Part shown: positions 1 through 64,000 of the stretch, one piece after another | Layout: every line of letters starts with the position of its first letter | Position numbering within the stretch: the first letter of the stretch is position 1 | Assembly (NCBI GenBank): GCA_026003755.1 | Contig: BPHV01000001.1 | Location: 248,001 to 312,000 of the forward strand | Length of the DNA stretch: 64,000 nt | Direction: 5' to 3' | Source of the DNA: Candidatus Roseilinea sp. | GTDB taxonomy: Bacteria; Chloroflexota; Anaerolineae; J036; Brachytrichaceae | Program-made: the position numbers and the translations under genes | The notes under the pieces: generated by a model | Database searches by the model: none | What the model was told of the DNA's origin: nothing | Seen by the model: only the letters and a program-made list of their open reading frames with translations

Positions 1-61
1 CCTCAACGGGTGAAGGCAGCGTTCGCAGTGGGCGAACCTCAAGTTGGGACATCGCAGGCTC

Positions 62-1288
62 ATGCGTTCTTTTCTCTCCCATCTCGAATGCTCGTACTGC
101 AGCGCGACGTATTCCGCCGACGAGCTTCACACAACGTGCGCGCAGTGCGGCAAGGTGCTGCTGGCGCGCTACGACTTGCAGGCCGCGCGCCAACATCTGA
201 CGCCGGAGGCCCTTTATCGGCGACCCACGAATATGTGGCGCTGGTTCGAGATCATGCCGGTGCGCGACCCGGCTAACGTGGTGACGCTCGGCGAAGGCTG
301 CACGCCGCTGCTGCCCGCTGGCCGGCTGGGCGAACGGCTGGGCACCGACCGGCTGTGGATCAAAGACGAGGGCCTCAATCCCACCGGCAGCTTCAAGGCG
401 CGCGGACTATCCGCAGCCGTGTCCAAGGCCAAGGAGCTGGGGGTTAAAGCGGTCGCCATCCCCTCGGCCGGCAACGCGGCCTCGGCGCTGGCTGCCTATG
501 GCGCGCGCGCCGGCTTGGCCGTGTATCAGTTCATGCCGCAGGATGTGCCGGAGATGATGCGCAAGGAGAGCTTCCAATACGGCGCGCGGGCCTATCTGGT
601 GAAAGGGCTGATCAACGACGCCGGTAAGCTGGTGCGCGAGGGCACCAAGCGCAAGGGATGGTTCGACGTGTCCACGCTGCGCGAGCCGTATCGCCAAGAG
701 GGGAAGAAAACCATGGGGCTGGAGTTGGCCGAGCAGTTCAATTGGACGTTGCCCGACGCGATCATCTACCCCACCGGCGGGGGCACCGGCATCGTCGGCA
801 TGTGGAAGGCCTTCGACGAACTGGAACAGCTCGGCTGGATCGGCGCCAAGCGCCCCAAGATGATCGTGGTGCAGGCTGAGGGTTGCGCGCCGATCGTCCG
901 CGCGTTCGCGGCCGGCCAGCGCCACGCCGAGCTGTTCCCCAACGCGCACACCATCGCGCCGGGCATCCGCGTGCCGGTCGCCATCGGCGATTACCTGATC
1001 CTGGACGCGGTGCGGCAGAGCGGTGGCACTGCCGTAGCAGTGAGCGATGCTGAAATCCTGCGCGACATGCGCGAGATGGCGCAATGGGCCGGCGTGTTCG
1101 CCTCGCCGGAGGGCGCAGCGACGCTCTCAGCTTACAAGCGCCTGCGCGCCGGCGGCTTCCTCTCGCCCGACGACACGACCGTGCTGTTTAGCTGCGGCAG
1201 CGCCTTCAAGAACGCGGAGCTGATCACACCGCCGCCGCTGCCGGTGCTCGATCCGCACCGACCGGATGCGCTGGATATACTCGACTGA
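62..1288 (+). CDS. thrC: Threonine synthase
   Basis: PLP-dependent enzyme converting O-phosphohomoserine to threonine in the cytosol. The N-terminus carries a small zinc-ribbon-like pair of Cys pairs (C10, C13 and C26, C29) seen in one class of threonine synthases. The PLP lysine lies in LNPTGSFKARG (K112) and the phosphate-binding glycine loop in PTGGGTGIVG. At about 408 residues it has normal family length. The ATG at 62 is preferred over an in-frame TTG at 44. A hydroxyacid dehydrogenase gene follows after 9 bases, so the two are probably co-transcribed. Confidence 0.93.
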   Translation: MRSFLSHLECSYCSATYSADELHTTCAQCGKVLLARYDLQAARQHLTPEALYRRPTNMWRWFEIMPVRDPANVVTLGEGCTPLLPAGRLGERLGTDRLWIKDEGLNPTGSFKARGLSAAVSKAKELGVKAVAIPSAGNAASALAAYGARAGLAVYQFMPQDVPEMMRKESFQYGARAYLVKGLINDAGKLVREGTKRKGWFDVSTLREPYRQEGKKTMGLELAEQFNWTLPDAIIYPTGGGTGIVGMWKAFDELEQLGWIGAKRPKMIVVQAEGCAPIVRAFAAGQRHAELFPNAHTIAPGIRVPVAIGDYLILDAVRQSGGTAVAVSDAEILRDMREMAQWAGVFASPEGAATLSAYKRLRAGGFLSPDDTTVLFSCGSAFKNAELITPPPLPVLDPHRPDALDILD

Positions 1289-1297
1289 CCCTCCGCA

Positions 1298-2245
1298 ATG
1301 CCCATCCTGATTACCGAATGGATGCCCATCGGGGTAGATCACCTGGCCACATTCGACGCCACCACCTACGACCCGCAGCTTTGGCGCGACCGCGCGCGTC
1401 TGCTGGCGCAGCTTGTGGATTGCACGGCGCTCATCGTGCGCAACCAGACGCGCGTGGATGCGGCGCTCCTCGCCCACGCGCCGCGGCTCAGGGTCGTGGG
1501 CCGGCTGGGTGTCGGGTTGGACAATTTGGACCTGGAGGCGCTGCGCGCGCGGGGGATCACCGTCGTCACCGGAGGCAACGCCAACGCCATCGCCGTGGCC
1601 GAATACACCTTGGCCGCCATGCTGACCCTAGCGCGCAGACTGCCGGCCGCCGACCATCACACGAAGGGCGGCGGCTGGGATCGCGCTGCGTTCGGCGCCG
1701 GCTGCGAGCTGCACGGCAAGATGCTCGGCTTAATCGGCCTCGGCGACATCGGCGCGCGGGTGGCCCGCCGCGCCCTCGCCTTCGGCATGCGCGTGGCAGC
1801 GCACGACCCCCTCATCACCCCTCACCATTTCGCCGCCGCCGAACTGGGCGTGACGCTCGCCCCGCTGGATCACCTGTTGAGCGAGAGCGATTTCATCTCG
1901 CTGCACGTGCCGCTGCTGCCCACCACCCGCCACCTGATCAACGCCGACCGACTGGCGCGCATGAAGCCGACTGCCGTGCTGATCAACACCAGCCGCGGCG
2001 GGATCGTAGATGAAGCTGCGCTAGAGGACGCACTGCGCGCCGGACGGCTAGGCGGCGCTGCGCTCGACGTGCGCGCACAGGAGCCGCCCGAACAGCCTGA
2101 CCCGCTGGCCGAATTCGAGAACGTGCTGCTCACGCCGCACATCGCCGGCCTCACTGCCGAGTCGCAAGCCCGCGTATGCATGGCGGTCGCCGAGGACGTG
2201 ATGCGCGTCCTGCGCGGTGAGAAGCCGGTGTTCGCCGTCCCGTAA
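1298..2245 (+). CDS. D-2-hydroxyacid dehydrogenase (3-phosphoglycerate dehydrogenase-like)
   Basis: NAD-dependent dehydrogenase of the D-isomer-specific 2-hydroxyacid family, 315 residues. It shows the Rossmann motif GLIGLGDIGARV and the catalytic Arg in INTSRGGIVDE. The catalytic Glu is in DVRAQEPPE and the catalytic His in LTPHIAGLT. There is no C-terminal ACT domain, so it is a short form. The substrate cannot be fixed from sequence: 3-phosphoglycerate, sulfolactate and similar acids are all possible. It lies 9 bases after thrC on the same strand and converges with the SDR gene, whose stop is 4 bases away. Confidence 0.85.
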   Translation: MPILITEWMPIGVDHLATFDATTYDPQLWRDRARLLAQLVDCTALIVRNQTRVDAALLAHAPRLRVVGRLGVGLDNLDLEALRARGITVVTGGNANAIAVAEYTLAAMLTLARRLPAADHHTKGGGWDRAAFGAGCELHGKMLGLIGLGDIGARVARRALAFGMRVAAHDPLITPHHFAAAELGVTLAPLDHLLSESDFISLHVPLLPTTRHLINADRLARMKPTAVLINTSRGGIVDEAALEDALRAGRLGGAALDVRAQEPPEQPDPLAEFENVLLTPHIAGLTAESQARVCMAVAEDVMRVLRGEKPVFAVP

Positions 2246-2249
2246 CCGG

Positions 2250-3206
2250 TCACGCCAGCAACCCGAACCACGCCAGCGTGTCGCGCGCGGTCTCGGCAAA
2301 CGGCCTTGCGGCGTGACCCAGCTCGACCTCGGCTTTGCGTGAGGAGACCGGCCCCCAAAACTCGAAGGTGCGAAAGTTCTCCGGCAGGTGGACGAACGGC
2401 AGCGCGTCGGCCAACCGAACCAGCGCGCGCACTAAGCCGCGCGCCAGGCGCAGCCGAGGCCGACGCCTCCCTTGGCAATCATCAACCGTCTTCAGCAGCT
2501 CGCGCATCGTCAAGTTGTGCCCGCCGAGGATGTAGCGCTCGCCGGCGCGGCCGCGTTCGGCTGCGGCCAGATGCGAGGCGGCCACATCGCGCCCATCTAC
2601 GCAGTTGATCACAGCGTCGAAGTAAACGGGAATTCGCCCGCGCCCTGCCTCGCGGATGACCCTACCGGTGGTCGGCTTGACATCGCCGGGACCGAACACG
2701 GCCGTCGGCAACATCGCAACCACCTCAAGGTCGCGCGCGGCCAGGGCGAGCTGCTCCATCACCCATTTCGCCTCATAGTAAGCGCTGCGCGCGCTGCCGG
2801 GCACATAGCAACTGCGCTCATCCAGCGCCGACATGCCAGGGGCATAGCGTTGCGCCAAGGTTGTGAACGAGCTGGTGTAGATCACCCGGCGCACACCTGC
2901 TTCGCGCGCCGCATCCAGCACGCGCTGCATTTCTGCGCGCGCTTCGTCAACGGCGCGCGCGATGTGCCGAAAGTCCTGTGGATAGGCCGCGGCAGCGTGA
3001 AAGAGCACATCGCAATGGCGCATCGCCGTCGCCAGCGATGCCCCATCACGCAGGTCGGCCAGCGCCCATTCGACCGGCAGATCGCCGATCGCGCCGGTGT
3101 GTATCGGATGGCGTCGTATGGCGCGCACCGGCCACCCGCGCGCGACCGCCGCGCGCGCGATCTGGCCGCCGATGAACCCCGTCGCGCCCAGGACGCAACA
3201 TTTCAT
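2250..3206 (-). CDS. NAD(P)-dependent extended SDR (dihydroflavonol reductase / hopanoid epimerase-like)
   Basis: Extended short-chain dehydrogenase/reductase, 318 residues. The nucleotide-binding motif VLGATGFIGGQIA sits at the N-terminus. The catalytic Tyr and Lys are in AYYEAKWVMEQ, with a preceding Ser-rich strand YTSSFTT. Such proteins act on nucleotide sugars, flavonoid-like ketones or sterol/hopanoid-associated substrates. The family (dihydroflavonol-4-reductase-like) is clear but the substrate is not. It stands alone on the minus strand, convergent with the gene before it and about 100 bases from the acyl-CoA ligase. Confidence 0.82.
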   Translation of the reverse strand: MKCCVLGATGFIGGQIARAAVARGWPVRAIRRHPIHTGAIGDLPVEWALADLRDGASLATAMRHCDVLFHAAAAYPQDFRHIARAVDEARAEMQRVLDAAREAGVRRVIYTSSFTTLAQRYAPGMSALDERSCYVPGSARSAYYEAKWVMEQLALAARDLEVVAMLPTAVFGPGDVKPTTGRVIREAGRGRIPVYFDAVINCVDGRDVAASHLAAAERGRAGERYILGGHNLTMRELLKTVDDCQGRRRPRLRLARGLVRALVRLADALPFVHLPENFRTFEFWGPVSSRKAEVELGHAARPFAETARDTLAWFGLLA

Positions 3207-3303
3207 ACCGTTGACTCGGTGGATCTACCCTGCGTGCTGCTGTGAGGGCACCGACGCGCTGCACCGCCCATCGGCAGCGCCGGCGCGGTTGAGCAATGCG
3301 GAA

Positions 3304-5052
3304 TCACCCGTCGGCCCCCCTTTGCTGCTCCTGCGCTTCCTCGACCAGCACGCGCCGCAGCACTTTGCCTACCTGTGTCTTGGGCAGCTCTTTGCGGAAC
3401 TCGATCACACGGGGGATCTTGTGTGGCGCGAGGCTTTGCTTGCAGAATTCTTTCAGCTCGTCGGCGGTGGCGCTGGCCCCCGGCTTGAGCACGACGAACG
3501 CCGTGAGCGTGTCATCGCCGCGGGTCGGGTGCGGCACGCCGACCACGGCGGCTTCGAGCACCGCCGGATGCGCGAACAGCACTTCTTCCACGTCGCGCGG
3601 CAACACCTTCAGCCCACCGACGTTGATCATGTCCTTCTTGCGGTCCACGATGTAGAAATAGCCGTCGGCGTCCATGCGCGCGATGTCGCCGGTGTGCAAC
3701 CAGCCGTCGGCATCAATCGTTCTAGCCGTCTCATCCGGCCTATTCCAGTAACCCTTCATCACCTGCGGGCCGCGGACACACAGCTCGCCAATCGTTTCCA
3801 GGTTGCCATCCATGGGCAGGTCGGCGCCGGTGACGGGGTCCACCAACTTCGCTTCGGTATCGGGAAAGGGCAGCCCGATGCTGCCGGCGCGGTTCTCGTT
3901 GAACTCCGGGTTGCAGTGGGTCACCGGCGAGGCTTCGGTCAGGCCGTAGCCCTCGACCAGCCGGCCGCCGGTGATCGCATTGAAGCGCTTCTGAATCTCC
4001 ACGGGCAACGGCGCTGAGCCGCTGATGCAAGCTTTCACGCTCTGCAGATCGTATCGGCCAACGTTGGGGCTGTTGACGATGCCGATATACATGGCCGGCA
4101 CGCCGGGATAGATGGTGCAGCGCTCCTTGCTGATGATGCGCATGACATTCTCGATCGGCCGTGGATTGGGCACGATGACCAGCTCGGCAGCCATGGCGAC
4201 GCCATACAGCATGCACACCGTCATGCCGTAGACGTGGAAGAACGGAATGGCCGCCATCACCTTCTCGCCGCCTTCGACGCCGCTGGTCAACCACGCGCGC
4301 ACCTGCATGGTGTTGCACACAAGGTTGCGATGGGTGAGCATGGCTGCCTTGGGCACGCCGGTGGTGCCGCCAGTGTATTGGAACAACGCCACGTCGTCCG
4401 GCTGCGCGGGCGGCGCGGGCGCCGGATCGGCCGTCGCCAGCATGTCGCCGAACAAGCGGATGCCCGGCTCGCCCGACACATCCACCCAGTCGTGCTCTTT
4501 GCGCTGACGCGAGCGCACGAGCTGTTTGAATGGGAACGGCAGCGTATCGTCAATGTGTGCAACGATGACGTGTTCGACTGCCGTCTCCGCCCGAATCTCC
4601 TTCAGCCGGGGATAGAACAAGTTGAGCAAGACGATGGTCTCCGCGCCGCTATCCACGAGCTGTTGCTTAAGTTCGCGCGCCGTGTAGGTGGGGTTGGTGT
4701 TCACCACAATCGCACCCAGACGTGCGACGGCGAAGAAGGCAATGACGAAGTGCGGCGAGTTCGGCAGCATCAGCGCTACACGGTCGCCGCGCTTCACGCC
4801 GAGCGCGTGCAAAGCGGCGGCGAAACGCTCGACCAGCGTGCCGAGCCGACCATAGGTCAGCGTGCCGCCTACCATCACGCGATCACCCAAGATGTAGCGC
4901 AGCACAAACTTGGTGGCCAGGCGGTCGGGGTATTTACGCACAGTTTCGGCAAGCAGGTCGTAGAGCGTGGCTTCGGGGTAATTCAACGTGGCCGGCACGC
5001 TTTTGTCGTAGCGGTTGAGCCACGGCTTAGGGCTGGGCGGGTGATCCGGCAT
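3304..5052 (-). CDS. Long-chain fatty acid--CoA ligase (acyl-CoA synthetase, FadD type)
   Basis: ANL-superfamily adenylating enzyme, 582 residues, that activates a fatty acid with ATP and forms its CoA thioester. The P-loop-like motif is YTGGTTGVPKAAMLTHRN. The A5 motif is EGYGLTEASPV and the hinge region is HTGDIARMDADGYFYIVDRK. The C-terminal adenylation lysine is in KTQVGKVLRR. An unusually strong purine-rich ribosome-binding site (GAGGAGGAGG) lies just before the ATG. A -10-like TATACT is on the minus strand at 5121-5126. No beta-oxidation genes are nearby. Confidence 0.92.
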   Translation of the reverse strand: MPDHPPSPKPWLNRYDKSVPATLNYPEATLYDLLAETVRKYPDRLATKFVLRYILGDRVMVGGTLTYGRLGTLVERFAAALHALGVKRGDRVALMLPNSPHFVIAFFAVARLGAIVVNTNPTYTARELKQQLVDSGAETIVLLNLFYPRLKEIRAETAVEHVIVAHIDDTLPFPFKQLVRSRQRKEHDWVDVSGEPGIRLFGDMLATADPAPAPPAQPDDVALFQYTGGTTGVPKAAMLTHRNLVCNTMQVRAWLTSGVEGGEKVMAAIPFFHVYGMTVCMLYGVAMAAELVIVPNPRPIENVMRIISKERCTIYPGVPAMYIGIVNSPNVGRYDLQSVKACISGSAPLPVEIQKRFNAITGGRLVEGYGLTEASPVTHCNPEFNENRAGSIGLPFPDTEAKLVDPVTGADLPMDGNLETIGELCVRGPQVMKGYWNRPDETARTIDADGWLHTGDIARMDADGYFYIVDRKKDMINVGGLKVLPRDVEEVLFAHPAVLEAAVVGVPHPTRGDDTLTAFVVLKPGASATADELKEFCKQSLAPHKIPRVIEFRKELPKTQVGKVLRRVLVEEAQEQQRGADG

Positions 5053-5246
5053 GGGGAACCTCCTCCTCTCACTTGCCGGCGTCCGGTGAACACCGGCGTC
5101 CTAAGTCATCGTGCACAACCAGTATACTCACGGCGTCGCCCAATAAAAAGACGCCGGTTGGGGCGTAGGCGATCTTGGCTCTCTGCACATCCTACCCAAC
5201 ATGGCGGTGGGCCCCAAACGCGCGCCATGCCCGCCACGCCGCGACA

Positions 5247-6437
5247 TCACTCGAACCACGTGGTGCCCGGGTATTGGTATTGGCGCGCCACCTCCTCGTC
5301 CAGCTCGACGCCGATGCCCGGTCGGTCGGTCAGCTCGATGTAGCCGTCTTTGATGATGTCTTCTTTCTCTTTGATGATCGTCGTCCAGTAGGGCCGCTCG
5401 TTCCAATGCCACTCCAGCACCAGGAAGTTCGGCACGCTGGCGCACACATGCGCGCTGGCCATCGTGCCGATGGGCGACGAGACGTTATGCGGGGCAAATG
5501 GGATGTAATACAGCTCGGCGAGGTTGGCGATCTTGCGGCCGTCGCTCAAGCCGCCGCACTTGGGCAGGTCGGGCATGACAATGTCCACGGCCTGCTTCTC
5601 AAGTAGCTCACGGAAGCCGAAACGTAGATAGACATTCTCACCGGCGCAGATGGGCGTTTTGCTGTGTCGCTTCACCTCGCGCATCGCGTCAATGTTCTCC
5701 GGCGGCACCGGCTCCTCCAGCCAGAGCAGGTGATAGGGGTCCAGGTCGCGCACCAGCCGGATGGCGCTTGGCACATCGAGGCGCGTGTGCACATCAGCCG
5801 CTACAGCCACGTCTTTGCCCGCCGCGCGCGTCACCATATCCACCATCTGCAACATGCGCTCGTGCTCGCGCTGCATGGCAGTGTGGTTGAACTTGTCTTT
5901 GCTGAACGCGCCCTCTTTGAGCGTAAGCACCTGCGTGTCGGCGTCCACTGGGATGCGATTGGCGGAATATGCGCCAATGTCCAAGTCTATCTTGAGCGCC
6001 GTAAAGCCTTTAGCCAACACGCCATGCACGACGCGCTCGATCTCATCGAACGACATGCCAGGGTCCACCTGACAGTCGCAATACATCCAGATCTTGTTGC
6101 GGAACTTGCCGCCGAGCAGCTCATACACCGGCGCGCCCAGCGCCTTGCCCTTGATGTCCCACAGCGCGATCTCGATGCCGGTGAGCGCAGTGATGAGTGC
6201 GCCGCCGGTGCCGCCGTCGAAGACATGGCTGCGACGCATCTCCTCGAACAGCGCATCAATGGCGAACGGGTCGCGCCCGATCAGTTTTGGCTCGAGATAT
6301 TGGATGATGGCGATGGCCTGCTTGCCGCCGTGCACACATTCGCCAATGCCGGTGACGCCGGCGTCCGTCGTGATCTTGACCCAGAGGTGCATGCCATGGC
6401 CGATGGTGGCAGCCGTTTTGACAGATGTGATCTTCAT
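5247..6437 (-). CDS. Enolase-superfamily (mandelate racemase/muconate lactonizing-type) sugar acid dehydratase
   Basis: 396-residue enolase-superfamily enzyme with the N-terminal capping domain and a TIM barrel. Typical features are ITALTGIEIALWDIKGKALG, a metal-binding strand with Asp (AVAADVHTRLD), Glu in LLWLEEPVPPE, Glu in PICAGENVYL and a His in FAPHNVSSP. The sequence resembles the galactonate/gluconate dehydratase branch. Acid-sugar dehydration is the likely reaction, but the exact substrate is inference. No sugar transporter or aldolase is adjacent. Confidence 0.85.
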   Translation of the reverse strand: MKITSVKTAATIGHGMHLWVKITTDAGVTGIGECVHGGKQAIAIIQYLEPKLIGRDPFAIDALFEEMRRSHVFDGGTGGALITALTGIEIALWDIKGKALGAPVYELLGGKFRNKIWMYCDCQVDPGMSFDEIERVVHGVLAKGFTALKIDLDIGAYSANRIPVDADTQVLTLKEGAFSKDKFNHTAMQREHERMLQMVDMVTRAAGKDVAVAADVHTRLDVPSAIRLVRDLDPYHLLWLEEPVPPENIDAMREVKRHSKTPICAGENVYLRFGFRELLEKQAVDIVMPDLPKCGGLSDGRKIANLAELYYIPFAPHNVSSPIGTMASAHVCASVPNFLVLEWHWNERPYWTTIIKEKEDIIKDGYIELTDRPGIGVELDEEVARQYQYPGTTWFE

Positions 6438-6525
6438 CGTTGCCCAGTTGTATAGATTGACCGGTTGTGAGACACAAGTGTGTGCGTAAGTTGAAGAGCG
6501 AACGGGGCTGTCTACGCCTGAGCGG

Positions 6526-7329
6526 TTACTCGATGACGACCCCGCTCCAATCCTCCTGCGACTGTGGATAGCGCATCTTGAATCCCTTCAGCGTGTCCAG
6601 GATGATGTTCAAGGTGACCCAATCGCGATACCACTTCTTGTTAGCGGGGATCACATACCACGGCGCCCATTCGGTGCTGGTCTCGTTGAGGGCATCCTCG
6701 TAGGCCCGCATGTAGTCGTCCCAGCGCGCACGCGCTTTCAAGTCGCCGGTGTTGAACTTCCAGCGTTTGTTCGGGTCCTCCAGCCGCGCCTGTAGCCGGC
6801 GCTTCTGCTCGTCCTTGCTGATGTGCAGATAGAACTTGAGGAGGGTCACGCCCTCGTCGGCCAGCATCCGCTCGAACTCACGGATGTGCCGATAGCGACG
6901 CCGCCATACTGACTCCGGCACCAGCGCTTGCACGCGCACGACGAGCACATCCTCATAGTGGCTGCGGTTGAAGATCACCATCTCGCCTTTGCCGGGGACG
7001 TGTGGATGTACGCGCCACAGGTAGTCGTGATCAAGTTCGACCGGCGTGGGCGCTTTGAAATTGACCACCTTCACACCCTGCGGGTTCACGCCGTCGAACA
7101 CCGAGCGGATCAGTCCGTCTTTGCCGCCGGTGTCCATGGCTTGCAGCACGACCAGAAGTTTGCGCTTGTGCTCCGCATACATCAGCTCTTGCAAGCTTTC
7201 GAGCTCGTCGTTCAGCTTGTCCACTTGCTCTTTCGCCGCTGCCTTCTCGCCATCGAACAGACTGGTGTCTTCGGGGTCAACATCGCTGAGTCGAATGGGA
7301 CGGCCAGGGGTCACTTTATATCGGTCCAT
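6526..7329 (-). CDS. ppk2: Polyphosphate kinase 2 family protein (polyphosphate:nucleotide phosphotransferase)
   Basis: PPK2-family enzyme, 267 residues, transferring phosphate between polyphosphate and AMP or ADP. The Walker A is in LQAMDTGGKDGLIRSV and the Walker B-like segment in FNRSHYEDVLVVRV. The lid helices contain the Arg-rich run VWRRRYRHIREFE. The conserved ending WYRDWVTLNIILDTL is present. Length and motifs fit the short one-domain PPK2 class. AMP versus ADP preference cannot be told from sequence alone. The gene is monocistronic, flanked by gaps of 88 and 89 bases. Confidence 0.92.
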   Translation of the reverse strand: MDRYKVTPGRPIRLSDVDPEDTSLFDGEKAAAKEQVDKLNDELESLQELMYAEHKRKLLVVLQAMDTGGKDGLIRSVFDGVNPQGVKVVNFKAPTPVELDHDYLWRVHPHVPGKGEMVIFNRSHYEDVLVVRVQALVPESVWRRRYRHIREFERMLADEGVTLLKFYLHISKDEQKRRLQARLEDPNKRWKFNTGDLKARARWDDYMRAYEDALNETSTEWAPWYVIPANKKWYRDWVTLNIILDTLKGFKMRYPQSQEDWSGVVIE

Positions 7330-7418
7330 CGCGCTATGATCCTTCGCTCTTCGACGACGCGGCGGGTTCGCACATCCGCCTATCTTTTACGTTCACGTCA
7401 CGGCCTTTGAGCGAGCCC

Positions 7419-8360
7419 TCAAGTTGTCAAGATCGCGCGCAGCGCCGCGGATGAAACGACGCGCGCCCGCTGCACCTTGCGACGGTCGCGCAACATGTGC
7501 GGGATGCCGAGCAGGCCGGCGAGCTGGCCCTTCAGACGGTTGCGCGCTGCTTGCCCCCGCCAGGCCCGCAGCGCGCTCCAGGTGATGCGCAACTGTTCAC
7601 CGACGATCGCGCCGAAGTGCGCGCGGATCACCTCGCCCGGCACGTCCTTGGCCAGCAGCCAGATGAAATTGCGGCCATCGTAGTAGCTGTTGATCACCCC
7701 GCCGCCGGTCGCACTGACTTTGTGATAGACGATGGCATCGTGGGCGAAGGCACACTTGTAGCCGGCTAACTGCGCTCGCCAGGCCAGGTCCACGTCCTCG
7801 CATGAGAACTCGAACCGCTCATCCAACAATCCAATCGCGTCGAGCATGTCGCGGCGATAGACAGCCGCTGCGCCACACGCCCCAAAGACGTATTCGACGT
7901 CAAATCGGCCATCATCCAACTGCCACACGCCGCGGTTGCCCGGCACGCCGCGCACCGAGTAGAAATCACCCGCGCTGTGCAGGTGGTCGCGCCGATCGAA
8001 TAGGCGCAGCTTGCTGGCCACAAAGCCAGCATCAGGATGATCGTGAAAGCAGCGTGCCACATGCGCCAGCCAGCGCGGATCTGCTTCCGTGTCGTTGTTC
8101 AGAAGCGCGATCGCCTCGGCCGAAGGGCTGGCTGCACGGATGCCGACGTTGCACGCCCCGGCGAAGCGGCGATTCTCCGGCAGCGCCAGCAGCTTCACCT
8201 CGGGGAAGGACTCGGCCACAAGGCGGCGCGACTCGTCCTGCGACGCATTGTCCACCAGGATGACTTCCAACGGCGGCAGCGTCTGTCGGCGCAACGCATT
8301 CAGGCATACCGGCAGGTGAGGCGCGCCATTCCAATTCGGAATGACCACGGAGATGAGCAT
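7419..8360 (-). CDS. Glycosyltransferase family 2
   Basis: GT-A fold glycosyltransferase, 313 residues. The N-terminal strand is VVIPNWNGAPHL and is followed by ILVDNASQDES. The DxD-like metal motif is in ALLNNDTEADPRW and the acceptor motif in DEDVDLAWR-like ESCEDVDLAWRAQ. It resembles rhamnosyl-type transferases used for surface polysaccharides. There is no membrane helix, so it is probably peripheral on the cytoplasmic face. It diverges from the sigma-factor operon and shares the symmetric promoter at 8370-8381, which would leave a leader of only about 4 bases. Confidence 0.88.
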   Translation of the reverse strand: MLISVVIPNWNGAPHLPVCLNALRRQTLPPLEVILVDNASQDESRRLVAESFPEVKLLALPENRRFAGACNVGIRAASPSAEAIALLNNDTEADPRWLAHVARCFHDHPDAGFVASKLRLFDRRDHLHSAGDFYSVRGVPGNRGVWQLDDGRFDVEYVFGACGAAAVYRRDMLDAIGLLDERFEFSCEDVDLAWRAQLAGYKCAFAHDAIVYHKVSATGGGVINSYYDGRNFIWLLAKDVPGEVIRAHFGAIVGEQLRITWSALRAWRGQAARNRLKGQLAGLLGIPHMLRDRRKVQRARVVSSAALRAILTT

Positions 8361-8369
8361 GCGCAGCAG

Positions 8370-8381
8370 AAATTATAATTT
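8370..8381. promoter_or_regulatory. Symmetric divergent -10 element
   Basis: The 12-base sequence AAATTATAATTT is a perfect palindrome, so a TATAAT hexamer can be read on both strands (plus 8374-8379, minus 8372-8377). It lies between the divergent GT2 gene (ATG at 8360) and the ECF sigma gene (ATG at 8402). No clear -35 boxes were seen. Use as a shared, mutually exclusive promoter is inferred. Confidence 0.5.
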
Positions 8382-8401
8382 CGCGCGCAGGAACTTTCTG
8401 C

Positions 8402-9064
8402 ATGCCTACGCTCACATCATCTCCTACGCGTGAGGCCGAGCCGAATGCCCTGACCGCGACGCAGTCAGACCACGCGACGGCCAACCCATTCGCCGCCGAA
8501 AGCGACCAGGCGCTGGCCCGGCGCGCAAGGACAGACCGCGAGGCATTCGGCGCCCTCTACGAGCGCCACGTTGCGGCGATCTACCGCTACGTCTTCTATC
8601 GCGTCGGCAGCGTAGAGGATGCCGAAGACCTGACGGCGCGCGTGTTTGCCCGCGCGCTGAAGCACATCCACCATTACAACGACCGCGGCATACCGTTCAC
8701 GGCCTGGCTGTATCGCATCGCGCACAACGTGGTGGTCAACTTCCATCGCGACAACAGCCGTCGCCCTTCTGTGCCGCTCGATGAAATAGAGACGCTGCCC
8801 GAGCCGGCTTCCCAAGCAGACCATGCGGACGCCGATCAGCGCATTGACCGCGCGCGCGATCGTCAGCGGCTGCTCCAAGCCATTCGCCGATTGCCCCAGG
8901 AGCGACAACATCTGATCGTGCTCAAGTTCGTCGAACAATTGTCGAACGCCGAAATCGGCCAGATCATGAACCGCAGCGAAGGCGCCGTTAAATCGCTGTA
9001 TCACCGCACATTGCTGCAATTGCGCGAGATCATGGACGAACCGGAGCACCCACGCACACCGTAA
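8402..9064 (+). CDS. ECF-type RNA polymerase sigma factor
   Basis: 220-residue sigma-70 family protein with only regions 2 and 4. Region 2 includes LYERHVAAIYRYVFYRVG and AEDLTARVFARAL. Region 4 holds the helix-turn-helix in QLSNAEIGQIMNRSEGAVKS. It is the first gene of a tight plus-strand operon. The next gene starts 5 bases later and encodes a one-TM protein that may be its anti-sigma factor, followed by a histidine kinase. The target promoter is unknown. Confidence 0.92.
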   Translation: MPTLTSSPTREAEPNALTATQSDHATANPFAAESDQALARRARTDREAFGALYERHVAAIYRYVFYRVGSVEDAEDLTARVFARALKHIHHYNDRGIPFTAWLYRIAHNVVVNFHRDNSRRPSVPLDEIETLPEPASQADHADADQRIDRARDRQRLLQAIRRLPQERQHLIVLKFVEQLSNAEIGQIMNRSEGAVKSLYHRTLLQLREIMDEPEHPRTP

Positions 9065-9069
9065 CGCAC

Positions 9070-9348
9070 ATGACACACACCACGTCAAAGCTCACTCCCG
9101 AGGACATCGCCTGGCTAGAGCGCCGGCTCAGCGCCGCGGTCGCGCCGGTTGCGCCTCGCCCCGAGTTCGTCTCGCGCGCCAAGCGCGAGCTGATGGATGC
9201 CCCCGTCGCCCATCCACGGTCGGCGTGGGTGAAGCGCAGTGCGCTGGCGGCAGTCGCGCTTTCGATGTTCTCGCTGGTGGCCATGTGGGCCTATTTACGC
9301 CGCCACCGGCAAGCCCCGTCGGTGGATGGCGCGCACAACGACACATGA
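9070..9348 (+). CDS. Small one-TM protein, candidate anti-sigma factor
   Basis: 92-residue protein. A soluble N-terminal half contains LERRLSAAVAPVAPRPEFVS followed by a short basic stretch. One transmembrane helix follows (about residues 58-75, ALAAVALSMFSLVAMWAYL) and a short charged tail. There is no zinc motif (HxxxCxxC). The position directly after an ECF sigma gene, with overlap into the kinase gene (ATGA), suggests a membrane anchor or regulator of the sigma factor. That is inference from context and topology only. Confidence 0.7.
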   Translation: MTHTTSKLTPEDIAWLERRLSAAVAPVAPRPEFVSRAKRELMDAPVAHPRSAWVKRSALAAVALSMFSLVAMWAYLRRHRQAPSVDGAHNDT

Positions 9349-10550
9349 ACACGGCTTTGGTGATCGGCGTCATTGCTGTTTCGTTTCTCGTCATCACCAT
9401 TCTGCTCACGCAACTCAGGCGCGCGCTGGACAGAGCGACGCGCCTGAGCGATGCCATCCGGCAGTTGCGCCGAGAGCTCGACACGACCCGCGAAGAGCTT
9501 GCACGATGCCAAGAAGCTAAAGAAGCGCTGGGCGAAGCGGTGTTCGATCCGGTCATCTTCGTGGACAATCGCCAGCAGATCACGGCGTGCAATCACGCCG
9601 CCGACCGGCTCGGGATTTGCAAAGTCGGCCACAGCCTGATCGAAGCGGCCCGCTCGCATGAGCTGGATAGCCTGGCCAGCGACACGATCGCCGGGCGCAC
9701 CGAACTGCCGCGCCAGTTTGCCCTGCACAACCACCTGTTCCGCGCACAAGCCGCCCGCTTCACCGACGGCGCGGTGATTGTGCTGCGCGACGTGAGCGAA
9801 CTACAACGCCTGGGCCGCGCCCGGCGCGACTTCGTCGCCAACATCTCACACGAGCTGCGCACTCCGCTCACCGCCATGAGCCTCTTGCTCGACACCTTTC
9901 GCGCCGAATCAGCCAACATCACACCTGCGCAACAACGCCTGCTCGCACAGATGCAAGACCAGACCGAGTCGCTCACCCAGTTGGTGCAGGAGCTTTCGGA
10001 GTTAACGCAGATCGAGTCCGGCCAAATGCCGATGCGCATGCTGCGCGCCTCACTGTATGATGTCGTCAACGCGGCCATCATCCGTCTGTCGCCGCAGGCC
10101 GAACGGGCCGGGTTGCGCATGATCAACGCCGTCCCCGAAGCGCAGCGCGGCTTGTTCGACCCAGACCAGATCCGACGTGTGCTCTCCAACCTACTGCACA
10201 ACGCAATCAAGTTCACGCCGCAGGGCCAGATCACGGTTTTCGTCCTTACGGACGAGGAAGCCGAACAACAGCTTCAAAGGCTGCGCGCCGATCCCAACGG
10301 CATCCATTTGACCGCACAGGATGTGCTGATCGTCGGCGTGCGCGACACGGGCGTCGGCATCCCGCACGAGGAGTTGCCGCGCATCTTCGAACGCTTCTAC
10401 AAAGTGGATCGCGCACGCGGCCAAGGCGGCACCGGCCTCGGCCTGGCCATCGCCAAACATATCGTCGAAGCGCACGGTGGGCGCATCTGGGCCGAAAGCA
10501 CGTTGGGCAAAGGGACGACCTTCTACTTCACCGTGCCGCGCGAGGACTAA
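9345..10550 (+). CDS. PhoR-like sensor histidine kinase
   Basis: 401-residue membrane histidine kinase. It has one N-terminal membrane helix (residues about 5-22), a coiled-coil linker and a PAS-like domain (about 60-150). The HisKA phosphoacceptor is in DFVANISHELRTPLT. The HATPase boxes are N (RRVLSNLLHNAIKF), G1 (DTGVGIP), F (IFERFYKVD) and G2 (GTGLGLAIAKHIV). The ATG overlaps the preceding stop by 4 bases, which fixes the start. No response regulator is adjacent. The OmpR-type regulator at 60413-61174 is an orphan that could be a partner, but that is speculative. Confidence 0.93.
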   Translation: MNTALVIGVIAVSFLVITILLTQLRRALDRATRLSDAIRQLRRELDTTREELARCQEAKEALGEAVFDPVIFVDNRQQITACNHAADRLGICKVGHSLIEAARSHELDSLASDTIAGRTELPRQFALHNHLFRAQAARFTDGAVIVLRDVSELQRLGRARRDFVANISHELRTPLTAMSLLLDTFRAESANITPAQQRLLAQMQDQTESLTQLVQELSELTQIESGQMPMRMLRASLYDVVNAAIIRLSPQAERAGLRMINAVPEAQRGLFDPDQIRRVLSNLLHNAIKFTPQGQITVFVLTDEEAEQQLQRLRADPNGIHLTAQDVLIVGVRDTGVGIPHEELPRIFERFYKVDRARGQGGTGLGLAIAKHIVEAHGGRIWAESTLGKGTTFYFTVPRED

Positions 10551-10608
10551 CGCGGGTCAAACCGTTAAGCAGCATGGTAACATCTCCCCCAGATTCGCTC
10601 AAAAGCCG

Positions 10609-11355
10609 ATGGCTGATTCCCCTGTACGCACCCGAAAGTACCAAGCTGTGCTCTTCGACCTAGATGGCACCCTGCGCGCAAACCAGCCCGAAGGCTTCGA
10701 AGCATTCGTGGAATACGCCGGGCGGGTGGGCATCGCCCTCACCGAAGAGCAGATCAAGATCTGCGAGCGCGAAGCGCATCGCTACTGGGCTAGCGATCGC
10801 GTGGATGCCGACATGGCGCGTTACGACCAGCGCGGCTTTTGGGTGAACTACAACCAGATTCTGCTCAACGCCATGAACGTCGCGCGCGACTGCGCGGATT
10901 GCGCCCATCGCATCCAGGACTTGTTCGACGGATACGACCCACAAGATGTGGTGTTCGCCGACACACGCCCGGTGTTGCAGGCGCTCCACGACGCCGGCTA
11001 CACGCTCGGCCTGGTGTCGAACCGCGAAGCGCCGCTCGAACCATTTGCGGAGCAATACGGCATTCGCCAGTTCTTCGCGTTCATGCTCTCGGCTGGCCAG
11101 GCCGGTTGCTACAAGCCGGATCCGCGCATCTTTTATCGCGCGCTGGAGCTGGCCGGCAACGTCCCACCGTCGAAAGCCGTGTATATCGGCGACAACTTCT
11201 TCGCCGACGTGATCGGCGCGTTAAACGTCGGCATGGACGCGATCTTGATTGACCCGCGCAACGTGTTCGAGCGCTACTACACGATGCGCGTCAGGCGCCT
11301 GAGAGACGTGCTCAGCTTGATCGAAACGCGCCAGGCCGAGAGCAACGCGCGCTGA
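10609..11355 (+). CDS. HAD-superfamily hydrolase
   Basis: 248-residue HAD hydrolase. Motif I is VLFDLDGTLR, motif II the Ser in LGLVSNREAP, motif III the Lys in GCYKPDPRIF and motif IV in YIGDNFFADVIG. The alpha-helical cap between motifs I and II is of the phosphoglycolate phosphatase-like C1 type. The substrate is unknown. The ATG at 10609 places the catalytic Asp close to the N-terminus as expected. It is the fourth gene of the sigma-factor run, with the S41 gene starting 4 bases after it. Confidence 0.88.
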   Translation: MADSPVRTRKYQAVLFDLDGTLRANQPEGFEAFVEYAGRVGIALTEEQIKICEREAHRYWASDRVDADMARYDQRGFWVNYNQILLNAMNVARDCADCAHRIQDLFDGYDPQDVVFADTRPVLQALHDAGYTLGLVSNREAPLEPFAEQYGIRQFFAFMLSAGQAGCYKPDPRIFYRALELAGNVPPSKAVYIGDNFFADVIGALNVGMDAILIDPRNVFERYYTMRVRRLRDVLSLIETRQAESNAR

Positions 11356-11359
11356 ACGG

Positions 11360-12682
11360 ATGGACACGCGAGCCCATTTCGCCTTGCCCTGCGCATCGGC
11401 CGGCTTGGCCCTCATGCTCGCTTTCGCCGGGCTGGACGCGCCGCTGCCGTTAGGCGCATCCAGCCCTGCAGCGCCGCCGGCTCAATCGCTTCGCGCGACA
11501 CCTGCGCCGCCTCCCTTCGTCACTGCCCGGGCCACCGCGCGCCAACAACGCATCTTCCGCAGACTGTGGCGCATTGTCAACGAACGCTACGTTTATCCCA
11601 ACTTTAACGGCTTCGATTGGCAGGCCGCGCGCGCTGAGATCAACCGGCGCATCAGCGCCGGCATCACGGACGAGACATTCTACGAGGCCATGCGCGACCT
11701 GATCGCCGGCCTGAACGACGGGCATTCGCATTTCCTCTCGCCCGACGAAGCCAGAGAGGAAGATGCGGCATACAAGGGCGACGGCGCCTACACCGGCATC
11801 GGCATTGTGAGCGCAGTGAACACGGCGCGCGGTTACATCTACGTGCTGACGGTGATGCCCAACAGCCCCGCAGAGCGCGCCGGCATCCAACCTCACGATC
11901 ACGTGCTTGAGATAGATGGCCGGCCATCCGTGAACGCCGCCGGAGAGCCGCAGCTCCATCTACTGCGCGGCGATGCCAAGACGACGGTCAGCCTGCGCGT
12001 GCGCACGCCCGGCCAGGCGCCTCGCCTAGTTACGCTGCAGCGCGACGTAGTGACGAGCACCCAGCGCATCGAGCACCGACTACTCACCGGCGACACCGGC
12101 GACCTGCGCATCGGCTACCTCAACGTGCCATCGCTGTTCGAGGCCGACGTGCTCCCGCGTTCCTACGAAGCAATCCGCGACCTGATGAGGGGCGGGGCGC
12201 TGGATGGGTTCATCCTTGACCTGCGCACCAATGGCGGAGGCACCTATGATAACTTGCGCGGCTTGCTCGCGATCTTCACCAGCGGCGATGTGGGCGAGTT
12301 CGTCACGCGCCGTGGCGCGACAACGCCGATGCGCGTCCGCCCATCGCCCCTTGGCAATTCGCAGCAAGTGCCCCTGGTGGTGCTCATCAGCGCTGAAACA
12401 GCATCCTTCGCCGAGGTGCTGGCCGGCGCGCTACAAGCTCGCAGACGCGCTACGCTGATCGGCCAGCCCACCGCCGGCAACGTCGAGGTTTTGCTCGCAC
12501 ACAACTTCGAGGATGGCTCACGGCTGTGGCTGGCTGAGGAGACCTTTCGGCTGCCGGACGGAAAGACGTGGGAAGGCGAGGGGTTGACGCCAGACATACG
12601 GATCCCGCTCGGCTGGGATGAGTACACGGCAGAGGACGATCCCGTGCTCGGCGCGGCCCTTGAGTATTTCGCATCGCGATGA
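11360..12682 (+). CDS. S41-family peptidase-like protein with PDZ domain (catalytic Lys apparently missing)
   Basis: 440-residue exported protein resembling carboxy-terminal processing proteases. It begins with a signal peptide (hydrophobic run LPCASAGLALMLAFAGLDA). An N-terminal helical domain contains DGHSHFLSP. A PDZ domain spans about residues 140-230 (GIGIVSAVNTARGYIYVL ... SPAERAGIQPHD). The core includes GFILDLRTNGGG and the Ser region SAETASFAEVLAGAL. Where CTPs usually have TFGKG with the catalytic Lys, this protein has PTAGNVEV. It may use another base or be inactive. The stop overlaps the methyltransferase ATG. Confidence 0.87.
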   Translation: MDTRAHFALPCASAGLALMLAFAGLDAPLPLGASSPAAPPAQSLRATPAPPPFVTARATARQQRIFRRLWRIVNERYVYPNFNGFDWQAARAEINRRISAGITDETFYEAMRDLIAGLNDGHSHFLSPDEAREEDAAYKGDGAYTGIGIVSAVNTARGYIYVLTVMPNSPAERAGIQPHDHVLEIDGRPSVNAAGEPQLHLLRGDAKTTVSLRVRTPGQAPRLVTLQRDVVTSTQRIEHRLLTGDTGDLRIGYLNVPSLFEADVLPRSYEAIRDLMRGGALDGFILDLRTNGGGTYDNLRGLLAIFTSGDVGEFVTRRGATTPMRVRPSPLGNSQQVPLVVLISAETASFAEVLAGALQARRRATLIGQPTAGNVEVLLAHNFEDGSRLWLAEETFRLPDGKTWEGEGLTPDIRIPLGWDEYTAEDDPVLGAALEYFASR

Positions 12683-13575
12683 TTTGCGACTACGAAGGCT
12701 CGGACTACCGCACGCGCTTCTGGGAGAACGCCGATCGCGCCTACGAGGACGCCGTCGAACGCATCGCCATCGCGCACATGCTGCCGCCGCGCGGCGCGCG
12801 CATGGCCGAATTCGGCGCCGGCTTCGGCCGCCTGGCCGATCTGTATGCCGGCTATGACGAGGTGATTTTGCTGGACTACTCCCGCTCGTTGCTCGCGGAA
12901 GCGCGGCAGCGGTGGGGGCGTGACCCGCGCTTCAAATTCGTCGCCGCCGACATCTATCACCTGCCGTTCGCACCCGGTGTGCTCAGCGCTGCCACGATGG
13001 TCCGCGTCATCCATCACATCGCCGATGTGCCGGCCGCGCTGATGCAGATCCGGCGTGTCATCGCGCCCGGCGGCACGTTCGTGCTTGAATTCGCCAACAA
13101 ACGCAACCTAAAAGCGATGATGCGCTACCTGGCGCGGCGCCAACGCTGGAACCCCTATGCGCCCGAACCGATCGAGTTCGCGACGCTCAACTTCGACTTC
13201 CATCCGCGATGGATGTTGCAGGCGCTGCGCGAAGCCGGCTTCGACATCCGCGCCAAGCGAGCCGCATCTTACCTGCGCGCCGGTTTCTTCAAGCGCGTCC
13301 TGCCGCTCCAAATGATGGTGCGCCTAGACGCGGCGCTCCAGCGCACCGCCGCGCTGGCGCTGCTCTCGCCCAGCGTGTTCGTGCAGTCGGTGGCCGTCGG
13401 CCAGGGTCACGAAGCCAAAGGTGAAGGCGCAGCGCTAGTCGGCGAGGAGGGGATCTTCCGCAGCCCGCGTTCCGGGCAACCGCTGCGACGCGAGGGCGAT
13501 GCGCTGGTGTGCGACGCAGACGGCACGCGCTGGCGCGCCGAGGATAACTTCTATGATTTCAAGGCGCCACTCTAG
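12679..13575 (+). CDS. Class I SAM-dependent methyltransferase with Trm112-like C-terminal tail
   Basis: 298-residue protein. The N-terminal methyltransferase domain has motif I AEFGAGFGRLADLY, an acidic residue after strand 2 (VILLDYSRS) and motif IV-like AATMVRVIHHI. The C-terminal 50 residues (FRSPRSGQPLRREGDALVCD ... DNFYDFKAPL) resemble a Trm112/UPF0434-type module in which most of the usual Cys ligands are gone. The substrate is unknown. It is the last gene of the six-gene run beginning with the sigma factor, and its ATG overlaps the S41 stop codon. Confidence 0.82.
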   Translation: MICDYEGSDYRTRFWENADRAYEDAVERIAIAHMLPPRGARMAEFGAGFGRLADLYAGYDEVILLDYSRSLLAEARQRWGRDPRFKFVAADIYHLPFAPGVLSAATMVRVIHHIADVPAALMQIRRVIAPGGTFVLEFANKRNLKAMMRYLARRQRWNPYAPEPIEFATLNFDFHPRWMLQALREAGFDIRAKRAASYLRAGFFKRVLPLQMMVRLDAALQRTAALALLSPSVFVQSVAVGQGHEAKGEGAALVGEEGIFRSPRSGQPLRREGDALVCDADGTRWRAEDNFYDFKAPL

Positions 13576-13587
13576 CGACCGCTGCGA

Positions 13588-15690
13588 TCAAGGCCCCGCG
13601 TTGGGCGCGGCTTCCGGCTCCTGCGGTGCTGCAGGACGCACGGTGAAGCTATAGAGGCGCTCGCGCGTGGCGATGTAGAGCGTGTTGCTGGTCGCATCCA
13701 GCGACATGTCTTGTGCGCCTACGAACTCGTCCTGCATGCCGCGATATTGGCGCACGAACCGGCCGCTCTTCGTAAGCTCCACGATCGAGCCGCTGTCGGC
13801 ATCGAGCACGAATAAACTGCCGCGATTGGGATCGTCGCCGCTGAGCGCAATCGCAACCACTCGACTCCACTGCTGATCGGGTAAGCCCGTCATGTTGAAC
13901 TGCATCGGCTGGCGGCTGAAATACTTCAAGATGGCGCCATTGCGCTGCAACACATAGATCGCCCCGTCGATCGCAAGGTCCAGGCTTTCTTTCAGGGGGT
14001 TATAGGGCGAGCGAAAATAGGAATCGCCCGAGCCCAGTGTGTCGCCGGCCAGCCGGTAGCGCCAGATTTGGCCCACCCCCGTGTCGAGCAAATAGACCGT
14101 GTTGTTGTATAGCTCGCCGGCCTGCACCCGCACCGGCGTTGCGTCGGCATTAGCGGAGATGGGGATCGGCGAGGCGCGGCCGGTGGCCGAGCTGTACTCG
14201 AAGATTTGCCCGTCGGCGAACAACACCGCGCCCTCCGTCCGCCAGCGGTTATCGGTGGTGGTCGCCCAGGCCAGATCCACCAACGCTGCGTTCGTGGTCG
14301 TCAAGCCCTCGCCGAATGCGATGCTCACCTTTTTGCCGGTCGTGCCGGTGCGTTCGGCGTTGAGCACGTAGTAGTCGGCGCTGTTGGTATCCCGATTCAG
14401 CACGTATACCCCCAGCGCCGAGGCGGCGATGCGGCGCGCTGCGCTGCCCTCCAACACGGCCAGCAGAATCGGCTGCACGCGCGTCACCTGGTTAATCTCA
14501 TCAAGGCGGGCGCGCGCCTGCGTCTTTGCTTCATCGAAGACCGCGCGGTCTTGGGGGTTCTTCGCCTCATATTCGGAGATCATCTCCAGCGCTCGCGTCC
14601 AATCAGCTTTGGCCTGAGCGGGATCGGTCACAGCTCGAGCTGCTTCCACCTGCGCCTGCACATCGTTGCGCAGGCGAATCCGCTCTGCCTCGCCGCTGAA
14701 CTGCAAATACAACATGGCCACGATGACCGCGACGACGATCGGGATCAAGACGGCAATGGCAGCCAAGAGAAAGGTTGCGGCGCGAGCGCGCTGTTCCACC
14801 TCGGCTGGCGTCTCTTGAGGCAACAAACGCGCGCCCAGGGCGACCAGGCTGCGCTGCACCGAACGCGCTGCCTGGTTGACTGTGGCGGCGACGGTCGTAG
14901 CTGCCGGCACGCCTGCCCATGCAGCGGCTTGCGCCGAGCCGGCAGGGGCGGATGGCGATTCAGCGCGGCGCGTGGCAGAGCCGGTTTCGGCGGATGATCG
15001 CATCGGTTGAGCAAAGGCCGATTGGGTTGCGCCGGAGGCGACATCCACCGATAGCGCGACGCCGATCATGCGGCCGCGTTTAACGTTGGCGTTGAGATAC
15101 CCGGCGACCATGCGCGCATCGCCCTTGCCCATGCAGACGCGGATCAGCTCATCGCTCACCCCCAAGGTAGAGCGCGAACCGGTCAGCACGAAGACATCGC
15201 CGGGCTGTACGGCAAAGTTATTGAACTGCACATCCACCGACGGGCTGATGCCGACGACCTGAGCCGGGGTTGCGGCATAGGGCGCGACCACTTCAAAAGC
15301 CCCGGCGTCCGAGCGCGCATAGGCGATCGCCGGGCCGGCCTGCGCGATGATCAATCCGCTCCCCATCACCAGCGCACAGCTAATCGAGCCTTCCAGGCGG
15401 CGGCTAGGTGGCGCACCCTTGTTCAACTGCAAGACGCGGTCGTTGGCCAGCTTGATCGCTAAGCGCAATGCGGAGGTCACGCCGCCCGGCGCCCGCATAA
15501 ACGCATCGCGCAACGCACGGGCGATGTCGGCGCATGTCGAAGGCGAGGCGGTGGGCAGATCGAGGAAGACGACCAATTTCTCGCCCTCAGGGGACATGCG
15601 CTTGCCCACAACGTGCAGCGAAACTTGCGGCGTGTCACCCAGCTCTTCACCGTTGATGACGTTGATGGAAGAGAACGAGATGTCGTACAT
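13588..15690 (-). CDS. Membrane protein with degenerate PP2C-like domain and extracytoplasmic beta-propeller
   Basis: About 700 residues in three parts. Residues 1-220 resemble a PP2C-type phosphatase fold (GSISCALVMGSGLIIAQAGP, AVQPGDVFVLTGS). The metal-binding Asp motifs (DGHGG, GDSR, DG) are absent. After a Pro/Ala/Ser-rich linker comes a single membrane helix at about 305-329, a helical segment, and a C-terminal repeat region typical of a beta-propeller (YVLNRDTNSADYYVLN, SLFVLDADSGSIVELTKSG). The ATG at 15690 lies 4 bases after the ligA stop. A TTG at 15705 is possible. It is probably a cell-surface sensor or scaffold, and its true function is unknown. Confidence 0.65.
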   Translation of the reverse strand: MYDISFSSINVINGEELGDTPQVSLHVVGKRMSPEGEKLVVFLDLPTASPSTCADIARALRDAFMRAPGGVTSALRLAIKLANDRVLQLNKGAPPSRRLEGSISCALVMGSGLIIAQAGPAIAYARSDAGAFEVVAPYAATPAQVVGISPSVDVQFNNFAVQPGDVFVLTGSRSTLGVSDELIRVCMGKGDARMVAGYLNANVKRGRMIGVALSVDVASGATQSAFAQPMRSSAETGSATRRAESPSAPAGSAQAAAWAGVPAATTVAATVNQAARSVQRSLVALGARLLPQETPAEVEQRARAATFLLAAIAVLIPIVVAVIVAMLYLQFSGEAERIRLRNDVQAQVEAARAVTDPAQAKADWTRALEMISEYEAKNPQDRAVFDEAKTQARARLDEINQVTRVQPILLAVLEGSAARRIAASALGVYVLNRDTNSADYYVLNAERTGTTGKKVSIAFGEGLTTTNAALVDLAWATTTDNRWRTEGAVLFADGQIFEYSSATGRASPIPISANADATPVRVQAGELYNNTVYLLDTGVGQIWRYRLAGDTLGSGDSYFRSPYNPLKESLDLAIDGAIYVLQRNGAILKYFSRQPMQFNMTGLPDQQWSRVVAIALSGDDPNRGSLFVLDADSGSIVELTKSGRFVRQYRGMQDEFVGAQDMSLDATSNTLYIATRERLYSFTVRPAAPQEPEAAPNAGP

Positions 15691-15694
15691 CAAA

Positions 15695-18813
<3,119 letters not shown>

Positions 18814-18830
18814 ATCTCAGCCGGTTGTCA

Positions 18831-20177
18831 TCAGGCGGCCAGGCCTTGCACCACTTCGATCACTCGCGTCACCACCTCATCGGCTTGTTGCTCGGTGAGG
18901 ATCAGGGCCGGGGCAAAGCGCAGCGCGCTGGGGCCGCACTTGGTCATCACCACCCCGTGCTTGCCGAGCGACTTGATCACTTGCTTCAGCAGGTCGGTGC
19001 TCAGGGGTTGGCCTTGCCGATCTACCAAGTCCACGGCGACCATCAACCCGCGTCCGCGCACTTCGCCGATGGCCGGCGCATACGGGCGCGCCTCCTCGAA
19101 GCCCTGCATGAGCCGCGCGCCGACGCGCATTGCGTTCTCCAACAGGCCCTCCTCGCGCATGATGGCGATCGTCTCCAGGCCCGCGCGGCAAGCGATGGGG
19201 TTGCCGCCGAAGGTGCTGCCGTGCGCCGCCGGCCACCAGCGGTCCATCAGATCGGCGCGGGCGATGATGCCACCCAGCGGCAGGCCACCGCCGATGGCTT
19301 TGCCCAGAGCGACGACGTCGGGCGCGATGCCGCTGTGCTCAAAGGCAAACCAGCGCCCGGTGCGCCCCAGACCGGTTTGCACTTCGTCCACAATCAGCAG
19401 GGCGCCGGTGCGGTCGCACACCTGGCGCAGGAAAGGCAGAAAGTCATCTGGCGGCACGATGTAGCCGCCCTCGCCGGCAATCGGCTCGACGAGGATCGCG
19501 GCCAAGTCGTCGGGATGCACCAGCTTGTCGAGCGTCATCTGGATGAACGCCTTCCACTGGCCGCAGCAGTCCTGCGGCGCGCGCGGCCCATGGCCAAAGG
19601 CGCAGCGCCCACAGCTCGGATAGGGCACGTGCTCGACACCCGCAAGCAGCCCGCCCAAGTGTCGCCGATAGCCGCTGCTGCTGCCGGTAGCGGCCAGCGC
19701 GCCCATCGGTCGGCCGTGAAAGCCGTCAATGAACGCCAGCACCATGCTGCGGCCGGTGACCGCGCGCGCCAGCTTTAACGCCGACTCCACGGCTTCGCTG
19801 CCGCTGTTGACGAGTAGCGCCTTGCCGGCGTCGAGCGGCGGCGGCATGAGGCTGCGCAATGTCTCCACGATTTCTACGTAAGGCGCCATGTAGCCCACAT
19901 GCGCGGCAGCATGGATGAGCCGGCCGGCCTGGTCGGCGATCGCCTGCACCACGCGCGGATGGCAATGCCCCACGTTCATCGTGGCAATGCCGGCGGCCAT
20001 GTCGTAATAGCGGTTGCCCTCGAAGTCGTAGAGGAACACCCCCTCGCCGCGCGCGAAGGCGATGTCGGTGTAGCGATAAATAGCCGGGCTGACTGCTGCG
20101 CGATCACGGGCGATGAGGTCAGCAGAGGTCATTTGCGCCGTTCGCCCATTGGTCTTCTCGTGTGGTGGGTGAATCAT
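18831..20177 (-). CDS. Class III aminotransferase (4-aminobutyrate/ornithine type)
   Basis: PLP aminotransferase of about 448 residues. Key motifs are NVGHCHPRVVQA, LLVNSGSEAVESALKLAR, the Asp of LLIVDEVQTGLGRTG and the PLP-Lys in VVALGKAIGGGLPLG. A Cys-rich insert (PYPSCGRCAFGHG ... DCCGQW) is of the kind found in archaeal-type members. A TAAAAT -10 box (20185-20190 on the minus strand) lies 7 bases before the ATG at 20177, suggesting a leaderless mRNA. A GTG at 20183 and an ATG at 20132 are alternatives. The substrate (GABA, ornithine or a LysW-bound semialdehyde) is not resolved. Confidence 0.87.
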   Translation of the reverse strand: MIHPPHEKTNGRTAQMTSADLIARDRAAVSPAIYRYTDIAFARGEGVFLYDFEGNRYYDMAAGIATMNVGHCHPRVVQAIADQAGRLIHAAAHVGYMAPYVEIVETLRSLMPPPLDAGKALLVNSGSEAVESALKLARAVTGRSMVLAFIDGFHGRPMGALAATGSSSGYRRHLGGLLAGVEHVPYPSCGRCAFGHGPRAPQDCCGQWKAFIQMTLDKLVHPDDLAAILVEPIAGEGGYIVPPDDFLPFLRQVCDRTGALLIVDEVQTGLGRTGRWFAFEHSGIAPDVVALGKAIGGGLPLGGIIARADLMDRWWPAAHGSTFGGNPIACRAGLETIAIMREEGLLENAMRVGARLMQGFEEARPYAPAIGEVRGRGLMVAVDLVDRQGQPLSTDLLKQVIKSLGKHGVVMTKCGPSALRFAPALILTEQQADEVVTRVIEVVQGLAA

Positions 20178-20184
20178 GCACACA

Positions 20185-20190
20185 ATTTTA
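20185..20190 (-). promoter_or_regulatory. -10 element of the class III aminotransferase gene
   Basis: TAAAAT on the minus strand, 7 bases before the ATG at 20177. No good -35 hexamer is visible at the usual distance. The spacing predicts transcription starting at or beside the initiation codon. Confidence 0.35.
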
Positions 20191-20370
20191 TTGCAACGGC
20201 GTTTCAGGCGCCTGCGTGGATAGGTCTTTCCGACACGCTGATTGCCTCACCTTCATGTCTCGCCCATGCAGAGGGATGCCCATGCGTGTATGAGCGCCGG
20301 TGACGTGGCATAATCTCACAGCGTTCAAGAACATGCCCTTAAACAACGGCGCTTAGATTGGCGTTGAAAT

Positions 20371-22537
20371 ATGAGAGGAAAAGTTCGACATTTCACTGTG
20401 CTGTCGCTCGCGATGGGGATGGTTCTCTGGCTCGTCTCGGCGAGCTTGCGGCAGGCGAGCGCCAAGCCGACCGCCGATCGGGTGGTGTATGCCGATAGCT
20501 TGGCGTCGGGGTGGAGCAACTGGTCGTGGAACACCACGGTCAATTTCAACAACACCAATCCCGTCTTTGGCGGCAGCAAGTCAATCGCTGCGACGCTGAA
20601 CCAAGCCTGGGCAGGCCTGTCGCTCAGAACGGACACGCCGGTGTTGCCCTCGCAGCACTACACGCTGACGCTGCGGGTACACGGTGGCACGGGATCGCCC
20701 AAGCAGCTTCAGCTCTACGTGCAGGAGAATGATACTTCTGGATCAGTCGGCCAGTATGACTTTACGGTTGCCGCAGGCACGTGGATGACCATCACGCGCA
20801 CCTTCGCCGATCTGGGCAACCCCGCACAAGTGGCGCGCATCAACATCATGGATCGCGCGGGCTTCGCGCAGGGGACTTTTTACGTGGACGAAATCCGCTG
20901 GCTGAGCGCGCCATCACCGGTCAGCCTGGCGGTGACGGTCACCATCCAGGCGAGCAACGTGCTCACACCATTTTTGCCGGAGATGCGCGCCAGCAATCTC
21001 CCCGCCTGGCTTGGCCCCACCCGGTTCGGCAATGCGACCTTCCGCGCGCGGACAGCAGCCTCTGGGCTTACGTTGCTGCGCTTGCCCGGCGGGAGCTGGA
21101 GCAACAGCTATGGCTGGCTGAGCTGTGAGATGGGCAGCAATCAACCGGGCGTCGAGCCTTGCGGCCCGGTGTCGGCGTCGTGGGCACCGTGGGCGTCGAG
21201 GCCGACCGATTTCATCAACTTTCTGAAGGCGACCGGCATGCGCGGCATGTGGGTGGTCAACCCAAATGGCACGTCCAAAGAGGCCGCTGCGCTAGTCGCC
21301 TTCATGAATGGCAGTGTCAACGACTCTCGCCTGATCGGCACGGACATTCGCGGCACGAACTGGTACACCGTGGGGCGGTGGGCAGCGCTGCGTGTGGCGG
21401 GCGGCAATCCCGATCCGGTCGGCATCAAGCTGTGGGAGTTCGGCAACGAGGTGTATGCCAGCAAGTCCAGCACGGCCTCACCCAGCAGCGCTGGTCTGTG
21501 CGTGGGCTGGGCTTGGGAGGATACCTGGACGTGCGACGGCTATGAGTACGTCAACGGCGTGGGCAGCGGGTCGAGCCGTCGAGAGGGCTACCTGGAGTTC
21601 CGTCAGCAGATGCAGTTTGTGGACCCCACAATCACGCTGGCGGCAGTAGGGATGGAATATCCCGGCGCGCCCTCCGATGTTGGCGGCGGCACATATTCCG
21701 GCTGGGGCAGCCGCGTCATCTCTGCGGCGGGAGCCAATTTGGAGATGTATGCTATCCACCCCTACCCCTTCTTTAACCTTCCTTCGTTGATGTCGCAAGT
21801 GCTGGCCTCCCCGCAGACGCACTGGCCGAACATTATGAACAATGTGCGCAACGCCTTCAACATCTATGGCGGAGGGCGACAGGCGCCGGTGGCGGTTACC
21901 GAATTCAACCTGGTGAGCGTATCGAGCCAAGACACAGGTCAATGGATGACGCGCGCGGTCAACGCGCTCTTCCTTGCTGATTCCCTCGGCCAAGCGGCCC
22001 AGCAAGGGGCTGTGCTGTTTGCGCAGTGGGATTTGGCCAACGGCCGGGATGGATCCAGCGGCTCGGAATACGGCCTGATGCATGAGGACAACGGCTTTTT
22101 TCCGCGCGCCGCAGTACTATGTGTATCCCCTCTGGTCGCGCTTTGGCACGCACATGGTGGAAGCGACCTCCACGGCCGACCCTGCATCTCAGGTCAGCGT
22201 GTATGCCGGCTGGGTAAACACCAGCACAGTGTCGCTGCTGGCCGTGAACAAGATGGCAACGCCGGTTTCAGCAACCATTCAGACGCCAGGGTTTGGGCCG
22301 CTGATCGGGGGGATGAAGTGGCAGATAGTGGCCGCAAGCCTGGGCGCGCAAAACGTGACCTACAACGGCGTGTTGAACCCCACCGACGACTTGTCAAACG
22401 CGCCGCCGACAGCGCTGACCGTGTCCGGGTATTCCACCACGCAAGTGCTGCCGCCCTACTCGGTGACGCTGTTTCATCTACAGCAGCCGCCGCCGAGCTA
22501 CCCGCCGAGGGTGTGGACACCCATCGTGCGGCGGTAA
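20371..22537 (+). CDS. Secreted GH51-like glycosidase with N-terminal carbohydrate-binding-like domain (frameshifted)
   Basis: Exported glycoside hydrolase of about 720 residues if the frame is repaired. A signal peptide is followed by a jelly-roll, CBM-like domain (about 30-190). The clan GH-A catalytic domain has a probable acid/base Glu in LWEFGNEVY (E360) and nucleophile Glu in VAVTEFNLV (E511). A run of six T at 22096-22101 breaks the frame. With one T fewer it reads on as NGFFRAPQYYVYPLWSRFG to a stop at 22537. The tail ends PPRVWTPIVRR, like other chloroflexal secreted proteins. An assembly indel or a recent mutation is more likely than programmed shifting. Confidence 0.75.
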
Positions 22538-22560
22538 TCCATAGCGGGCGGTTCTCTGCA

Positions 22561-23409
22561 TTACTGCGCTCGTGCGGCGCCGATCAGCGCGCCGATGGCT
22601 GTGGCGCAGCCCGGCATCTCCGGGATGGTGAAGTTTACGCCGTAATACCCACCAACCGCTTGAAGCACCCTGCGCACACATGCCAGGTCTACCAGGTGGC
22701 CGACGACGACGATCGGTTCCAGCCGCTCCGCGCGCGCAGCGTTGATGGCGATCACCGCGATCACCTGGCCAACCATCACGGCCACGCCGGCGGCCAGGTC
22801 TTTGCGCTCGACTTGGGCCAGTTCGGGCATCGCCGCGCGACCAAAGTTGACCGCGTTTGCATCGGCCGGCAGTCGGCCGATCGCTCCGCCGGTCGCCTCG
22901 AGCAAGGTGATGTCTACTTTGTTGGAGTCGCCGGCCATCGCCAGCGCGTCAATTTCCTGCGCATCGGCAGTGCCGATCAGCAATTTACACAGGCCGATCA
23001 ACGTCCCGCCGCCGACGGCGCTGCCGGTGACGTGCTGTGCGCTGTGGTTGCGGACGGCGACCATGGCCGTGCCCGAGCCGGCGCTGACCACGAGCGCTTC
23101 TTGCAGCGCGGGTTGTTGGCGCTGCGCCAGGCGCAGCCCGCCCAGACCGATTGCTTCAATCTCGCCCACTTTGACGATGGGCACGCCATCAATCGCATCC
23201 GGCAGTTGGCGATGTTGGCTGCCGGTGACACAAATCTGTCGGAAGTCGGCGACGTCGCATTCCAGCGCAGCAAGGGCGCGCCGTACCTGCGCCACATCCA
23301 CCGTGCGCTGGCTGGGCAGCGTAGCAACGTGTAGGGCGTCCCCGTCGCTCGTCGCCACAACGTCCACGTGCGTCAAGCCGAAGTCAATCGCAGCCCTCAT
23401 CGTAGCCAT
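22561..23409 (-). CDS. Type II pantothenate kinase-like protein
   Basis: 282-residue ASKHA-fold kinase of the Fumble/CoaW family, predicted to phosphorylate pantothenate in coenzyme A synthesis. The N-terminal phosphate-1 motif is AAIDFGLTHVDVV. The central region reads VVSAGSGTAMVAV and GSAVGGGTLIGLCKLL, as in type II enzymes. The second nucleotide-binding segment is around IVVVGHLVDLA. The first ATG is 5 bases after the wecB stop, and another ATG 9 bases later is possible. Type II enzymes are uncommon outside staphylococci, bacilli and some other groups. Confidence 0.75.
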   Translation of the reverse strand: MATMRAAIDFGLTHVDVVATSDGDALHVATLPSQRTVDVAQVRRALAALECDVADFRQICVTGSQHRQLPDAIDGVPIVKVGEIEAIGLGGLRLAQRQQPALQEALVVSAGSGTAMVAVRNHSAQHVTGSAVGGGTLIGLCKLLIGTADAQEIDALAMAGDSNKVDITLLEATGGAIGRLPADANAVNFGRAAMPELAQVERKDLAAGVAVMVGQVIAVIAINAARAERLEPIVVVGHLVDLACVRRVLQAVGGYYGVNFTIPEMPGCATAIGALIGAARAQ

Positions 23410-23414
23410 TGAGC

Positions 23415-24551
23415 CTAGGAGTCGCGCGCCAGAATCGCCTCGACGATCCGTTCGCTGGCCCGGCCATCGCCATAGGGGTTCTCGACCGAAGTCATGCGTC
23501 GGTAGGCCTCGCTATCCTCGAGCAGGCGCGACGCCTCGGCAACAATCCGATCGGGGTGGCTGCCGACCAGGCACGCTGCGCCGAGCGTTACGACCTCTGG
23601 TCGCTCGGTCACCTCGCGCAATATCAGCACGGGTTTGTGCAGGCTGGGCGCCTCCTCCTGGATGCCGCCCGAGTCGGTGAGTATGAGATAAGCGTGTTGC
23701 ATCAGCGCGACCATAGTTTCGTAATCCACCGGCCGGATCAAGGCGATGTTGGGCACACCGCTGAGCAGGGCCTGCGCCGGCCCGGCGATATTTGGGTTGT
23801 AGTGAACTGGATAGACAATCTGGACGTCGGGATAGCGCTCGGCAATGGTGCGCAAAGCACGGCAGATATTCGCAAAAGGCGCGCCGAAGCTCTCGCGCCG
23901 GTGGGCGGTGACCAAGATCATCCGCTTGTTGAAGCGGTCGTCGTGCGCGCTCAGCTCGCCGATGCGCTCAATCAGCGCGCGTGCGTTGATGCGCCGGGAT
24001 GTGATGAGCAGCGCATCAACAACCGTGTTGCCGGTGACGATAATGCGTTCGGCGGGGATGCCCTCGCGCAGCAAGTGGTCGCGCGCCGTCGCCGTGGGTG
24101 CAAAGTGCAGGTCGGCCAACAAATCGGCGATGCGCCGATTCGCCTCTTCGGGAAACGGCTGTTGCAAGTTGCCGCTGCGCAGGCCGGCCTCGACGTGCCC
24201 GATGCGAATGCGCCGGTAGAACGCGGCCAAGCTGGCGGCCATCGCGGTTGTTGTGTCGCCTTGCGTCAGCACCCAATCGGGGCGGGCATCGTTGAACACA
24301 GCATCGAGCGCCGCCAGAATGCGCGCGGTGGAGTCGGCCAGGCTTTGATCGGGCCGCATGAGCTGCAGATCGAAGTCTAGGCGAATCGCGAAGGAGCGGA
24401 GCGCAGCATCCAGCATCTCGCGATGTTGGCCGGTGGAGCACACCCATGTCTGGATGCGATCCGCGCGTCGCTGAAGCGCGCGGATCACCGGCGCCAGCTT
24501 AATCGCCTCTGGGCGCGTGCCCAGCACAACCATCACGTTCAAAGTTGGCAT
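23415..24551 (-). CDS. wecB: UDP-N-acetylglucosamine 2-epimerase (non-hydrolysing)
   Basis: 378-residue GT-B fold epimerase interconverting UDP-GlcNAc and UDP-ManNAc for surface polysaccharides. Motifs are VVLGTRPEAIKLAPVI at the N-terminus, QGDTTTAMAASLAAF, GHVEAGLRSG, VTAHRRESFG and the C-terminal LTDSGGIQEEAPSLHKPV. The length is typical. It lies just downstream of the DsbB-cytochrome gene and 5 bases upstream of the pantothenate kinase gene. No other nucleotide-sugar genes are adjacent. Confidence 0.95.
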   Translation of the reverse strand: MPTLNVMVVLGTRPEAIKLAPVIRALQRRADRIQTWVCSTGQHREMLDAALRSFAIRLDFDLQLMRPDQSLADSTARILAALDAVFNDARPDWVLTQGDTTTAMAASLAAFYRRIRIGHVEAGLRSGNLQQPFPEEANRRIADLLADLHFAPTATARDHLLREGIPAERIIVTGNTVVDALLITSRRINARALIERIGELSAHDDRFNKRMILVTAHRRESFGAPFANICRALRTIAERYPDVQIVYPVHYNPNIAGPAQALLSGVPNIALIRPVDYETMVALMQHAYLILTDSGGIQEEAPSLHKPVLILREVTERPEVVTLGAACLVGSHPDRIVAEASRLLEDSEAYRRMTSVENPYGDGRASERIVEAILARDS

Positions 24552-24588
24552 CGGGGAGCGAATGTTGAATACGCCACGCCGGGAAGCG

Positions 24589-25500
24589 CTATGGGCCTCT
24601 CATCTCGCGCAGGTAACGCACCAGGGCGACGAGTTGTTCATCGGAGATGCCGATCTGCCCGCCGTTGGCCGGCATGGCTGCACCGCTGAAGTTCTCTGGG
24701 TCGGTGGCGCTGCGGCCGGCCCGGATGAGCGCGATCACTTCGAGGTCGCTGCGCTGGCGCAGATACTCCGCGCGGATGAGCTGCATCCCTGCGCCGGCCG
24801 GCCCGTGGCAACCGGCGCACGCTTGCGCATAGAGCGCCGCCGCTGCCTCACGCGAGGCGTTGGCGGACGATGATGGCACAGGGGCGTCGGCGATCGAGGG
24901 CGCCGGCTGACGGCTGCGCACCATTGCACCGCTAAGCACAAACAGCGCTACGACGGCGGCAACGATGAGGCCAACCGATGTTGCCGGAGATAGCACGGCT
25001 ACCGGCCCCTGTGCCAGGTAGTTTTGACCGACCGGCTCGCCCGCGCCGAGCGCGATGACACATGCCCCGATGACGATGACAAACGCCGTCAGCGCCAACA
25101 TGGGTATGGTGATGAAGCCGAACCAGTTGAGGTAGTCGGCGGCGCACGGCACCCCGATGACACATGACTCAAAACGCGCAAAGGCCGGCACTTTTTGCAG
25201 TAGGATGTGATATGTTGAGGCCAACGCGCCGGGGACCGCTAGGGACAGCGCATATTTTGGCAAGTTGCGATCGCGCAGCGCGAGGCCGGCGGCCAAGATC
25301 ACCGCCAGCGGATACATGGCGATGCGCTGATACCAGCACCACAAGCAGGGGATCCAACCCAGCACTTCGCTCATGTATAGGCTGCCGCATGTAGCGACCC
25401 ATGCTGCTGTCAATGCGACGTACAGGGCCACGCGCGCGACCGCATCGCGGGACAATCGCACTGGTGTGAGCTCTTCCACTTCTTGTTTTGCAGTGACCAT
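24589..25500 (-). CDS. DsbB/BdbC-type disulfide oxidoreductase fused to cytochrome c
   Basis: 303-residue membrane protein. Residues about 20-165 form a complete four-helix DsbB/BdbC domain. It has the redox pair PCLWCWYQRIAMYP and the second pair ESCVIGVPC before WFGFITIPMLALTAF. A fifth membrane helix (SVGLIVAAVVALFVLSGAM) and a linker lead to a class I cytochrome c domain. This has heme motif CAGCH and a likely axial Met in GAAMPANGG. DsbB normally passes electrons from thiol oxidase to quinone. The fused heme suggests direct delivery to an extracytoplasmic electron carrier, which is inference. Confidence 0.85.
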   Translation of the reverse strand: MVTAKQEVEELTPVRLSRDAVARVALYVALTAAWVATCGSLYMSEVLGWIPCLWCWYQRIAMYPLAVILAAGLALRDRNLPKYALSLAVPGALASTYHILLQKVPAFARFESCVIGVPCAADYLNWFGFITIPMLALTAFVIVIGACVIALGAGEPVGQNYLAQGPVAVLSPATSVGLIVAAVVALFVLSGAMVRSRQPAPSIADAPVPSSSANASREAAAALYAQACAGCHGPAGAGMQLIRAEYLRQRSDLEVIALIRAGRSATDPENFSGAAMPANGGQIGISDEQLVALVRYLREMRGP

Positions 25501-25528
25501 TCAGCTCTCTCCGAAAGCCGGTGCTTGT

Positions 25529-26011
25529 TTAAGGTGCCAAAATTATCTCCTGCTTATCGCCAAAGCCACGCGCGTTATCAATCAGGCGCAGCCACGTTGG
25601 GGTAATCCGCCACAGCCAGGCTTTCTTCAGCGCTGCCTCAAGATCGGGGAACTGGTGCGCGACGAACGGGAAGCGCCTCAGATATAGCTGCCACGGATTG
25701 GCGGCATCGGCCGGTGGCACCGGCGCACACCATCCTCGGCCCTGCACCCCACAAATTGCGCGCCAGTCCTGCTCGTCTTTGTGGATGGTAAAGGCGACCG
25801 GCCCGCCGTTGCGCAGCGCTCGACCGTGTCGCGTGTCCGGCGAGGAGAGGAAGTAGCATGTCAAGTCCGCGTCGGCAGCAAACCACAGCCCACATGCGCC
25901 TACGCCAGCTTCGTCGGCATAGGCCAAGCTCAACGCTTGATGGCGCGCCAGAAAGCGCCGCAGCGCCTCTTTCAGCTCGGCGCGGTCACCCTGACCGATT
26001 TCGTGATTCAT
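25529..26011 (-). CDS. Pyridoxamine 5'-phosphate oxidase-like FMN-binding split-barrel protein
   Basis: About 160 residues. The split-barrel fold resembles the YhbP/UPF0306 and PNPOx-like group. Segments include SLAYADEAGVGACGLWFAAD, TCYFLSSPDTRHGRALRNG and VAFTIHKDEQDWRAICGVQG. The ATG at 26011 overlaps the ubiX stop (ATGA), which fixes the start and suggests translational coupling. Flavin binding is likely, but the reaction is unknown. Coupling to a flavin prenyltransferase gene suggests a flavin-related role. Confidence 0.75.
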   Translation of the reverse strand: MNHEIGQGDRAELKEALRRFLARHQALSLAYADEAGVGACGLWFAADADLTCYFLSSPDTRHGRALRNGGPVAFTIHKDEQDWRAICGVQGRGWCAPVPPADAANPWQLYLRRFPFVAHQFPDLEAALKKAWLWRITPTWLRLIDNARGFGDKQEIILAP

Positions 26012-26604
26012 GGACGATGCTGCTTGTGACCCGCTTGCAGACCTTCCCAACGCCTGACCAGATCGTTCTCGATGCCAAGGCGGTCTAGCACACGCCCAAC
26101 GATCTGGGTCACCATGTCATCTATGCTCTGCAAGCCGGCATAGAAGGCCGGCACCGGTGGAAAGACTACGCCGCCGATTTCGGCGAACTGGGTGAGCGCG
26201 CGCAAATGGCCGACGTGCAGCGGCGCCTCGCGAACAACCGCAACGACCGGACGGGCTTCCTTCAAGCATACATCCGCGGCCCGGGTGATCAGGTTGTTGG
26301 TGACGCCGTAGGCGATCGAAGAAATCGTGTTGACCGAACACGGCACGATCACCATGCCGCTGGTCTTGAACGAGCCGCTGGCGATGCTGGCGCCGATGTT
26401 GCCGATCGGATGCACTACCCGCGCCAACCGCTCGACGTCCTCCACGCGCCACTTTGTCTCGGCGTGAATCGTGGCGCGCGCGGCTGAGCTAAGGATGAGA
26501 TGCGTCTCTATCTCCGTCGCACGCAACACCTCGAGCAAGCGAATGCCCAGGATCGCGCCGCTTGCCCCACTCATCGCGATGATTAACCGGCACGGCGTCG
26601 TCAT
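26008..26604 (-). CDS. ubiX: Flavin prenyltransferase UbiX
   Basis: 198-residue enzyme attaching a dimethylallyl group to FMN to make the prenyl-FMN cofactor of UbiD decarboxylases. The N-terminal motif is IIAMSGASGAILGIRLLE and the phosphate/FMN site is SGSFKTSGMVIVPCSVNT. A later conserved stretch is PVVAVVREAPLHVGHLRAL. The ATG at 26604 is preferred because the longer reading has no homologous-looking sequence. TATACT at 26616-26621 lies 11 bases upstream. No ubiD decarboxylase is in the window, so its client enzyme is elsewhere. Confidence 0.92.
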   Translation of the reverse strand: MTTPCRLIIAMSGASGAILGIRLLEVLRATEIETHLILSSAARATIHAETKWRVEDVERLARVVHPIGNIGASIASGSFKTSGMVIVPCSVNTISSIAYGVTNNLITRAADVCLKEARPVVAVVREAPLHVGHLRALTQFAEIGGVVFPPVPAFYAGLQSIDDMVTQIVGRVLDRLGIENDLVRRWEGLQAGHKQHRP

Positions 26605-26704
26605 AGAATGGGGCGAGTATAACGAACCAGGCGTGGGAGAAATACACGGCTTAGCTTCGCGCGGCGCCGCCATTGATGCCTGGGTTCGCGTTCGCGGGAT
26701 GCGA

Positions 26705-26734
26705 TTGACACATCATACTGCACATGGATAGAAT
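26705..26734 (+). promoter_or_regulatory. Promoter of the lysWXYZ operon
   Basis: A perfect -35 box TTGACA (26705-26710) is followed after 18 bases by TAGAAT (26729-26734). The lysW ATG begins at 26743, only 8 bases after the -10 box. Transcription should start at or within a base or two of the initiation codon, giving a leaderless message. Confidence 0.65.
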
Positions 26735-26742
26735 CACGCGCT

Positions 26743-26931
26743 ATGTCTAGTTCACTTTCTTCAACAACCGCAGAGTGCTCAGAATGTGGCGCAACCATTT
26801 CCTTCAAGGGCGCGCCTGTGCTGCACGAACTCGTCCGCTGCCCCGATTGCGGTGCCGAGCTTGAAGTGATCTCTCTTGAGCCGCTTGCGCTTGACCTGGC
26901 GCCGACCGAGGAGGAAGACTGGGGGGAGTAA
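26743..26931 (+). CDS. lysW: Amino-group carrier protein LysW
   Basis: 62-residue acidic carrier protein of the AAA lysine pathway. Its C-terminal Glu gamma-carboxyl is ligated to the alpha-amino group of 2-aminoadipate, protecting it during later steps. A zinc-binding pair of CxxC motifs (AECSECGATI and VRCPDCGAEL) precedes an acidic tail that ends exactly in EDWGE, the LysW hallmark. It is the first gene of lysW-lysX-lysY-lysZ. No ribosome-binding site precedes it, consistent with a leaderless mRNA. Confidence 0.96.
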   Translation: MSSSLSSTTAECSECGATISFKGAPVLHELVRCPDCGAELEVISLEPLALDLAPTEEEDWGE

Positions 26932-26982
26932 GCGATTGCATAGCCACAAGCGTCGCATACGCGCTACACATTCGGTGACCCG

Positions 26983-27831
26983 ATGAAAGTCTGTATCGTC
27001 TGCAGCCTCGTTCGCCCTGAGGAGAAGATGCTGCTTGAAGCCTTTAATCGGCGCGGCGTCGCGGTAGACGTTGTTGATGACCGGAGCGTCGTCTTTGACT
27101 TGTGTGACTTGAGCGACTGGAAGCGCTACGATGTGGTCATGGAGCGCTGCGTTTCGCAGAGCCGCGCGACGTATGTCCAACGCATCATGAAACTCGCCGG
27201 CGTGCGCACCGTCAACCGGCACGAGGTGATTGAGAATTGCGGCGACAAATTCATCACAACGCAGCTCATGTTGCAACACAACGTGCCGACTACGCGCGTC
27301 ATGATGGCGTTCACGCCGGCCAGCGCGCTTGAGGCCATCGAACGCCTGGGCTATCCGTGCGTGCTTAAGCCGGTCATCGGTTCATGGGGGCGCGGCGTCG
27401 TTCGCGTCAACGACCGTGATGCTGCCGAAGCCGTCGTGTCGCTGCGCGATGAATTGGGAGGCTACGCTCAGCACATTTACTACATCCAGGAGTTGGTCAA
27501 GAAGCCCGGGCGGGACATCCGCTCGTTCGTTGTGGGCGATCGAACGATCGCTGCGATATATCGCACCTCTACGCACTGGATTACGAATACGCACCTGGGC
27601 GGCAAAGCCAGCAACTGCCCGGTCACAGCGGAGATTGACGCGATCAGCGTCGCGGCGGCGCGCGCTGTGGGTGGCGGCATCGTTGCCGTGGACCTGTTCG
27701 AGGACCCAGAGCGTGGGCTGTTGGTCAACGAAGTCAACCACACGATGGAGTTTCGCAACAGCGTGCCGGCTACCGGGGTAGATATTCCGGGTGCCATGGT
27801 GGAGTATGTCTTGCAGGTGGCCCAGCAATGA
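26983..27831 (+). CDS. lysX: LysW--2-aminoadipate ligase LysX
   Basis: 282-residue ATP-grasp ligase joining the amino group of 2-aminoadipate to the C-terminal Glu of LysW. ATP-grasp features are CVLKPVIGSWGRGVVRV, YIQELVKKPGRDIRSFVVG and the metal-binding end LLVNEVNHTMEFRNS. The substrate loop reads WITNTHLGGKASNCPV. This is closer to the NT..GG form of LysX than to the glutamate-using ArgX form, so lysine synthesis is favoured. Its stop overlaps the lysY ATG by 4 bases. Confidence 0.93.
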   Translation: MKVCIVCSLVRPEEKMLLEAFNRRGVAVDVVDDRSVVFDLCDLSDWKRYDVVMERCVSQSRATYVQRIMKLAGVRTVNRHEVIENCGDKFITTQLMLQHNVPTTRVMMAFTPASALEAIERLGYPCVLKPVIGSWGRGVVRVNDRDAAEAVVSLRDELGGYAQHIYYIQELVKKPGRDIRSFVVGDRTIAAIYRTSTHWITNTHLGGKASNCPVTAEIDAISVAAARAVGGGIVAVDLFEDPERGLLVNEVNHTMEFRNSVPATGVDIPGAMVEYVLQVAQQ

Positions 27832-28913
27832 ATCGCGTGCAATGTGCCATCGTCGGCGCGGCCGGCTATACCGGCGGCGAGCTGCTGCGGATTCTGAACT
27901 TCCATCCTTTCGCCGAGGTCACTCAGATTACCTCGCGCACGCGCATGGGCGAGCACGCGCATGTGCCCCACCCTAACCTGCGCGGCACTCGTCATGGTGG
28001 ACTTCAGTTCATCCGGCCTGATGATCTTCAGAAGGCTGATGTGCTGTTCTTGTGTTTGCCCCACGGCGAGGCGAGCGTGCAGATTGAGCGTTGGTTGGGG
28101 CTTGGTGATTTTGTCATTGACCTCAGTGCGGACTTTCGTCTGCCCAATACAAGTGCCTATGCGAAATGGTATGGCGCTGCACATCCGGCGCCCAGTCGGC
28201 TGGGCCAATTCGTGTATGGCCTGCCGGAGTTGACGCGCGACCGGCTGCGCGGCGCGCGCTATGCCAGCGGCGTGGGCTGCAACGCTACCGCGACCAACCT
28301 CGCCCTGCTGCCGCTCGTCCGCGCCAACATGCTCGATTGCAACCAGCCGATCATCGCCGACGTTAAAGTCGGCAGCAGTGAAGGCGGCGCCGAGAGCAGC
28401 GCCGCCTCTCACCACCCGGAGCGCAGCGGCGCAGTGCGGTCCTATGCGCCGGCCGGCCACCGACACATCGCCGAAGTCGAGCTGATGTTCGAGATGGAAA
28501 CGGCCAAACTGCCCGAAGACCGCCGGCCCAGCACCGCGCCCGCCATTCACATGACCGTGACTTCGATCGAAATGGTGCGCGGCGTATTGGCCACCGTGCA
28601 TGCCTTCTTGAGACAACCGGCACAGGAGAAGGATCTCTGGAAGGCCTTTCGCGCATGCTACAAAGACGAACCGTTCGTCCGCATCGTCAAATCGAACACC
28701 GGCATCTTTCGCCTGCCCGAGCCGAAAATCCTGGCCGGCAGCAACTGGGCCGATGTGGGCTTCGCACTGAGCGATGACGGACGCAAGGTCACCCTGCTGT
28801 GCGCCATAGACAACCTGATGAAAGGCGCAGCCGGCAGCGCGGTGCAGTGTTTGAACGTGATGATGGGCTGGGACGAGCGCGCCGGCCTGGAATTTCCCGG
28901 ATTACATCCTTGA
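27828..28913 (+). CDS. lysY: LysW-2-aminoadipate 6-phosphate reductase (ArgC-like)
   Basis: 361-residue ArgC-family reductase converting the LysW-bound acyl phosphate to the semialdehyde with NADPH. The N-terminal nucleotide-binding segment is AIVGAAGYTGGELLRIL. The catalytic Cys is in YASGVGCNATATNLALL. Further conserved elements are DLSADFRLPNTSAYAKWYG and APAGHRHIAEVE. The translationally coupled start overlaps lysX. Its place in a lysW cluster argues for LysY, although dual use in arginine synthesis is possible. Confidence 0.93.
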   Translation: MNRVQCAIVGAAGYTGGELLRILNFHPFAEVTQITSRTRMGEHAHVPHPNLRGTRHGGLQFIRPDDLQKADVLFLCLPHGEASVQIERWLGLGDFVIDLSADFRLPNTSAYAKWYGAAHPAPSRLGQFVYGLPELTRDRLRGARYASGVGCNATATNLALLPLVRANMLDCNQPIIADVKVGSSEGGAESSAASHHPERSGAVRSYAPAGHRHIAEVELMFEMETAKLPEDRRPSTAPAIHMTVTSIEMVRGVLATVHAFLRQPAQEKDLWKAFRACYKDEPFVRIVKSNTGIFRLPEPKILAGSNWADVGFALSDDGRKVTLLCAIDNLMKGAAGSAVQCLNVMMGWDERAGLEFPGLHP

Positions 28914-28922
28914 GCGCAACCC

Positions 28923-29729
28923 ATGATTGTGATCAAAGTCGGCGGATCGGCCGGCATCAACTACGACCTGGTGTGCGACGACATCGCATCGCTGGTGAAA
29001 GAGGGACAGCCGCTCGTGCTGGTGCATGGCGGCTCGCACGAGACCAATGTGCTCAGCGAAAGGCTCGGCAAACCGCCCCGCTTCCTCACTTCGCCGCAGG
29101 GATTCACCTCGCGCTACACAGACGCCGAGACGTTGGACATCTTCGCCATGGTGTATGCCGGCAAGATGAACATGCGCATTGTCGAGCGACTGCAAAAGCG
29201 CGGCGTGAACGCCATCGGCCTGAGCGGACTGGATGGGAGGTTGCTGGAAGGCCCGCGCAAGGCCAGCGTGCGCGCCGTGGTTGACGGTCGGCAAGTGTTA
29301 GTGCGCGACGACTTCACCGGCAAGGTCGAGCGGGTCAACGTCGCGCTGCTTCGCTTACTCCTGGACCATGGCTACACGCCGGTCGTATCGCCGCCGGCTT
29401 GCAGCACGGCCGGTGAGGCGATCAACGTGGACGGCGATCGCGCCGCTGCCATGATCGCAGCAGCGCTCGGCGCCAAGCAACTCATCATCCTTTCAAACGT
29501 GCCCGGGTTGCTGCGCGACTTTCCCGATGAGCGCACGCTGATCCCGCGCCTCGCCTACGGTGAACTCGAACAGGCGCTGTCGTTCGCCGAAGGCCGAATG
29601 AAGAAGAAAGTGCTGGGCGCCAGTGAGGCCATCGCCGGCGGCGTGTCGCAGGTGATCTTCGCCGATGCACGCATCACCCGCCCGGTGTTCCATGCGATGC
29701 GCGGCGCAGGCACGGTGATCGAGCGATAA
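28923..29729 (+). CDS. lysZ: LysW-aminoadipate kinase (ArgB-like)
   Basis: 268-residue amino-acid kinase phosphorylating the side-chain carboxyl of LysW-bound 2-aminoadipate. The N-terminal phosphate loop is VIKVGGSAGINYD. Other motifs are PLVLVHGGSHETN, VSPPACSTAGEAINVDGDRA and ILSNVPGLLRD. It is the last of the four lys genes and starts 9 bases after lysY. The aminotransferase (LysJ) and deacylase (LysK) steps are not adjacent. A class III aminotransferase at 18831-20177 or 46499-47854 could serve as LysJ, but this is untested. Confidence 0.93.
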   Translation: MIVIKVGGSAGINYDLVCDDIASLVKEGQPLVLVHGGSHETNVLSERLGKPPRFLTSPQGFTSRYTDAETLDIFAMVYAGKMNMRIVERLQKRGVNAIGLSGLDGRLLEGPRKASVRAVVDGRQVLVRDDFTGKVERVNVALLRLLLDHGYTPVVSPPACSTAGEAINVDGDRAAAMIAAALGAKQLIILSNVPGLLRDFPDERTLIPRLAYGELEQALSFAEGRMKKKVLGASEAIAGGVSQVIFADARITRPVFHAMRGAGTVIER

Positions 29730-29745
29730 ACGCTAAGGGGAAAGC

Positions 29746-29868
29746 GCAACGCACCGCCGATCGAGCCAGGTCATTCGCTGAAATCGCTGGGAGTGTCCTT
29801 GTGTTAATCTCCCAAAGGGACAAAGGCGACTTACGCGCCTTCGACCTGCCGCAGCGGTGCGTTGTTTT
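29746..29868 (+). ncRNA. Candidate structured RNA (nested helices plus T run)
   Basis: Between convergent lysZ and the MFS gene. Helix P1 is an 11-bp perfect pairing of 29747-29757 (CAACGCACCGC) with 29854-29864. Inside it, P2 pairs 29767-29772 (CAGGTC) with 29843-29848. P6 pairs 29823-29828 (AAGGCG) with 29836-29841. Two alternative middle helices, 29789-29793/29809-29813 and 29794-29800/29816-29822, interleave like a pseudoknot or a switch. TTTT follows P1. It matches no RNA family I recognise. It could be an sRNA, the lysZ 3' UTR/terminator or a short mobile element. The strand is not certain. Confidence 0.45.
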
Positions 29869-29945
29869 CGCGAGTAATCTACACCCAGCCGCCCAAGCGT
29901 CAAGTGCAAAGTCTCAGATAGGACATTTGTTCTCAAGCCCGCGCA

Positions 29946-31289
29946 TCAAGGCGTAGCCGGCACGGCCGGCGCGCTGATCTCGCGGGTTGCCAGAGCAAAT
30001 AAGCCGATCAGGACGAGGCCGCCGATGAGGAACGGCGCCGACTCACCCAAGGTTTGATAGAGCGCCCCGCCCACAAGCGGCGCGAGCGCATTCGCGGCGC
30101 TCACCAACGCCGCCGACACGCCCAGCATTCCGCCCACTTCGGTCGCCTCGATGCGCTTGGTGATGGCGCTGTTGATCGTAGGGGCCAACACCGAGCCGCC
30201 GATCGAAGCTGGGATCATGGCAGCAAAGATCCATATCACCCCTAACCAGCCATTCTGGCCATCCGGCGGGAGCGCCACGCTCAGCGGCGCGGTTGCAGAG
30301 CGCTGCAGTTCGGCCAGCAGGGCAGCGCGCGAATACCAGGGCGGCGGCACACGCGGCGTGAGCGCTGTCATGAGCATGCCGACCGTCAACGTCGCCAAAC
30401 CGACGAGGATGATCCAGCGATCCCCATAGCGGCGGCTCCACACGCGGATGACGCCGCCGAGCATCGCCACGGTGATCAGGCCGATGAACACAAACAGGAG
30501 GGCGTTGGCGCGCGCATCGAAGCCCAGGCGATTTAGCGTGAACAGCGACAGCAACTGCTCCATGCCGCCGAAGATGAACTGTTGGGCGAACATCAAGGCC
30601 AGAAGAAAGCCCACCATCGGATGGCGCAACGCCGAAATCAATTCTTGAGGCGAGAGGGCATGTGGGCGCTTCATCCTGCCGCGAAGCTCGGCCGGCAGCG
30701 ATTCTTTCAGCCAGAAGATCGTGAGCAGCAACGACAACAATGAGAAAGCGGCTGCCAGGAAAGCCGGCGCCTGATAGTGATTGCCGCTGAGCGACAACGC
30801 GGCAAACGCTACTGCCGGCCCAATGGTGAAGCCGATCCCAAACGCTGCGCCGATCAGGGCCAGACCTTGCGTGCGATGCTCCTCGGTCGTGTTATCGGTG
30901 ATCACCGCCTGCGCAGTCGCGATGTTTGCGCCGGAGAGTCCATCAATGACGCGCGCGACGAACAGCAACGGCAAAGCGTTCGCCAGCCCCATCAGCACAA
31001 ATCCGATGAACGTGCCGATCTGGCTGACGATGAGCACCGGCTTGCGGCCGAACTGGTCCGATAGACGACCCAGGATCGGCGCGCCGATTGTCTGCATGAT
31101 GGGATACGTCGCGCCTAGCAAGCCCACCATGAACGGGTTCGCGCCGAACGACGCCGCGTAGAGCGGCAAGAGCGGCACGATGATCGTCAAGCCCAACAAG
31201 TCCACAAGCACGATGACGAAGACCGGCAACAGCCGACTCATCTCGGATCGCGCCGCGCTTGAACGCCCCGGGGGCGAACTGTGAGACAT
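29946..31289 (-). CDS. MFS transporter (DHA1/TetA-like)
   Basis: 447-residue major facilitator with about 12 membrane helices. The first-loop signature is GRLSDQFGRKPVLIVSQIGT and the motif C-like segment is GAAFGIGFTIGPAVA. There is a long loop between helices 8 and 9 that is Pro/Ala-rich. Similarity is to tetracycline/multidrug proton antiporters, but the exported compound is unknown. Another ATG at 31241, just before the first helix, is a plausible start. It is monocistronic and converges with the lys cluster. Confidence 0.88.
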   Translation of the reverse strand: MSHSSPPGRSSAARSEMSRLLPVFVIVLVDLLGLTIIVPLLPLYAASFGANPFMVGLLGATYPIMQTIGAPILGRLSDQFGRKPVLIVSQIGTFIGFVLMGLANALPLLFVARVIDGLSGANIATAQAVITDNTTEEHRTQGLALIGAAFGIGFTIGPAVAFAALSLSGNHYQAPAFLAAAFSLLSLLLTIFWLKESLPAELRGRMKRPHALSPQELISALRHPMVGFLLALMFAQQFIFGGMEQLLSLFTLNRLGFDARANALLFVFIGLITVAMLGGVIRVWSRRYGDRWIILVGLATLTVGMLMTALTPRVPPPWYSRAALLAELQRSATAPLSVALPPDGQNGWLGVIWIFAAMIPASIGGSVLAPTINSAITKRIEATEVGGMLGVSAALVSAANALAPLVGGALYQTLGESAPFLIGGLVLIGLFALATREISAPAVPATP

Positions 31290-31310
31290 CGCAACTCGAA
31301 CGCCGACGAA

Positions 31311-31721
31311 TCACAACATCCCGAACAGGAAGCTGCCGCGCAGGCGCACAACGCTGAGCAAAACGAGCAACAGCGAAGCCAGCACCAGGAAGAAGGCATT
31401 GCGGAAGCGCGTCGCATCGGGTTGATTCTTGAACATCGGCATCATGTGCGTCAATCCGGTCGCCACCAAACCATAGAACGCATGCTCGATGTGGGCGCCG
31501 GGTCGAAAGGCGCCATTCACCCCCAGCCAGATGAGGTTGATCAGGCCAAGCACGAACTGCACGGTGATTGCGCCGGCATAGATCGCGCCAAGCTGACGAT
31601 CTGCAGCAGTGAAGGAGCGCTTACCCAGCCAGCCTGTCGCGTAGCGAACCAGCACGATGAGCGCCAGCGCTGCTAGCACCCAACGAATCAACCCATGAAC
31701 TGTGATGAGTGTCGCAAGCAT
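31311..31721 (-). CDS. Small integral membrane protein of unknown function
   Basis: 136-residue protein with about four membrane helices and His residues near the ends of several of them (TVHGLIRWVLAALALIVLVR, HIEHAFYGLVATGLTHMMPM). Such a pattern could bind heme or metal, but no family is recognised. The start is fixed by a strong AAGGAGG ribosome-binding site 9 bases before the ATG at 31721. The MFS start codon is about 20 bases downstream, so the two may be an operon. Confidence 0.7.
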   Translation of the reverse strand: MLATLITVHGLIRWVLAALALIVLVRYATGWLGKRSFTAADRQLGAIYAGAITVQFVLGLINLIWLGVNGAFRPGAHIEHAFYGLVATGLTHMMPMFKNQPDATRFRNAFFLVLASLLLVLLSVVRLRGSFLFGML

Positions 31722-32089
31722 ATCGTCATTCCTCCTTATCAACGAGCAGTGGTAGATGAGTTTCTATAATCGTCAAGAGCGCTCGTAAGTCTTGTTCAGG
31801 TGACTCGCTCGAGAAGGATGATACATCAGCACATAAGCCGTCCGGTGGTGCAGCACGGAGTTCTTCGGGCGGAAGCGCCAGTCGTAGCGCAGAAACGCCG
31901 TCCGTGGCCTGGGCTTAGATGATCCGCGCTACTCGCCGGCAACCGTGCGAGGCGCCATCGCATGGCCCAGGCAGTCAGACGCGGCAGTCAACTCGACGAT
32001 ATGCGTGTGGCCTCAGCCGGCGCTGCCGGAGCGGGCAGGGCTGCCGCCAGAGTCGCAGCGCAAGCGGCGCGCTATTTAGCACTGCCGCG
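31722..32089. other. Gap with an open-frame gene remnant (minus strand 31773-31928)
   Basis: No complete gene. On the minus strand an open stretch of 51 codons without a start codon ends at 31773. It reads coding-like (LRYDWRFRPKNSVLHHRTAY then VLMYHPSRASHLNKTY) and is bounded upstream by a stop at 31929-31931. This suggests the 3' end of a decayed gene. The rest is GC-rich with a 7-bp inverted repeat GCGGCAG/CTGCCGC (31981-31987 and 32041-32047). No cobalamin riboswitch consensus was found. Confidence 0.35.
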
Positions 32090-32875
32090 CTAGAGTGGTC
32101 GCGCGCTCACCGCGGCCAGCGCCACCACTTCGCCAATTTCGCACATCGCCCCGTAGGTGTCACCGGTCAGCCCACCTAGCGACCGGGTCCAGCGCGCGAA
32201 GACGACATGCGCGACGAGCAACGTTAGCCCAATCGCGATGCCGCCGCGCAGCAGGCCCTCCGGCCAGGCTGGCGGCGGGTGGCCCACAGCACATACGAGC
32301 GCGACGATGACCAGCATCTGAAGCGTGGCGAAGATGAAATCGCTGCGCCGGATGAAGTCATGGAAGTTTCGCCCCAGCCCGCCTTCGCGCGCTGCCGGGA
32401 AGAAGAAGATGCCGTAGAGGTCGGCCCAGCGGCCGAGCGTCGTGGCAATCAGCACGGCGCGTGGCCAGTGCTCTCCGGCGGCTGCGACAAATGCGCCCTT
32501 GAGCGCGATCACCGCGATCAGCGCAAGCGCGCCCATTGCGCCGATGCGGCTGTCTTTCATGATCTCCAGCTTGCGCTCGCGCGGCCGCCAGCTCATCACC
32601 GCGTCGAACGTGTCGCTCAGGCCGTCTAGGTGCAGGCCGGCGGTGACGATTGCCAGGGCGATCACGACGGAGACGGCGCGGGCGAAGTCGCCCCACAGCG
32701 CGCCAGCCAGCCCCCCTGCGCCGCACGCGATCAGGCCGATGAGCGCGCCGACGGCCGGGAACCAGGCCATCGCGCGCGCGATCGTCTCCTCGTGATTCTC
32801 GCGGGTCATCGGCGGCATGAACGGCAAAGGGATGAGCGTGAGGAAGCGAACGGCCTCGAAGAACGCAGTGAGCAT
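32090..32875 (-). CDS. cobS: Adenosylcobinamide-GDP ribazoletransferase CobS
   Basis: Membrane enzyme of about 261 residues joining adenosylcobinamide-GDP with alpha-ribazole in the last steps of cobalamin synthesis. Signature segments are RFLTLIPLP near the N-terminus, AWFPAVGALIGL, GLHLDGLSDTFDAVMSWR and KDSRIGAMGALALI. The DGLxDTFDA motif is metal-binding. The ATG at 32875 gives the normal N-terminus, since a longer frame upstream is repeat-derived sequence. Only the adjacent phosphatase is a possible partner, so the gene may serve corrinoid salvage. Confidence 0.94.
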   Translation of the reverse strand: MLTAFFEAVRFLTLIPLPFMPPMTRENHEETIARAMAWFPAVGALIGLIACGAGGLAGALWGDFARAVSVVIALAIVTAGLHLDGLSDTFDAVMSWRPRERKLEIMKDSRIGAMGALALIAVIALKGAFVAAAGEHWPRAVLIATTLGRWADLYGIFFFPAAREGGLGRNFHDFIRRSDFIFATLQMLVIVALVCAVGHPPPAWPEGLLRGGIAIGLTLLVAHVVFARWTRSLGGLTGDTYGAMCEIGEVVALAAVSARPL

Positions 32876-32883
32876 AGGATAGC

Positions 32884-32935
32884 AGATGATTGATGATTGC
32901 CGACTGCCTACGCCTGACTTACGACCTAGAACGAG
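32884..32935. repeat. Heptanucleotide-periodic repeat at the cobS/phosphatase junction
   Basis: Seven-base units GATGATT, GATGATT, GCCGACT, GCCTACG, CCTGACT and TACGACC follow each other from 32885. The element overlaps the 3' end of the phosphatase gene (stop at 32919) and the spacer before cobS. Related elements lie inside the GT39 gene and uvrA. Confidence 0.5.
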
Positions 32936-33581
32936 CCGCAAGTCGGGAGAGGGAAGTCACGGGGGGCGGAAGCGGCGGCGTGTGGTTCACCGCGCGCAGG
33001 ATAGTTGTTGTGGGATAGCAGTCCAGGCCGGTGGCGCTGCCCAGGTCAATGCGCCAGCGCCAATGTTCGGCGAGAGGCGTGCCCATCAACGCGCAGAGCA
33101 GGGCCTGTATCGGGCCACTGTGGGTCACCACGACGACGCGGCCGCCGGCGAGCTGCGCGCCCAGGTCCTGCCATGCTTGCGCGACGCGCTGGGCCAACTG
33201 CGCCAGCGATTCGCCCTGCAACGGCGCATGATGAAGCGGGTCGGCGAAACGCTGTGCGACGTCCTCCGGGTAGCGCTGCATCACTTCGCGATACGTGAGG
33301 CCCTCCCATGCGCCATGCGATGCTTCGCGCCAGCGCGCGTCGCAGATGAGCGGAATGTCGCGTTCGCCTTTGAGCGTCCGAGCAGTCGTCTCGGTGCGGG
33401 TCAGGCCGCTGTGCACGATCACATCCACCTTGCGCGCGACAAAAAAACGCGCCAAGGCGTGGGCTTGGCGTTCGCCGAACTCGGTGAGCGGCCGATCCGA
33501 GAAACTCATGTAGCGGCGGGCGACGTTCCAATCCGCCTGTCCATGTCGCACCAACCAGACGCTGCGAGGCACGCCGGACAT
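32919..33581 (-). CDS. Histidine phosphatase family protein (possible alpha-ribazole phosphatase)
   Basis: 220-residue phosphoglycerate-mutase-like phosphatase. The RHG motif is VWLVRHGQADWN, the second catalytic Arg is in HSGLTRTETTA, the Glu is in WREASHGAWEGLTY and the second His is in VVVVTHSGPIQALL. Adjacency to cobS (the gene ends 44 bases before it) suggests CobC, which removes phosphate from alpha-ribazole phosphate. The family is broad, however. The ATG at 33581 is preferred to a TTG at 33590. The last residues (LSRLAARSRS) come from repeat-derived DNA. Confidence 0.82.
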   Translation of the reverse strand: MSGVPRSVWLVRHGQADWNVARRYMSFSDRPLTEFGERQAHALARFFVARKVDVIVHSGLTRTETTARTLKGERDIPLICDARWREASHGAWEGLTYREVMQRYPEDVAQRFADPLHHAPLQGESLAQLAQRVAQAWQDLGAQLAGGRVVVVTHSGPIQALLCALMGTPLAEHWRWRIDLGSATGLDCYPTTTILRAVNHTPPLPPPVTSLSRLAARSRS

Positions 33582-33740
33582 CAGGCGCAAAGGCTACCAT
33601 AGCTCATGCGCCATGACGAATCGCGCACTTTAGCAGGGCGTCCAGACTGACGAACAAATTCTCGCTGGCCTACCAACCAGTCGCTTTTGCCACGGTTAGA
33701 ATGCGGCGCTGAGCGTCTCGTGCGCTCGCGTCGCACCATC

Positions 33741-35714
33741 ATGCTCGCGCGCCTGCGTTCCATCCCACTACGACCAGATTGGCTCATCCTCGGCGCGATC
33801 CTCATCCTGGCGATCGTCTTGCGCGTCCACAAGATCGGCGCGCAGTCGCTCTGGTATGACGAGGGCAACAGCGCGCGCATCGCCGAGCGGTCGCTGGCGT
33901 TGATCGTCGAGGGCGCCGCCGGCGACATTCACCCGCCGCTCTACTACATCGCGTTGAAGTACTGGCGCGCCGTCTTCGGCGAGAGCGAGGCTGCGCTGCG
34001 CTCGTTCTCGGCGGTTTGCAGTGTGCTGACCGTCCTGTTTGCCTACCTAATCGGCCGCGATGCGTTCGGCCGGCACGTCGGACTCGTCGCCGCGTTTCTG
34101 CTGGCCGTCATGCCCTTCGCGATCTACTACGCCCAGGAAGCGCGCATGTATGCGCTGCTGGCGCTCTGCGCCGCGGCCAGCACGTGGGCGATGGTGAGGA
34201 TGGGGAGGTTGGGGATTGGGGATTGGAGAGTAGGGATTAGAGATTGGCGATCTCCAATCTCTAATCCCCAGTCTCTGATCCTCGCATCGCTTTACGTCTC
34301 GGCCACCGCTGCCGGCCTGTGGACACACTACGCCTATCCGTTCGTGATGATCGCGCAAGGCATAGCCTATCTCGTGCTGACGCAATTCAGGGCTTGCGCC
34401 GCGCGCTCGCAGCGCGACGCGTTCATGCGCTACATCCTGGCCAACGTCATCAGCATCGCCATCTTTTTGCCATGGTTGCCGGTGGCGATTCGCCAGGTGC
34501 TGGGATGGGGCGTGGAGCGGCCGGCCTACGCATTCGGCGCAGCGCTGCTCGACGCCTACCGCGCGTTGATCGTCGGTCGCACACTGCCGCCCGACCAGGC
34601 GCTCTTGTCGGTTGGGCTATTTACAATGTGCGTCGCCCTCGGCGTCGGGCTTAGCAGGCAAGAGGGATTGGCCGAGCGGCTGGCCATGCTCGCGCTGATG
34701 GGCGCGCCGCTGATCCTGTTGCTCGCCCTGGGCTTGTATCGCGAGGCTTACCTTAAGTTCTTGCTGGTGTGCGTGTTGCCGTTGTGCGTCTTGGCGGCGC
34801 GCGGCATCGTAGAGATTGGAGATCGGGGATGGGAGATTGTCAATCCCCAATCTCCCATCCTCAATCTCCTCATCACAGCCATCGCCTGCATCCCGGCCGC
34901 GACGCTCATCCCTGCGCTGCGCAACCTCTACGACAACCCCGCCTACGCCCGCGACGACTACCGCGGCATCCAGCGGCTGATTGCCGCAGACGCGCGCCCC
35001 GACGATGCCGTGCTCTTCCTGGCGCCCAATCAGTGGGAAGTGTTCACCTACTACCAGCGCGATGACCGCAACCTCTTCCCACTGGCGTATCGGCCGGCGA
35101 CATACGAAGCCGTCGCTGCTCAGATGCAGGCGATCGCATCGGCGCACCGGCGCATCTTCGCGCTGTACTTCGCCGAGCGCGACGCCGACCCGGAGGGCTG
35201 GTACGAGCTATGGATGAGCGGCAGCCTCTACAAAGCGCATGAGCGCTGGGTGGGCAACATTCGTCTGGCGATCTACGACACCGGCGCCGACCGCGACGTT
35301 TGGCCGGTCGCCGCCGGCGCGGCGTTCGGCGACGCCATTACCCTGGTGGAAGCGCGCGGACGGTTCGGCGAGGCCCGTCGCGGCGATGTCGTGCCCATCG
35401 AGCTGACGTGGCAGGCGCAGGCGAGGCCGGAGCAGCGCTATAAGGTGTTCGTCCACATCGGCCCGCCGGACGGCCCGCCGGTTGCCCAACACGACAGCGA
35501 GCCGGTCGCCGGCTACAGGCCGACGGATAGTTGGTCGCCCGACGAGCGCATCACCGACCGACGCGGAGCATGGATCGCGCCTGAGACGCCGTCGGGCACG
35601 TATGGCGTGTTCGTCGGCCTCTACGATCCGGACACCGGCGCGCGCTTGCCGGTGATCCAGAACGGCGCGCTTGTGGACGACCGGCTGAAGCTCGGCGAGA
35701 TTACAATCCGCTGA
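33741..35714 (+). CDS. Membrane glycosyltransferase, GT39/ArnT-like, with two in-frame repeat insertions
   Basis: About 657 residues with many membrane helices. The first extracytoplasmic loop has the acidic motif SLWYDEGNSARIAERS and GDIHPPLYYIALKYW, as in lipid-linked sugar transferases (PMT/ArnT/PglB fold). The C-terminal 150 residues are soluble and beta-rich (IPVELTWQAQ-like VVPIELTWQAQARPEQ). Two DNA repeats (34196-34283, 34811-34873) add GDWRVGIRDWRSPISNPQ-type peptides without breaking the frame. A TAGAAT box at 33697-33702 lies before the ATG at 33741, which excludes the longer start at 33687. Donor and acceptor are unknown. Confidence 0.8.
   Translation: MLARLRSIPLRPDWLILGAILILAIVLRVHKIGAQSLWYDEGNSARIAERSLALIVEGAAGDIHPPLYYIALKYWRAVFGESEAALRSFSAVCSVLTVLFAYLIGRDAFGRHVGLVAAFLLAVMPFAIYYAQEARMYALLALCAAASTWAMVRMGRLGIGDWRVGIRDWRSPISNPQSLILASLYVSATAAGLWTHYAYPFVMIAQGIAYLVLTQFRACAARSQRDAFMRYILANVISIAIFLPWLPVAIRQVLGWGVERPAYAFGAALLDAYRALIVGRTLPPDQALLSVGLFTMCVALGVGLSRQEGLAERLAMLALMGAPLILLLALGLYREAYLKFLLVCVLPLCVLAARGIVEIGDRGWEIVNPQSPILNLLITAIACIPAATLIPALRNLYDNPAYARDDYRGIQRLIAADARPDDAVLFLAPNQWEVFTYYQRDDRNLFPLAYRPATYEAVAAQMQAIASAHRRIFALYFAERDADPEGWYELWMSGSLYKAHERWVGNIRLAIYDTGADRDVWPVAAGAAFGDAITLVEARGRFGEARRGDVVPIELTWQAQARPEQRYKVFVHIGPPDGPPVAQHDSEPVAGYRPTDSWSPDERITDRRGAWIAPETPSGTYGVFVGLYDPDTGARLPVIQNGALVDDRLKLGEITIR
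34196..34283. repeat. In-frame heptanucleotide palindromic repeat in the GT39 gene (copy 1)
   Basis: From 34211 the sequence runs in seven-base units GGGGATT, GGGGATT, GGAGAGT, AGGGATT, AGAGATT, GGCGATC, then the complementary set TCCAATC, TCTAATC, CCCAGTC, TCTGATC. A perfect 15-bp stem (34233-34247 with 34254-34268, loop of 6) extends outward with few mismatches to about 30 bp. Confidence 0.8.
34811..34873. repeat. In-frame heptanucleotide palindromic repeat in the GT39 gene (copy 2)
   Basis: Units AGAGATT, GGAGATC, GGGGATG, GGAGATT, GTCAATC, CCCAATC, TCCCATC and CTCAATC run from 34811. The arms 34818-34839 and 34848-34869 pair with one mismatch and one wobble. The insert translates as EIGDRGWEIVNPQSPILN without a stop. 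Confidence 0.8.
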
Positions 35715-35716
35715 GC

Positions 35717-36937
35717 ATGGCTGACTTTGAACTCATCAAGGCGCTGATTCAACCAGCGCAGACGAAGATCGTTTTGCTCGTGATGGACGGGCTGGGCGGT
35801 TTGCCCCGGCCCGAAGATGACAAGACCGAACTCGAGGCGGCCCACACGCCCCACCTCGACCGGCTGGCGCGCGAGGGCTGCCTAGGCCAGCACTATCCGG
35901 TGGCCATCGGCGTGACCAGCGGCAGCGGGCCGGGACACCTGGGCTTGTTCGGCTACGACCCGTTGCGCTACGAGATCGGGCGCGGCGTGCTGGAGGCCGT
36001 CGGCATCGGCTTCAACGTCACCGATCGCGATGTGTGCGCGCGGGGCAACTTTTGCACGCTCGATGCGCAAGGTCGCATCACCGACCGGCGCGCCGGCCGC
36101 ATCCCCACCGAGGTGTGCGCGCGGCTGGTCAAGAAGATCAACGATGCCCAGATCGCCGTCGGCGACGGCATCGAGGTCTTCGTCGAGCCGGTGCAGGACT
36201 ACCGCTTTGTGGTGGTGATGCGCGGCGATGGACTGGCGGGCAACATCGAGGACACCGACCCGCAGCGCACCGGCGCGCCGCCCCTGCCGGCCGTGGCCCG
36301 CGATGCAGCGTCGCAACGCGCTGCCGAGCTATTCAACCGCTGGATCGCCCGCGCCGGCGAGGTCATCCGCGACGAACACCCGGCCAACGGGCTGACGCTG
36401 CGCGGCTTCGCCAAAGAGCCGGGCCTGCCGAAGTTCGCGGACGTGTACGGCCTGCGGGCCGGCGCGATTGCCATCTACCCGATGTATCGCGGCGTAGCGG
36501 CGTTGGTGGGTATGGATCGCATCCCGCACGACGCCCACAACGCGCGCGAGGAATTCGAGGCCGCCGCGCGCGCCTGGAATGACTACGACTTCTTGTTCAT
36601 CCACGTGAAATACACCGACAGCCGGGGCGAGGACGGCAACTTTGCGGCCAAGCGCGCCGTGATCGAGGAGGTGGATGCAGCGCTGCCGATCCTGCTGGAC
36701 CTCAAGCCCGACGTGCTGATCGTCACCGGCGACCACAGCACGCCGAGCCAACTGCGCAGCCACTCGTGGCACCCCGTGCCGCTGTTGCTGTGGGCGCCGG
36801 CCACGGCCCGCCGCGACGGCAGCACGCACTTCGGCGAGCGCGCCTGCGCGCGCGGCGGGCTGGGCACCTTCTACGCCAAGGACATCATGCTGCTGGCGCT
36901 GGCGCACGCCGGCCGGCTGCAGAAGTTCGGCGCGTAG
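35717..36937 (+). CDS. apgM: Cofactor-independent phosphoglycerate mutase, archaeal type
   Basis: 406-residue alkaline-phosphatase-superfamily enzyme interconverting 3- and 2-phosphoglycerate in glycolysis. The N-terminal metal site is VLLVMDGLGGLPRP. The catalytic Ser region is TSGSGPGHLGLFGYDP and the C-terminal metal site is IVTGDHSTPSQLRSHSWHPV. The length matches archaeal ApgM rather than bacterial GpmI. It begins 2 bases after the GT39 stop. A TACAAT box inside the end of that gene (35702-35707) may give it its own promoter. Confidence 0.95.
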   Translation: MADFELIKALIQPAQTKIVLLVMDGLGGLPRPEDDKTELEAAHTPHLDRLAREGCLGQHYPVAIGVTSGSGPGHLGLFGYDPLRYEIGRGVLEAVGIGFNVTDRDVCARGNFCTLDAQGRITDRRAGRIPTEVCARLVKKINDAQIAVGDGIEVFVEPVQDYRFVVVMRGDGLAGNIEDTDPQRTGAPPLPAVARDAASQRAAELFNRWIARAGEVIRDEHPANGLTLRGFAKEPGLPKFADVYGLRAGAIAIYPMYRGVAALVGMDRIPHDAHNAREEFEAAARAWNDYDFLFIHVKYTDSRGEDGNFAAKRAVIEEVDAALPILLDLKPDVLIVTGDHSTPSQLRSHSWHPVPLLLWAPATARRDGSTHFGERACARGGLGTFYAKDIMLLALAHAGRLQKFGA

Positions 36938-36942
36938 TTGTC

Positions 36943-36982
36943 GGGGAGCGTCACGGTCAGTCCGTCAAAGGACGCTCGCCCC
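36943..36982. terminator. Bidirectional hairpin between convergent apgM and the DUF305 gene
   Basis: GAGCGTC (36946-36952) pairs with GACGCTC (36971-36977) and is extended by GGG/CCC outside a one-base bulge. A small inner ACGG/CCGT pairing sits in the loop. There is no long T run, so the mode of termination is uncertain. Its position in a 57-base convergent spacer fits a shared terminator. Confidence 0.5.
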
Positions 36983-36994
36983 CCGGCGCGATGA

Positions 36995-37600
36995 TCACTT
37001 CGTCCACGCAGCGCGCCACTGCTTCATCTGCTCGATTTCGGCCTGCTGGGTGGCGATCATCGCCTCGGCAAGCTGTCTGATCTCCGGCCGTGCGGACTTT
37101 TGCAGCGCCATCTGGGCCATGGCGATTGCGCCCTCGTGGTGGGGGATCATCGCCTCTATGAAGCGAATGTCGAACGGGGCATCCCCTGCGGCGACCGACA
37201 TCGGCCCCATGTCCACGTCGTGCATGCCGCCGGTGTCGCTCAGGTTCGGATACCACGCAGCGCGCCATTGCTTCATCTGGGCGATCTCCGCCTCTTGCGT
37301 GGCAATGATCGCCTCGGCCAGTTTTTTGATCTCCGGGCGCTGTGCCTCGGCCAGCGCCTGCTTGGCCATCGCAACGGCGCCGGCGTGATGCACGATCATG
37401 CCGTCAATGAACATCGCGTCGAAGGGCGCATCCATCATCGCGCCGTGCTCGCCCGAGTGCATCGGAGACGGGGCTTGGGATGCCGTCGCCGTCAGTTGTT
37501 GATCGGCGTTCCTTATGGGTAGCGCAGGCTGTGCGCCAACGCACGCTGTCAGGAGCGAAAGGGTCGCGGCAATGCAGGCCGCGCAGATACACGTCTTCAT
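36995..37600 (-). CDS. DUF305 lipoprotein with two tandem domains
   Basis: 201-residue exported protein with a signal peptide ending in a lipobox (LSLLTAC), so probably a lipoprotein. Two copies of a His/Met-rich DUF305-type helical unit follow. One is at about residues 58-117 (MFIDGMIVHHAGAVAMAKQA) and the other at about 142-200 (RFIEAMIPHHEGAIAMAQMA). Both end in QMKQWRAAW. DUF305 proteins are often found with copper or other metal-handling genes. A metal-binding periplasmic role is therefore plausible, supported by the Cys/His-rich neighbour at 37737-38096. Confidence 0.85.
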   Translation of the reverse strand: MKTCICAACIAATLSLLTACVGAQPALPIRNADQQLTATASQAPSPMHSGEHGAMMDAPFDAMFIDGMIVHHAGAVAMAKQALAEAQRPEIKKLAEAIIATQEAEIAQMKQWRAAWYPNLSDTGGMHDVDMGPMSVAAGDAPFDIRFIEAMIPHHEGAIAMAQMALQKSARPEIRQLAEAMIATQQAEIEQMKQWRAAWTK

Positions 37601-37736
37601 GGGTTTTCTCTTTACGCCAAAATTGCATGGGCCATCGTCCGGCGGCCCGGTGTGTGGTAGGGCGCCGGCTTGGATCAGGTTCGTCGTGCGTCTTTGGCCG
37701 CAACGCGCCGGGATGAGCGCTGCGGCGCGTCAAAGG

Positions 37737-38096
37737 TCAACCGATAGCGCCGCGGGGCGGTTGGCGCGGGACGGCGGGGATGAACGGCCGGTTTGCTACG
37801 TCGAGGACGTTCATCGAACCATGCTCATGGGTGGACAGGCAAACGCGCGGATCGTGCAACACGGCGCAGCAGATCATGCCGTGCGCACAACAGCCTGAGC
37901 TTCCATGCGCCGAATGGCAATCCGACGCAGCAGTAGGATCAGACTTGTGCTGAAGGTGATCGGTGTGCCATCCGTGGGCAGCGGCTGAAGCGAGCTGCTC
38001 ACCGACGGGTAACCTCCCCGACTGGTTTGACCCGTCAGTCAACAGCACGGCAGCAGCGATCAACACTGCAACCAGGCAGATCAGATTCTTTCTCAT
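37737..38096 (-). CDS. Small exported Cys/His-rich protein of unknown function
   Basis: 119 residues. An N-terminal hydrophobic segment (RKNLICLVAVLIAAAVLL) acts as signal peptide or anchor. The mature part is rich in Cys and His (AAAHGWHTDHLQH, SDCHSAHGSSGCCAHGMICC, VCLSTHEHGSMN). The pattern suggests metal binding, resembling DUF2946-like proteins, but no family is certain. It lies on the same strand upstream of the DUF305 lipoprotein, with a 136-base gap between them. A longer open frame extends upstream antisense to ftsK and is regarded as chance. Confidence 0.6.
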   Translation of the reverse strand: MRKNLICLVAVLIAAAVLLTDGSNQSGRLPVGEQLASAAAHGWHTDHLQHKSDPTAASDCHSAHGSSGCCAHGMICCAVLHDPRVCLSTHEHGSMNVLDVANRPFIPAVPRQPPRGAIG

Positions 38097-38230
38097 CCGG
38101 CTGAGGCGGCCGAGCAAGGATTGTAGCCAATCCTGGTCTCGCTGGGTAGGCCAAGGCCGTTGCCTTCGCCAACCCTCTCTCCTTAGATATTCGCGGCGGT
38201 TCTGGATGCCTGATCGCACTATGTCCCGCA

Positions 38231-38236
38231 TATAAT
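38231..38236 (+). promoter_or_regulatory. -10 element of ftsK
   Basis: Perfect TATAAT, 16 bases before the ftsK ATG at 38253. No convincing -35 box was found at 16-18 bases. The predicted leader is about 10 bases with no clear ribosome-binding site. Confidence 0.45.
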
Positions 38237-38252
38237 GTAGAACATCTGTCCG

Positions 38253-40871
38253 ATGAGGAATTTTGCCGATAAGTCCAGCGCAAGCAAGAGAAAGCCCAGG
38301 AAGGGCGACGCGCCTGAGCCTGCACCACTGCAGTTTGACCTCGACCGCTGGCTCGACGTGTGCGGCATCGTGCTGCTGGCTGCGGCTGCGCTCACCCTCT
38401 TCGGTTTGCTTTCCACGCAACGCAGCCCAATCCTCAACGGCTGGCTGGAGATCGTCGGGCGGTTGTTTGGTTGGGGCGTGTATCTTGCGCCGGCCATCCT
38501 GGCAGCGCTGGGCATCTATCTCCTCGTCCGGCGTTTCGGCGATCGCTTCCCGCGCCTCCGGCCCAAGCGCCTGGGCGGTGCGGTGCTGGCCTATCTCACC
38601 GCCTTGGCAACCCTGCACGGCCTGGCGACGATCGCTGCCGAAGGTGCGGACGGCGCGGCCATCGGCGCTGCGTCGCAGGGCGGCGGCGAGCTGGGCTGGC
38701 TCATCCTCAGCTTGCTCACCGGCCTGCTGGGCAACGTCGGCGCCGGCTTCATGATCGTCGTGGCCTGGATTGCGGCCGTGATGCTGATCGCGAACGTCTC
38801 CCCCGCTCGGCTCCTCCAGGCGACGCGGCAGGCCTTCGCCGCGCCGAAGCGCGACCCCGCAGCGACCGACATCGCCCGCGTCCCCGGCGCACCCACGGAC
38901 GACATCATCGAGCCGGATTACGGCCGGGATGGCGGGCTGATCATCCGCGGGCCGAGATCGCGCAGCGCGCAAAACGAGCGCCCCCGCGAGGCGAAAGGCG
39001 ATGCGCCACCTACCGCGCTGCCGGACGCCGACCTGCCCCCCGCGCGTGCGATTAGCGAGGCGCCGCGCAGCGCGGAGCCGGCCGCAACCCTGAAGATCAA
39101 CGCGCCGGCATCGCGCGGCCAGGTCAACCGCATCCCACCGCCGCGCATCATCGGCGCGCCCGACGCAGCAGTTCCCTCGGCCGCGCCGAGCAAGGCCGAG
39201 CCGGTGACACAGCAACAATCGCCACCCGCTGCGGCTCCGGCGGCCGCGGTCTCTGCAATCTATCCTGTGCAGCGGGACTGGGCGCTGCCCAGAATAGAAG
39301 ACGTGCTCGAGCCGGGAAAGGACGCAGCCATGAAAGAGGCCGACATCCGACAACGCGCAGCGCTGATCGAGGATACACTGCGCGCGTTCGGCGTGCCGGC
39401 CCGCGTGGTTGAAGTCAACCGCGGGCCGACCATCACCCAATTCGGCGTCGAGCCGGGCTTCAACGAGCTGAAGGGCGGCAAGCAGGTGAAGGTCAAGGTC
39501 AGTCGCATCGCGGCGCTGGCCGACGATCTGGCGCTGGCATTGGCGGCGCCGCGCATCCGCATCGAAGCGCCGATCCCCGGCCGCGCCCTGGTTGGCATCG
39601 AGGTGCCGAACGGCGAGACGGCGCTGGTCGCCCTGCGCGATGTGATGGAAAGCGAGGAGTTCGAGGCGCTGCGCCGCAAGACGCGCCTGCCGCTGGCGTT
39701 AGGACAAGACGTGAGCGGCCGGCCGGTCGCCGCCGACCTGACCAGCATGCCGCATCTGCTGATTGCCGGCACGACCGGCTCCGGCAAGAGCGTATGTGTG
39801 AACGCCATCATCGTCACCTTGCTATGTGTGAACTCGCCGGAGGACCTGCGCCTGTTGATGATTGACCCCAAGCGCGTCGAGCTGACCGGCTACAACGGCA
39901 TCCCCCACCTCATCGCACCGGTGGTGGTGGACCTGGAGAAGACGACAGCGGCGCTGCAATGGGTCACCCGCGAGATGGACCGGCGCTACCGCTTGTTTGC
40001 CCAACGCGGCGCGCGCAACATCGTGGAGTTCAACGCGCACGTCGCAGCCCAAGCTTCGGCTCCCCCCGTTGCTCGGCAGCCAGCGGGGTCTGGGAAGCGC
40101 GACGATGAACTGCACAAGCTGCCTTACATCGTCGTGGTGATTGATGAGCTGGCCGACTTGATGATGATGGCGCCGGACGAGACGGAGAAGATCATCTGCC
40201 GGCTGGCTCAGATGGCGCGCGCCACCGGTATTCACCTCATCCTGGCCACGCAGCGGCCCAGCGTGGATGTCGTCACCGGCTTGATCAAAGCCAACTTCCC
40301 GGCGCGCATCGCCTTCACGGTAGCGACCAGCGTGGATTCGCGGGTCATCCTCGACGGCCCGGGCGCAGAGAAGTTGCTGGGGCGCGGCGACATGCTGGTG
40401 GTGACGCCGGAGCAGCCCGCGCCGATGCGCGCGCAGGGCTGCTTCCTCAGCCCCATGGAGATCGAACGCGTGGTGCGCCACTGGCGCGCGCAATTGGGCG
40501 ACGCTGCGCCGACGAACGCAGCCGGCGCGCTCGATCAAGCGATCGCTGCCCCGCCGGAGGAAGTCGCGCCTTCCTCCGACCTGTTCAGCACGCCGCCCAC
40601 CTGGGAGGAGGCCCGGGCGCTGAGCGAGGCGGCCCGCGAAGTGAACGCCGGCAGCAAAGACGACAAGCTCTTCAACGAGGCGGTGGCCACAGTGCGGCTG
40701 CAAGGCAAGGCCTCAATCTCGCTGTTGCAACGACGGCTGCGCATCGGCTATACCCGCGCCGCCCGACTGATCGAGGAGATGGAAGAACGCGGCATCGTCG
40801 GCCCAGCGGTGCCGGGACAACAGTACCGCGAAGTGCTGAACTCGCCGCTAAGCGGGACAGACGAAGCATAG
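38253..40871 (+). CDS. ftsK: DNA translocase FtsK/SpoIIIE
   Basis: 872-residue motor protein pumping chromosomal DNA through the division septum. About four N-terminal membrane helices (residues 30-190) are followed by a Pro/Ala-rich linker. The alpha/beta motor has Walker A LIAGTTGSGKSVCVN and Walker B IVVVIDELADLMMMAPDE. ATQRPSVDVVTGLIKANFPA is also present. The C-terminal gamma winged-helix domain is DKLFNEAVATVRLQGKASIS onward. A short Pro/Ser insert lies before Walker B (about 595-612). It is preceded by a clear -10 box and followed by a PHP gene. Confidence 0.96.
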   Translation: MRNFADKSSASKRKPRKGDAPEPAPLQFDLDRWLDVCGIVLLAAAALTLFGLLSTQRSPILNGWLEIVGRLFGWGVYLAPAILAALGIYLLVRRFGDRFPRLRPKRLGGAVLAYLTALATLHGLATIAAEGADGAAIGAASQGGGELGWLILSLLTGLLGNVGAGFMIVVAWIAAVMLIANVSPARLLQATRQAFAAPKRDPAATDIARVPGAPTDDIIEPDYGRDGGLIIRGPRSRSAQNERPREAKGDAPPTALPDADLPPARAISEAPRSAEPAATLKINAPASRGQVNRIPPPRIIGAPDAAVPSAAPSKAEPVTQQQSPPAAAPAAAVSAIYPVQRDWALPRIEDVLEPGKDAAMKEADIRQRAALIEDTLRAFGVPARVVEVNRGPTITQFGVEPGFNELKGGKQVKVKVSRIAALADDLALALAAPRIRIEAPIPGRALVGIEVPNGETALVALRDVMESEEFEALRRKTRLPLALGQDVSGRPVAADLTSMPHLLIAGTTGSGKSVCVNAIIVTLLCVNSPEDLRLLMIDPKRVELTGYNGIPHLIAPVVVDLEKTTAALQWVTREMDRRYRLFAQRGARNIVEFNAHVAAQASAPPVARQPAGSGKRDDELHKLPYIVVVIDELADLMMMAPDETEKIICRLAQMARATGIHLILATQRPSVDVVTGLIKANFPARIAFTVATSVDSRVILDGPGAEKLLGRGDMLVVTPEQPAPMRAQGCFLSPMEIERVVRHWRAQLGDAAPTNAAGALDQAIAAPPEEVAPSSDLFSTPPTWEEARALSEAAREVNAGSKDDKLFNEAVATVRLQGKASISLLQRRLRIGYTRAARLIEEMEERGIVGPAVPGQQYREVLNSPLSGTDEA

Positions 40872-40906
40872 CCCCGGCCGGCTGCCTCGCGCTTACAATG
40901 GCGCAC

Positions 40907-41563
40907 ATGCTCGATATCGAACTGCACTGCCACACGCGCTACTCACCGGACAGCCTGGTGAAGCTGCCCGACCTGATCGAACAAGCCCGCAAGGTCGGCA
41001 TTCATCGCCTGGCCATCACCGACCACAGCGAGATCGAGGGCGCATTGCTGGCCAAGCAAATGGCGCCAGACCTGATCATCGTCGGCGAGGAGGCGATGAC
41101 CGCCGAAGGCGAGTTGCTGTGCCTCTTCATCAGCGAGCTGATCCCCGACGGCCTCACTCTGAAAGAAGCAATTGACCGGGTGCACGCGCAAGGCGGCATC
41201 TGCGGCCCGTCGCATCCGCTCGATCCGCGTCGCTCCGGCATTGGGCTGGCCAACTTGTTGGAACACGCCTCGGCGTTCGACTTTGTGGAGACGTTCAACG
41301 CGCGCATGCGCGACGCCAGCAAGAACGACGAGGCAGATGCGGTGGCGCAGCAGTTAGGTTTGCCGCGCGTGTGCGCCAGCGACGCGCACACCTTACAGGA
41401 GGTCGGCATCAGCCGCATGCGCATCCGCGAGTACACCACGCCGCAGGACTTCGTCGCGGCCCTGCGCGACGCCGAGCGTCTCCCCAACTACAGCTCGCCA
41501 ATGGTCAACCTCGGCTCGCGCCTGGCGGCAATCGCACACGACCTGGGATTTGACCGGCCGTGA
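40907..41563 (+). CDS. PHP-domain metal-dependent phosphoesterase
   Basis: 218-residue PHP protein. Metal-binding motifs are IELHCHTRYSPDSL at the start, AITDHSEIEGA, a Glu in IIVGEEAMTAEGELLCLF, a His in CGPSHPLDPRR and the final ASDAHTLQEVG. The family hydrolyses phosphoesters such as histidinol phosphate or nucleoside bisphosphates, and the substrate here is unknown. TACAAT (40894-40899) overlaps the upstream ATG at 40898. The next ATG at 40907 is therefore preferred and implies a leaderless transcript. Confidence 0.87.
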   Translation: MLDIELHCHTRYSPDSLVKLPDLIEQARKVGIHRLAITDHSEIEGALLAKQMAPDLIIVGEEAMTAEGELLCLFISELIPDGLTLKEAIDRVHAQGGICGPSHPLDPRRSGIGLANLLEHASAFDFVETFNARMRDASKNDEADAVAQQLGLPRVCASDAHTLQEVGISRMRIREYTTPQDFVAALRDAERLPNYSSPMVNLGSRLAAIAHDLGFDRP

Positions 41564-41700
41564 AAGCGTCCCCGCCGACCGGCACCTCCGCCTCGGCGTG
41601 CACAGCCTCCCTCCCGCCTCGTCGGCCATGATGCGCGCCGTTGCATCTGCAACTTGGGTGCGTTGCTCCCGTCGGCAGCACGCTCTGGGCGTCCCGGTGC

Positions 41701-42483
41701 TCACACCCGCTGCACGAAGCTGAGCGGCCCGAGCCATCCCAGCGCCCAGAACGCCAGGATGATCGCGGCAGCGACAGCCCATAGCAGCAGCGCCAGGCCG
41801 ACATCGGCCCCGTCAAGCGTGACGCGCCGCAGGTAGGTGCGCTGTGGGTAGGCGCCAAAGGCGCGCCCGTCCATAGCCAGTGCAGCGCGCTCGGCGCGAC
41901 GGATGGCCGAGGCCAACAGCGGCACCAGCGCACGGCGCGCCTGCGCCAGCTCACCCACCACGCCCGACCGGGCTAGGCCGCGCACGCGGTGGGCCGCGCG
42001 GATCTGCGCCAGCTCATCGCGGAGCAACGGCGCAAAGCGCAGCGCCGCCAGCGCCGCATAGCCCACGCGATACGGCACCCGCGCCTGTTGCACGAGCGCG
42101 CGCACAAAGTCATCCACCGGGGTAGTCAGGCTGAAGATCAACGAAAGGCTCACCAGCGCCAGGACGCGCGCCATGGCGACCAACCCCAGGCGCAGCGCGC
42201 CGGCGTAGATCACCACGTCGCCGATGCGCGCGATGGCCGGCGTGTGCATCACCAGCTCGCGCCGGACAATTAGGGGATACAGCATCAGGAAGCCCAGCGC
42301 TACCAGCACCAACGGGACGAGCGCGCCCAGGATGCGCTTCGGCGCAACGCCGCCGACCAGCAGGGTGAACAACGCCAAGCCGGTCAGCGCCAGCGGCAAA
42401 TAGACGTCGCCGGACAGCGCCGCGATGGCCATGAGCGGCGTCACAGCGACGATCTTGCTCAATGGGTTGCGTCGTTCAAGCAT
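41701..42483 (-). CDS. ykoC: ECF transporter T component (EcfT/YkoC)
   Basis: 260-residue membrane component of an energy-coupling factor importer. About five helices and two Arg-containing coupling regions are present, the second around AIRRAERAALAMDGRAFGAY. It couples ATP hydrolysis by the ATPase to the substrate-binding S component. It overlaps the fused ATPase gene by 8 bases and is the last gene of a four-gene run. The YkoE-type S component in the same run points to a thiamine-precursor (hydroxymethylpyrimidine) importer. Confidence 0.85.
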   Translation of the reverse strand: MLERRNPLSKIVAVTPLMAIAALSGDVYLPLALTGLALFTLLVGGVAPKRILGALVPLVLVALGFLMLYPLIVRRELVMHTPAIARIGDVVIYAGALRLGLVAMARVLALVSLSLIFSLTTPVDDFVRALVQQARVPYRVGYAALAALRFAPLLRDELAQIRAAHRVRGLARSGVVGELAQARRALVPLLASAIRRAERAALAMDGRAFGAYPQRTYLRRVTLDGADVGLALLLWAVAAAIILAFWALGWLGPLSFVQRV

Positions 42484-44170
42484 AGGCAGGGGTTTGGGCC
42501 AACTTGGCGAACGCCTCGACGGTCAGCGGAAGCGGGCGCAGCCCCAAACGCATCCCCAATTCGCCGATCGGCGGCAGGCGGAGTTGCGCGCGGCGCAACA
42601 CGTCGGCGTCGGCGAAGATGGTTTCGGGCACGCCCTGGGTCAACACGCGCCCCTGGTGCATCACCAAAACGTGCTGGGCGCACGCCGCCAGCGCCATGTC
42701 GTGAGTGATCACGCCAATCGTCCGACCCTCGGCGCGCAGCGATGCCAACAACGCCTGAATCGCCTGAGCGTTCTGCTGGTCTTGGCCGAAGGTGGGTTCG
42801 TCGAAGAGCAGGATGGGCTGGTCGGTGATGAGCAGCGTAGCCACGCTCAGCCGGCGCTTCTCGCCATGGCTCAGCGTGAAAGGATTCGCGTTGGCGTAGC
42901 GCGCCAGACCGAAGCGTTCTAACAATTCGTCCACCCGTTGCTCGCCCCGCCCGGCGTCCAGCCCAGCGGCGCGCGCGCTCAGACGCAGCTCGTCGCGCAC
43001 CGTGGCAGCGACGAATTGATGCTCTGGGTTTTGAAACACCAGTCCCACGGCGCGCGACCAATCGCGCGCGCTCAGACGGCGGGCGTCGCGGCCGCGGATG
43101 GCCAGCGCCCCTTCGCGCAGCGGCAGCAGGCCGGCCAACAGACGCGCCAGCGTGCTCTTGCCGGCCCCGTTGGAGCCAATTACGGCCCACAGGCTGCCCT
43201 CCGGCGCAGCAAAGCTCACTTCGCGCAGCGCCTCGTGCGCGCCATAGCGATAAGTGAGCGCGTGGGCTTCGATGGCAGCCGGCCCCTTTGCCGCGCAAAA
43301 TTCGGGATGGTGGCCGTTGCCCGTGGGGTGAAAGGCCGAGCCGAGGCGGGCGCGCAGGGCCATCTCGGCCTGCTCCAGCGTCACCGGCAACGGCCGCAGG
43401 CCCAACCGCGCACCGAGCAGGGTGACTTGCGGCAGCCAAACGCCCAGCGCGCGCAAGTCGTCGAAGTGCGCGTTGAACACCGCATGCGGCGCGCCATCGG
43501 CGACCCGTTCGCCCTGCGCGCCGAGCACGATCACGCGGTCAATTATCGGCATCAGCTCGTCCAGCCGGTGCTCAATCAGGAGAAGGGTGTGATCGCCGCT
43601 CCGCTTGAGCGCGGCAATCGCCGCGAACACCTCGCGCACGCCTTGCGGGTCGAGGTGGGCAGTGGGTTCGTCAAAGACGATGACGCGCGGGCGCAAGGCC
43701 AGCAGGGAAGCCAAGGCCACGCGCTGTTTCTGGCCGCCGCTGAGCTGCCAGGCCGAGGCACTCTCCCAACCAGACATGCCTACCGCCGCCAGCGCTTCGC
43801 CAACGCGCCGATGGATCTCCTCCGGCGGACAGCACAGGTTCTCCAGACCAAAGGCGACTTCGTCGGCCACATTCCACATCACGCACTGCGCCTCAGGATC
43901 TTGGAAGACGATGCCCACCTGCTGGGCCAATGCCGACGGCGGCGTAGCGCGCGTGTCGCAGCCGTTGACCATCACGCGGCCGGAGAACGTCGCCACGTCC
44001 TGGCTGTGCGGGATCAGCCCGTTGAGCGTGAGGGCCAGCGTGCTCTTGCCGCAGCCGCTAGGGCCGAGCAGCAGCGTGGTCTCGCCAGGGTGAAGCGTAA
44101 GCGAAAGGTCGGCGAGCGCCGGCTGTCTGCGCCCAACATAGCGCACGGTGAGATGCTCCAGCGCGATCAT
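42476..44170 (-). CDS. ykoD: ECF transporter fused double ATPase (YkoD type)
   Basis: 564 residues with two complete ABC ATPase domains in one chain. Domain 1 has Walker A LLLGPSGCGKSTLALTLNG, signature QLSGGQKQRVALA and Walker B VIVFDEPTAHLD. Domain 2 has Walker A VIGSNGAGKSTLARLLAG, signature TLSHGEKRRLSVATLL and Walker B ILLFDEPTFGQD. In the second domain the signature has SHGEK instead of SGGQ. Two-domain fusions are typical of YkoD/EcfA-type proteins. It pairs with the flanking T and S components. Confidence 0.92.
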   Translation of the reverse strand: MIALEHLTVRYVGRRQPALADLSLTLHPGETTLLLGPSGCGKSTLALTLNGLIPHSQDVATFSGRVMVNGCDTRATPPSALAQQVGIVFQDPEAQCVMWNVADEVAFGLENLCCPPEEIHRRVGEALAAVGMSGWESASAWQLSGGQKQRVALASLLALRPRVIVFDEPTAHLDPQGVREVFAAIAALKRSGDHTLLLIEHRLDELMPIIDRVIVLGAQGERVADGAPHAVFNAHFDDLRALGVWLPQVTLLGARLGLRPLPVTLEQAEMALRARLGSAFHPTGNGHHPEFCAAKGPAAIEAHALTYRYGAHEALREVSFAAPEGSLWAVIGSNGAGKSTLARLLAGLLPLREGALAIRGRDARRLSARDWSRAVGLVFQNPEHQFVAATVRDELRLSARAAGLDAGRGEQRVDELLERFGLARYANANPFTLSHGEKRRLSVATLLITDQPILLFDEPTFGQDQQNAQAIQALLASLRAEGRTIGVITHDMALAACAQHVLVMHQGRVLTQGVPETIFADADVLRRAQLRLPPIGELGMRLGLRPLPLTVEAFAKLAQTPAYA

Positions 44171-44176
44171 CGTCGC

Positions 44177-44548
44177 TCAGCGCCCAAAGACGATCTGCAG
44201 GTCGCGCCAGGCGAGGATGCCGATGATTACCGTCATGCCCACGGCCAGCCCCATGTAGCGCCAGCGCCAATTTGTGTGCCACAGTCGGCGCACATTCAGC
44301 GCGATGGTGATCAGGGCTATGGCGTCTACCACCAGCGCGATGGTCGCGGAAAGCGTACTGGCCAGGCCGACCAGCGGCAGTAGGAACGGCAGCACGATGT
44401 AGCGCAGTGTGCAGCGCAGCGCCACAAACGCCAGGGAGCCGCCGAACAGCCGGTCGCCGGCGCGCACCTGCGCCTCCGGCGGTAATACGGGGCATTCGGC
44501 CGACGCGGGCGGGACGGGGGCGGGGGAATCAGGCGTCGCGCGCGTCAT
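44177..44548 (-). CDS. Small membrane protein inside the ECF transporter operon
   Basis: 123 residues. A Pro-rich cytoplasmic-looking N-terminus (about 30 residues) precedes about three membrane helices (FVALRCTLRYIVLPFLLPLV, ATIALVVDAIALITIALNV and MGLAVGMTVIIGILA). No family is recognised. It overlaps the ykoE gene by 4 bases (ATGA) and ends 6 bases before the ATPase gene. It may be an accessory part of the transporter. The B. subtilis YkoFEDC set has no obvious equivalent that I can recall. Confidence 0.7.
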   Translation of the reverse strand: MTRATPDSPAPVPPASAECPVLPPEAQVRAGDRLFGGSLAFVALRCTLRYIVLPFLLPLVGLASTLSATIALVVDAIALITIALNVRRLWHTNWRWRYMGLAVGMTVIIGILAWRDLQIVFGR

Positions 44549-45141
44549 TGCGCCTCCATCTGTTCGCGGCCCAGTGCCGTATTGGCCAGCACGCCGGTGC
44601 GCTGCACTGCGTTAGCAAGCGCATAGCCGGCCAGCGCCGCCACAACGAACGCGCCCACCGAAAGCGCCGTCGCCAGCACCACCAACGCCGGCGTGAGCGG
44701 CGTACTGCGCAAGCTGCTGGCCAGCACCGAGCCAAACTCGATCAGGCCAGCCAGCGCGCCCGTCGCCATCAGGCGCGGCAGCCCGAAATAGCGGTAGCGC
44801 GTTACGATCCAGGTTGCCAGCTCGCCGATGGCGCCGGTCAGCCCGCCGATGCCCAGCACCAGCAAACCGTATGGAGTAAACGGGATAGCCACCAGGCCGC
44901 TCACGACGCACACCAGCAACACCGCACCCGGTTTGCGCAGCACGTAAGCCGCAAATGCGGCCGGCAGGAAGAACAACCCCGTCGCAGCCGATCGGGCAAA
45001 GATGCCCAGGCCGAGCACGGCTGCATAGAGATAGGTGGATGAGACGACAGCGATGCCAAACACTACGGCGATCACCATCGCCGTCAGCAACTCGCGCGTG
45101 GTCCACAGGGGACGCTTCAGCACATTGGCCTGTTTTTCCAT
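44545..45141 (-). CDS. ykoE: ECF transporter S component, YkoE family (thiamine precursor uptake)
   Basis: 198-residue membrane substrate-binding component with about six helices. YkoE-like features are the early helix with STYLYAAVLGLGIFARSA, the conserved AAYVLRKPGAVLL, and the C-terminal ANAVQRTGVLANTALGRE. B. subtilis YkoE belongs to a hydroxymethylpyrimidine/thiamine importer, so a similar substrate is likely. It is the first gene of the minus-strand run ykoE-orf-ykoD-ykoC. A TTGACG/TAAAAT promoter lies 50 bases upstream. No TPP riboswitch consensus was found there. Confidence 0.8.
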   Translation of the reverse strand: MEKQANVLKRPLWTTRELLTAMVIAVVFGIAVVSSTYLYAAVLGLGIFARSAATGLFFLPAAFAAYVLRKPGAVLLVCVVSGLVAIPFTPYGLLVLGIGGLTGAIGELATWIVTRYRYFGLPRLMATGALAGLIEFGSVLASSLRSTPLTPALVVLATALSVGAFVVAALAGYALANAVQRTGVLANTALGREQMEAQ

Positions 45142-45191
45142 AGCAATGCCAAACCTCTCATCGAATGTTAAGATTTGCTAAGGTTTGTGCT

Positions 45192-45218
45192 ATTTTACAC
45201 AGACATTTCGCCCGTCAA
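45192..45218 (-). promoter_or_regulatory. Promoter of the ykoE operon
   Basis: On the minus strand TTGACG (45213-45218) and TAAAAT (45192-45197) are separated by 15 bases, slightly short of the optimum. The TG-rich base pattern before the -10 box may compensate. The leader of about 45 bases contains GAGAGG close to the ATG. Confidence 0.45.
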
Positions 45219-45616
45219 AGGGGATAGGAATCGGCTCTCATCCACCTCTCATGACGGCAACATGCGTCAGAGCGACCCACACTGATTGCCTTTGGAGCAA
45301 TCGCTTCTTCTCGATGAGGCGCCTTTCAAGGCTTCACACATCTAACCCCGCCGCGTGGCTGGGGAGCAGTTGCAGCCGCCGGGCAGAGCTAATCTCCACC
45401 TGAGTTGACGCCGGGGACTGGCGCCGCCTGCCGACCGGTGCACCGGGCGGCCACGCTAAGCAGCGCATCGCGCGCGCCCGCGATGACGATGGACGGACGC
45501 ATCGCATCGCGCAGTTGCGTCAACGCGGCGAAGACAGAATGCAAATTCGAGGGAGAGATGAAGGCGCGTGGGCCTCGCCAGTGCCGTCGGCGCGGCCCAC
45601 GCTGCTCGGTCATGCG
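45219..45616. other. Gap without a supported gene
   Basis: Between the ykoE promoter and the YceI gene. A 74-codon open frame on the minus strand (45389-45613) starts 3 bases after the YceI stop. It is Arg-rich at the start with no recognisable domain, and I do not call it. No tRNA, riboswitch or clear terminator was seen. Confidence 0.4.
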
Positions 45617-46366
45617 TCACCGGCGCGTCGCCACGAACTTCAACGTCAGCGTCACCGCCTCCGACACGTTCGCCACAATCGGCACAGAGGGGATGGTGAG
45701 ACCAAAGTCGCGATGGGCGACGACCGCTCGCGCCTCGCCGCTGAGCTGCGTCTCATCACCCGTCACGGAAGCGTCAAAGGTCACCGGCTTCGTGACATCC
45801 CGGATCGTCAAGTTGCCCACCACCTTAAAGTTCAACACGTCGCCGGGCTTCGCCGACGCCGGCAGCCCCTCGATGGCCGTTGGCTCGAAGGCGATCTTGG
45901 GATATTGGCCGGTCTGCAGAATGAAGCGGTGGATGGCGCCGTTGCGGCGCTCGTTATCCGTCTTGAAGTCCGTCGCGTCTATCTCCAGCTTGCCGATCTT
46001 GGAGTTAGACGGGTTGCCCCAGTCCACGGTGATCGAGCCGGCGACTTTGGGCGTTATGCCGACGACGACGGTAGGCACGCCCATCAGTAATTCGTTGAGC
46101 GCGAAGCTGGCTTCCGACCCACTCTCGCTGATTTGATATTCCACAATCTGCGCGGCGGGAGCCTCTGCCGTCGGCGCCTCGGCAGGCGCAGGCGCCTCCG
46201 TCGGAGCGGGCGCTTGAGTGGGGGCCGGCGCTTCGGTGGATGCCGGCGCCTGAGTGGGGGCAGGCGCTTCGGTAGGCGCAACCGTCGGGGCCGGCGCAGT
46301 GCTGCACGCGGCAACCAGAAGCGCCAGAGCAGTGAACAACGTAGTCAGGGTAGTTGGCGATCTCAT
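45617..46366 (-). CDS. YceI-family lipoprotein with Pro/Ala/Thr-rich linker
   Basis: 249 residues. A signal peptide with lipobox (LALLVAAC) is followed by about 60 residues of APAPTQAP/APAPTEAP repeats. Then comes a C-terminal YceI beta-barrel domain (about 75-249: YQISESGSEASFALNELLMG, TSNSKIGKLEIDATDFKTDN-like, NLTIRDVTKPVTFDASVTGD, GLTIPSVPIVANVSEAVTL). YceI proteins bind isoprenoid or amphiphilic molecules in the periplasm. The linker probably spans the cell wall. AGGAGG precedes the ATG. Confidence 0.9.
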   Translation of the reverse strand: MRSPTTLTTLFTALALLVAACSTAPAPTVAPTEAPAPTQAPASTEAPAPTQAPAPTEAPAPAEAPTAEAPAAQIVEYQISESGSEASFALNELLMGVPTVVVGITPKVAGSITVDWGNPSNSKIGKLEIDATDFKTDNERRNGAIHRFILQTGQYPKIAFEPTAIEGLPASAKPGDVLNFKVVGNLTIRDVTKPVTFDASVTGDETQLSGEARAVVAHRDFGLTIPSVPIVANVSEAVTLTLKFVATRR

Positions 46367-46498
46367 AGATTTATCCTCCTAACAGTCCCCGATTAAATTA
46401 ACGCCTCACGTGAAATTCTGCCCAAACACCGCTGAGAAGCGGCTTAAAACAGCAATGCGGCAGCGCGGTTTCCGGATGCGGTCGAAGCGCGCCGCAGG

Positions 46499-47854
46499 TT
46501 AGCGCGATGCCCGTTCGATCGTCTCCTCAACTACGTCCAGGCCTTCGTGCAACTGTGCTTCGCTGATCACCAGCGGGAAGAGGAAGCGCAGACCATTCGA
46601 GTATAGCCCGCAGCGGATGGCGAGCACGCCGTTGCGCGCCAAGTCGCGGACAACGGCAACGGTCTTCTCCGGCGAGAGCGGCCGGCGGGAAGCGCGATCC
46701 TCGACGAACTCGATGGCCAGCATCGCGCCCAGGCCACGCACGTCGCCGATCAGTGCGAACCGCTCCTGCATGCGCTTCAATCGTTCGCAGGCGATGCCGC
46801 CCAGATAGGCCGCGCGCGTGCACAGGTCATCGCGTTCGATGAGCGCGATGGCCTGCAGCGCCGCGGCGCAGGCGACCGGGTTGCCGCTGTAGGTGCCGCC
46901 TAAACCGCCCAAGTGAACCTTGTCCATCACCTCGGCGCGGCCCACCGTCGCGGCGATCGGCATACCGGCGCCCATGCTCTTCGCCATGACGACGATGTCC
47001 GGCTCGACCTCATAATGCTGAATGGCGAACAGTTTGCCGGTGCGGGCAAAGCCACATTGCACCTCGTCAACGACGAGCAAGATGCCGTAGCGCGTGCATA
47101 TCTCGCGCAGCCGGCGCATGAACTCGCGCGGCGCAGGGATAAACCCACCCTCGCCCTGCACCGGCTCGATGATCACCGCCGCCACGTGCTCCGGCATCAC
47201 ATGCGCCACCAAGAAGCGCTCGAACGCCTCCCAGACCAGCTCGACCCTCTGCGCTTCGCTCAGGTCGGCGCCGATGGCGGTGCGATAGAGATAGGGGAAC
47301 GGGGCGCGATAGACCTCCGGCGCGAACGGCCCGAAGCCTTTTTTGAACAGCGCGTATTTGCTGGTCAACGTCTGGGTGAGCAGCGTGCGGCCGTGATACG
47401 CGCCCTCGAAGGCGATGATAGCCTGCCGTCCGGTCGCCACGCGCGCGATTTGGATGGCCTGTTCCACGGCCTCGGCGCCGGTGTTGGTAATCATGGCCTT
47501 TTTGGCGCCGCGGATCGGCGCGATGGCGTTCAGCTTTTCGGCCAATTGCACATGGGGTTCGGTGGTGGCGACCAGGCCGCAGACGTGGATCATCGCCTCG
47601 GCCTGCGATTGGATCGCCGCGACGACTTCCGGCGGCGTGTGGCCGACGTTGAGCACGCCGATGCCGCCGGCAAAGTCAATCAGCACGTTGCCGTCCACGT
47701 CCTCCACCAACGCGCCGTGGGCACGTCGCACGGCGATGTCGGTAGCTTTGCCATAGCCCGCCGGCATGGCCGCTTCACGGCGCGCGATCAGCGCGCGGCT
47801 GTTCGGGCCGGGCAGCTCGGTCTTGAGCTGGATGAATTGGCGTATGCGCGTCAT
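46499..47854 (-). CDS. 4-aminobutyrate aminotransferase-like class III aminotransferase
   Basis: 451-residue PLP enzyme. Motifs are FAGGIGVLNVGHTPPEVV, ITNTGAEAVEQAIQIAR, FEGAYHGRTLLTQTLT, LLVVDEVQCGFARTGKL and the PLP-Lys in DIVVMAKSMGAGMPIA. Similarity is to bacterial GabT, which transaminates GABA to succinic semialdehyde using 2-oxoglutarate. No succinate-semialdehyde dehydrogenase is adjacent, so the substrate is inferred from family only. It is monocistronic, with 132 and 223 bases on either side lacking other genes. Confidence 0.9.
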   Translation of the reverse strand: MTRIRQFIQLKTELPGPNSRALIARREAAMPAGYGKATDIAVRRAHGALVEDVDGNVLIDFAGGIGVLNVGHTPPEVVAAIQSQAEAMIHVCGLVATTEPHVQLAEKLNAIAPIRGAKKAMITNTGAEAVEQAIQIARVATGRQAIIAFEGAYHGRTLLTQTLTSKYALFKKGFGPFAPEVYRAPFPYLYRTAIGADLSEAQRVELVWEAFERFLVAHVMPEHVAAVIIEPVQGEGGFIPAPREFMRRLREICTRYGILLVVDEVQCGFARTGKLFAIQHYEVEPDIVVMAKSMGAGMPIAATVGRAEVMDKVHLGGLGGTYSGNPVACAAALQAIALIERDDLCTRAAYLGGIACERLKRMQERFALIGDVRGLGAMLAIEFVEDRASRRPLSPEKTVAVVRDLARNGVLAIRCGLYSNGLRFLFPLVISEAQLHEGLDVVEETIERASR

Positions 47855-48077
47855 GGGGCATAGCTTACTCGAACCACCGCGGGGCCGGCGAGTGCTCAGT
47901 TCACCGCTTAATCAGCAAACGCTCACGCAACACACCCCGAGCGCATCCTCGGCTTAAGCCCCGTCTCAGTTTCGCATGGATAATGCGGCCTTGCGCAGCA
48001 AAGGCAAGCCCTCTCGACTCGGAGTTGCTCGATCGAACCAGGCGCCAAGCGCACTTTTGACCTGAGGTGAAAGCGTT

Positions 48078-48638
48078 GTGAAGTTTCCAAGCGTAACCGT
48101 CATGGGGTTGATCACGGCGCCGTGTGAGGCGCTGTTTGAAATTGTGAGCGATCCGACCCGCCATCCCCACATAGCCGGCAGCGGCGAGGTGATGGAAGTG
48201 GAATGGATCACGCCGCCGCCGGTGCGCGTGGGGTCAGGCTTCCGGTCACGCCAATGCATCGGCTGGTATCAATATCCCACGCGATCCTACGTGCAGGTTT
48301 ACGATCCGCCTTACCGTTTCATCTGGCTCTCCGGGCCTGGCTTCAAAAAGCCGCCCTTCGGCCAACTGTGGGGGTTCGACCTGCAGCCGCTGGATGCGCG
48401 CGCGACGCTAGTAGCACACCTGATGCGCTGGCCGCTGATGCCGGTGCCGGAGATTCCCCCCTTCTCATGGCTGATGGAGCGCGGGCTGAAGCACGAGTTG
48501 AACAATATGAAGCCGACGCTTTACAAGCTGGCCAAGCTGGCCAACGCCGAGGTCATCGGCGACCTACAGGTGGAATTCGATTGGTGTGAACGCACGTCGC
48601 CGTGCGGCCAACGACGCCGCGCGCTCGTCCGAGCGTAA
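48078..48638 (+). CDS. SRPBCC-family (polyketide cyclase/START-like) protein
   Basis: 186-residue protein with the START-like beta-grip fold. The N-terminal strand and helix are TVMGLITAPCEALFEIVSDP, followed by HIAGSGEVMEVEW and YVQVYDPPYRFIWLS. Helix alpha3 is SWLMERGLKHELNNM. The GTG start is supported by GAGGTGA 8-10 bases upstream. These proteins bind hydrophobic ligands, and the ligand here is unknown. The secG promoter sits just after the stop codon. Confidence 0.75.
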   Translation: MKFPSVTVMGLITAPCEALFEIVSDPTRHPHIAGSGEVMEVEWITPPPVRVGSGFRSRQCIGWYQYPTRSYVQVYDPPYRFIWLSGPGFKKPPFGQLWGFDLQPLDARATLVAHLMRWPLMPVPEIPPFSWLMERGLKHELNNMKPTLYKLAKLANAEVIGDLQVEFDWCERTSPCGQRRRALVRA

Positions 48639-48648
48639 ACGCATCCTC

Positions 48649-48654
48649 TATAAT
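48649..48654 (+). promoter_or_regulatory. -10 element of secG
   Basis: Perfect TATAAT, 10 bases before the secG ATG at 48665. This predicts a leader of only 3-5 bases. No -35 consensus is visible. Confidence 0.45.
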
Positions 48655-48664
48655 CCCGCGCGCC

Positions 48665-48895
48665 ATGAACGTCTTTCTCAGCATCGCACAAATCCTGCTC
48701 GGCGCCGCGCTCATCGCCGGCGTGCTGTTGCAGTCAAAGGGGGAGGAGCTTGGCGGCGTGTTCGGCGGCGCACAGGGTGTATACCAAACGCGTCGCGGCC
48801 TTGATCGCGTGCTCTTTACCATCACCATCTTCATCGCCATCGCATTCTTCGCGCTTGCGCTGATCAACGTCATCTTCTTCTCTGCAAACCAGTAG
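48665..48895 (+). CDS. secG: Preprotein translocase subunit SecG
   Basis: 76-residue protein with two membrane helices (NVFLSIAQILLGAALIAGVL and ITIFIAIAFFALALINVIFF). They flank the conserved loop QSKGEELGGVFGGAQGVYQT and RRGLDRVLF. It is the accessory subunit of the SecYEG channel. The ATG at 48665 gives normal SecG length. An upstream in-frame start is excluded by the -10 box. The following gene encodes an exported binding protein, separated by a heptanucleotide repeat. Confidence 0.93.
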   Translation: MNVFLSIAQILLGAALIAGVLLQSKGEELGGVFGGAQGVYQTRRGLDRVLFTITIFIAIAFFALALINVIFFSANQ

Positions 48896-48907
48896 GTTCG
48901 GCGTTCA

Positions 48908-48935
48908 ACGATTCCAATCTCCAACGCTTCGGCGC
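48908..48935. repeat. Short heptanucleotide repeat between secG and the binding-protein gene
   Basis: Units ACGATTC, CAATCTC, CAACGCT and TCGGCGC follow with seven-base spacing. The phase and core (CCAATCTCC) match one arm of the repeats in the GT39 gene. There is no second arm, so it is a degenerate or half element. Confidence 0.4.
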
Positions 48936-48957
48936 TCCTTCCGACCGAGCTTCCGAG

Positions 48958-50640
48958 ATGCGAACGCTTCGGCTCTCCCTGCTCTTCATCGTGCTTGGAA
49001 TTGCGGGCGTCACCTTGCTGGTCTACCAGTTCGTCGCCTCGCGCGACACCGTCCTCGTCCCGGCCGAAGGCGGCACCTACATCGAAGGAGTGGTCGGCGC
49101 GCCGAAACACATCAACCCACTGCTGTGCCCGTTGAATGAGGCCGACCGCGACCTGTGCAGCTTGGTGTTCAGCGGGTTGACCCGACTCAACGAGGTTGGG
49201 GAGGTCGTGCCGGACCTCGCCGAGACTTGGTCTATTGCAGACAACGGCCTCACCTACATCTTCAAGCTGCGGCAGAATGCGCGCTGGGAAGACGGCGCGC
49301 CGGTGACGGCTGATGATGTCCTCTTCACGATCAGCCTGATCAAGCAATCTGACTTCCCCGGCCGCAAAGACATCAGCGAACTGTGGCGGCGGGTGGAAGT
49401 GACCAAGCTGGACGATTACACCGTCCAGTTTCGACTCAACCAGCCCTATGCGCCGTTCATGGACTACACGACCGTCGGCCTGTTGCCCAAGCACATCCTA
49501 GAAGGGACATCGGCGGCCAATCTGGACAAGCTGCCGTTCAATCAGCAGCCCAAGGGCAACGGGCCGTGGCGCGTGGCCGAGCTGAACACCGCCGGCGGAC
49601 GAATCTCGTCCATCACGCTGGAACCGTCCTCCACCTACTTCGGCCCCGGGCCTAAGCTCGGCCGGTTTGTGCTGCGCTACTACCCCAACACGCAGAGCTT
49701 GCTCGATGCGTTCAGAAACGGCGATGTGGACGGGATGGCCGATTTCAGCCCAACTGCCGAGGGGGCCGAGGCATCGGGATTGCCGAATGTGACGATCTAC
49801 AGCATGCCCAGCGCCCGCTTTGTTGCGCTGATGATCAACTTGCGCAAGGACAACGGCGCGCTGGCGCTTACCGAGCTCCCCGTGCGCCGGGCGTTGATGC
49901 TGGCGCTCGACCGAGAGGCGATCATCCGCGACGTGCTCAAGGGCCGGGGCATCCTCGCCGACACGCCGTTCATCCCCGGCACATGGGCGCACGACGCCAG
50001 CGTCAGGTCCTACAGCCGAGACCTGGAACAGGCCAAGCAACTGCTGCGCGAAGCCGGCTACGAAGTCGCCGTAGTGGCGCCGTCGAACGTCGAAGTCTGG
50101 CAAAAAGGCGGCGAGCCGATTGCCTTCACCGTGCTCACGCCGGAAAGCGGCATCTATCCGCAAGTTGCCGAAGCCGTCGCCAGGCAGTGGCGCGAATTGG
50201 GCGTACAGGTGACGGTGATCCCGGTGCGAAACATCGTGCGCAACTTCCTCGCCACCCACCAGTTCCAGGTCGCCCTCACCGAAACGTTGCTGGATGGCGA
50301 CCCCGACCCCTTCCCCCTCTGGCATCAGAGTCAGGCGAACGTCGGCCAGAACTTCACCGGCTGGGAAAACGCCGAGGCCAGCCAGTGGCTGGAGCAAGCA
50401 CGCACAACGATCGACCGCGCGCAGCGCTTTGAGCTGTATCGGCGTTTCCAGGAGAAGTTCGTCGAGGAGCTGCCGGCCCTCATGCTCTACCATCCGACCT
50501 TCGACTACATCATCGCCTCGCGCGTGCGCAACGTGCAGGTCGCGCCGATCGTCTACCCGAGCGACCGCTTCCGCAGCCTGAACCAGTGGATGATCAACAC
50601 GCGGCGGGTGCTGGCCAGCGAGGCGACCCTTCAGCCGTAA
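48958..50640 (+). CDS. ABC transporter family 5 (peptide/nickel-type) substrate-binding protein
   Basis: 560-residue exported binding protein, anchored by an N-terminal hydrophobic helix without a lipobox. Family features are [54 protein letters not shown] and the C-terminal [20 protein letters not shown]. Such proteins bind oligopeptides or similar solutes for Dpp/Opp importers. No permease or ATPase genes are adjacent, so it may serve a distant transporter or act as an orphan. The length is normal. Confidence 0.9.
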
Positions 50641-50671
50641 AGCCGCGCGGCACAGGGTTGGGCGAAAGGAT

Positions 50672-53600
50672 ATGGCACAGAACAAGATTGTGGTGCGTGG
50701 CGCGCGTGTGCACAACCTCAAGAACATCAACGTCGAGATCCCACGCGACAAACTTGTCGTGATCACCGGCCTCAGCGGCAGCGGCAAATCGTCGCTGGCA
50801 TTCGATACCATCTTCGCCGAAGGCCAGCGCCGCTATGTGGAGAGCCTATCGGCCTACGCCCGGCAGTTCCTCGGCCAGATGGAGAAGCCGGACGTGGATC
50901 AGATCGAAGGACTCTCGCCGGCTGTCTCGATTGACCAAAAGGGCAGCAGCCACAACCCACGCTCGACCGTCGGCACCGTCACCGAGATTTACGACTATCT
51001 GCGCCTGATGTTCGCGCGCATCGGCGTGCAGTATTCGCCGGTCACCGGCCTGCCGCTCACGTCGCAGACGCCGCAGCAAATCGTTGATCAGATCGCTGCG
51101 TTGCCGCCCGGCACGCGCGTGCAAATCCTCGCCCCGCTCATCAAGGACAAGAAAGGCCATCACCAACAAGTCTTCGAAGACGTGCGCAAACAAGGCTTCG
51201 CACGCGTGCGCGTGGACGGTGAGATTCGCAGCGTGGATGAGGAGATCGAACTCGATCGCTACAAGCTGCACAACATCGAGGCGGTGGTGGATCGTCTGGT
51301 CGTGCCGGAGGCCGGAGAGCAGGGATCAAGAGTCGGGAATCAGGAGTCGGGAGCGGAGCGTGAGGCTTCGGACGAAGCGCGCCGGCAGTTCCTGACGCGG
51401 CTGAACGACTCGGTGGAAACCGCGCTCAAGCTGGGCGACGGCTTCATGATCGCCATGGTATCAGAAGAGGGCCAGGCGTCCGCTTGGCGCGACATCTTCT
51501 TCAGCGAAAAGAAGGTCGATCCGGCCACCGGCAAAAGCTACCCGGATTTAGAGCCGAAGCTGTTTTCGTTCAACGCGCCGCAGGGCGCCTGCCCAGAATG
51601 CCAGGGATTGGGCAGCAAGCGCGAAATTGACCCGGCGCTCATCGTGCCGAATCCCGATCTGTCATTAGACGAAGGCGCCATCCAGGCCAGCGGCTGGAAC
51701 AGCGACGATGACGAAAGCTGGGGCCGGCAGATGCTGCGCGCCGTGTGCAAGGCATACGACATCCCCATGCATCAACCCTGGCGACAACTCAGCCCGGCGC
51801 AGCGCGACCTGATCCTCCACGGCACCGGCGGCGAGCGCGTGCGGGTGAGCTACGTCAATCGCCTCGGAGAACGCCGACAATACGACATCCCCTTTGAAGG
51901 CGTGATCCCCAACTTGATGCGGCGCTATCGGGAGAGCACCAGCGATTACATCAAACAAAGCATCGAGGAAGTGATGACCTTCCGCACCTGCGAGGCCTGC
52001 GGCGGCAAACGGCTGAAGGAGGACGTGCTGTGCGTCAAAGTGGCCGGCAAGAACATCGCCGAAGTGACCGACATGAGCATCCGCGAGGCGCTGGCTTGGG
52101 TGGATTCGCTGGGCGTTGATGAGGCGGAAACCGAAAGTCGGCAGTCGGATGCGCGAAAGAACGGCAAGCCCTCCCCCGCTACGTCCGACTTCCCAGCCTT
52201 GAGCGACCGCGACAAGCAAATTGCCCGGCAGATTGTCAAAGAGATCCGCGCGCGATTACAGTTCCTGGTGGATGTCGGGCTGGACTACCTCACGCTCAGC
52301 CGCAGCGCCAACACGCTGAGCGGCGGCGAAGCCCAGCGCATCCGCCTGGCCACGCAGGTCGGCTCGCAGTTGATGGGCGTGTTGTACGTGCTGGATGAGC
52401 CTAGCATCGGCCTGCACCAACGCGACCAGCAACGCCTGATCAACACGCTGACGCGCATGCGCGACCTGGGCAATACCGTGCTCGTGGTCGAGCACGATGA
52501 CGACACCATGCGCGCGGCCGACTGGATCATTGACATGGGGCCGGGCGCCGGAGAACACGGCGGCCAGGTCGTCGCCACCGGCACACCGGAGCAGATCATG
52601 AAAAACAAGGCTTCGCTTACCGGTGCCTACTTGAGCGGCCGCAAGCATATCCCCGTCCCCCCTCAGCGGCGGGCCGGCAACGGCAAAAAGTTGATCATCA
52701 AGGGCGCGCGCGAAAACAACCTGAAGAACATTGACGTCGAAATTCCGCTGGGCAAATTCGTCGTCGTCACCGGCGTGAGCGGCAGCGGCAAATCCTCGCT
52801 CATCGTCGAGTGCCTCTACAAGGCGCTGGCCAACCGGCTCAACGGCGCGCTCGAACATCCCGGCGATCTGGACGACATCCTCGGGCTGGAGCACCTCGAC
52901 AAAGTCATCAACATTGACCAGCAACCCATCGGGCGCACGCCGCGCAGCAACCCCGCCACTTACACCGGCCTGTGGACGCCGCTGCGCGAGCTGTTCGCCG
53001 AGCTGCCCGAAAGCAAAATCCGCGGCTACAAGAGCGGGCGCTTCTCGTTCAACGTCAAGGGCGGCCGCTGCGAAGCATGCGAAGGTCAGGGCGTGCTGCA
53101 AATCCAGATGCAGTTCATGCCCGACATCTACGTCACGTGCGACGTGTGCCACGGCACGCGCTTCAACCGCGAGACGCTGCAGGTGCGCTACAAGGGCAAG
53201 AACATCGCCGAGGTGCTGGACATGACGGTGACCGAGGCTATGGCCTTCTTCAAGGATATTCCCCCCATCGCGCGCAAGCTACAAACGCTCGAAGAGGTCG
53301 GCCTGGGCTACATCCGGCTGGGCCAGCCGGCCACCACCCTCAGCGGCGGCGAGGCGCAGCGGGTGAAGCTCAGCCGCGAGCTGAGCAAACGCCCCACCGG
53401 CCGCACGATCTACGTGCTCGATGAGCCATCGGTCGGCCTGCATCACGCCGACGTGCACAAGCTGATTCACGTGCTGGACCAATTGGTGGATGACGGCAAC
53501 ACCGTCGTCGTGATCGAGCACCACCTCGACATCATCAAAGTCGCCGATTGGGTGATTGACCTCGGGCCGGAAGGCGGCGAAGGCGGTGGGCGCATCGTCG

Positions 53601-53743
53601 CCCAGGGCACGCCGGAGCAGGTGGCCCAAGTCGCCGAGAGTTATACCGGTCGCTTCCTTGCGCGCGCGCTCGAACAAGCCGCGTTGTGGGAGGCGAAGGC
53701 ACGCGCGTCGGCCAAAGCAGCGAAGCCCAAGCGGCGCAAATAG
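50672..53743 (+). CDS. uvrA: Excinuclease ABC subunit A (UvrA) with two repeat-derived insertions
   Basis: 1023-residue nucleotide-excision repair ATPase, longer than the usual 940-960. The first Walker A is [19 protein letters not shown] and the first zinc module is near CPECQGLGS and CEACGGKRL. The signatures are [14 protein letters not shown] and [14 protein letters not shown]. The second Walker A is [19 protein letters not shown] and the second zinc finger is [10 protein letters not shown] ... CDVCHGTRF. Two in-frame inserts (51314-51362 and about 52131-52195) match heptanucleotide repeats and fall in variable loops, so activity is probably kept. The tail is Lys/Ala-rich. Confidence 0.97.
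51314..51362. repeat. In-frame heptanucleotide repeat in uvrA (copy 1)
   Basis: Seven consecutive units: GGAGAGC, AGGGATC, AAGAGTC, GGGAATC, AGGAGTC, GGGAGCG, GAGCGTG. It lacks the complementary second arm. The encoded peptide reads [17 protein letters not shown]. Confidence 0.7.
52131..52195. repeat. In-frame degenerate repeat in uvrA (copy 2)
   Basis: Units CGAAAGT, CGGCAGT and CGGATGC on the left (52132-52152) face TCCGACTTCC on the right, which can pair with the left arm. The insert encodes [19 protein letters not shown] before the conserved [15 protein letters not shown]. Confidence 0.5.
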
Positions 53744-53776
53744 CTCCCGAAGCGCTGCAGCGCAGCCGCGTGCGCC

Positions 53777-55030
53777 TCACGTCACCCGCCCGCGCCGATG
53801 GAACTCCGGGCGATCCCAGGCGCGCGACTCGAGCACCTCGGCCAGGATATGCGCAGCGTCCCACACGTCCACGTAGCGCAGATAGAGCGGCGCAAAACCA
53901 AAGCGCAGGATGTCCGGCGCGCGAAAGTCGCCGATCACCCCGCGCGCAATCAGCGCCTGCATGATGGGGAAGGCGTCTGGATGTGCAAAGCAGACCTGGC
54001 TGCCCCGGCGGTCGGGCTCGCGCGGCGTGACCAGCCGTAAGCCATGCGCGGCGCACCGCGGCTCGACCTGTGCAATGAACAGATCGGTCAATGCCAGCGA
54101 CTTCGCCCGGACCATCGCCATCGGCGCCTCCAGCGCGATGTCCACGCCACACTCGAGCGCCGCCAGACTGAGGATGGGCGGCGTGCCGCACAAGGCGCGG
54201 GCAATACCCGGCGCCGGCCGATAGTCCGGCTCAAAGGCGAACGGATGCGCGTGTCCCATCCAGCCGGCCAGCGGTTGGCGAAAGTCGGCTTGGTGGCGCT
54301 GCGCGACGAAGATAAACGCCGGCGCGCCTGGGCCGCCGTTCAAGTACTTGTAGCCACAGCCAACGGCGAAATCGGCCTGGGCGCCGTTCAAATCCACCGG
54401 CACAGCGCCCGCCGAGTGCGCCAAATCCCAGATCGTCAACGCGCCACAGGCTTGGGCGCGCTGCGTGACCTCAGCCATATCGTGCATCCGACCGGTGCGG
54501 TAGTTGACGTGGGTGAGCATCACGACCGCCGTATCGGCGCCGATCGCGTCGGCGATCTCGTCGGCTGCCGCCAGACGCAGAGCGTAACCGCCGCCCAGCA
54601 GCGCGATCAGCCCCTGCGCCATGTAAAGGTCGGTGGGAAAGTTGTCGCGCTCAGACACGATGACGCGCCGATCCGGCCGCAGCGTCAGCGCAGCAGCCAG
54701 GGCCTTAAACAGGTTGATCGAGGTCGAATCGCCTGCCACCACTTCGCCGGGTTGCGCGCCGAGCAAGCGGGCCAGCTTATCGCCGATGCGCTGCGGCAGC
54801 GCAATCCAGCCGGCGGCATTCCAGCTTCGGATCAGCCCATCGCCCCATTCGGCTGCGATCACCTGCGCCAAACGTCGCTGCGCCTCATGCGGCAACGGGC
54901 CGAGCGAGTTGCCGTCGAGGTAGATCACGCCTTCTGGCAAGTAGAAGCGAGCGCGGAAGGCAGCCAGTGGGTCATGTGCATCCAGCGCGGCAGCCGCCGC
55001 GCGCGAGTCCGGCAAATGAGACTGCGTCAT
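53777..55030 (-). CDS. kynU: Kynureninase
   Basis: 417-residue PLP enzyme cleaving kynurenine to anthranilate and alanine. Motifs are [52 protein letters not shown] and the strand [15 protein letters not shown]. The PLP-Lys is in [18 protein letters not shown]. The length is typical. No tryptophan dioxygenase or kynurenine formamidase gene is adjacent, so the degradation pathway would be dispersed. It converges with uvrA, 33 bases away. Confidence 0.93.
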
Positions 55031-55175
55031 ACTGACGCTAATCTAGCAGAAATGGGTTGCAGGCCGAGCGCCTGCGAGGGGCGTTTCGCGCACGGGGATG
55101 AAGCGCAGGCCAGGCCTGCGCCTGCCCGTATCCAGAGCAATGCCCACCCATGGCGACAAGCCCGCGAAAGCGACA

Positions 55176-55184
55176 TGGTATAGT
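55176..55184 (+). promoter_or_regulatory. Extended -10 promoter element of tpx
   Basis: TGGTATAGT combines the TGn extension with a TATAGT hexamer. No -35 box is evident. Predicted initiation near 55191 leaves a leader of about 38 bases before the preferred ATG at 55229. A 9-bp GC-rich hairpin (GCGCAGGCC around 55103-55121) lies upstream. Confidence 0.4.
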
Positions 55185-55228
55185 CGCGCCGCATTCAAAA
55201 ACACATGCTGCAATGGAGTGAAACCAAG

Positions 55229-55759
55229 ATGTTGGGCGAACAAACCACAGAACGCACCGGCGAACTCACGCTCAAAGGCCAGCCGCTGACCGTGATCGGG
55301 CCAAAGTTGAAGCCCGGCGACAAATTCCCGGCCGTCACCCTGACGACAACCGACTGGAGCGCCGTGGACTTAGGCACAATGCGCGGCACCGTTCGGCTGA
55401 TCAGCGTGGTGCCGTCGCTGGACACGGGCATCTGCGACGCGCAAACCAAGCGCTTCAACGAAGAGGCCGAGCGGTTCGGCGACAAGGTGAAAGTCATCAC
55501 CATCAGCGCCGACCTCCCCTGGGCGCAGCGGCGCTGGATGAACGACGCTGAGGTGAAGAACATCACCGTGCTATCCGATCACAAGGACATGGCGTTTGGC
55601 AACGCAGCCGGCACACACGTCAAGGAGATGCGCATCGAGCAGCGCGCCATCTTCGTCGTGGATAAAGACGACACGGTGACCTATGCCGAGTACGTGCCGG
55701 AGATCGCTCAGCACCCCGACTACGACGCCGCCATCGAGGCAGTCAAGAAACTGCTCTAG
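55229..55759 (+). CDS. tpx: Thiol peroxidase (Tpx-type peroxiredoxin) lacking the resolving cysteine
   Basis: 176-residue peroxiredoxin reducing hydroperoxides. It resembles E. coli Tpx (TLTTTDWSAVDLGTMRGTVR, SVVPSLDTGICDAQTKRFN, VITISADLPWAQRRWMND). The peroxidatic Cys is C69 in the T-x-x-C motif. At the position of the usual resolving Cys there is M104, and no other Cys exists in the protein, so it must act as a 1-Cys enzyme. GGAG at 55214 supports the ATG at 55229 over the ATG at 55205. The MoxR gene begins 3 bases after the stop. Confidence 0.9.
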   Translation: MLGEQTTERTGELTLKGQPLTVIGPKLKPGDKFPAVTLTTTDWSAVDLGTMRGTVRLISVVPSLDTGICDAQTKRFNEEAERFGDKVKVITISADLPWAQRRWMNDAEVKNITVLSDHKDMAFGNAAGTHVKEMRIEQRAIFVVDKDDTVTYAEYVPEIAQHPDYDAAIEAVKKLL

Positions 55760-55762
55760 AGC

Positions 55763-56706
<944 letters not shown>

Positions 56707-56710
<4 letters not shown>

Positions 56711-57975
56711 CTCGCTATCGCGTCGTCTGGGTCCTCTTCCTCATTGCGCTCACCGGTGCGCTCAACACTGGGCATAACCTGTGGTGGACCTTCGCCGGCG
56801 CGCTCTTCACACTGATCGTCATTCCAATTGCTTGGGCCTGGTTGAGCGTGAATTGGCTGCGCATCGCGCGCCGCACATTTGCGCGCGTGACGCAAGTCGG
56901 CGAGATTTTGGAGGAGGAGTTCAGGCTGATCAACCTCAGCCGCGTGCCCAAGCTCTGGGTCGAGGTGCGCGACCAGTCCACCCTGCCGGGGCACTACGCC
57001 AGCCGGGTCGTCAGCCTGATCGGCGGCCGGCAGTGGCGTGGCTGGCGCGTGAAGACGCGCTGCTTGCAGCGCGGGCGCTACACGCTTGGTCCGCTGATCG
57101 TGCGCAGCAGCGACCCGCTGGGCATCTACCAGATGCAACGCCGGCTCGACGTGGTGCACACGATTCTCGTCTATCCCGCTACGTTCGACTTACACGACTT
57201 CCCGTTACCGGCCACCTTCCTGACCGGCGGCGACGCATTGCGCCGGCGCACGCACTACGCAACTACCAACGCCGCCGGCGTGCGCGACTACGTCACAGGC
57301 GACAGCATCAACCGCATCCACTGGCCCACCAGCGCCCGGCGTCAGCGCCTGATCGTCAAAGAATTTGAACTCGACCCGATCTCCGACGTCTGGATCGCGC
57401 TGGACCTGTTCCGCGGGGCGCAATTCGGGCTGGAGACGGGCGAGGCCGGCTCACCCGCAGAACCATTATCGCCGCCCCCCGCCGTGGGCGGCGAATCGCA
57501 CGCAACGGTTCGACTGCCGCCGCATACCGAGGAATATGCGGTTTCGATCGCCGCGTCCGTCGCAAAGCACTTTTTGCAACAGGGGCGCGTCGTCGGCCTC
57601 ATCGCTCACAGCGCGCACCGCGAGGTCCTCCCCGGCGAGCGCGGCGAACGCCAGCTCACCAAGATCTTGGAGACGCTCTCGGTGGTGCGCGCATACGGCG
57701 AGATTCCATTCGACCGCGTGCTGAGTTTGGAGTCGGTGATGTTAGCGCGCGGGACGACGCTGATTGCCATCTCGGCTTCGCCCGACGCTGCCTGGGCGCT
57801 GGCGGTGCAGCAGATCGTTCACAACGGGGTCCACGTGGTCGCCGTCGTCCTCGACAGCCGGTCGTTTGGGGCAGCCGAGTCTAATGACGAGGTGATCGCT
57901 GCATTGGCCAACGCCGGCGCGATCGTGCGCACGGTGCGGTGCGGATCATCCATCCCGCAGGCGATTGAAGCGTGA
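56707..57975 (+). CDS. DUF58 membrane protein
   Basis: 422-residue protein with two N-terminal membrane helices (about residues 6-45). A cytoplasmic beta-rich region ([39 protein letters not shown]) follows. The DUF58 core holds [20 protein letters not shown], then a VWA-like end ([15 protein letters not shown]). The partner is the MoxR ATPase encoded immediately upstream. MoxR-DUF58 pairs are linked to cell-envelope assembly or stress in several bacteria, but the exact function is unknown. Confidence 0.92.
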
Positions 57976-58014
57976 GACGCAACCGATGCTGCCCACACAC
58001 GTTGGCTAGGCCGG

Positions 58015-58794
58015 CTAGGACGCAAGGTCAGGCAACGGGGCGCCGATGCGTCGCAGCGCATAGCCCCGACTGCGCAGGTTGGCGATGCGCCAACGGGCGT
58101 TTTGAACCGCCTCAAATTTGCGACGCAAGCGGGCGATGTGCGGGCGCAGCAACCGAAGGGCGTGCTCATTATCGGTGATGGACGGAAAGGCCGCGCGCGA
58201 CAACTCTTCGTAGGTCACTACGTTCGGCTTGCGTTGGATGAGCAGTTCAACCAAACTCAGCTCAATCGTGGAGAGCAGGATCGGCGTGTCCTCAAGGATC
58301 AACAGGCGTCGAGCCGTGTTGAGTTCCAGGCCGGTCAGCCCCTGCGTCGCGCCGTTGCTCTGCGCTTTGCCGTGCGGCGCCGGTTCTTGAGGCGCCGGCG
58401 CCTGGCGAGCAGCGCCTCGAGCCTTGTCCAGATGAGCGGCGAGCCGGCGAATGATCTCGTCTTCGCCATCAGAGGGGGACAGGTAATCTGCAACACCAAT
58501 GCGCAGGGCGGCCACGACGCGCTCCACAGTCGGGTTCTGGTCGAGCACTGCGATCGGCGGACAAGATGGCAATCCCATCAACGTATCGGCCAGCTCAAGG
58601 GTAGCGTGGCCGTTGGTGAGATTGAGCAGGATCATGCTTACTCCCCCAGCGCTCACGCGCGACACAGCTTCGCGCGCTCCCGAGGCTTGCGCCACGGGAT
58701 AGCCGCGCTCCACCATCTTTTGGGCAATTTGTTCACTGGCTTGGCCTGCGCCGATGATCAACAGTGTCTCTCCAGTGCTATCGTAGTATGTCAT
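58015..58794 (-). CDS. Pseudo-receiver winged-helix transcriptional regulator
   Basis: 259 residues. The N-terminal domain (1-125) has the receiver fold but no phosphorylation chemistry. N58 in MILLNLTNGHA replaces the Asp, the acidic pair after strand 1 is missing (LLIIGAGQA), and YLSPSDGED lacks the conserved Lys. After a Pro/Ala/Gln-rich linker comes an OmpR-type winged helix (about 155-250: SLVELLIQRKPNVVTYEELS, LLRPHIARLRRKFEAVQNAR, LRSRGYALRR). It is probably regulated by something other than phosphorylation. Tandem 15-base repeats lie directly upstream. Confidence 0.8.
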   Translation of the reverse strand: MTYYDSTGETLLIIGAGQASEQIAQKMVERGYPVAQASGAREAVSRVSAGGVSMILLNLTNGHATLELADTLMGLPSCPPIAVLDQNPTVERVVAALRIGVADYLSPSDGEDEIIRRLAAHLDKARGAARQAPAPQEPAPHGKAQSNGATQGLTGLELNTARRLLILEDTPILLSTIELSLVELLIQRKPNVVTYEELSRAAFPSITDNEHALRLLRPHIARLRRKFEAVQNARWRIANLRSRGYALRRIGAPLPDLAS

Positions 58795-58812
58795 TTCGGT
58801 TTAACCTCTTTG

Positions 58813-58842
58813 ATGATTACTTTTGGGATGATTACTTTTGGG
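58813..58842. repeat. Tandem 15-base direct repeat upstream of the pseudo-receiver regulator
   Basis: ATGATTACTTTTGGG occurs twice in a row, 58813-58827 and 58828-58842. It is AT-rich against the local GC background and starts 19 bases before the regulator's ATG on the minus strand. It may be an operator for autoregulation. It also lies in a 66-codon open frame (58791-58991, minus) whose stop overlaps the regulator ATG. Confidence 0.6.
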
Positions 58843-59021
58843 ACGAATATTTTATCTAACTCAAGCTCTTGCGCAAAGGTTCGTTGAAACAGAACGCATC
58901 GGTTGATGCGTTCGCGCCCAGAATTTCGCCGGCTGCCGTTCATGCGAAACTGCACTCGCGCAACAAAAAGCGTAACGAGGTAAACGCACAACTGCGTTTG
59001 TAATTTCAGGTTTTCGCTAAA

Positions 59022-59801
59022 TCAAATCTCGTCCTTGATCTCGCCGTCCGCCACCAACACCGCGCGCGTGACGCGCCGAGCAAGATCTTGGTCGTGGGTG
59101 ACCATCAAAATCGTTTTCCCTTCTTCAACGAGTCGGGTGAAGAGATCAAAGACCTGGTTGGCCGTCTTCGAGTCGAGGTTGCCGGTAGGCTCATCCGCCA
59201 CGATGACGGGCGGATCGTTGGCCAGCGCGCGGGCGATGGCGACGCGCTGCTGTTGCCCGCCCGAAACCGCGGAGGGCAATTTGTGCGCATGCTGCGCCAT
59301 GTCCACATGGGCCAGAAGCTGCATAGCGCGCTCGTAACGCTCACGCGGCGCGTAGGTATTGCAAAAGTCCATCGGCAGCATGACATTCTCAACAAGCGTG
59401 AGTGTTGGCAGCAATTGAAAGAACTGAAAAATCACACCAACATGTTTGCCGCGCCAGACCGCCATTTGGCTCTCGCTCAACTGATGCACGGCCGTATCGC
59501 CCACGAAGACTTCGCCGGAGGTTGGCCGGTCAATGCCCGTGATCATGTTAATCAGCGTGGACTTTCCGCTGCCGCTTTTGCCGATCACGGCGACGAACTC
59601 GTGCGTGTCCACGCGCAAATTGACGCCGCGCAGGGCGTAAAACTTGCCCGCCGGCGTGTCGTAAATCTTTACCACGCGCTTCAGCTCAATGAGGTGGCAA
59701 TTGCCGTGCCGGTAGGGATCTTCACAGGCCGTTTCGTCCAGCGTCTCGCGTTGAAGGATCAGCGCCCTAGTGCGATGGCGTTCTCGGAACAGCGCTAGCA
59801 T
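59022..59801 (-). CDS. ABC transporter ATP-binding protein (LolD/MacB type)
   Basis: About 259 residues. An unusual 35-residue N-terminal extension precedes the ABC domain. Walker A is [19 protein letters not shown] and the Q-loop is [20 protein letters not shown]. The signature is [20 protein letters not shown] and Walker B is [15 protein letters not shown], followed by [11 protein letters not shown]. It resembles ATPases of FtsX/MacB-like permeases that move lipids or peptides. No permease gene is next to it. The ATG at 59801 has a weak TAGGA site upstream. A TTG at 59822 is possible. Confidence 0.88.
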
Positions 59802-59935
59802 GGGCCGAATCCTACTGCGCAAGTTTTAGAAGACGATGAAACAAAGGTGGCCAGAGAATAGTAGAAATGAACCGATTGAGCGCAAAGGATGCCGCCGTTG
59901 TTGCTGAGGGATAATTTACAGGCGTACTGACTGCG

Positions 59936-60289
59936 ATGATGAAGATCACCCGCATCTACACCGGCCCCGATGGCGAATCGCATTTTGAAGATCTCGAAAT
60001 CGAGTATGTCAGCAGCGGGCCGATCGGCAAGCTATCCAACTGGCAACCCGTGACCCGGCTGGCCTTTCGCGAAACGGCGGCGGACTACGATTACGACTGG
60101 CACGTCGCCCCGCGCCGCCAATACATTGTGATGCTCGACGGTCACATCGAGGTCGAGGTGGGCGACGGGACGAAGCGCGAGTTTCGCGGCGGAGATGTGT
60201 TGTTGGTGGAAGACACCACCGGGCGCGGCCACCGCACGCGCGAGCTGAGCGGCAAACCGCGCCGATCGCTGTTTATCGCGCTCGAGTAA
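59936..60289 (+). CDS. Cupin-domain protein
   Basis: 117-residue single-domain cupin. The barrel core reads WHVAPRRQYIVMLDGHIEVE, VGDGTKREFRGGDVLLVEDT and GRGHRTRELSGKPRRSLFIA. The two conserved cupin His positions are only partly kept (His in WHV and GHR), so metal binding is possible but not certain. Function is unknown. It stands alone, divergent from the ABC ATPase gene, with a 123-base empty gap after it. Confidence 0.8.
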   Translation: MMKITRIYTGPDGESHFEDLEIEYVSSGPIGKLSNWQPVTRLAFRETAADYDYDWHVAPRRQYIVMLDGHIEVEVGDGTKREFRGGDVLLVEDTTGRGHRTRELSGKPRRSLFIALE

Positions 60290-60412
60290 CTCGCAGAGCC
60301 GTCCTGCGATGGTTGCGCGCCGCTGCATGCGCTCGGCCGGCTTGGTTCACGCCGCCGAGCACTAGCCATGTGTCCACTCAGCCCCTCAGCACCCTACCCT
60401 TCTCGATGCGCC

Positions 60413-61174
60413 TCACGCACCTTTCAACCCTTCGCCTTGCTTGTCGCGCTCGCGCTGTTCGCGCTCCTTCTTGCGAAAGTCCACGAAGCGGTAGCCGGTG
60501 CCGCGTTCGGTGAGGATGTATTGCGGGTGAGCCAAGTCTTTCTCGATCTTTTGGCGCAGATAGGTGATATAGAGGCGCAGGTATTGCGTCTCGTCGCGAT
60601 ACTCCCAGCCCCACACCTTGCTGAGCAACGTCTCGTGCGGCACCACCCATCCGGCGTTTTGCACCAGGTGATAGAGCAGGCGCCACTCGGTGGGGCGCAA
60701 CTTGATCGGCTTGCCCTCCACGATCACTTCGCGCCGGTTGAAGTCAATCGAAAGCCGGTCGTCCACCTTGATGGGCGTCTTCTCCACCATGGCCGGCAGC
60801 TCGGCGCGACGAATGACCGCCTTGATGCGCATGACCAGTTCACGCGGGCTGAACGGCTTGGTGACGTAGTCATCGGCGCCGAGCGAGAGTCCCTTCACCT
60901 TGTCATCCTCTTCGCCCTTGGCGGTGAGCATGATGACCGGCACATTGCTCTCCTCGCGGATCATGCGCAACGTCTCGAAGCCATCCATATCAGGCATCAT
61001 CACATCGAGCAACACGCAATCAGGCAGCAGCTCGCGCACTTTGCGCACCGCTTCCAGGCCGTCTTGGGCCTGCACAACCCGGAAGTTCTCCAACTCCAGG
61101 TTCATGCGGATGAAGTTGATCATGCGCGGCTCATCGTCCACCACCAGCACCAGCTTCGAGTCCTCGTTGGCCAT
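60413..61174 (-). CDS. OmpR/PhoB-family response regulator
   Basis: 253-residue transcription regulator. The receiver domain has the acidic pair in [11 protein letters not shown], the phosphoacceptor Asp in [16 protein letters not shown] and the Lys in [13 protein letters not shown]. The winged-helix output domain is at about 130-235 ([51 protein letters not shown]). The tail is highly charged. KdpE-like similarity is visible. No histidine kinase is adjacent. The orphan PhoR-like kinase at 9345-10550 is one possible partner. Confidence 0.93.
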
Positions 61175-61240
61175 GATGCAGCATTATAGTGGGCAAGCGC
61201 GCTGCCCTCACCCTTTCATCAGCAACGGCCGGCGCATCGT

Positions 61241-61246
61241 TACAAT
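61241..61246 (+). promoter_or_regulatory. -10 element of the YqeB-like gene
   Basis: TACAAT, 6 bases before the ATG at 61253, predicting a leaderless message. No -35 box is apparent. Confidence 0.4.
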
Positions 61247-61252
61247 CGCGTC

Positions 61253-62080
61253 ATGGCTCATCGAGACATTCCCATCGCCATCGTCAAGGGCGCAGGTGAC
61301 TTGGGCACCGGCGTCGCGTACCGCTTGTGGAAATGCGGCTTTCGCGTGCTGTGCACCGACCTGGAGAAGCCGCTGGTCATCCGGCGCACGGTCGCATTCG
61401 CCTCAGCGCTCTACGACGGCCGCATCACAGTTGAAGGCGTACAGTGCGAGCGTGTGTTCTACGCCGACGAGGCGATCTACCTGTGGCAGCGCAACACCCT
61501 GGCCGTGATCGCCGATCCGGTCGGGCGCGTGGTCGAGTCGCTGCAGCCAGAAATCGTCGTAGATGCCATCATGGCTAAGCGCAACGTCGGCACGACGATG
61601 CATGACGCGCCATGCGTCATCGCGCTGGGGCCTGGATTCGTCGCCGGCGAGGACTGCCATGCGGTGATCGAAACGCAGCGCGGGCATGACCTCGGCCGCG
61701 TGATCTGGTCGGGCAGCGCCTCGCCCAATACGGGGATACCTGGCAAAGTCGGGGGGGAGGATGCGCGGCGCGTCGTGCGCGCGCCGCGCGATGGCTTGTT
61801 CTACGGCCGGCGCGCCATCGGCGACAGCGTCGAGGAAGGCGAGGTGATCGCTCAAATCGAAGGCGCGCCGGTCTATGCGCCGCTCGGCGGCGTGCTGCGC
61901 GGGCTGTTGCATGACGGCGTGCAAGTCAGCGCCGGGTTGAAGGTGGCCGATATTGACCCGCGCGGCGAGCCGCGTTACTGCTTCTCGATCAGCGACAAGG
62001 CGCTGGCCATCGCCGGCGGCGTGCTGGAGGCGGTGTTCAGCATGCGCGAGCGGTGGCAAACGGCGAACGGCAAACGGTAG
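61253..62080 (+). CDS. EF2563/YqeB-family selenium-dependent molybdenum hydroxylase system protein
   Basis: 275 residues. The N-terminal Rossmann-like segment is AIVKGAGDLGTGVAYRLWKC. The family core includes VADPVGRVVESLQPEIVVDA-like AVIADPVGRVVESLQPEIVV, MAKRNVGTTMHDAPCVIALG and GFVAGEDCHAVIETQRGHDL. It ends with a biotinyl-like beta domain (DGLFYGRRAIGDSVEEGEVI). In other bacteria this family accompanies selenium-dependent molybdenum hydroxylases and molybdopterin-processing genes, none of which lies in the window. The molecular role is not firmly known. Confidence 0.85.
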   Translation: MAHRDIPIAIVKGAGDLGTGVAYRLWKCGFRVLCTDLEKPLVIRRTVAFASALYDGRITVEGVQCERVFYADEAIYLWQRNTLAVIADPVGRVVESLQPEIVVDAIMAKRNVGTTMHDAPCVIALGPGFVAGEDCHAVIETQRGHDLGRVIWSGSASPNTGIPGKVGGEDARRVVRAPRDGLFYGRRAIGDSVEEGEVIAQIEGAPVYAPLGGVLRGLLHDGVQVSAGLKVADIDPRGEPRYCFSISDKALAIAGGVLEAVFSMRERWQTANGKR

Positions 62081-62142
62081 GCCAGGCGCGGCCTCGCCCG
62101 TTCAACCGCCGTTGCGGTCGCAAGCCTGCGCCTCCCCCAAGG

Positions 62143-63291
62143 TCAGGCAGACGATGAGAAGGCCGGCATCTCCGTGTATGGCGTGAAGCACGGCGGGCCG
62201 GCGGCATAGCGGATGCGCTTCGTCGTCAACTCGGCCACGCACGACCACAGCGTCGTGAGCGAGCCGGTTAGGCCACACATCGGCGCACTCCGGTCGGCCA
62301 TGATCGCCCCGGCGTAATCGAGCAACGCATCAACCGACAGGTCGGCCAGGCGTAAATCGGCGTGGCGCGCCTGCGGATTCACTTGGCGCTGCAGAAAGGC
62401 CAGCCGGCATTCCGAGTTCGCGAACGCGCGGTTGCCCTGCAGGGGGCGCATATCGGGATGGCGGAAGTGGTTGGTCGCCGCGCAAACGTCTTGTGCGCCC
62501 GATGCAAGGTCGCGCTCGATCACCCGCACGCGGCGCGGGTCGGCCTCGATCACGAAGGCGTCGCGCGCATCGGCCAACAGGTAGTTCAGCGAGCTGAGGT
62601 GCGGGATGCGCGTCAACAGGTCGCGCGCCTCGCGCGCCGTGCGGCACAGCTCCAGCGCAATGCGCGGCACCAAGTGAAACGGCACGCCAGGCTTCACCTC
62701 GTCCTCAGCCGGCGTCTCGGTCATCACAACGTGGAGCGCGACGAACAGGCCATAGCTGTTCATCCCATCATACCGGCCACAGGGCACGCTGCCGCGCGCG
62801 CCAACGCTGGGATAGGCGCAGCAGTCCGGCGCAAAGCGAATGCGCTGCCGGCGGGCCTGTTGTGGCAAGTAGTCATAGTTGCGGCCGACGACCACGCGGC
62901 GCCCCTCTTCGCCGGCGGTCGCCGGGGAGGAGACAAACCAGACGAAAGTCGAACAGCCCTCGGCCAGCTCACAGCCGACGGCTTGCCGCGGCGACAGTCG
63001 GGCTTTCAGGTTCACTCGGCAGCACTTCCGCCACAGCTCGCGGGCCGGCAGGCGCTGCGCGTCGGCGTAGGCGCGCAGCTCATCCACCAAGTGAGGATGA
63101 ATGTCGCGCAGCACATCGTGACAGGCATCCGCGAAGCGCGCCGCCGGCGGTGGCCACCACCAGAACTGCATGCGGAAGGGCGGATCGGCTTCGCCCAGCG
63201 CGTAACCGAGTTGCGCGTGGCTGCCGTGGAGGTCGAAGAACCGGTAATCGGGCACTTCCTCCCAGGGTGGTAGACCGGCAGAAAGTTCCAT
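62143..63291 (-). CDS. C45-family autoproteolytic acyltransferase/hydrolase
   Basis: 382-residue Ntn-hydrolase resembling isopenicillin N acyltransferase and related C45 proteins. The nucleophile is probably the Cys in LAEGCSTFVW, exposed by self-cleavage. Typical neighbours are VVVGRNYDYLPQQ, GRYDGMNSYGLFVALHVV, HLSSLNYLLADARDAFVIEA and ATNHFRHPDM. The acyl substrate is unknown. The ATG at 63291 is preferred because the longer form adds non-homologous-looking residues. A GATAAT box on the minus strand is 15 bases upstream. Confidence 0.83.
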   Translation of the reverse strand: MELSAGLPPWEEVPDYRFFDLHGSHAQLGYALGEADPPFRMQFWWWPPPAARFADACHDVLRDIHPHLVDELRAYADAQRLPARELWRKCCRVNLKARLSPRQAVGCELAEGCSTFVWFVSSPATAGEEGRRVVVGRNYDYLPQQARRQRIRFAPDCCAYPSVGARGSVPCGRYDGMNSYGLFVALHVVMTETPAEDEVKPGVPFHLVPRIALELCRTAREARDLLTRIPHLSSLNYLLADARDAFVIEADPRRVRVIERDLASGAQDVCAATNHFRHPDMRPLQGNRAFANSECRLAFLQRQVNPQARHADLRLADLSVDALLDYAGAIMADRSAPMCGLTGSLTTLWSCVAELTTKRIRYAAGPPCFTPYTEMPAFSSSA

Positions 63292-63330
63292 CCCTGCTGC
63301 GCACAAATTATCGCACCGGCCGATGGACAA

Positions 63331-63495
63331 ACAGAACTTCAGGGTGAAGCTTGCCCCACCGGCGCCGTGGAGCGCGTGCGCGCCATCCTGCCGGCCGACG
63401 GCAGCGCCTTCGGCCTCGCCGCCGATGGCGTGATGCTACGTAGGTGGCCCCGATCTCCTCCCCCAACTCGGGGGAGGAGATCGAGGTGAGGCACG
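63331..63495. other. Spacer with a 14-bp perfect hairpin and a small coding-like remnant
   Basis: CGATCTCCTCCCCC (63451-63464) pairs perfectly with 63470-63483 around the loop AACTC. It lacks a T run but may stop transcripts from the DUF11 gene on the minus strand. Before it, about 63366-63440 on the plus strand reads with coding-like GC bias (VERVRAILPADGSAFGLAAD) without start or stop, suggesting a gene fragment. Confidence 0.45.
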
Positions 63496-64000
63496 TTAAG
63501 GTCGGATCACCACCGGCACGAAGGCAAAAGTAGAGGCCGGTTTATGCGCCACCGGCAGGAAGGCACGATACACCTCCACATCTACCGGGTCGGCATCGCG
63601 TACAAGCGGCGGCTCGCCGTCGGCGTAGCTGCTGATCACCACGCTATTGTTCACCGTCGGGTTGCTCAGCGCGTTGGTGTTCACCTGCGCCGTGACCGTC
63701 AGCTCGGTCGTGCCACCCGCCGGCACCAATACGTTCTCCCACACCAACGTCTGCCCGCTCTGCGCATACCCAGGCGTCGCGCCCACCAGCGTCAGCGCCG
63801 TCGCCAGCGTATCCGACACGCGCACCGTCACCGACACCCCGCCGCTGTTGCTCAGCACAATCGTGTAGGTCACCAGATCGCCGATGCGCACCTGCGTCGG
63901 TGTCACCTCCTTGCGCGTGTCCACGTTGTCCAGGCTCCCGCTCAGCAGATTGTTGACCACGATAAACTGCCAGCGCGCCCCGCCGTCGGCCTGCGTGGTG
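63496..64000 (-). CDS. DUF11-repeat secreted protein, C-terminal part (cut by window edge)
   Basis: The frame is open to the end of the window, so only the C-terminal 167 residues are seen. A DUF11/conserved-repeat domain is present (EVTPTQVRIGDLVTYTIVLS, NSGGVSVTVRVSDTLATALT, WENVLVPAGGTTELTVTAQV). It is followed by a linker and a hydrophobic tail ending FAFVPVVIRP, preceded by a similar VYRAFLPVAHKP. Such tails recur in secreted chloroflexal proteins and may be a sorting or anchoring signal. An adhesin or surface-layer role is likely. Confidence 0.8.
   Translation of the reverse strand, partial: TTQADGGARWQFIVVNNLLSGSLDNVDTRKEVTPTQVRIGDLVTYTIVLSNSGGVSVTVRVSDTLATALTLVGATPGYAQSGQTLVWENVLVPAGGTTELTVTAQVNTNALSNPTVNNSVVISSYADGEPPLVRDADPVDVEVYRAFLPVAHKPASTFAFVPVVIRP

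Follow-up and report, generated by a model that had tools for sequence, protein, structure and literature searches.

A disulfide oxidoreductase of the DsbB/BdbC type fused to a c-type cytochrome in Anaerolineae, a candidate respiratory outlet for protein thiol electrons

Known DsbB proteins hand electrons to ubiquinone or menaquinone (PMC4460558), and one gene in the window (the whole 64,000-nucleotide stretch of Candidatus Roseilinea sp. DNA analyzed here) raised the question of whether such a protein could deliver them to a heme joined to its own chain. The first-pass annotation had read this gene as a DsbB domain with four helices and both Cys pairs, continuing through a fifth helix into a CxxCH cytochrome domain with a plausible axial Met, and each of these elements was borne out. 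The open reading frame was a complete gene on the minus strand (303 amino acids plus stop codon, without internal stop) and displayed the following features:

24589..25500, minus strand: gene of the fused protein (open reading frame; orthologues in relatives; dN/dS)
25045..25440, minus strand: BdbC/DsbB domain, about residues 21-152, four membrane helices (NF002849, PF02600, structure match to E. coli DsbB)
25336..25347, minus strand: first Cys pair C52-L-W-C55 in the first outer loop (invariant in both alignments)
25324..25326, minus strand: R59, four residues past CxxC (invariant in both alignments)
25144..25164, minus strand: second Cys pair C113 and C119 in the second outer loop (invariant in both alignments)
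24910..24987, minus strand: fifth membrane helix, residues 172-197 (AlphaFold2 helix, pLDDT ~96; dN/dS 0.06-0.24)
24865..24909, minus strand: flexible, weakly constrained linker, residues 198-212 (pLDDT <50 at 201-204; dN/dS 0.56-0.92)
24592..24864, minus strand: class I c-type cytochrome domain, residues 213-303 (PF13442, PF00034; structure matches; dN/dS 0.08-0.17)
24805..24819, minus strand: heme-attachment motif C228-A-G-C231-H232 (invariant in both alignments)
24673..24675, minus strand: M276, probable sixth (axial) heme ligand (invariant in both alignments)

Residues 24-148 matched NF002849 of NCBIfam (BdbC-type disulfide oxidoreductase; 1.2e-38, 132.4 bits against a cut-off of 124), and the same half matched Pfam DsbB PF02600 weakly but above its cut-off (1.7e-8, 35.4 bits against 22.1), while residues 218-297 matched both Cytochrome_CBB3 PF13442 (1.3e-9, 38.7 bits against 27) and Cytochrom_C PF00034 (9.8e-8, 33.7 bits against 21.3). 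VKOR PF07884 gave no match among the Pfam hits of the fused protein. The assignment to two families rested on (i) a profile match above cut-off, two outer Cys pairs, and a four-helix membrane bundle for DsbB/BdbC and (ii) a CxxCH motif inside the cytochrome c profile match plus a Met towards the C-terminus, with ligation predicted, for class I c-type cytochromes.

The AlphaFold2 model (23-sequence alignment, mean pLDDT 80, pTM 0.71) contained long helices at 3-46, 53-74, 80-103, 132-152, and 172-197, followed by a cytochrome-like helical domain, with the linker poorly ordered around 201-204. In a VIA-align comparison with solved structures, the top match of residues 15-157 was E. coli DsbB (Z 10.5, 3.8 A over 138; 2zuq Z 10.0, 2.9 A over 127), and residues 211-303 resembled cytochrome c6 and the c-domains of NirS (Z ~9). 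For helical proteins, Z values of this size are modest, unrelated four-helix proteins scored nearly equally, and the fold matches are taken only as support for the profile hits. No significant match was returned by Foldseek. A count of five helices puts the cytochrome domain and both Cys loops on one side of the membrane.

The sequence comparison was applied to two alignments, A1 (23 fused members of the window family) and A2 (15 sequences spanning both families), and C52, C55, R59, C113, C119, C228, C231, H232, and M276 were invariant in each. Every member of the main fusion type had an MP motif 48-57 residues past CxxCH, and in many members the cysteines numbered exactly six, the four of DsbB plus the heme-attaching pair. 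In one metagenome-assembled record (L066), CAACR replaced CxxCH in an otherwise normal fusion, with loss of the heme His, which may be a sequencing error or a recent loss. Between the window gene and those of five congeners, dN/dS was 0.05-0.21 in the DsbB domain, alongside the values listed above for the fifth helix, linker, and cytochrome domain from the same comparison; both domains were under purifying selection and the linker was close to neutral. Constrained domains joined by a drifting linker would be as expected for a working two-domain protein.

Motif spacing aligns R59 with Arg48, the quinone-site residue of E. coli DsbB, and an invariant Arg past CxxC favors a quinone as the two-to-one electron step. 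The same architecture and conservation could also arise if the cytochrome had replaced the quinone and the BdbC cysteines reduced the heme with no quinone bound, but the invariance of R59, together with the converter (such as quinone) normally needed between two-electron thiol chemistry and a one-electron heme, makes such direct transfer unlikely. A comparably low probability is given to the cytochrome acting mainly as a docking device, which would anchor BdbC beside an oxidase or a quinol-oxidizing partner, with electrons still flowing out via the free quinone pool. In other organisms, unfused BdbC does use quinone (PMC4460558), and the cytochrome is absent from close relatives, but strict conservation of CxxCH and the axial Met points to redox use beyond mere docking.

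Genome searches, which were sampled, recovered 63 distinct fused proteins after duplicate removal, one of them being of a separate type (L046). An assembly artefact, by which two genes kept separate in relatives would have been joined in error here, was rejected because these 63 proteins included some from single-contig genomes (G007, G250, G307, and G383), and chance was excluded by recurrence of the same architecture down to ~37% identity.

The fusion was present in most sampled Thermoflexales and Caldilineaceae. In the own family of the window genome, 23 of the 28 searched genomes had it; the genus of the window genome was represented by nine genomes, all with the fusion. BdbC alone was carried by four genomes of genus g2, and the remaining one (67% complete) gave no match. 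A class-wide sample of 396 genomes added a further 34 fusions in family f38 and one in f33. Named records carrying the fusion were L062 from Thermoflexales, L063-L069 and L108 from Caldilineaceae/Litorilinea, and L070, which was labelled Anaerolineaceae. There were zero fusions among 54 Chloroflexota genomes with BdbC hits outside the class; in the genome-contig scan, full-length matches among those listed (the best 80 loci) were found only in Chloroflexota, and every other hit kept was to BdbC alone; and none of the plasmid records covered 80% of the query. The open-access literature searched yielded no report of a fusion between DsbB/BdbC and cytochrome c.

The two domain trees, each having few columns and long branches, displayed different pictures: (i) in the DsbB-domain tree, fused rows were scattered, with six changes, of which starred branches forced at least three and (ii) in the cytochrome-domain tree, one clade was not rejected (p-AU 0.51). 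On these trees, the main fusion may have arisen once or more than once. The cytochrome of L070 grouped with standalone cytochromes on long branches, and L070 may represent a separate fusion event. Chloroflexia BdbC proteins of ~180-210 amino acids (L071, L072, L087, L139, L141, and others) had the fifth helix without a cytochrome; those of Kouleothrix (L071, with BdbD downstream) and Chloroflexaceae (L072) shared BdbC plus the fifth helix with the fused protein but ended after that helix. This arrangement possibly resembles a step towards the fusion. The cytochrome was also absent after the fifth helix in L201, a possible recent loss or sequencing error.

The window genome (~95% complete) contained a single DsbB match, namely the fused gene, and no VKOR was found in it. 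Its three DsbA-like Thioredoxin_4 matches imply that a re-oxidase is needed, and since only this DsbB and no VKOR were found, the fused protein is probably the sole DsbA re-oxidase of this genome. One Thioredoxin_4/DsbA match (G000:C1:1023882-1024358) lay inside a 623-codon open frame, similar long frames being present in relatives, and this frame may encode a DsbA-like domain as part of a larger protein. The genome also had two Cytochrom_C_asm proteins, similar in size to CcmF and CcmC, which would attach heme.

In the window, the genes upstream of the fused gene were one of the Flavoprotein family (UbiX-like by eye) and one resembling PNPOx, and a UDP-GlcNAc 2-epimerase-like gene lay on its other side; the former two were also found upstream in congener G007, while the neighbors in G015 differed. 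Elsewhere in the window, the 987-codon ORF 20371-23334 (plus strand), the start of which looked by eye like a secreted glycoside hydrolase, had its tail antisense to ORF 22561-23409; ORF 22082-22537 in another frame looked like its true C-terminus, and a frameshift may lie near 22080.

Outside Thermoflexales, BdbD was located directly upstream on the same strand in 31 of the 39 fused genes with enough flank, often with a gap of 20-80 bases, and in Caldilineaceae the fused gene usually followed a BdbD/DsbA gene; within Thermoflexales, BdbD adjoined none of 20 fused genes. The bdbDC genes form an operon in Bacillus subtilis (PMC8945050). Heme-copper oxidase (E <= 1e-20) was present in 58 of 59 fused genomes versus 40 of 54 unfused class controls, which were hand-picked and phylogenetically unbalanced.

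A second fusion, in which BdbC was joined to a different cytochrome (C[TI]ACH ... GVMYQ; PF00034 1e-4 in G306), was carried by four genomes, all of family f35: G306, G749, G752, and G753, the last with two copies. The cytochrome of this type had standalone homologues across family f35 and was connected to that of the main type only through an extremely long branch, and the second fusion is thus very probably a separate event. Moreover, G092 and G137 of the same family harbored BdbC followed without gap by the gene for yet another cytochrome c, the third kind, which appears to be a lipoprotein. Chance adjacency is unlikely given that BdbC is fused to or paired with three different cytochromes.

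These gene arrangements bear on two further explanations, both very unlikely. According to one, the heme is a sensor or gate, which would sense how reduced the cytochrome chain is and regulate thiol oxidation while carrying no thiol electrons; tethering of the domain and the lack of a respiratory gene among the immediate window neighbors would suit it, but the variety of cytochromes fused to or paired with BdbC, three types in all, is easier to explain by electron transfer than by a common design for sensing. According to the other, the fusion acts in the biogenesis of cytochrome c or of oxidase by controlling the thiol redox state of apocytochromes or copper sites. The second fusion adjoined SCO1/SenC in G306, and the redox state of thiols is important when cytochromes and oxidases are assembled (PMC3420020, PMC5742617); however, the neighbor in Caldilineaceae was a general BdbD rather than an assembly factor, and the fused protein was the only DsbB found in the window genome.

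The DsbA/BdbD gene immediately upstream of the second fusion had, in all four genomes, an in-frame TGA precisely at the first Cys of CPxC (DFQ-U-P-F/Y-C), and DsbA-like genes with a TGA at the first active-site Cys (DFL-U-P-V-C, DFL-U-P-G-C, and DFL-U-Y-T-C) were also observed in Thermoflexales G012 and G021:

L244:1050(+), L245:1034(+), L246:1034(+), L247:1028(-): TGA in DsbA genes of the second fusion
L236:843(+), L237:1095(-), L238:180(+): TGA in DsbA-like genes of Thermoflexales

With the TGA read as selenocysteine, three of the DsbA genes of the second fusion were full length, and that of G306 (L244) had an extra downstream TAA. tRNA-Sec scored above the gathering score in all six genomes tested, including G306, G012, G021, and the window genome, G749, G752, and G753 being outside this set; possible SECIS hairpins past the TGA codons showed no excess over simple base shuffles, except in L237. 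The DsbA beside the second fusion is a probable selenoprotein as judged from these reading frames. DsbA-like selenoproteins are a known kind (PMC1794560), and no description of a selenocysteine DsbA paired with a BdbC-cytochrome fusion was found in a brief literature search.

The first-pass annotation had further proposed that a covalent heme acceptor would link disulfide formation directly to the cytochrome chain. The functional tie between DsbB and a c-type cytochrome was strengthened by the BdbD operon context, the second fusion with a different cytochrome, and the abutting gene pairs, while the word "directly" is disfavored by the invariant R59, which favors keeping a quinone in the path. 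As the best explanation, with a probability of roughly 0.6, the fused protein would be a DsbB/BdbC-type thiol oxidase with its own respiratory outlet, along which electrons run from BdbD through the Cys pairs, a bound quinone, and the tethered heme to an oxidase branch. This explanation takes from the sequences the architecture, its conservation, the selection on it, the operon context, its recurrence, and the single DsbB; we infer the loading of heme, the direction of electron flow, the place of the quinone, and the oxidase as end acceptor.

In the proposed course of events, reduced DsbA/BdbD, after donating disulfides to exported proteins, would be re-oxidized by the BdbC Cys pairs, and the two electrons would pass to a quinone, probably menaquinone, held beside C55 and R59. 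The cytochrome domain, tethered by the fifth helix and linker, would take electrons singly from this quinone and pass them from heme c to the heme-copper oxidase branch, and the quinol would be spared re-entry into the pool or passage through quinol:cytochrome c oxidoreductase. Chloroflexota use menaquinone, which lies near -75 mV, and class I cytochromes are often above +200 mV; with its higher potential, heme c would draw the reaction in the direction of oxidation in cases where the driving force from menaquinone alone is small. Against this explanation stand the lack of BdbD adjacency in Thermoflexales, the L066 record without the heme His, and the use of BdbC alone by the four g2 genomes and many aerobic relatives, from which it follows that the cytochrome is not required for BdbC function generally. 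The broader statement that thiol electrons go to cytochrome c and not to the free quinone pool, and that this arose on at least two occasions in Anaerolineae, each time with another cytochrome and once alongside a selenocysteine DsbA, stands at about even odds.

Compared to B. subtilis BdbC and E. coli DsbB, the fused protein shared the BdbC profile, the two outer Cys pairs, the Arg past CxxC, and (in Caldilineaceae) the BdbD-BdbC order, but it had in addition the fifth helix and the joined cytochrome c domain. VKOR fused to a thioredoxin-like domain likewise combines a membrane thiol oxidase with a redox partner; that partner is on the thiol donor side, whereas here it would be an electron carrier on the acceptor side, and VKOR gave no match. 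CcoP and cytochrome subunits of fructose dehydrogenase were the best sequence matches to the cytochrome part of profile A1 (1.3e-13 and 1.5e-7, respectively), but none of them carries a DsbB domain.

These findings suggest that disulfide formation is wired into the respiratory electron chain in the fusion lineages. If so, oxidative protein folding would drain into the cytochrome branch, a second outlet beside the quinone route, perhaps for the reason that menaquinone is a weak oxidant for the DsbB step. The fusion thereby poses a question testable with one protein, namely whether a DsbB can work without the free quinone pool, and it could serve in expression strains as a means of promoting disulfide formation.
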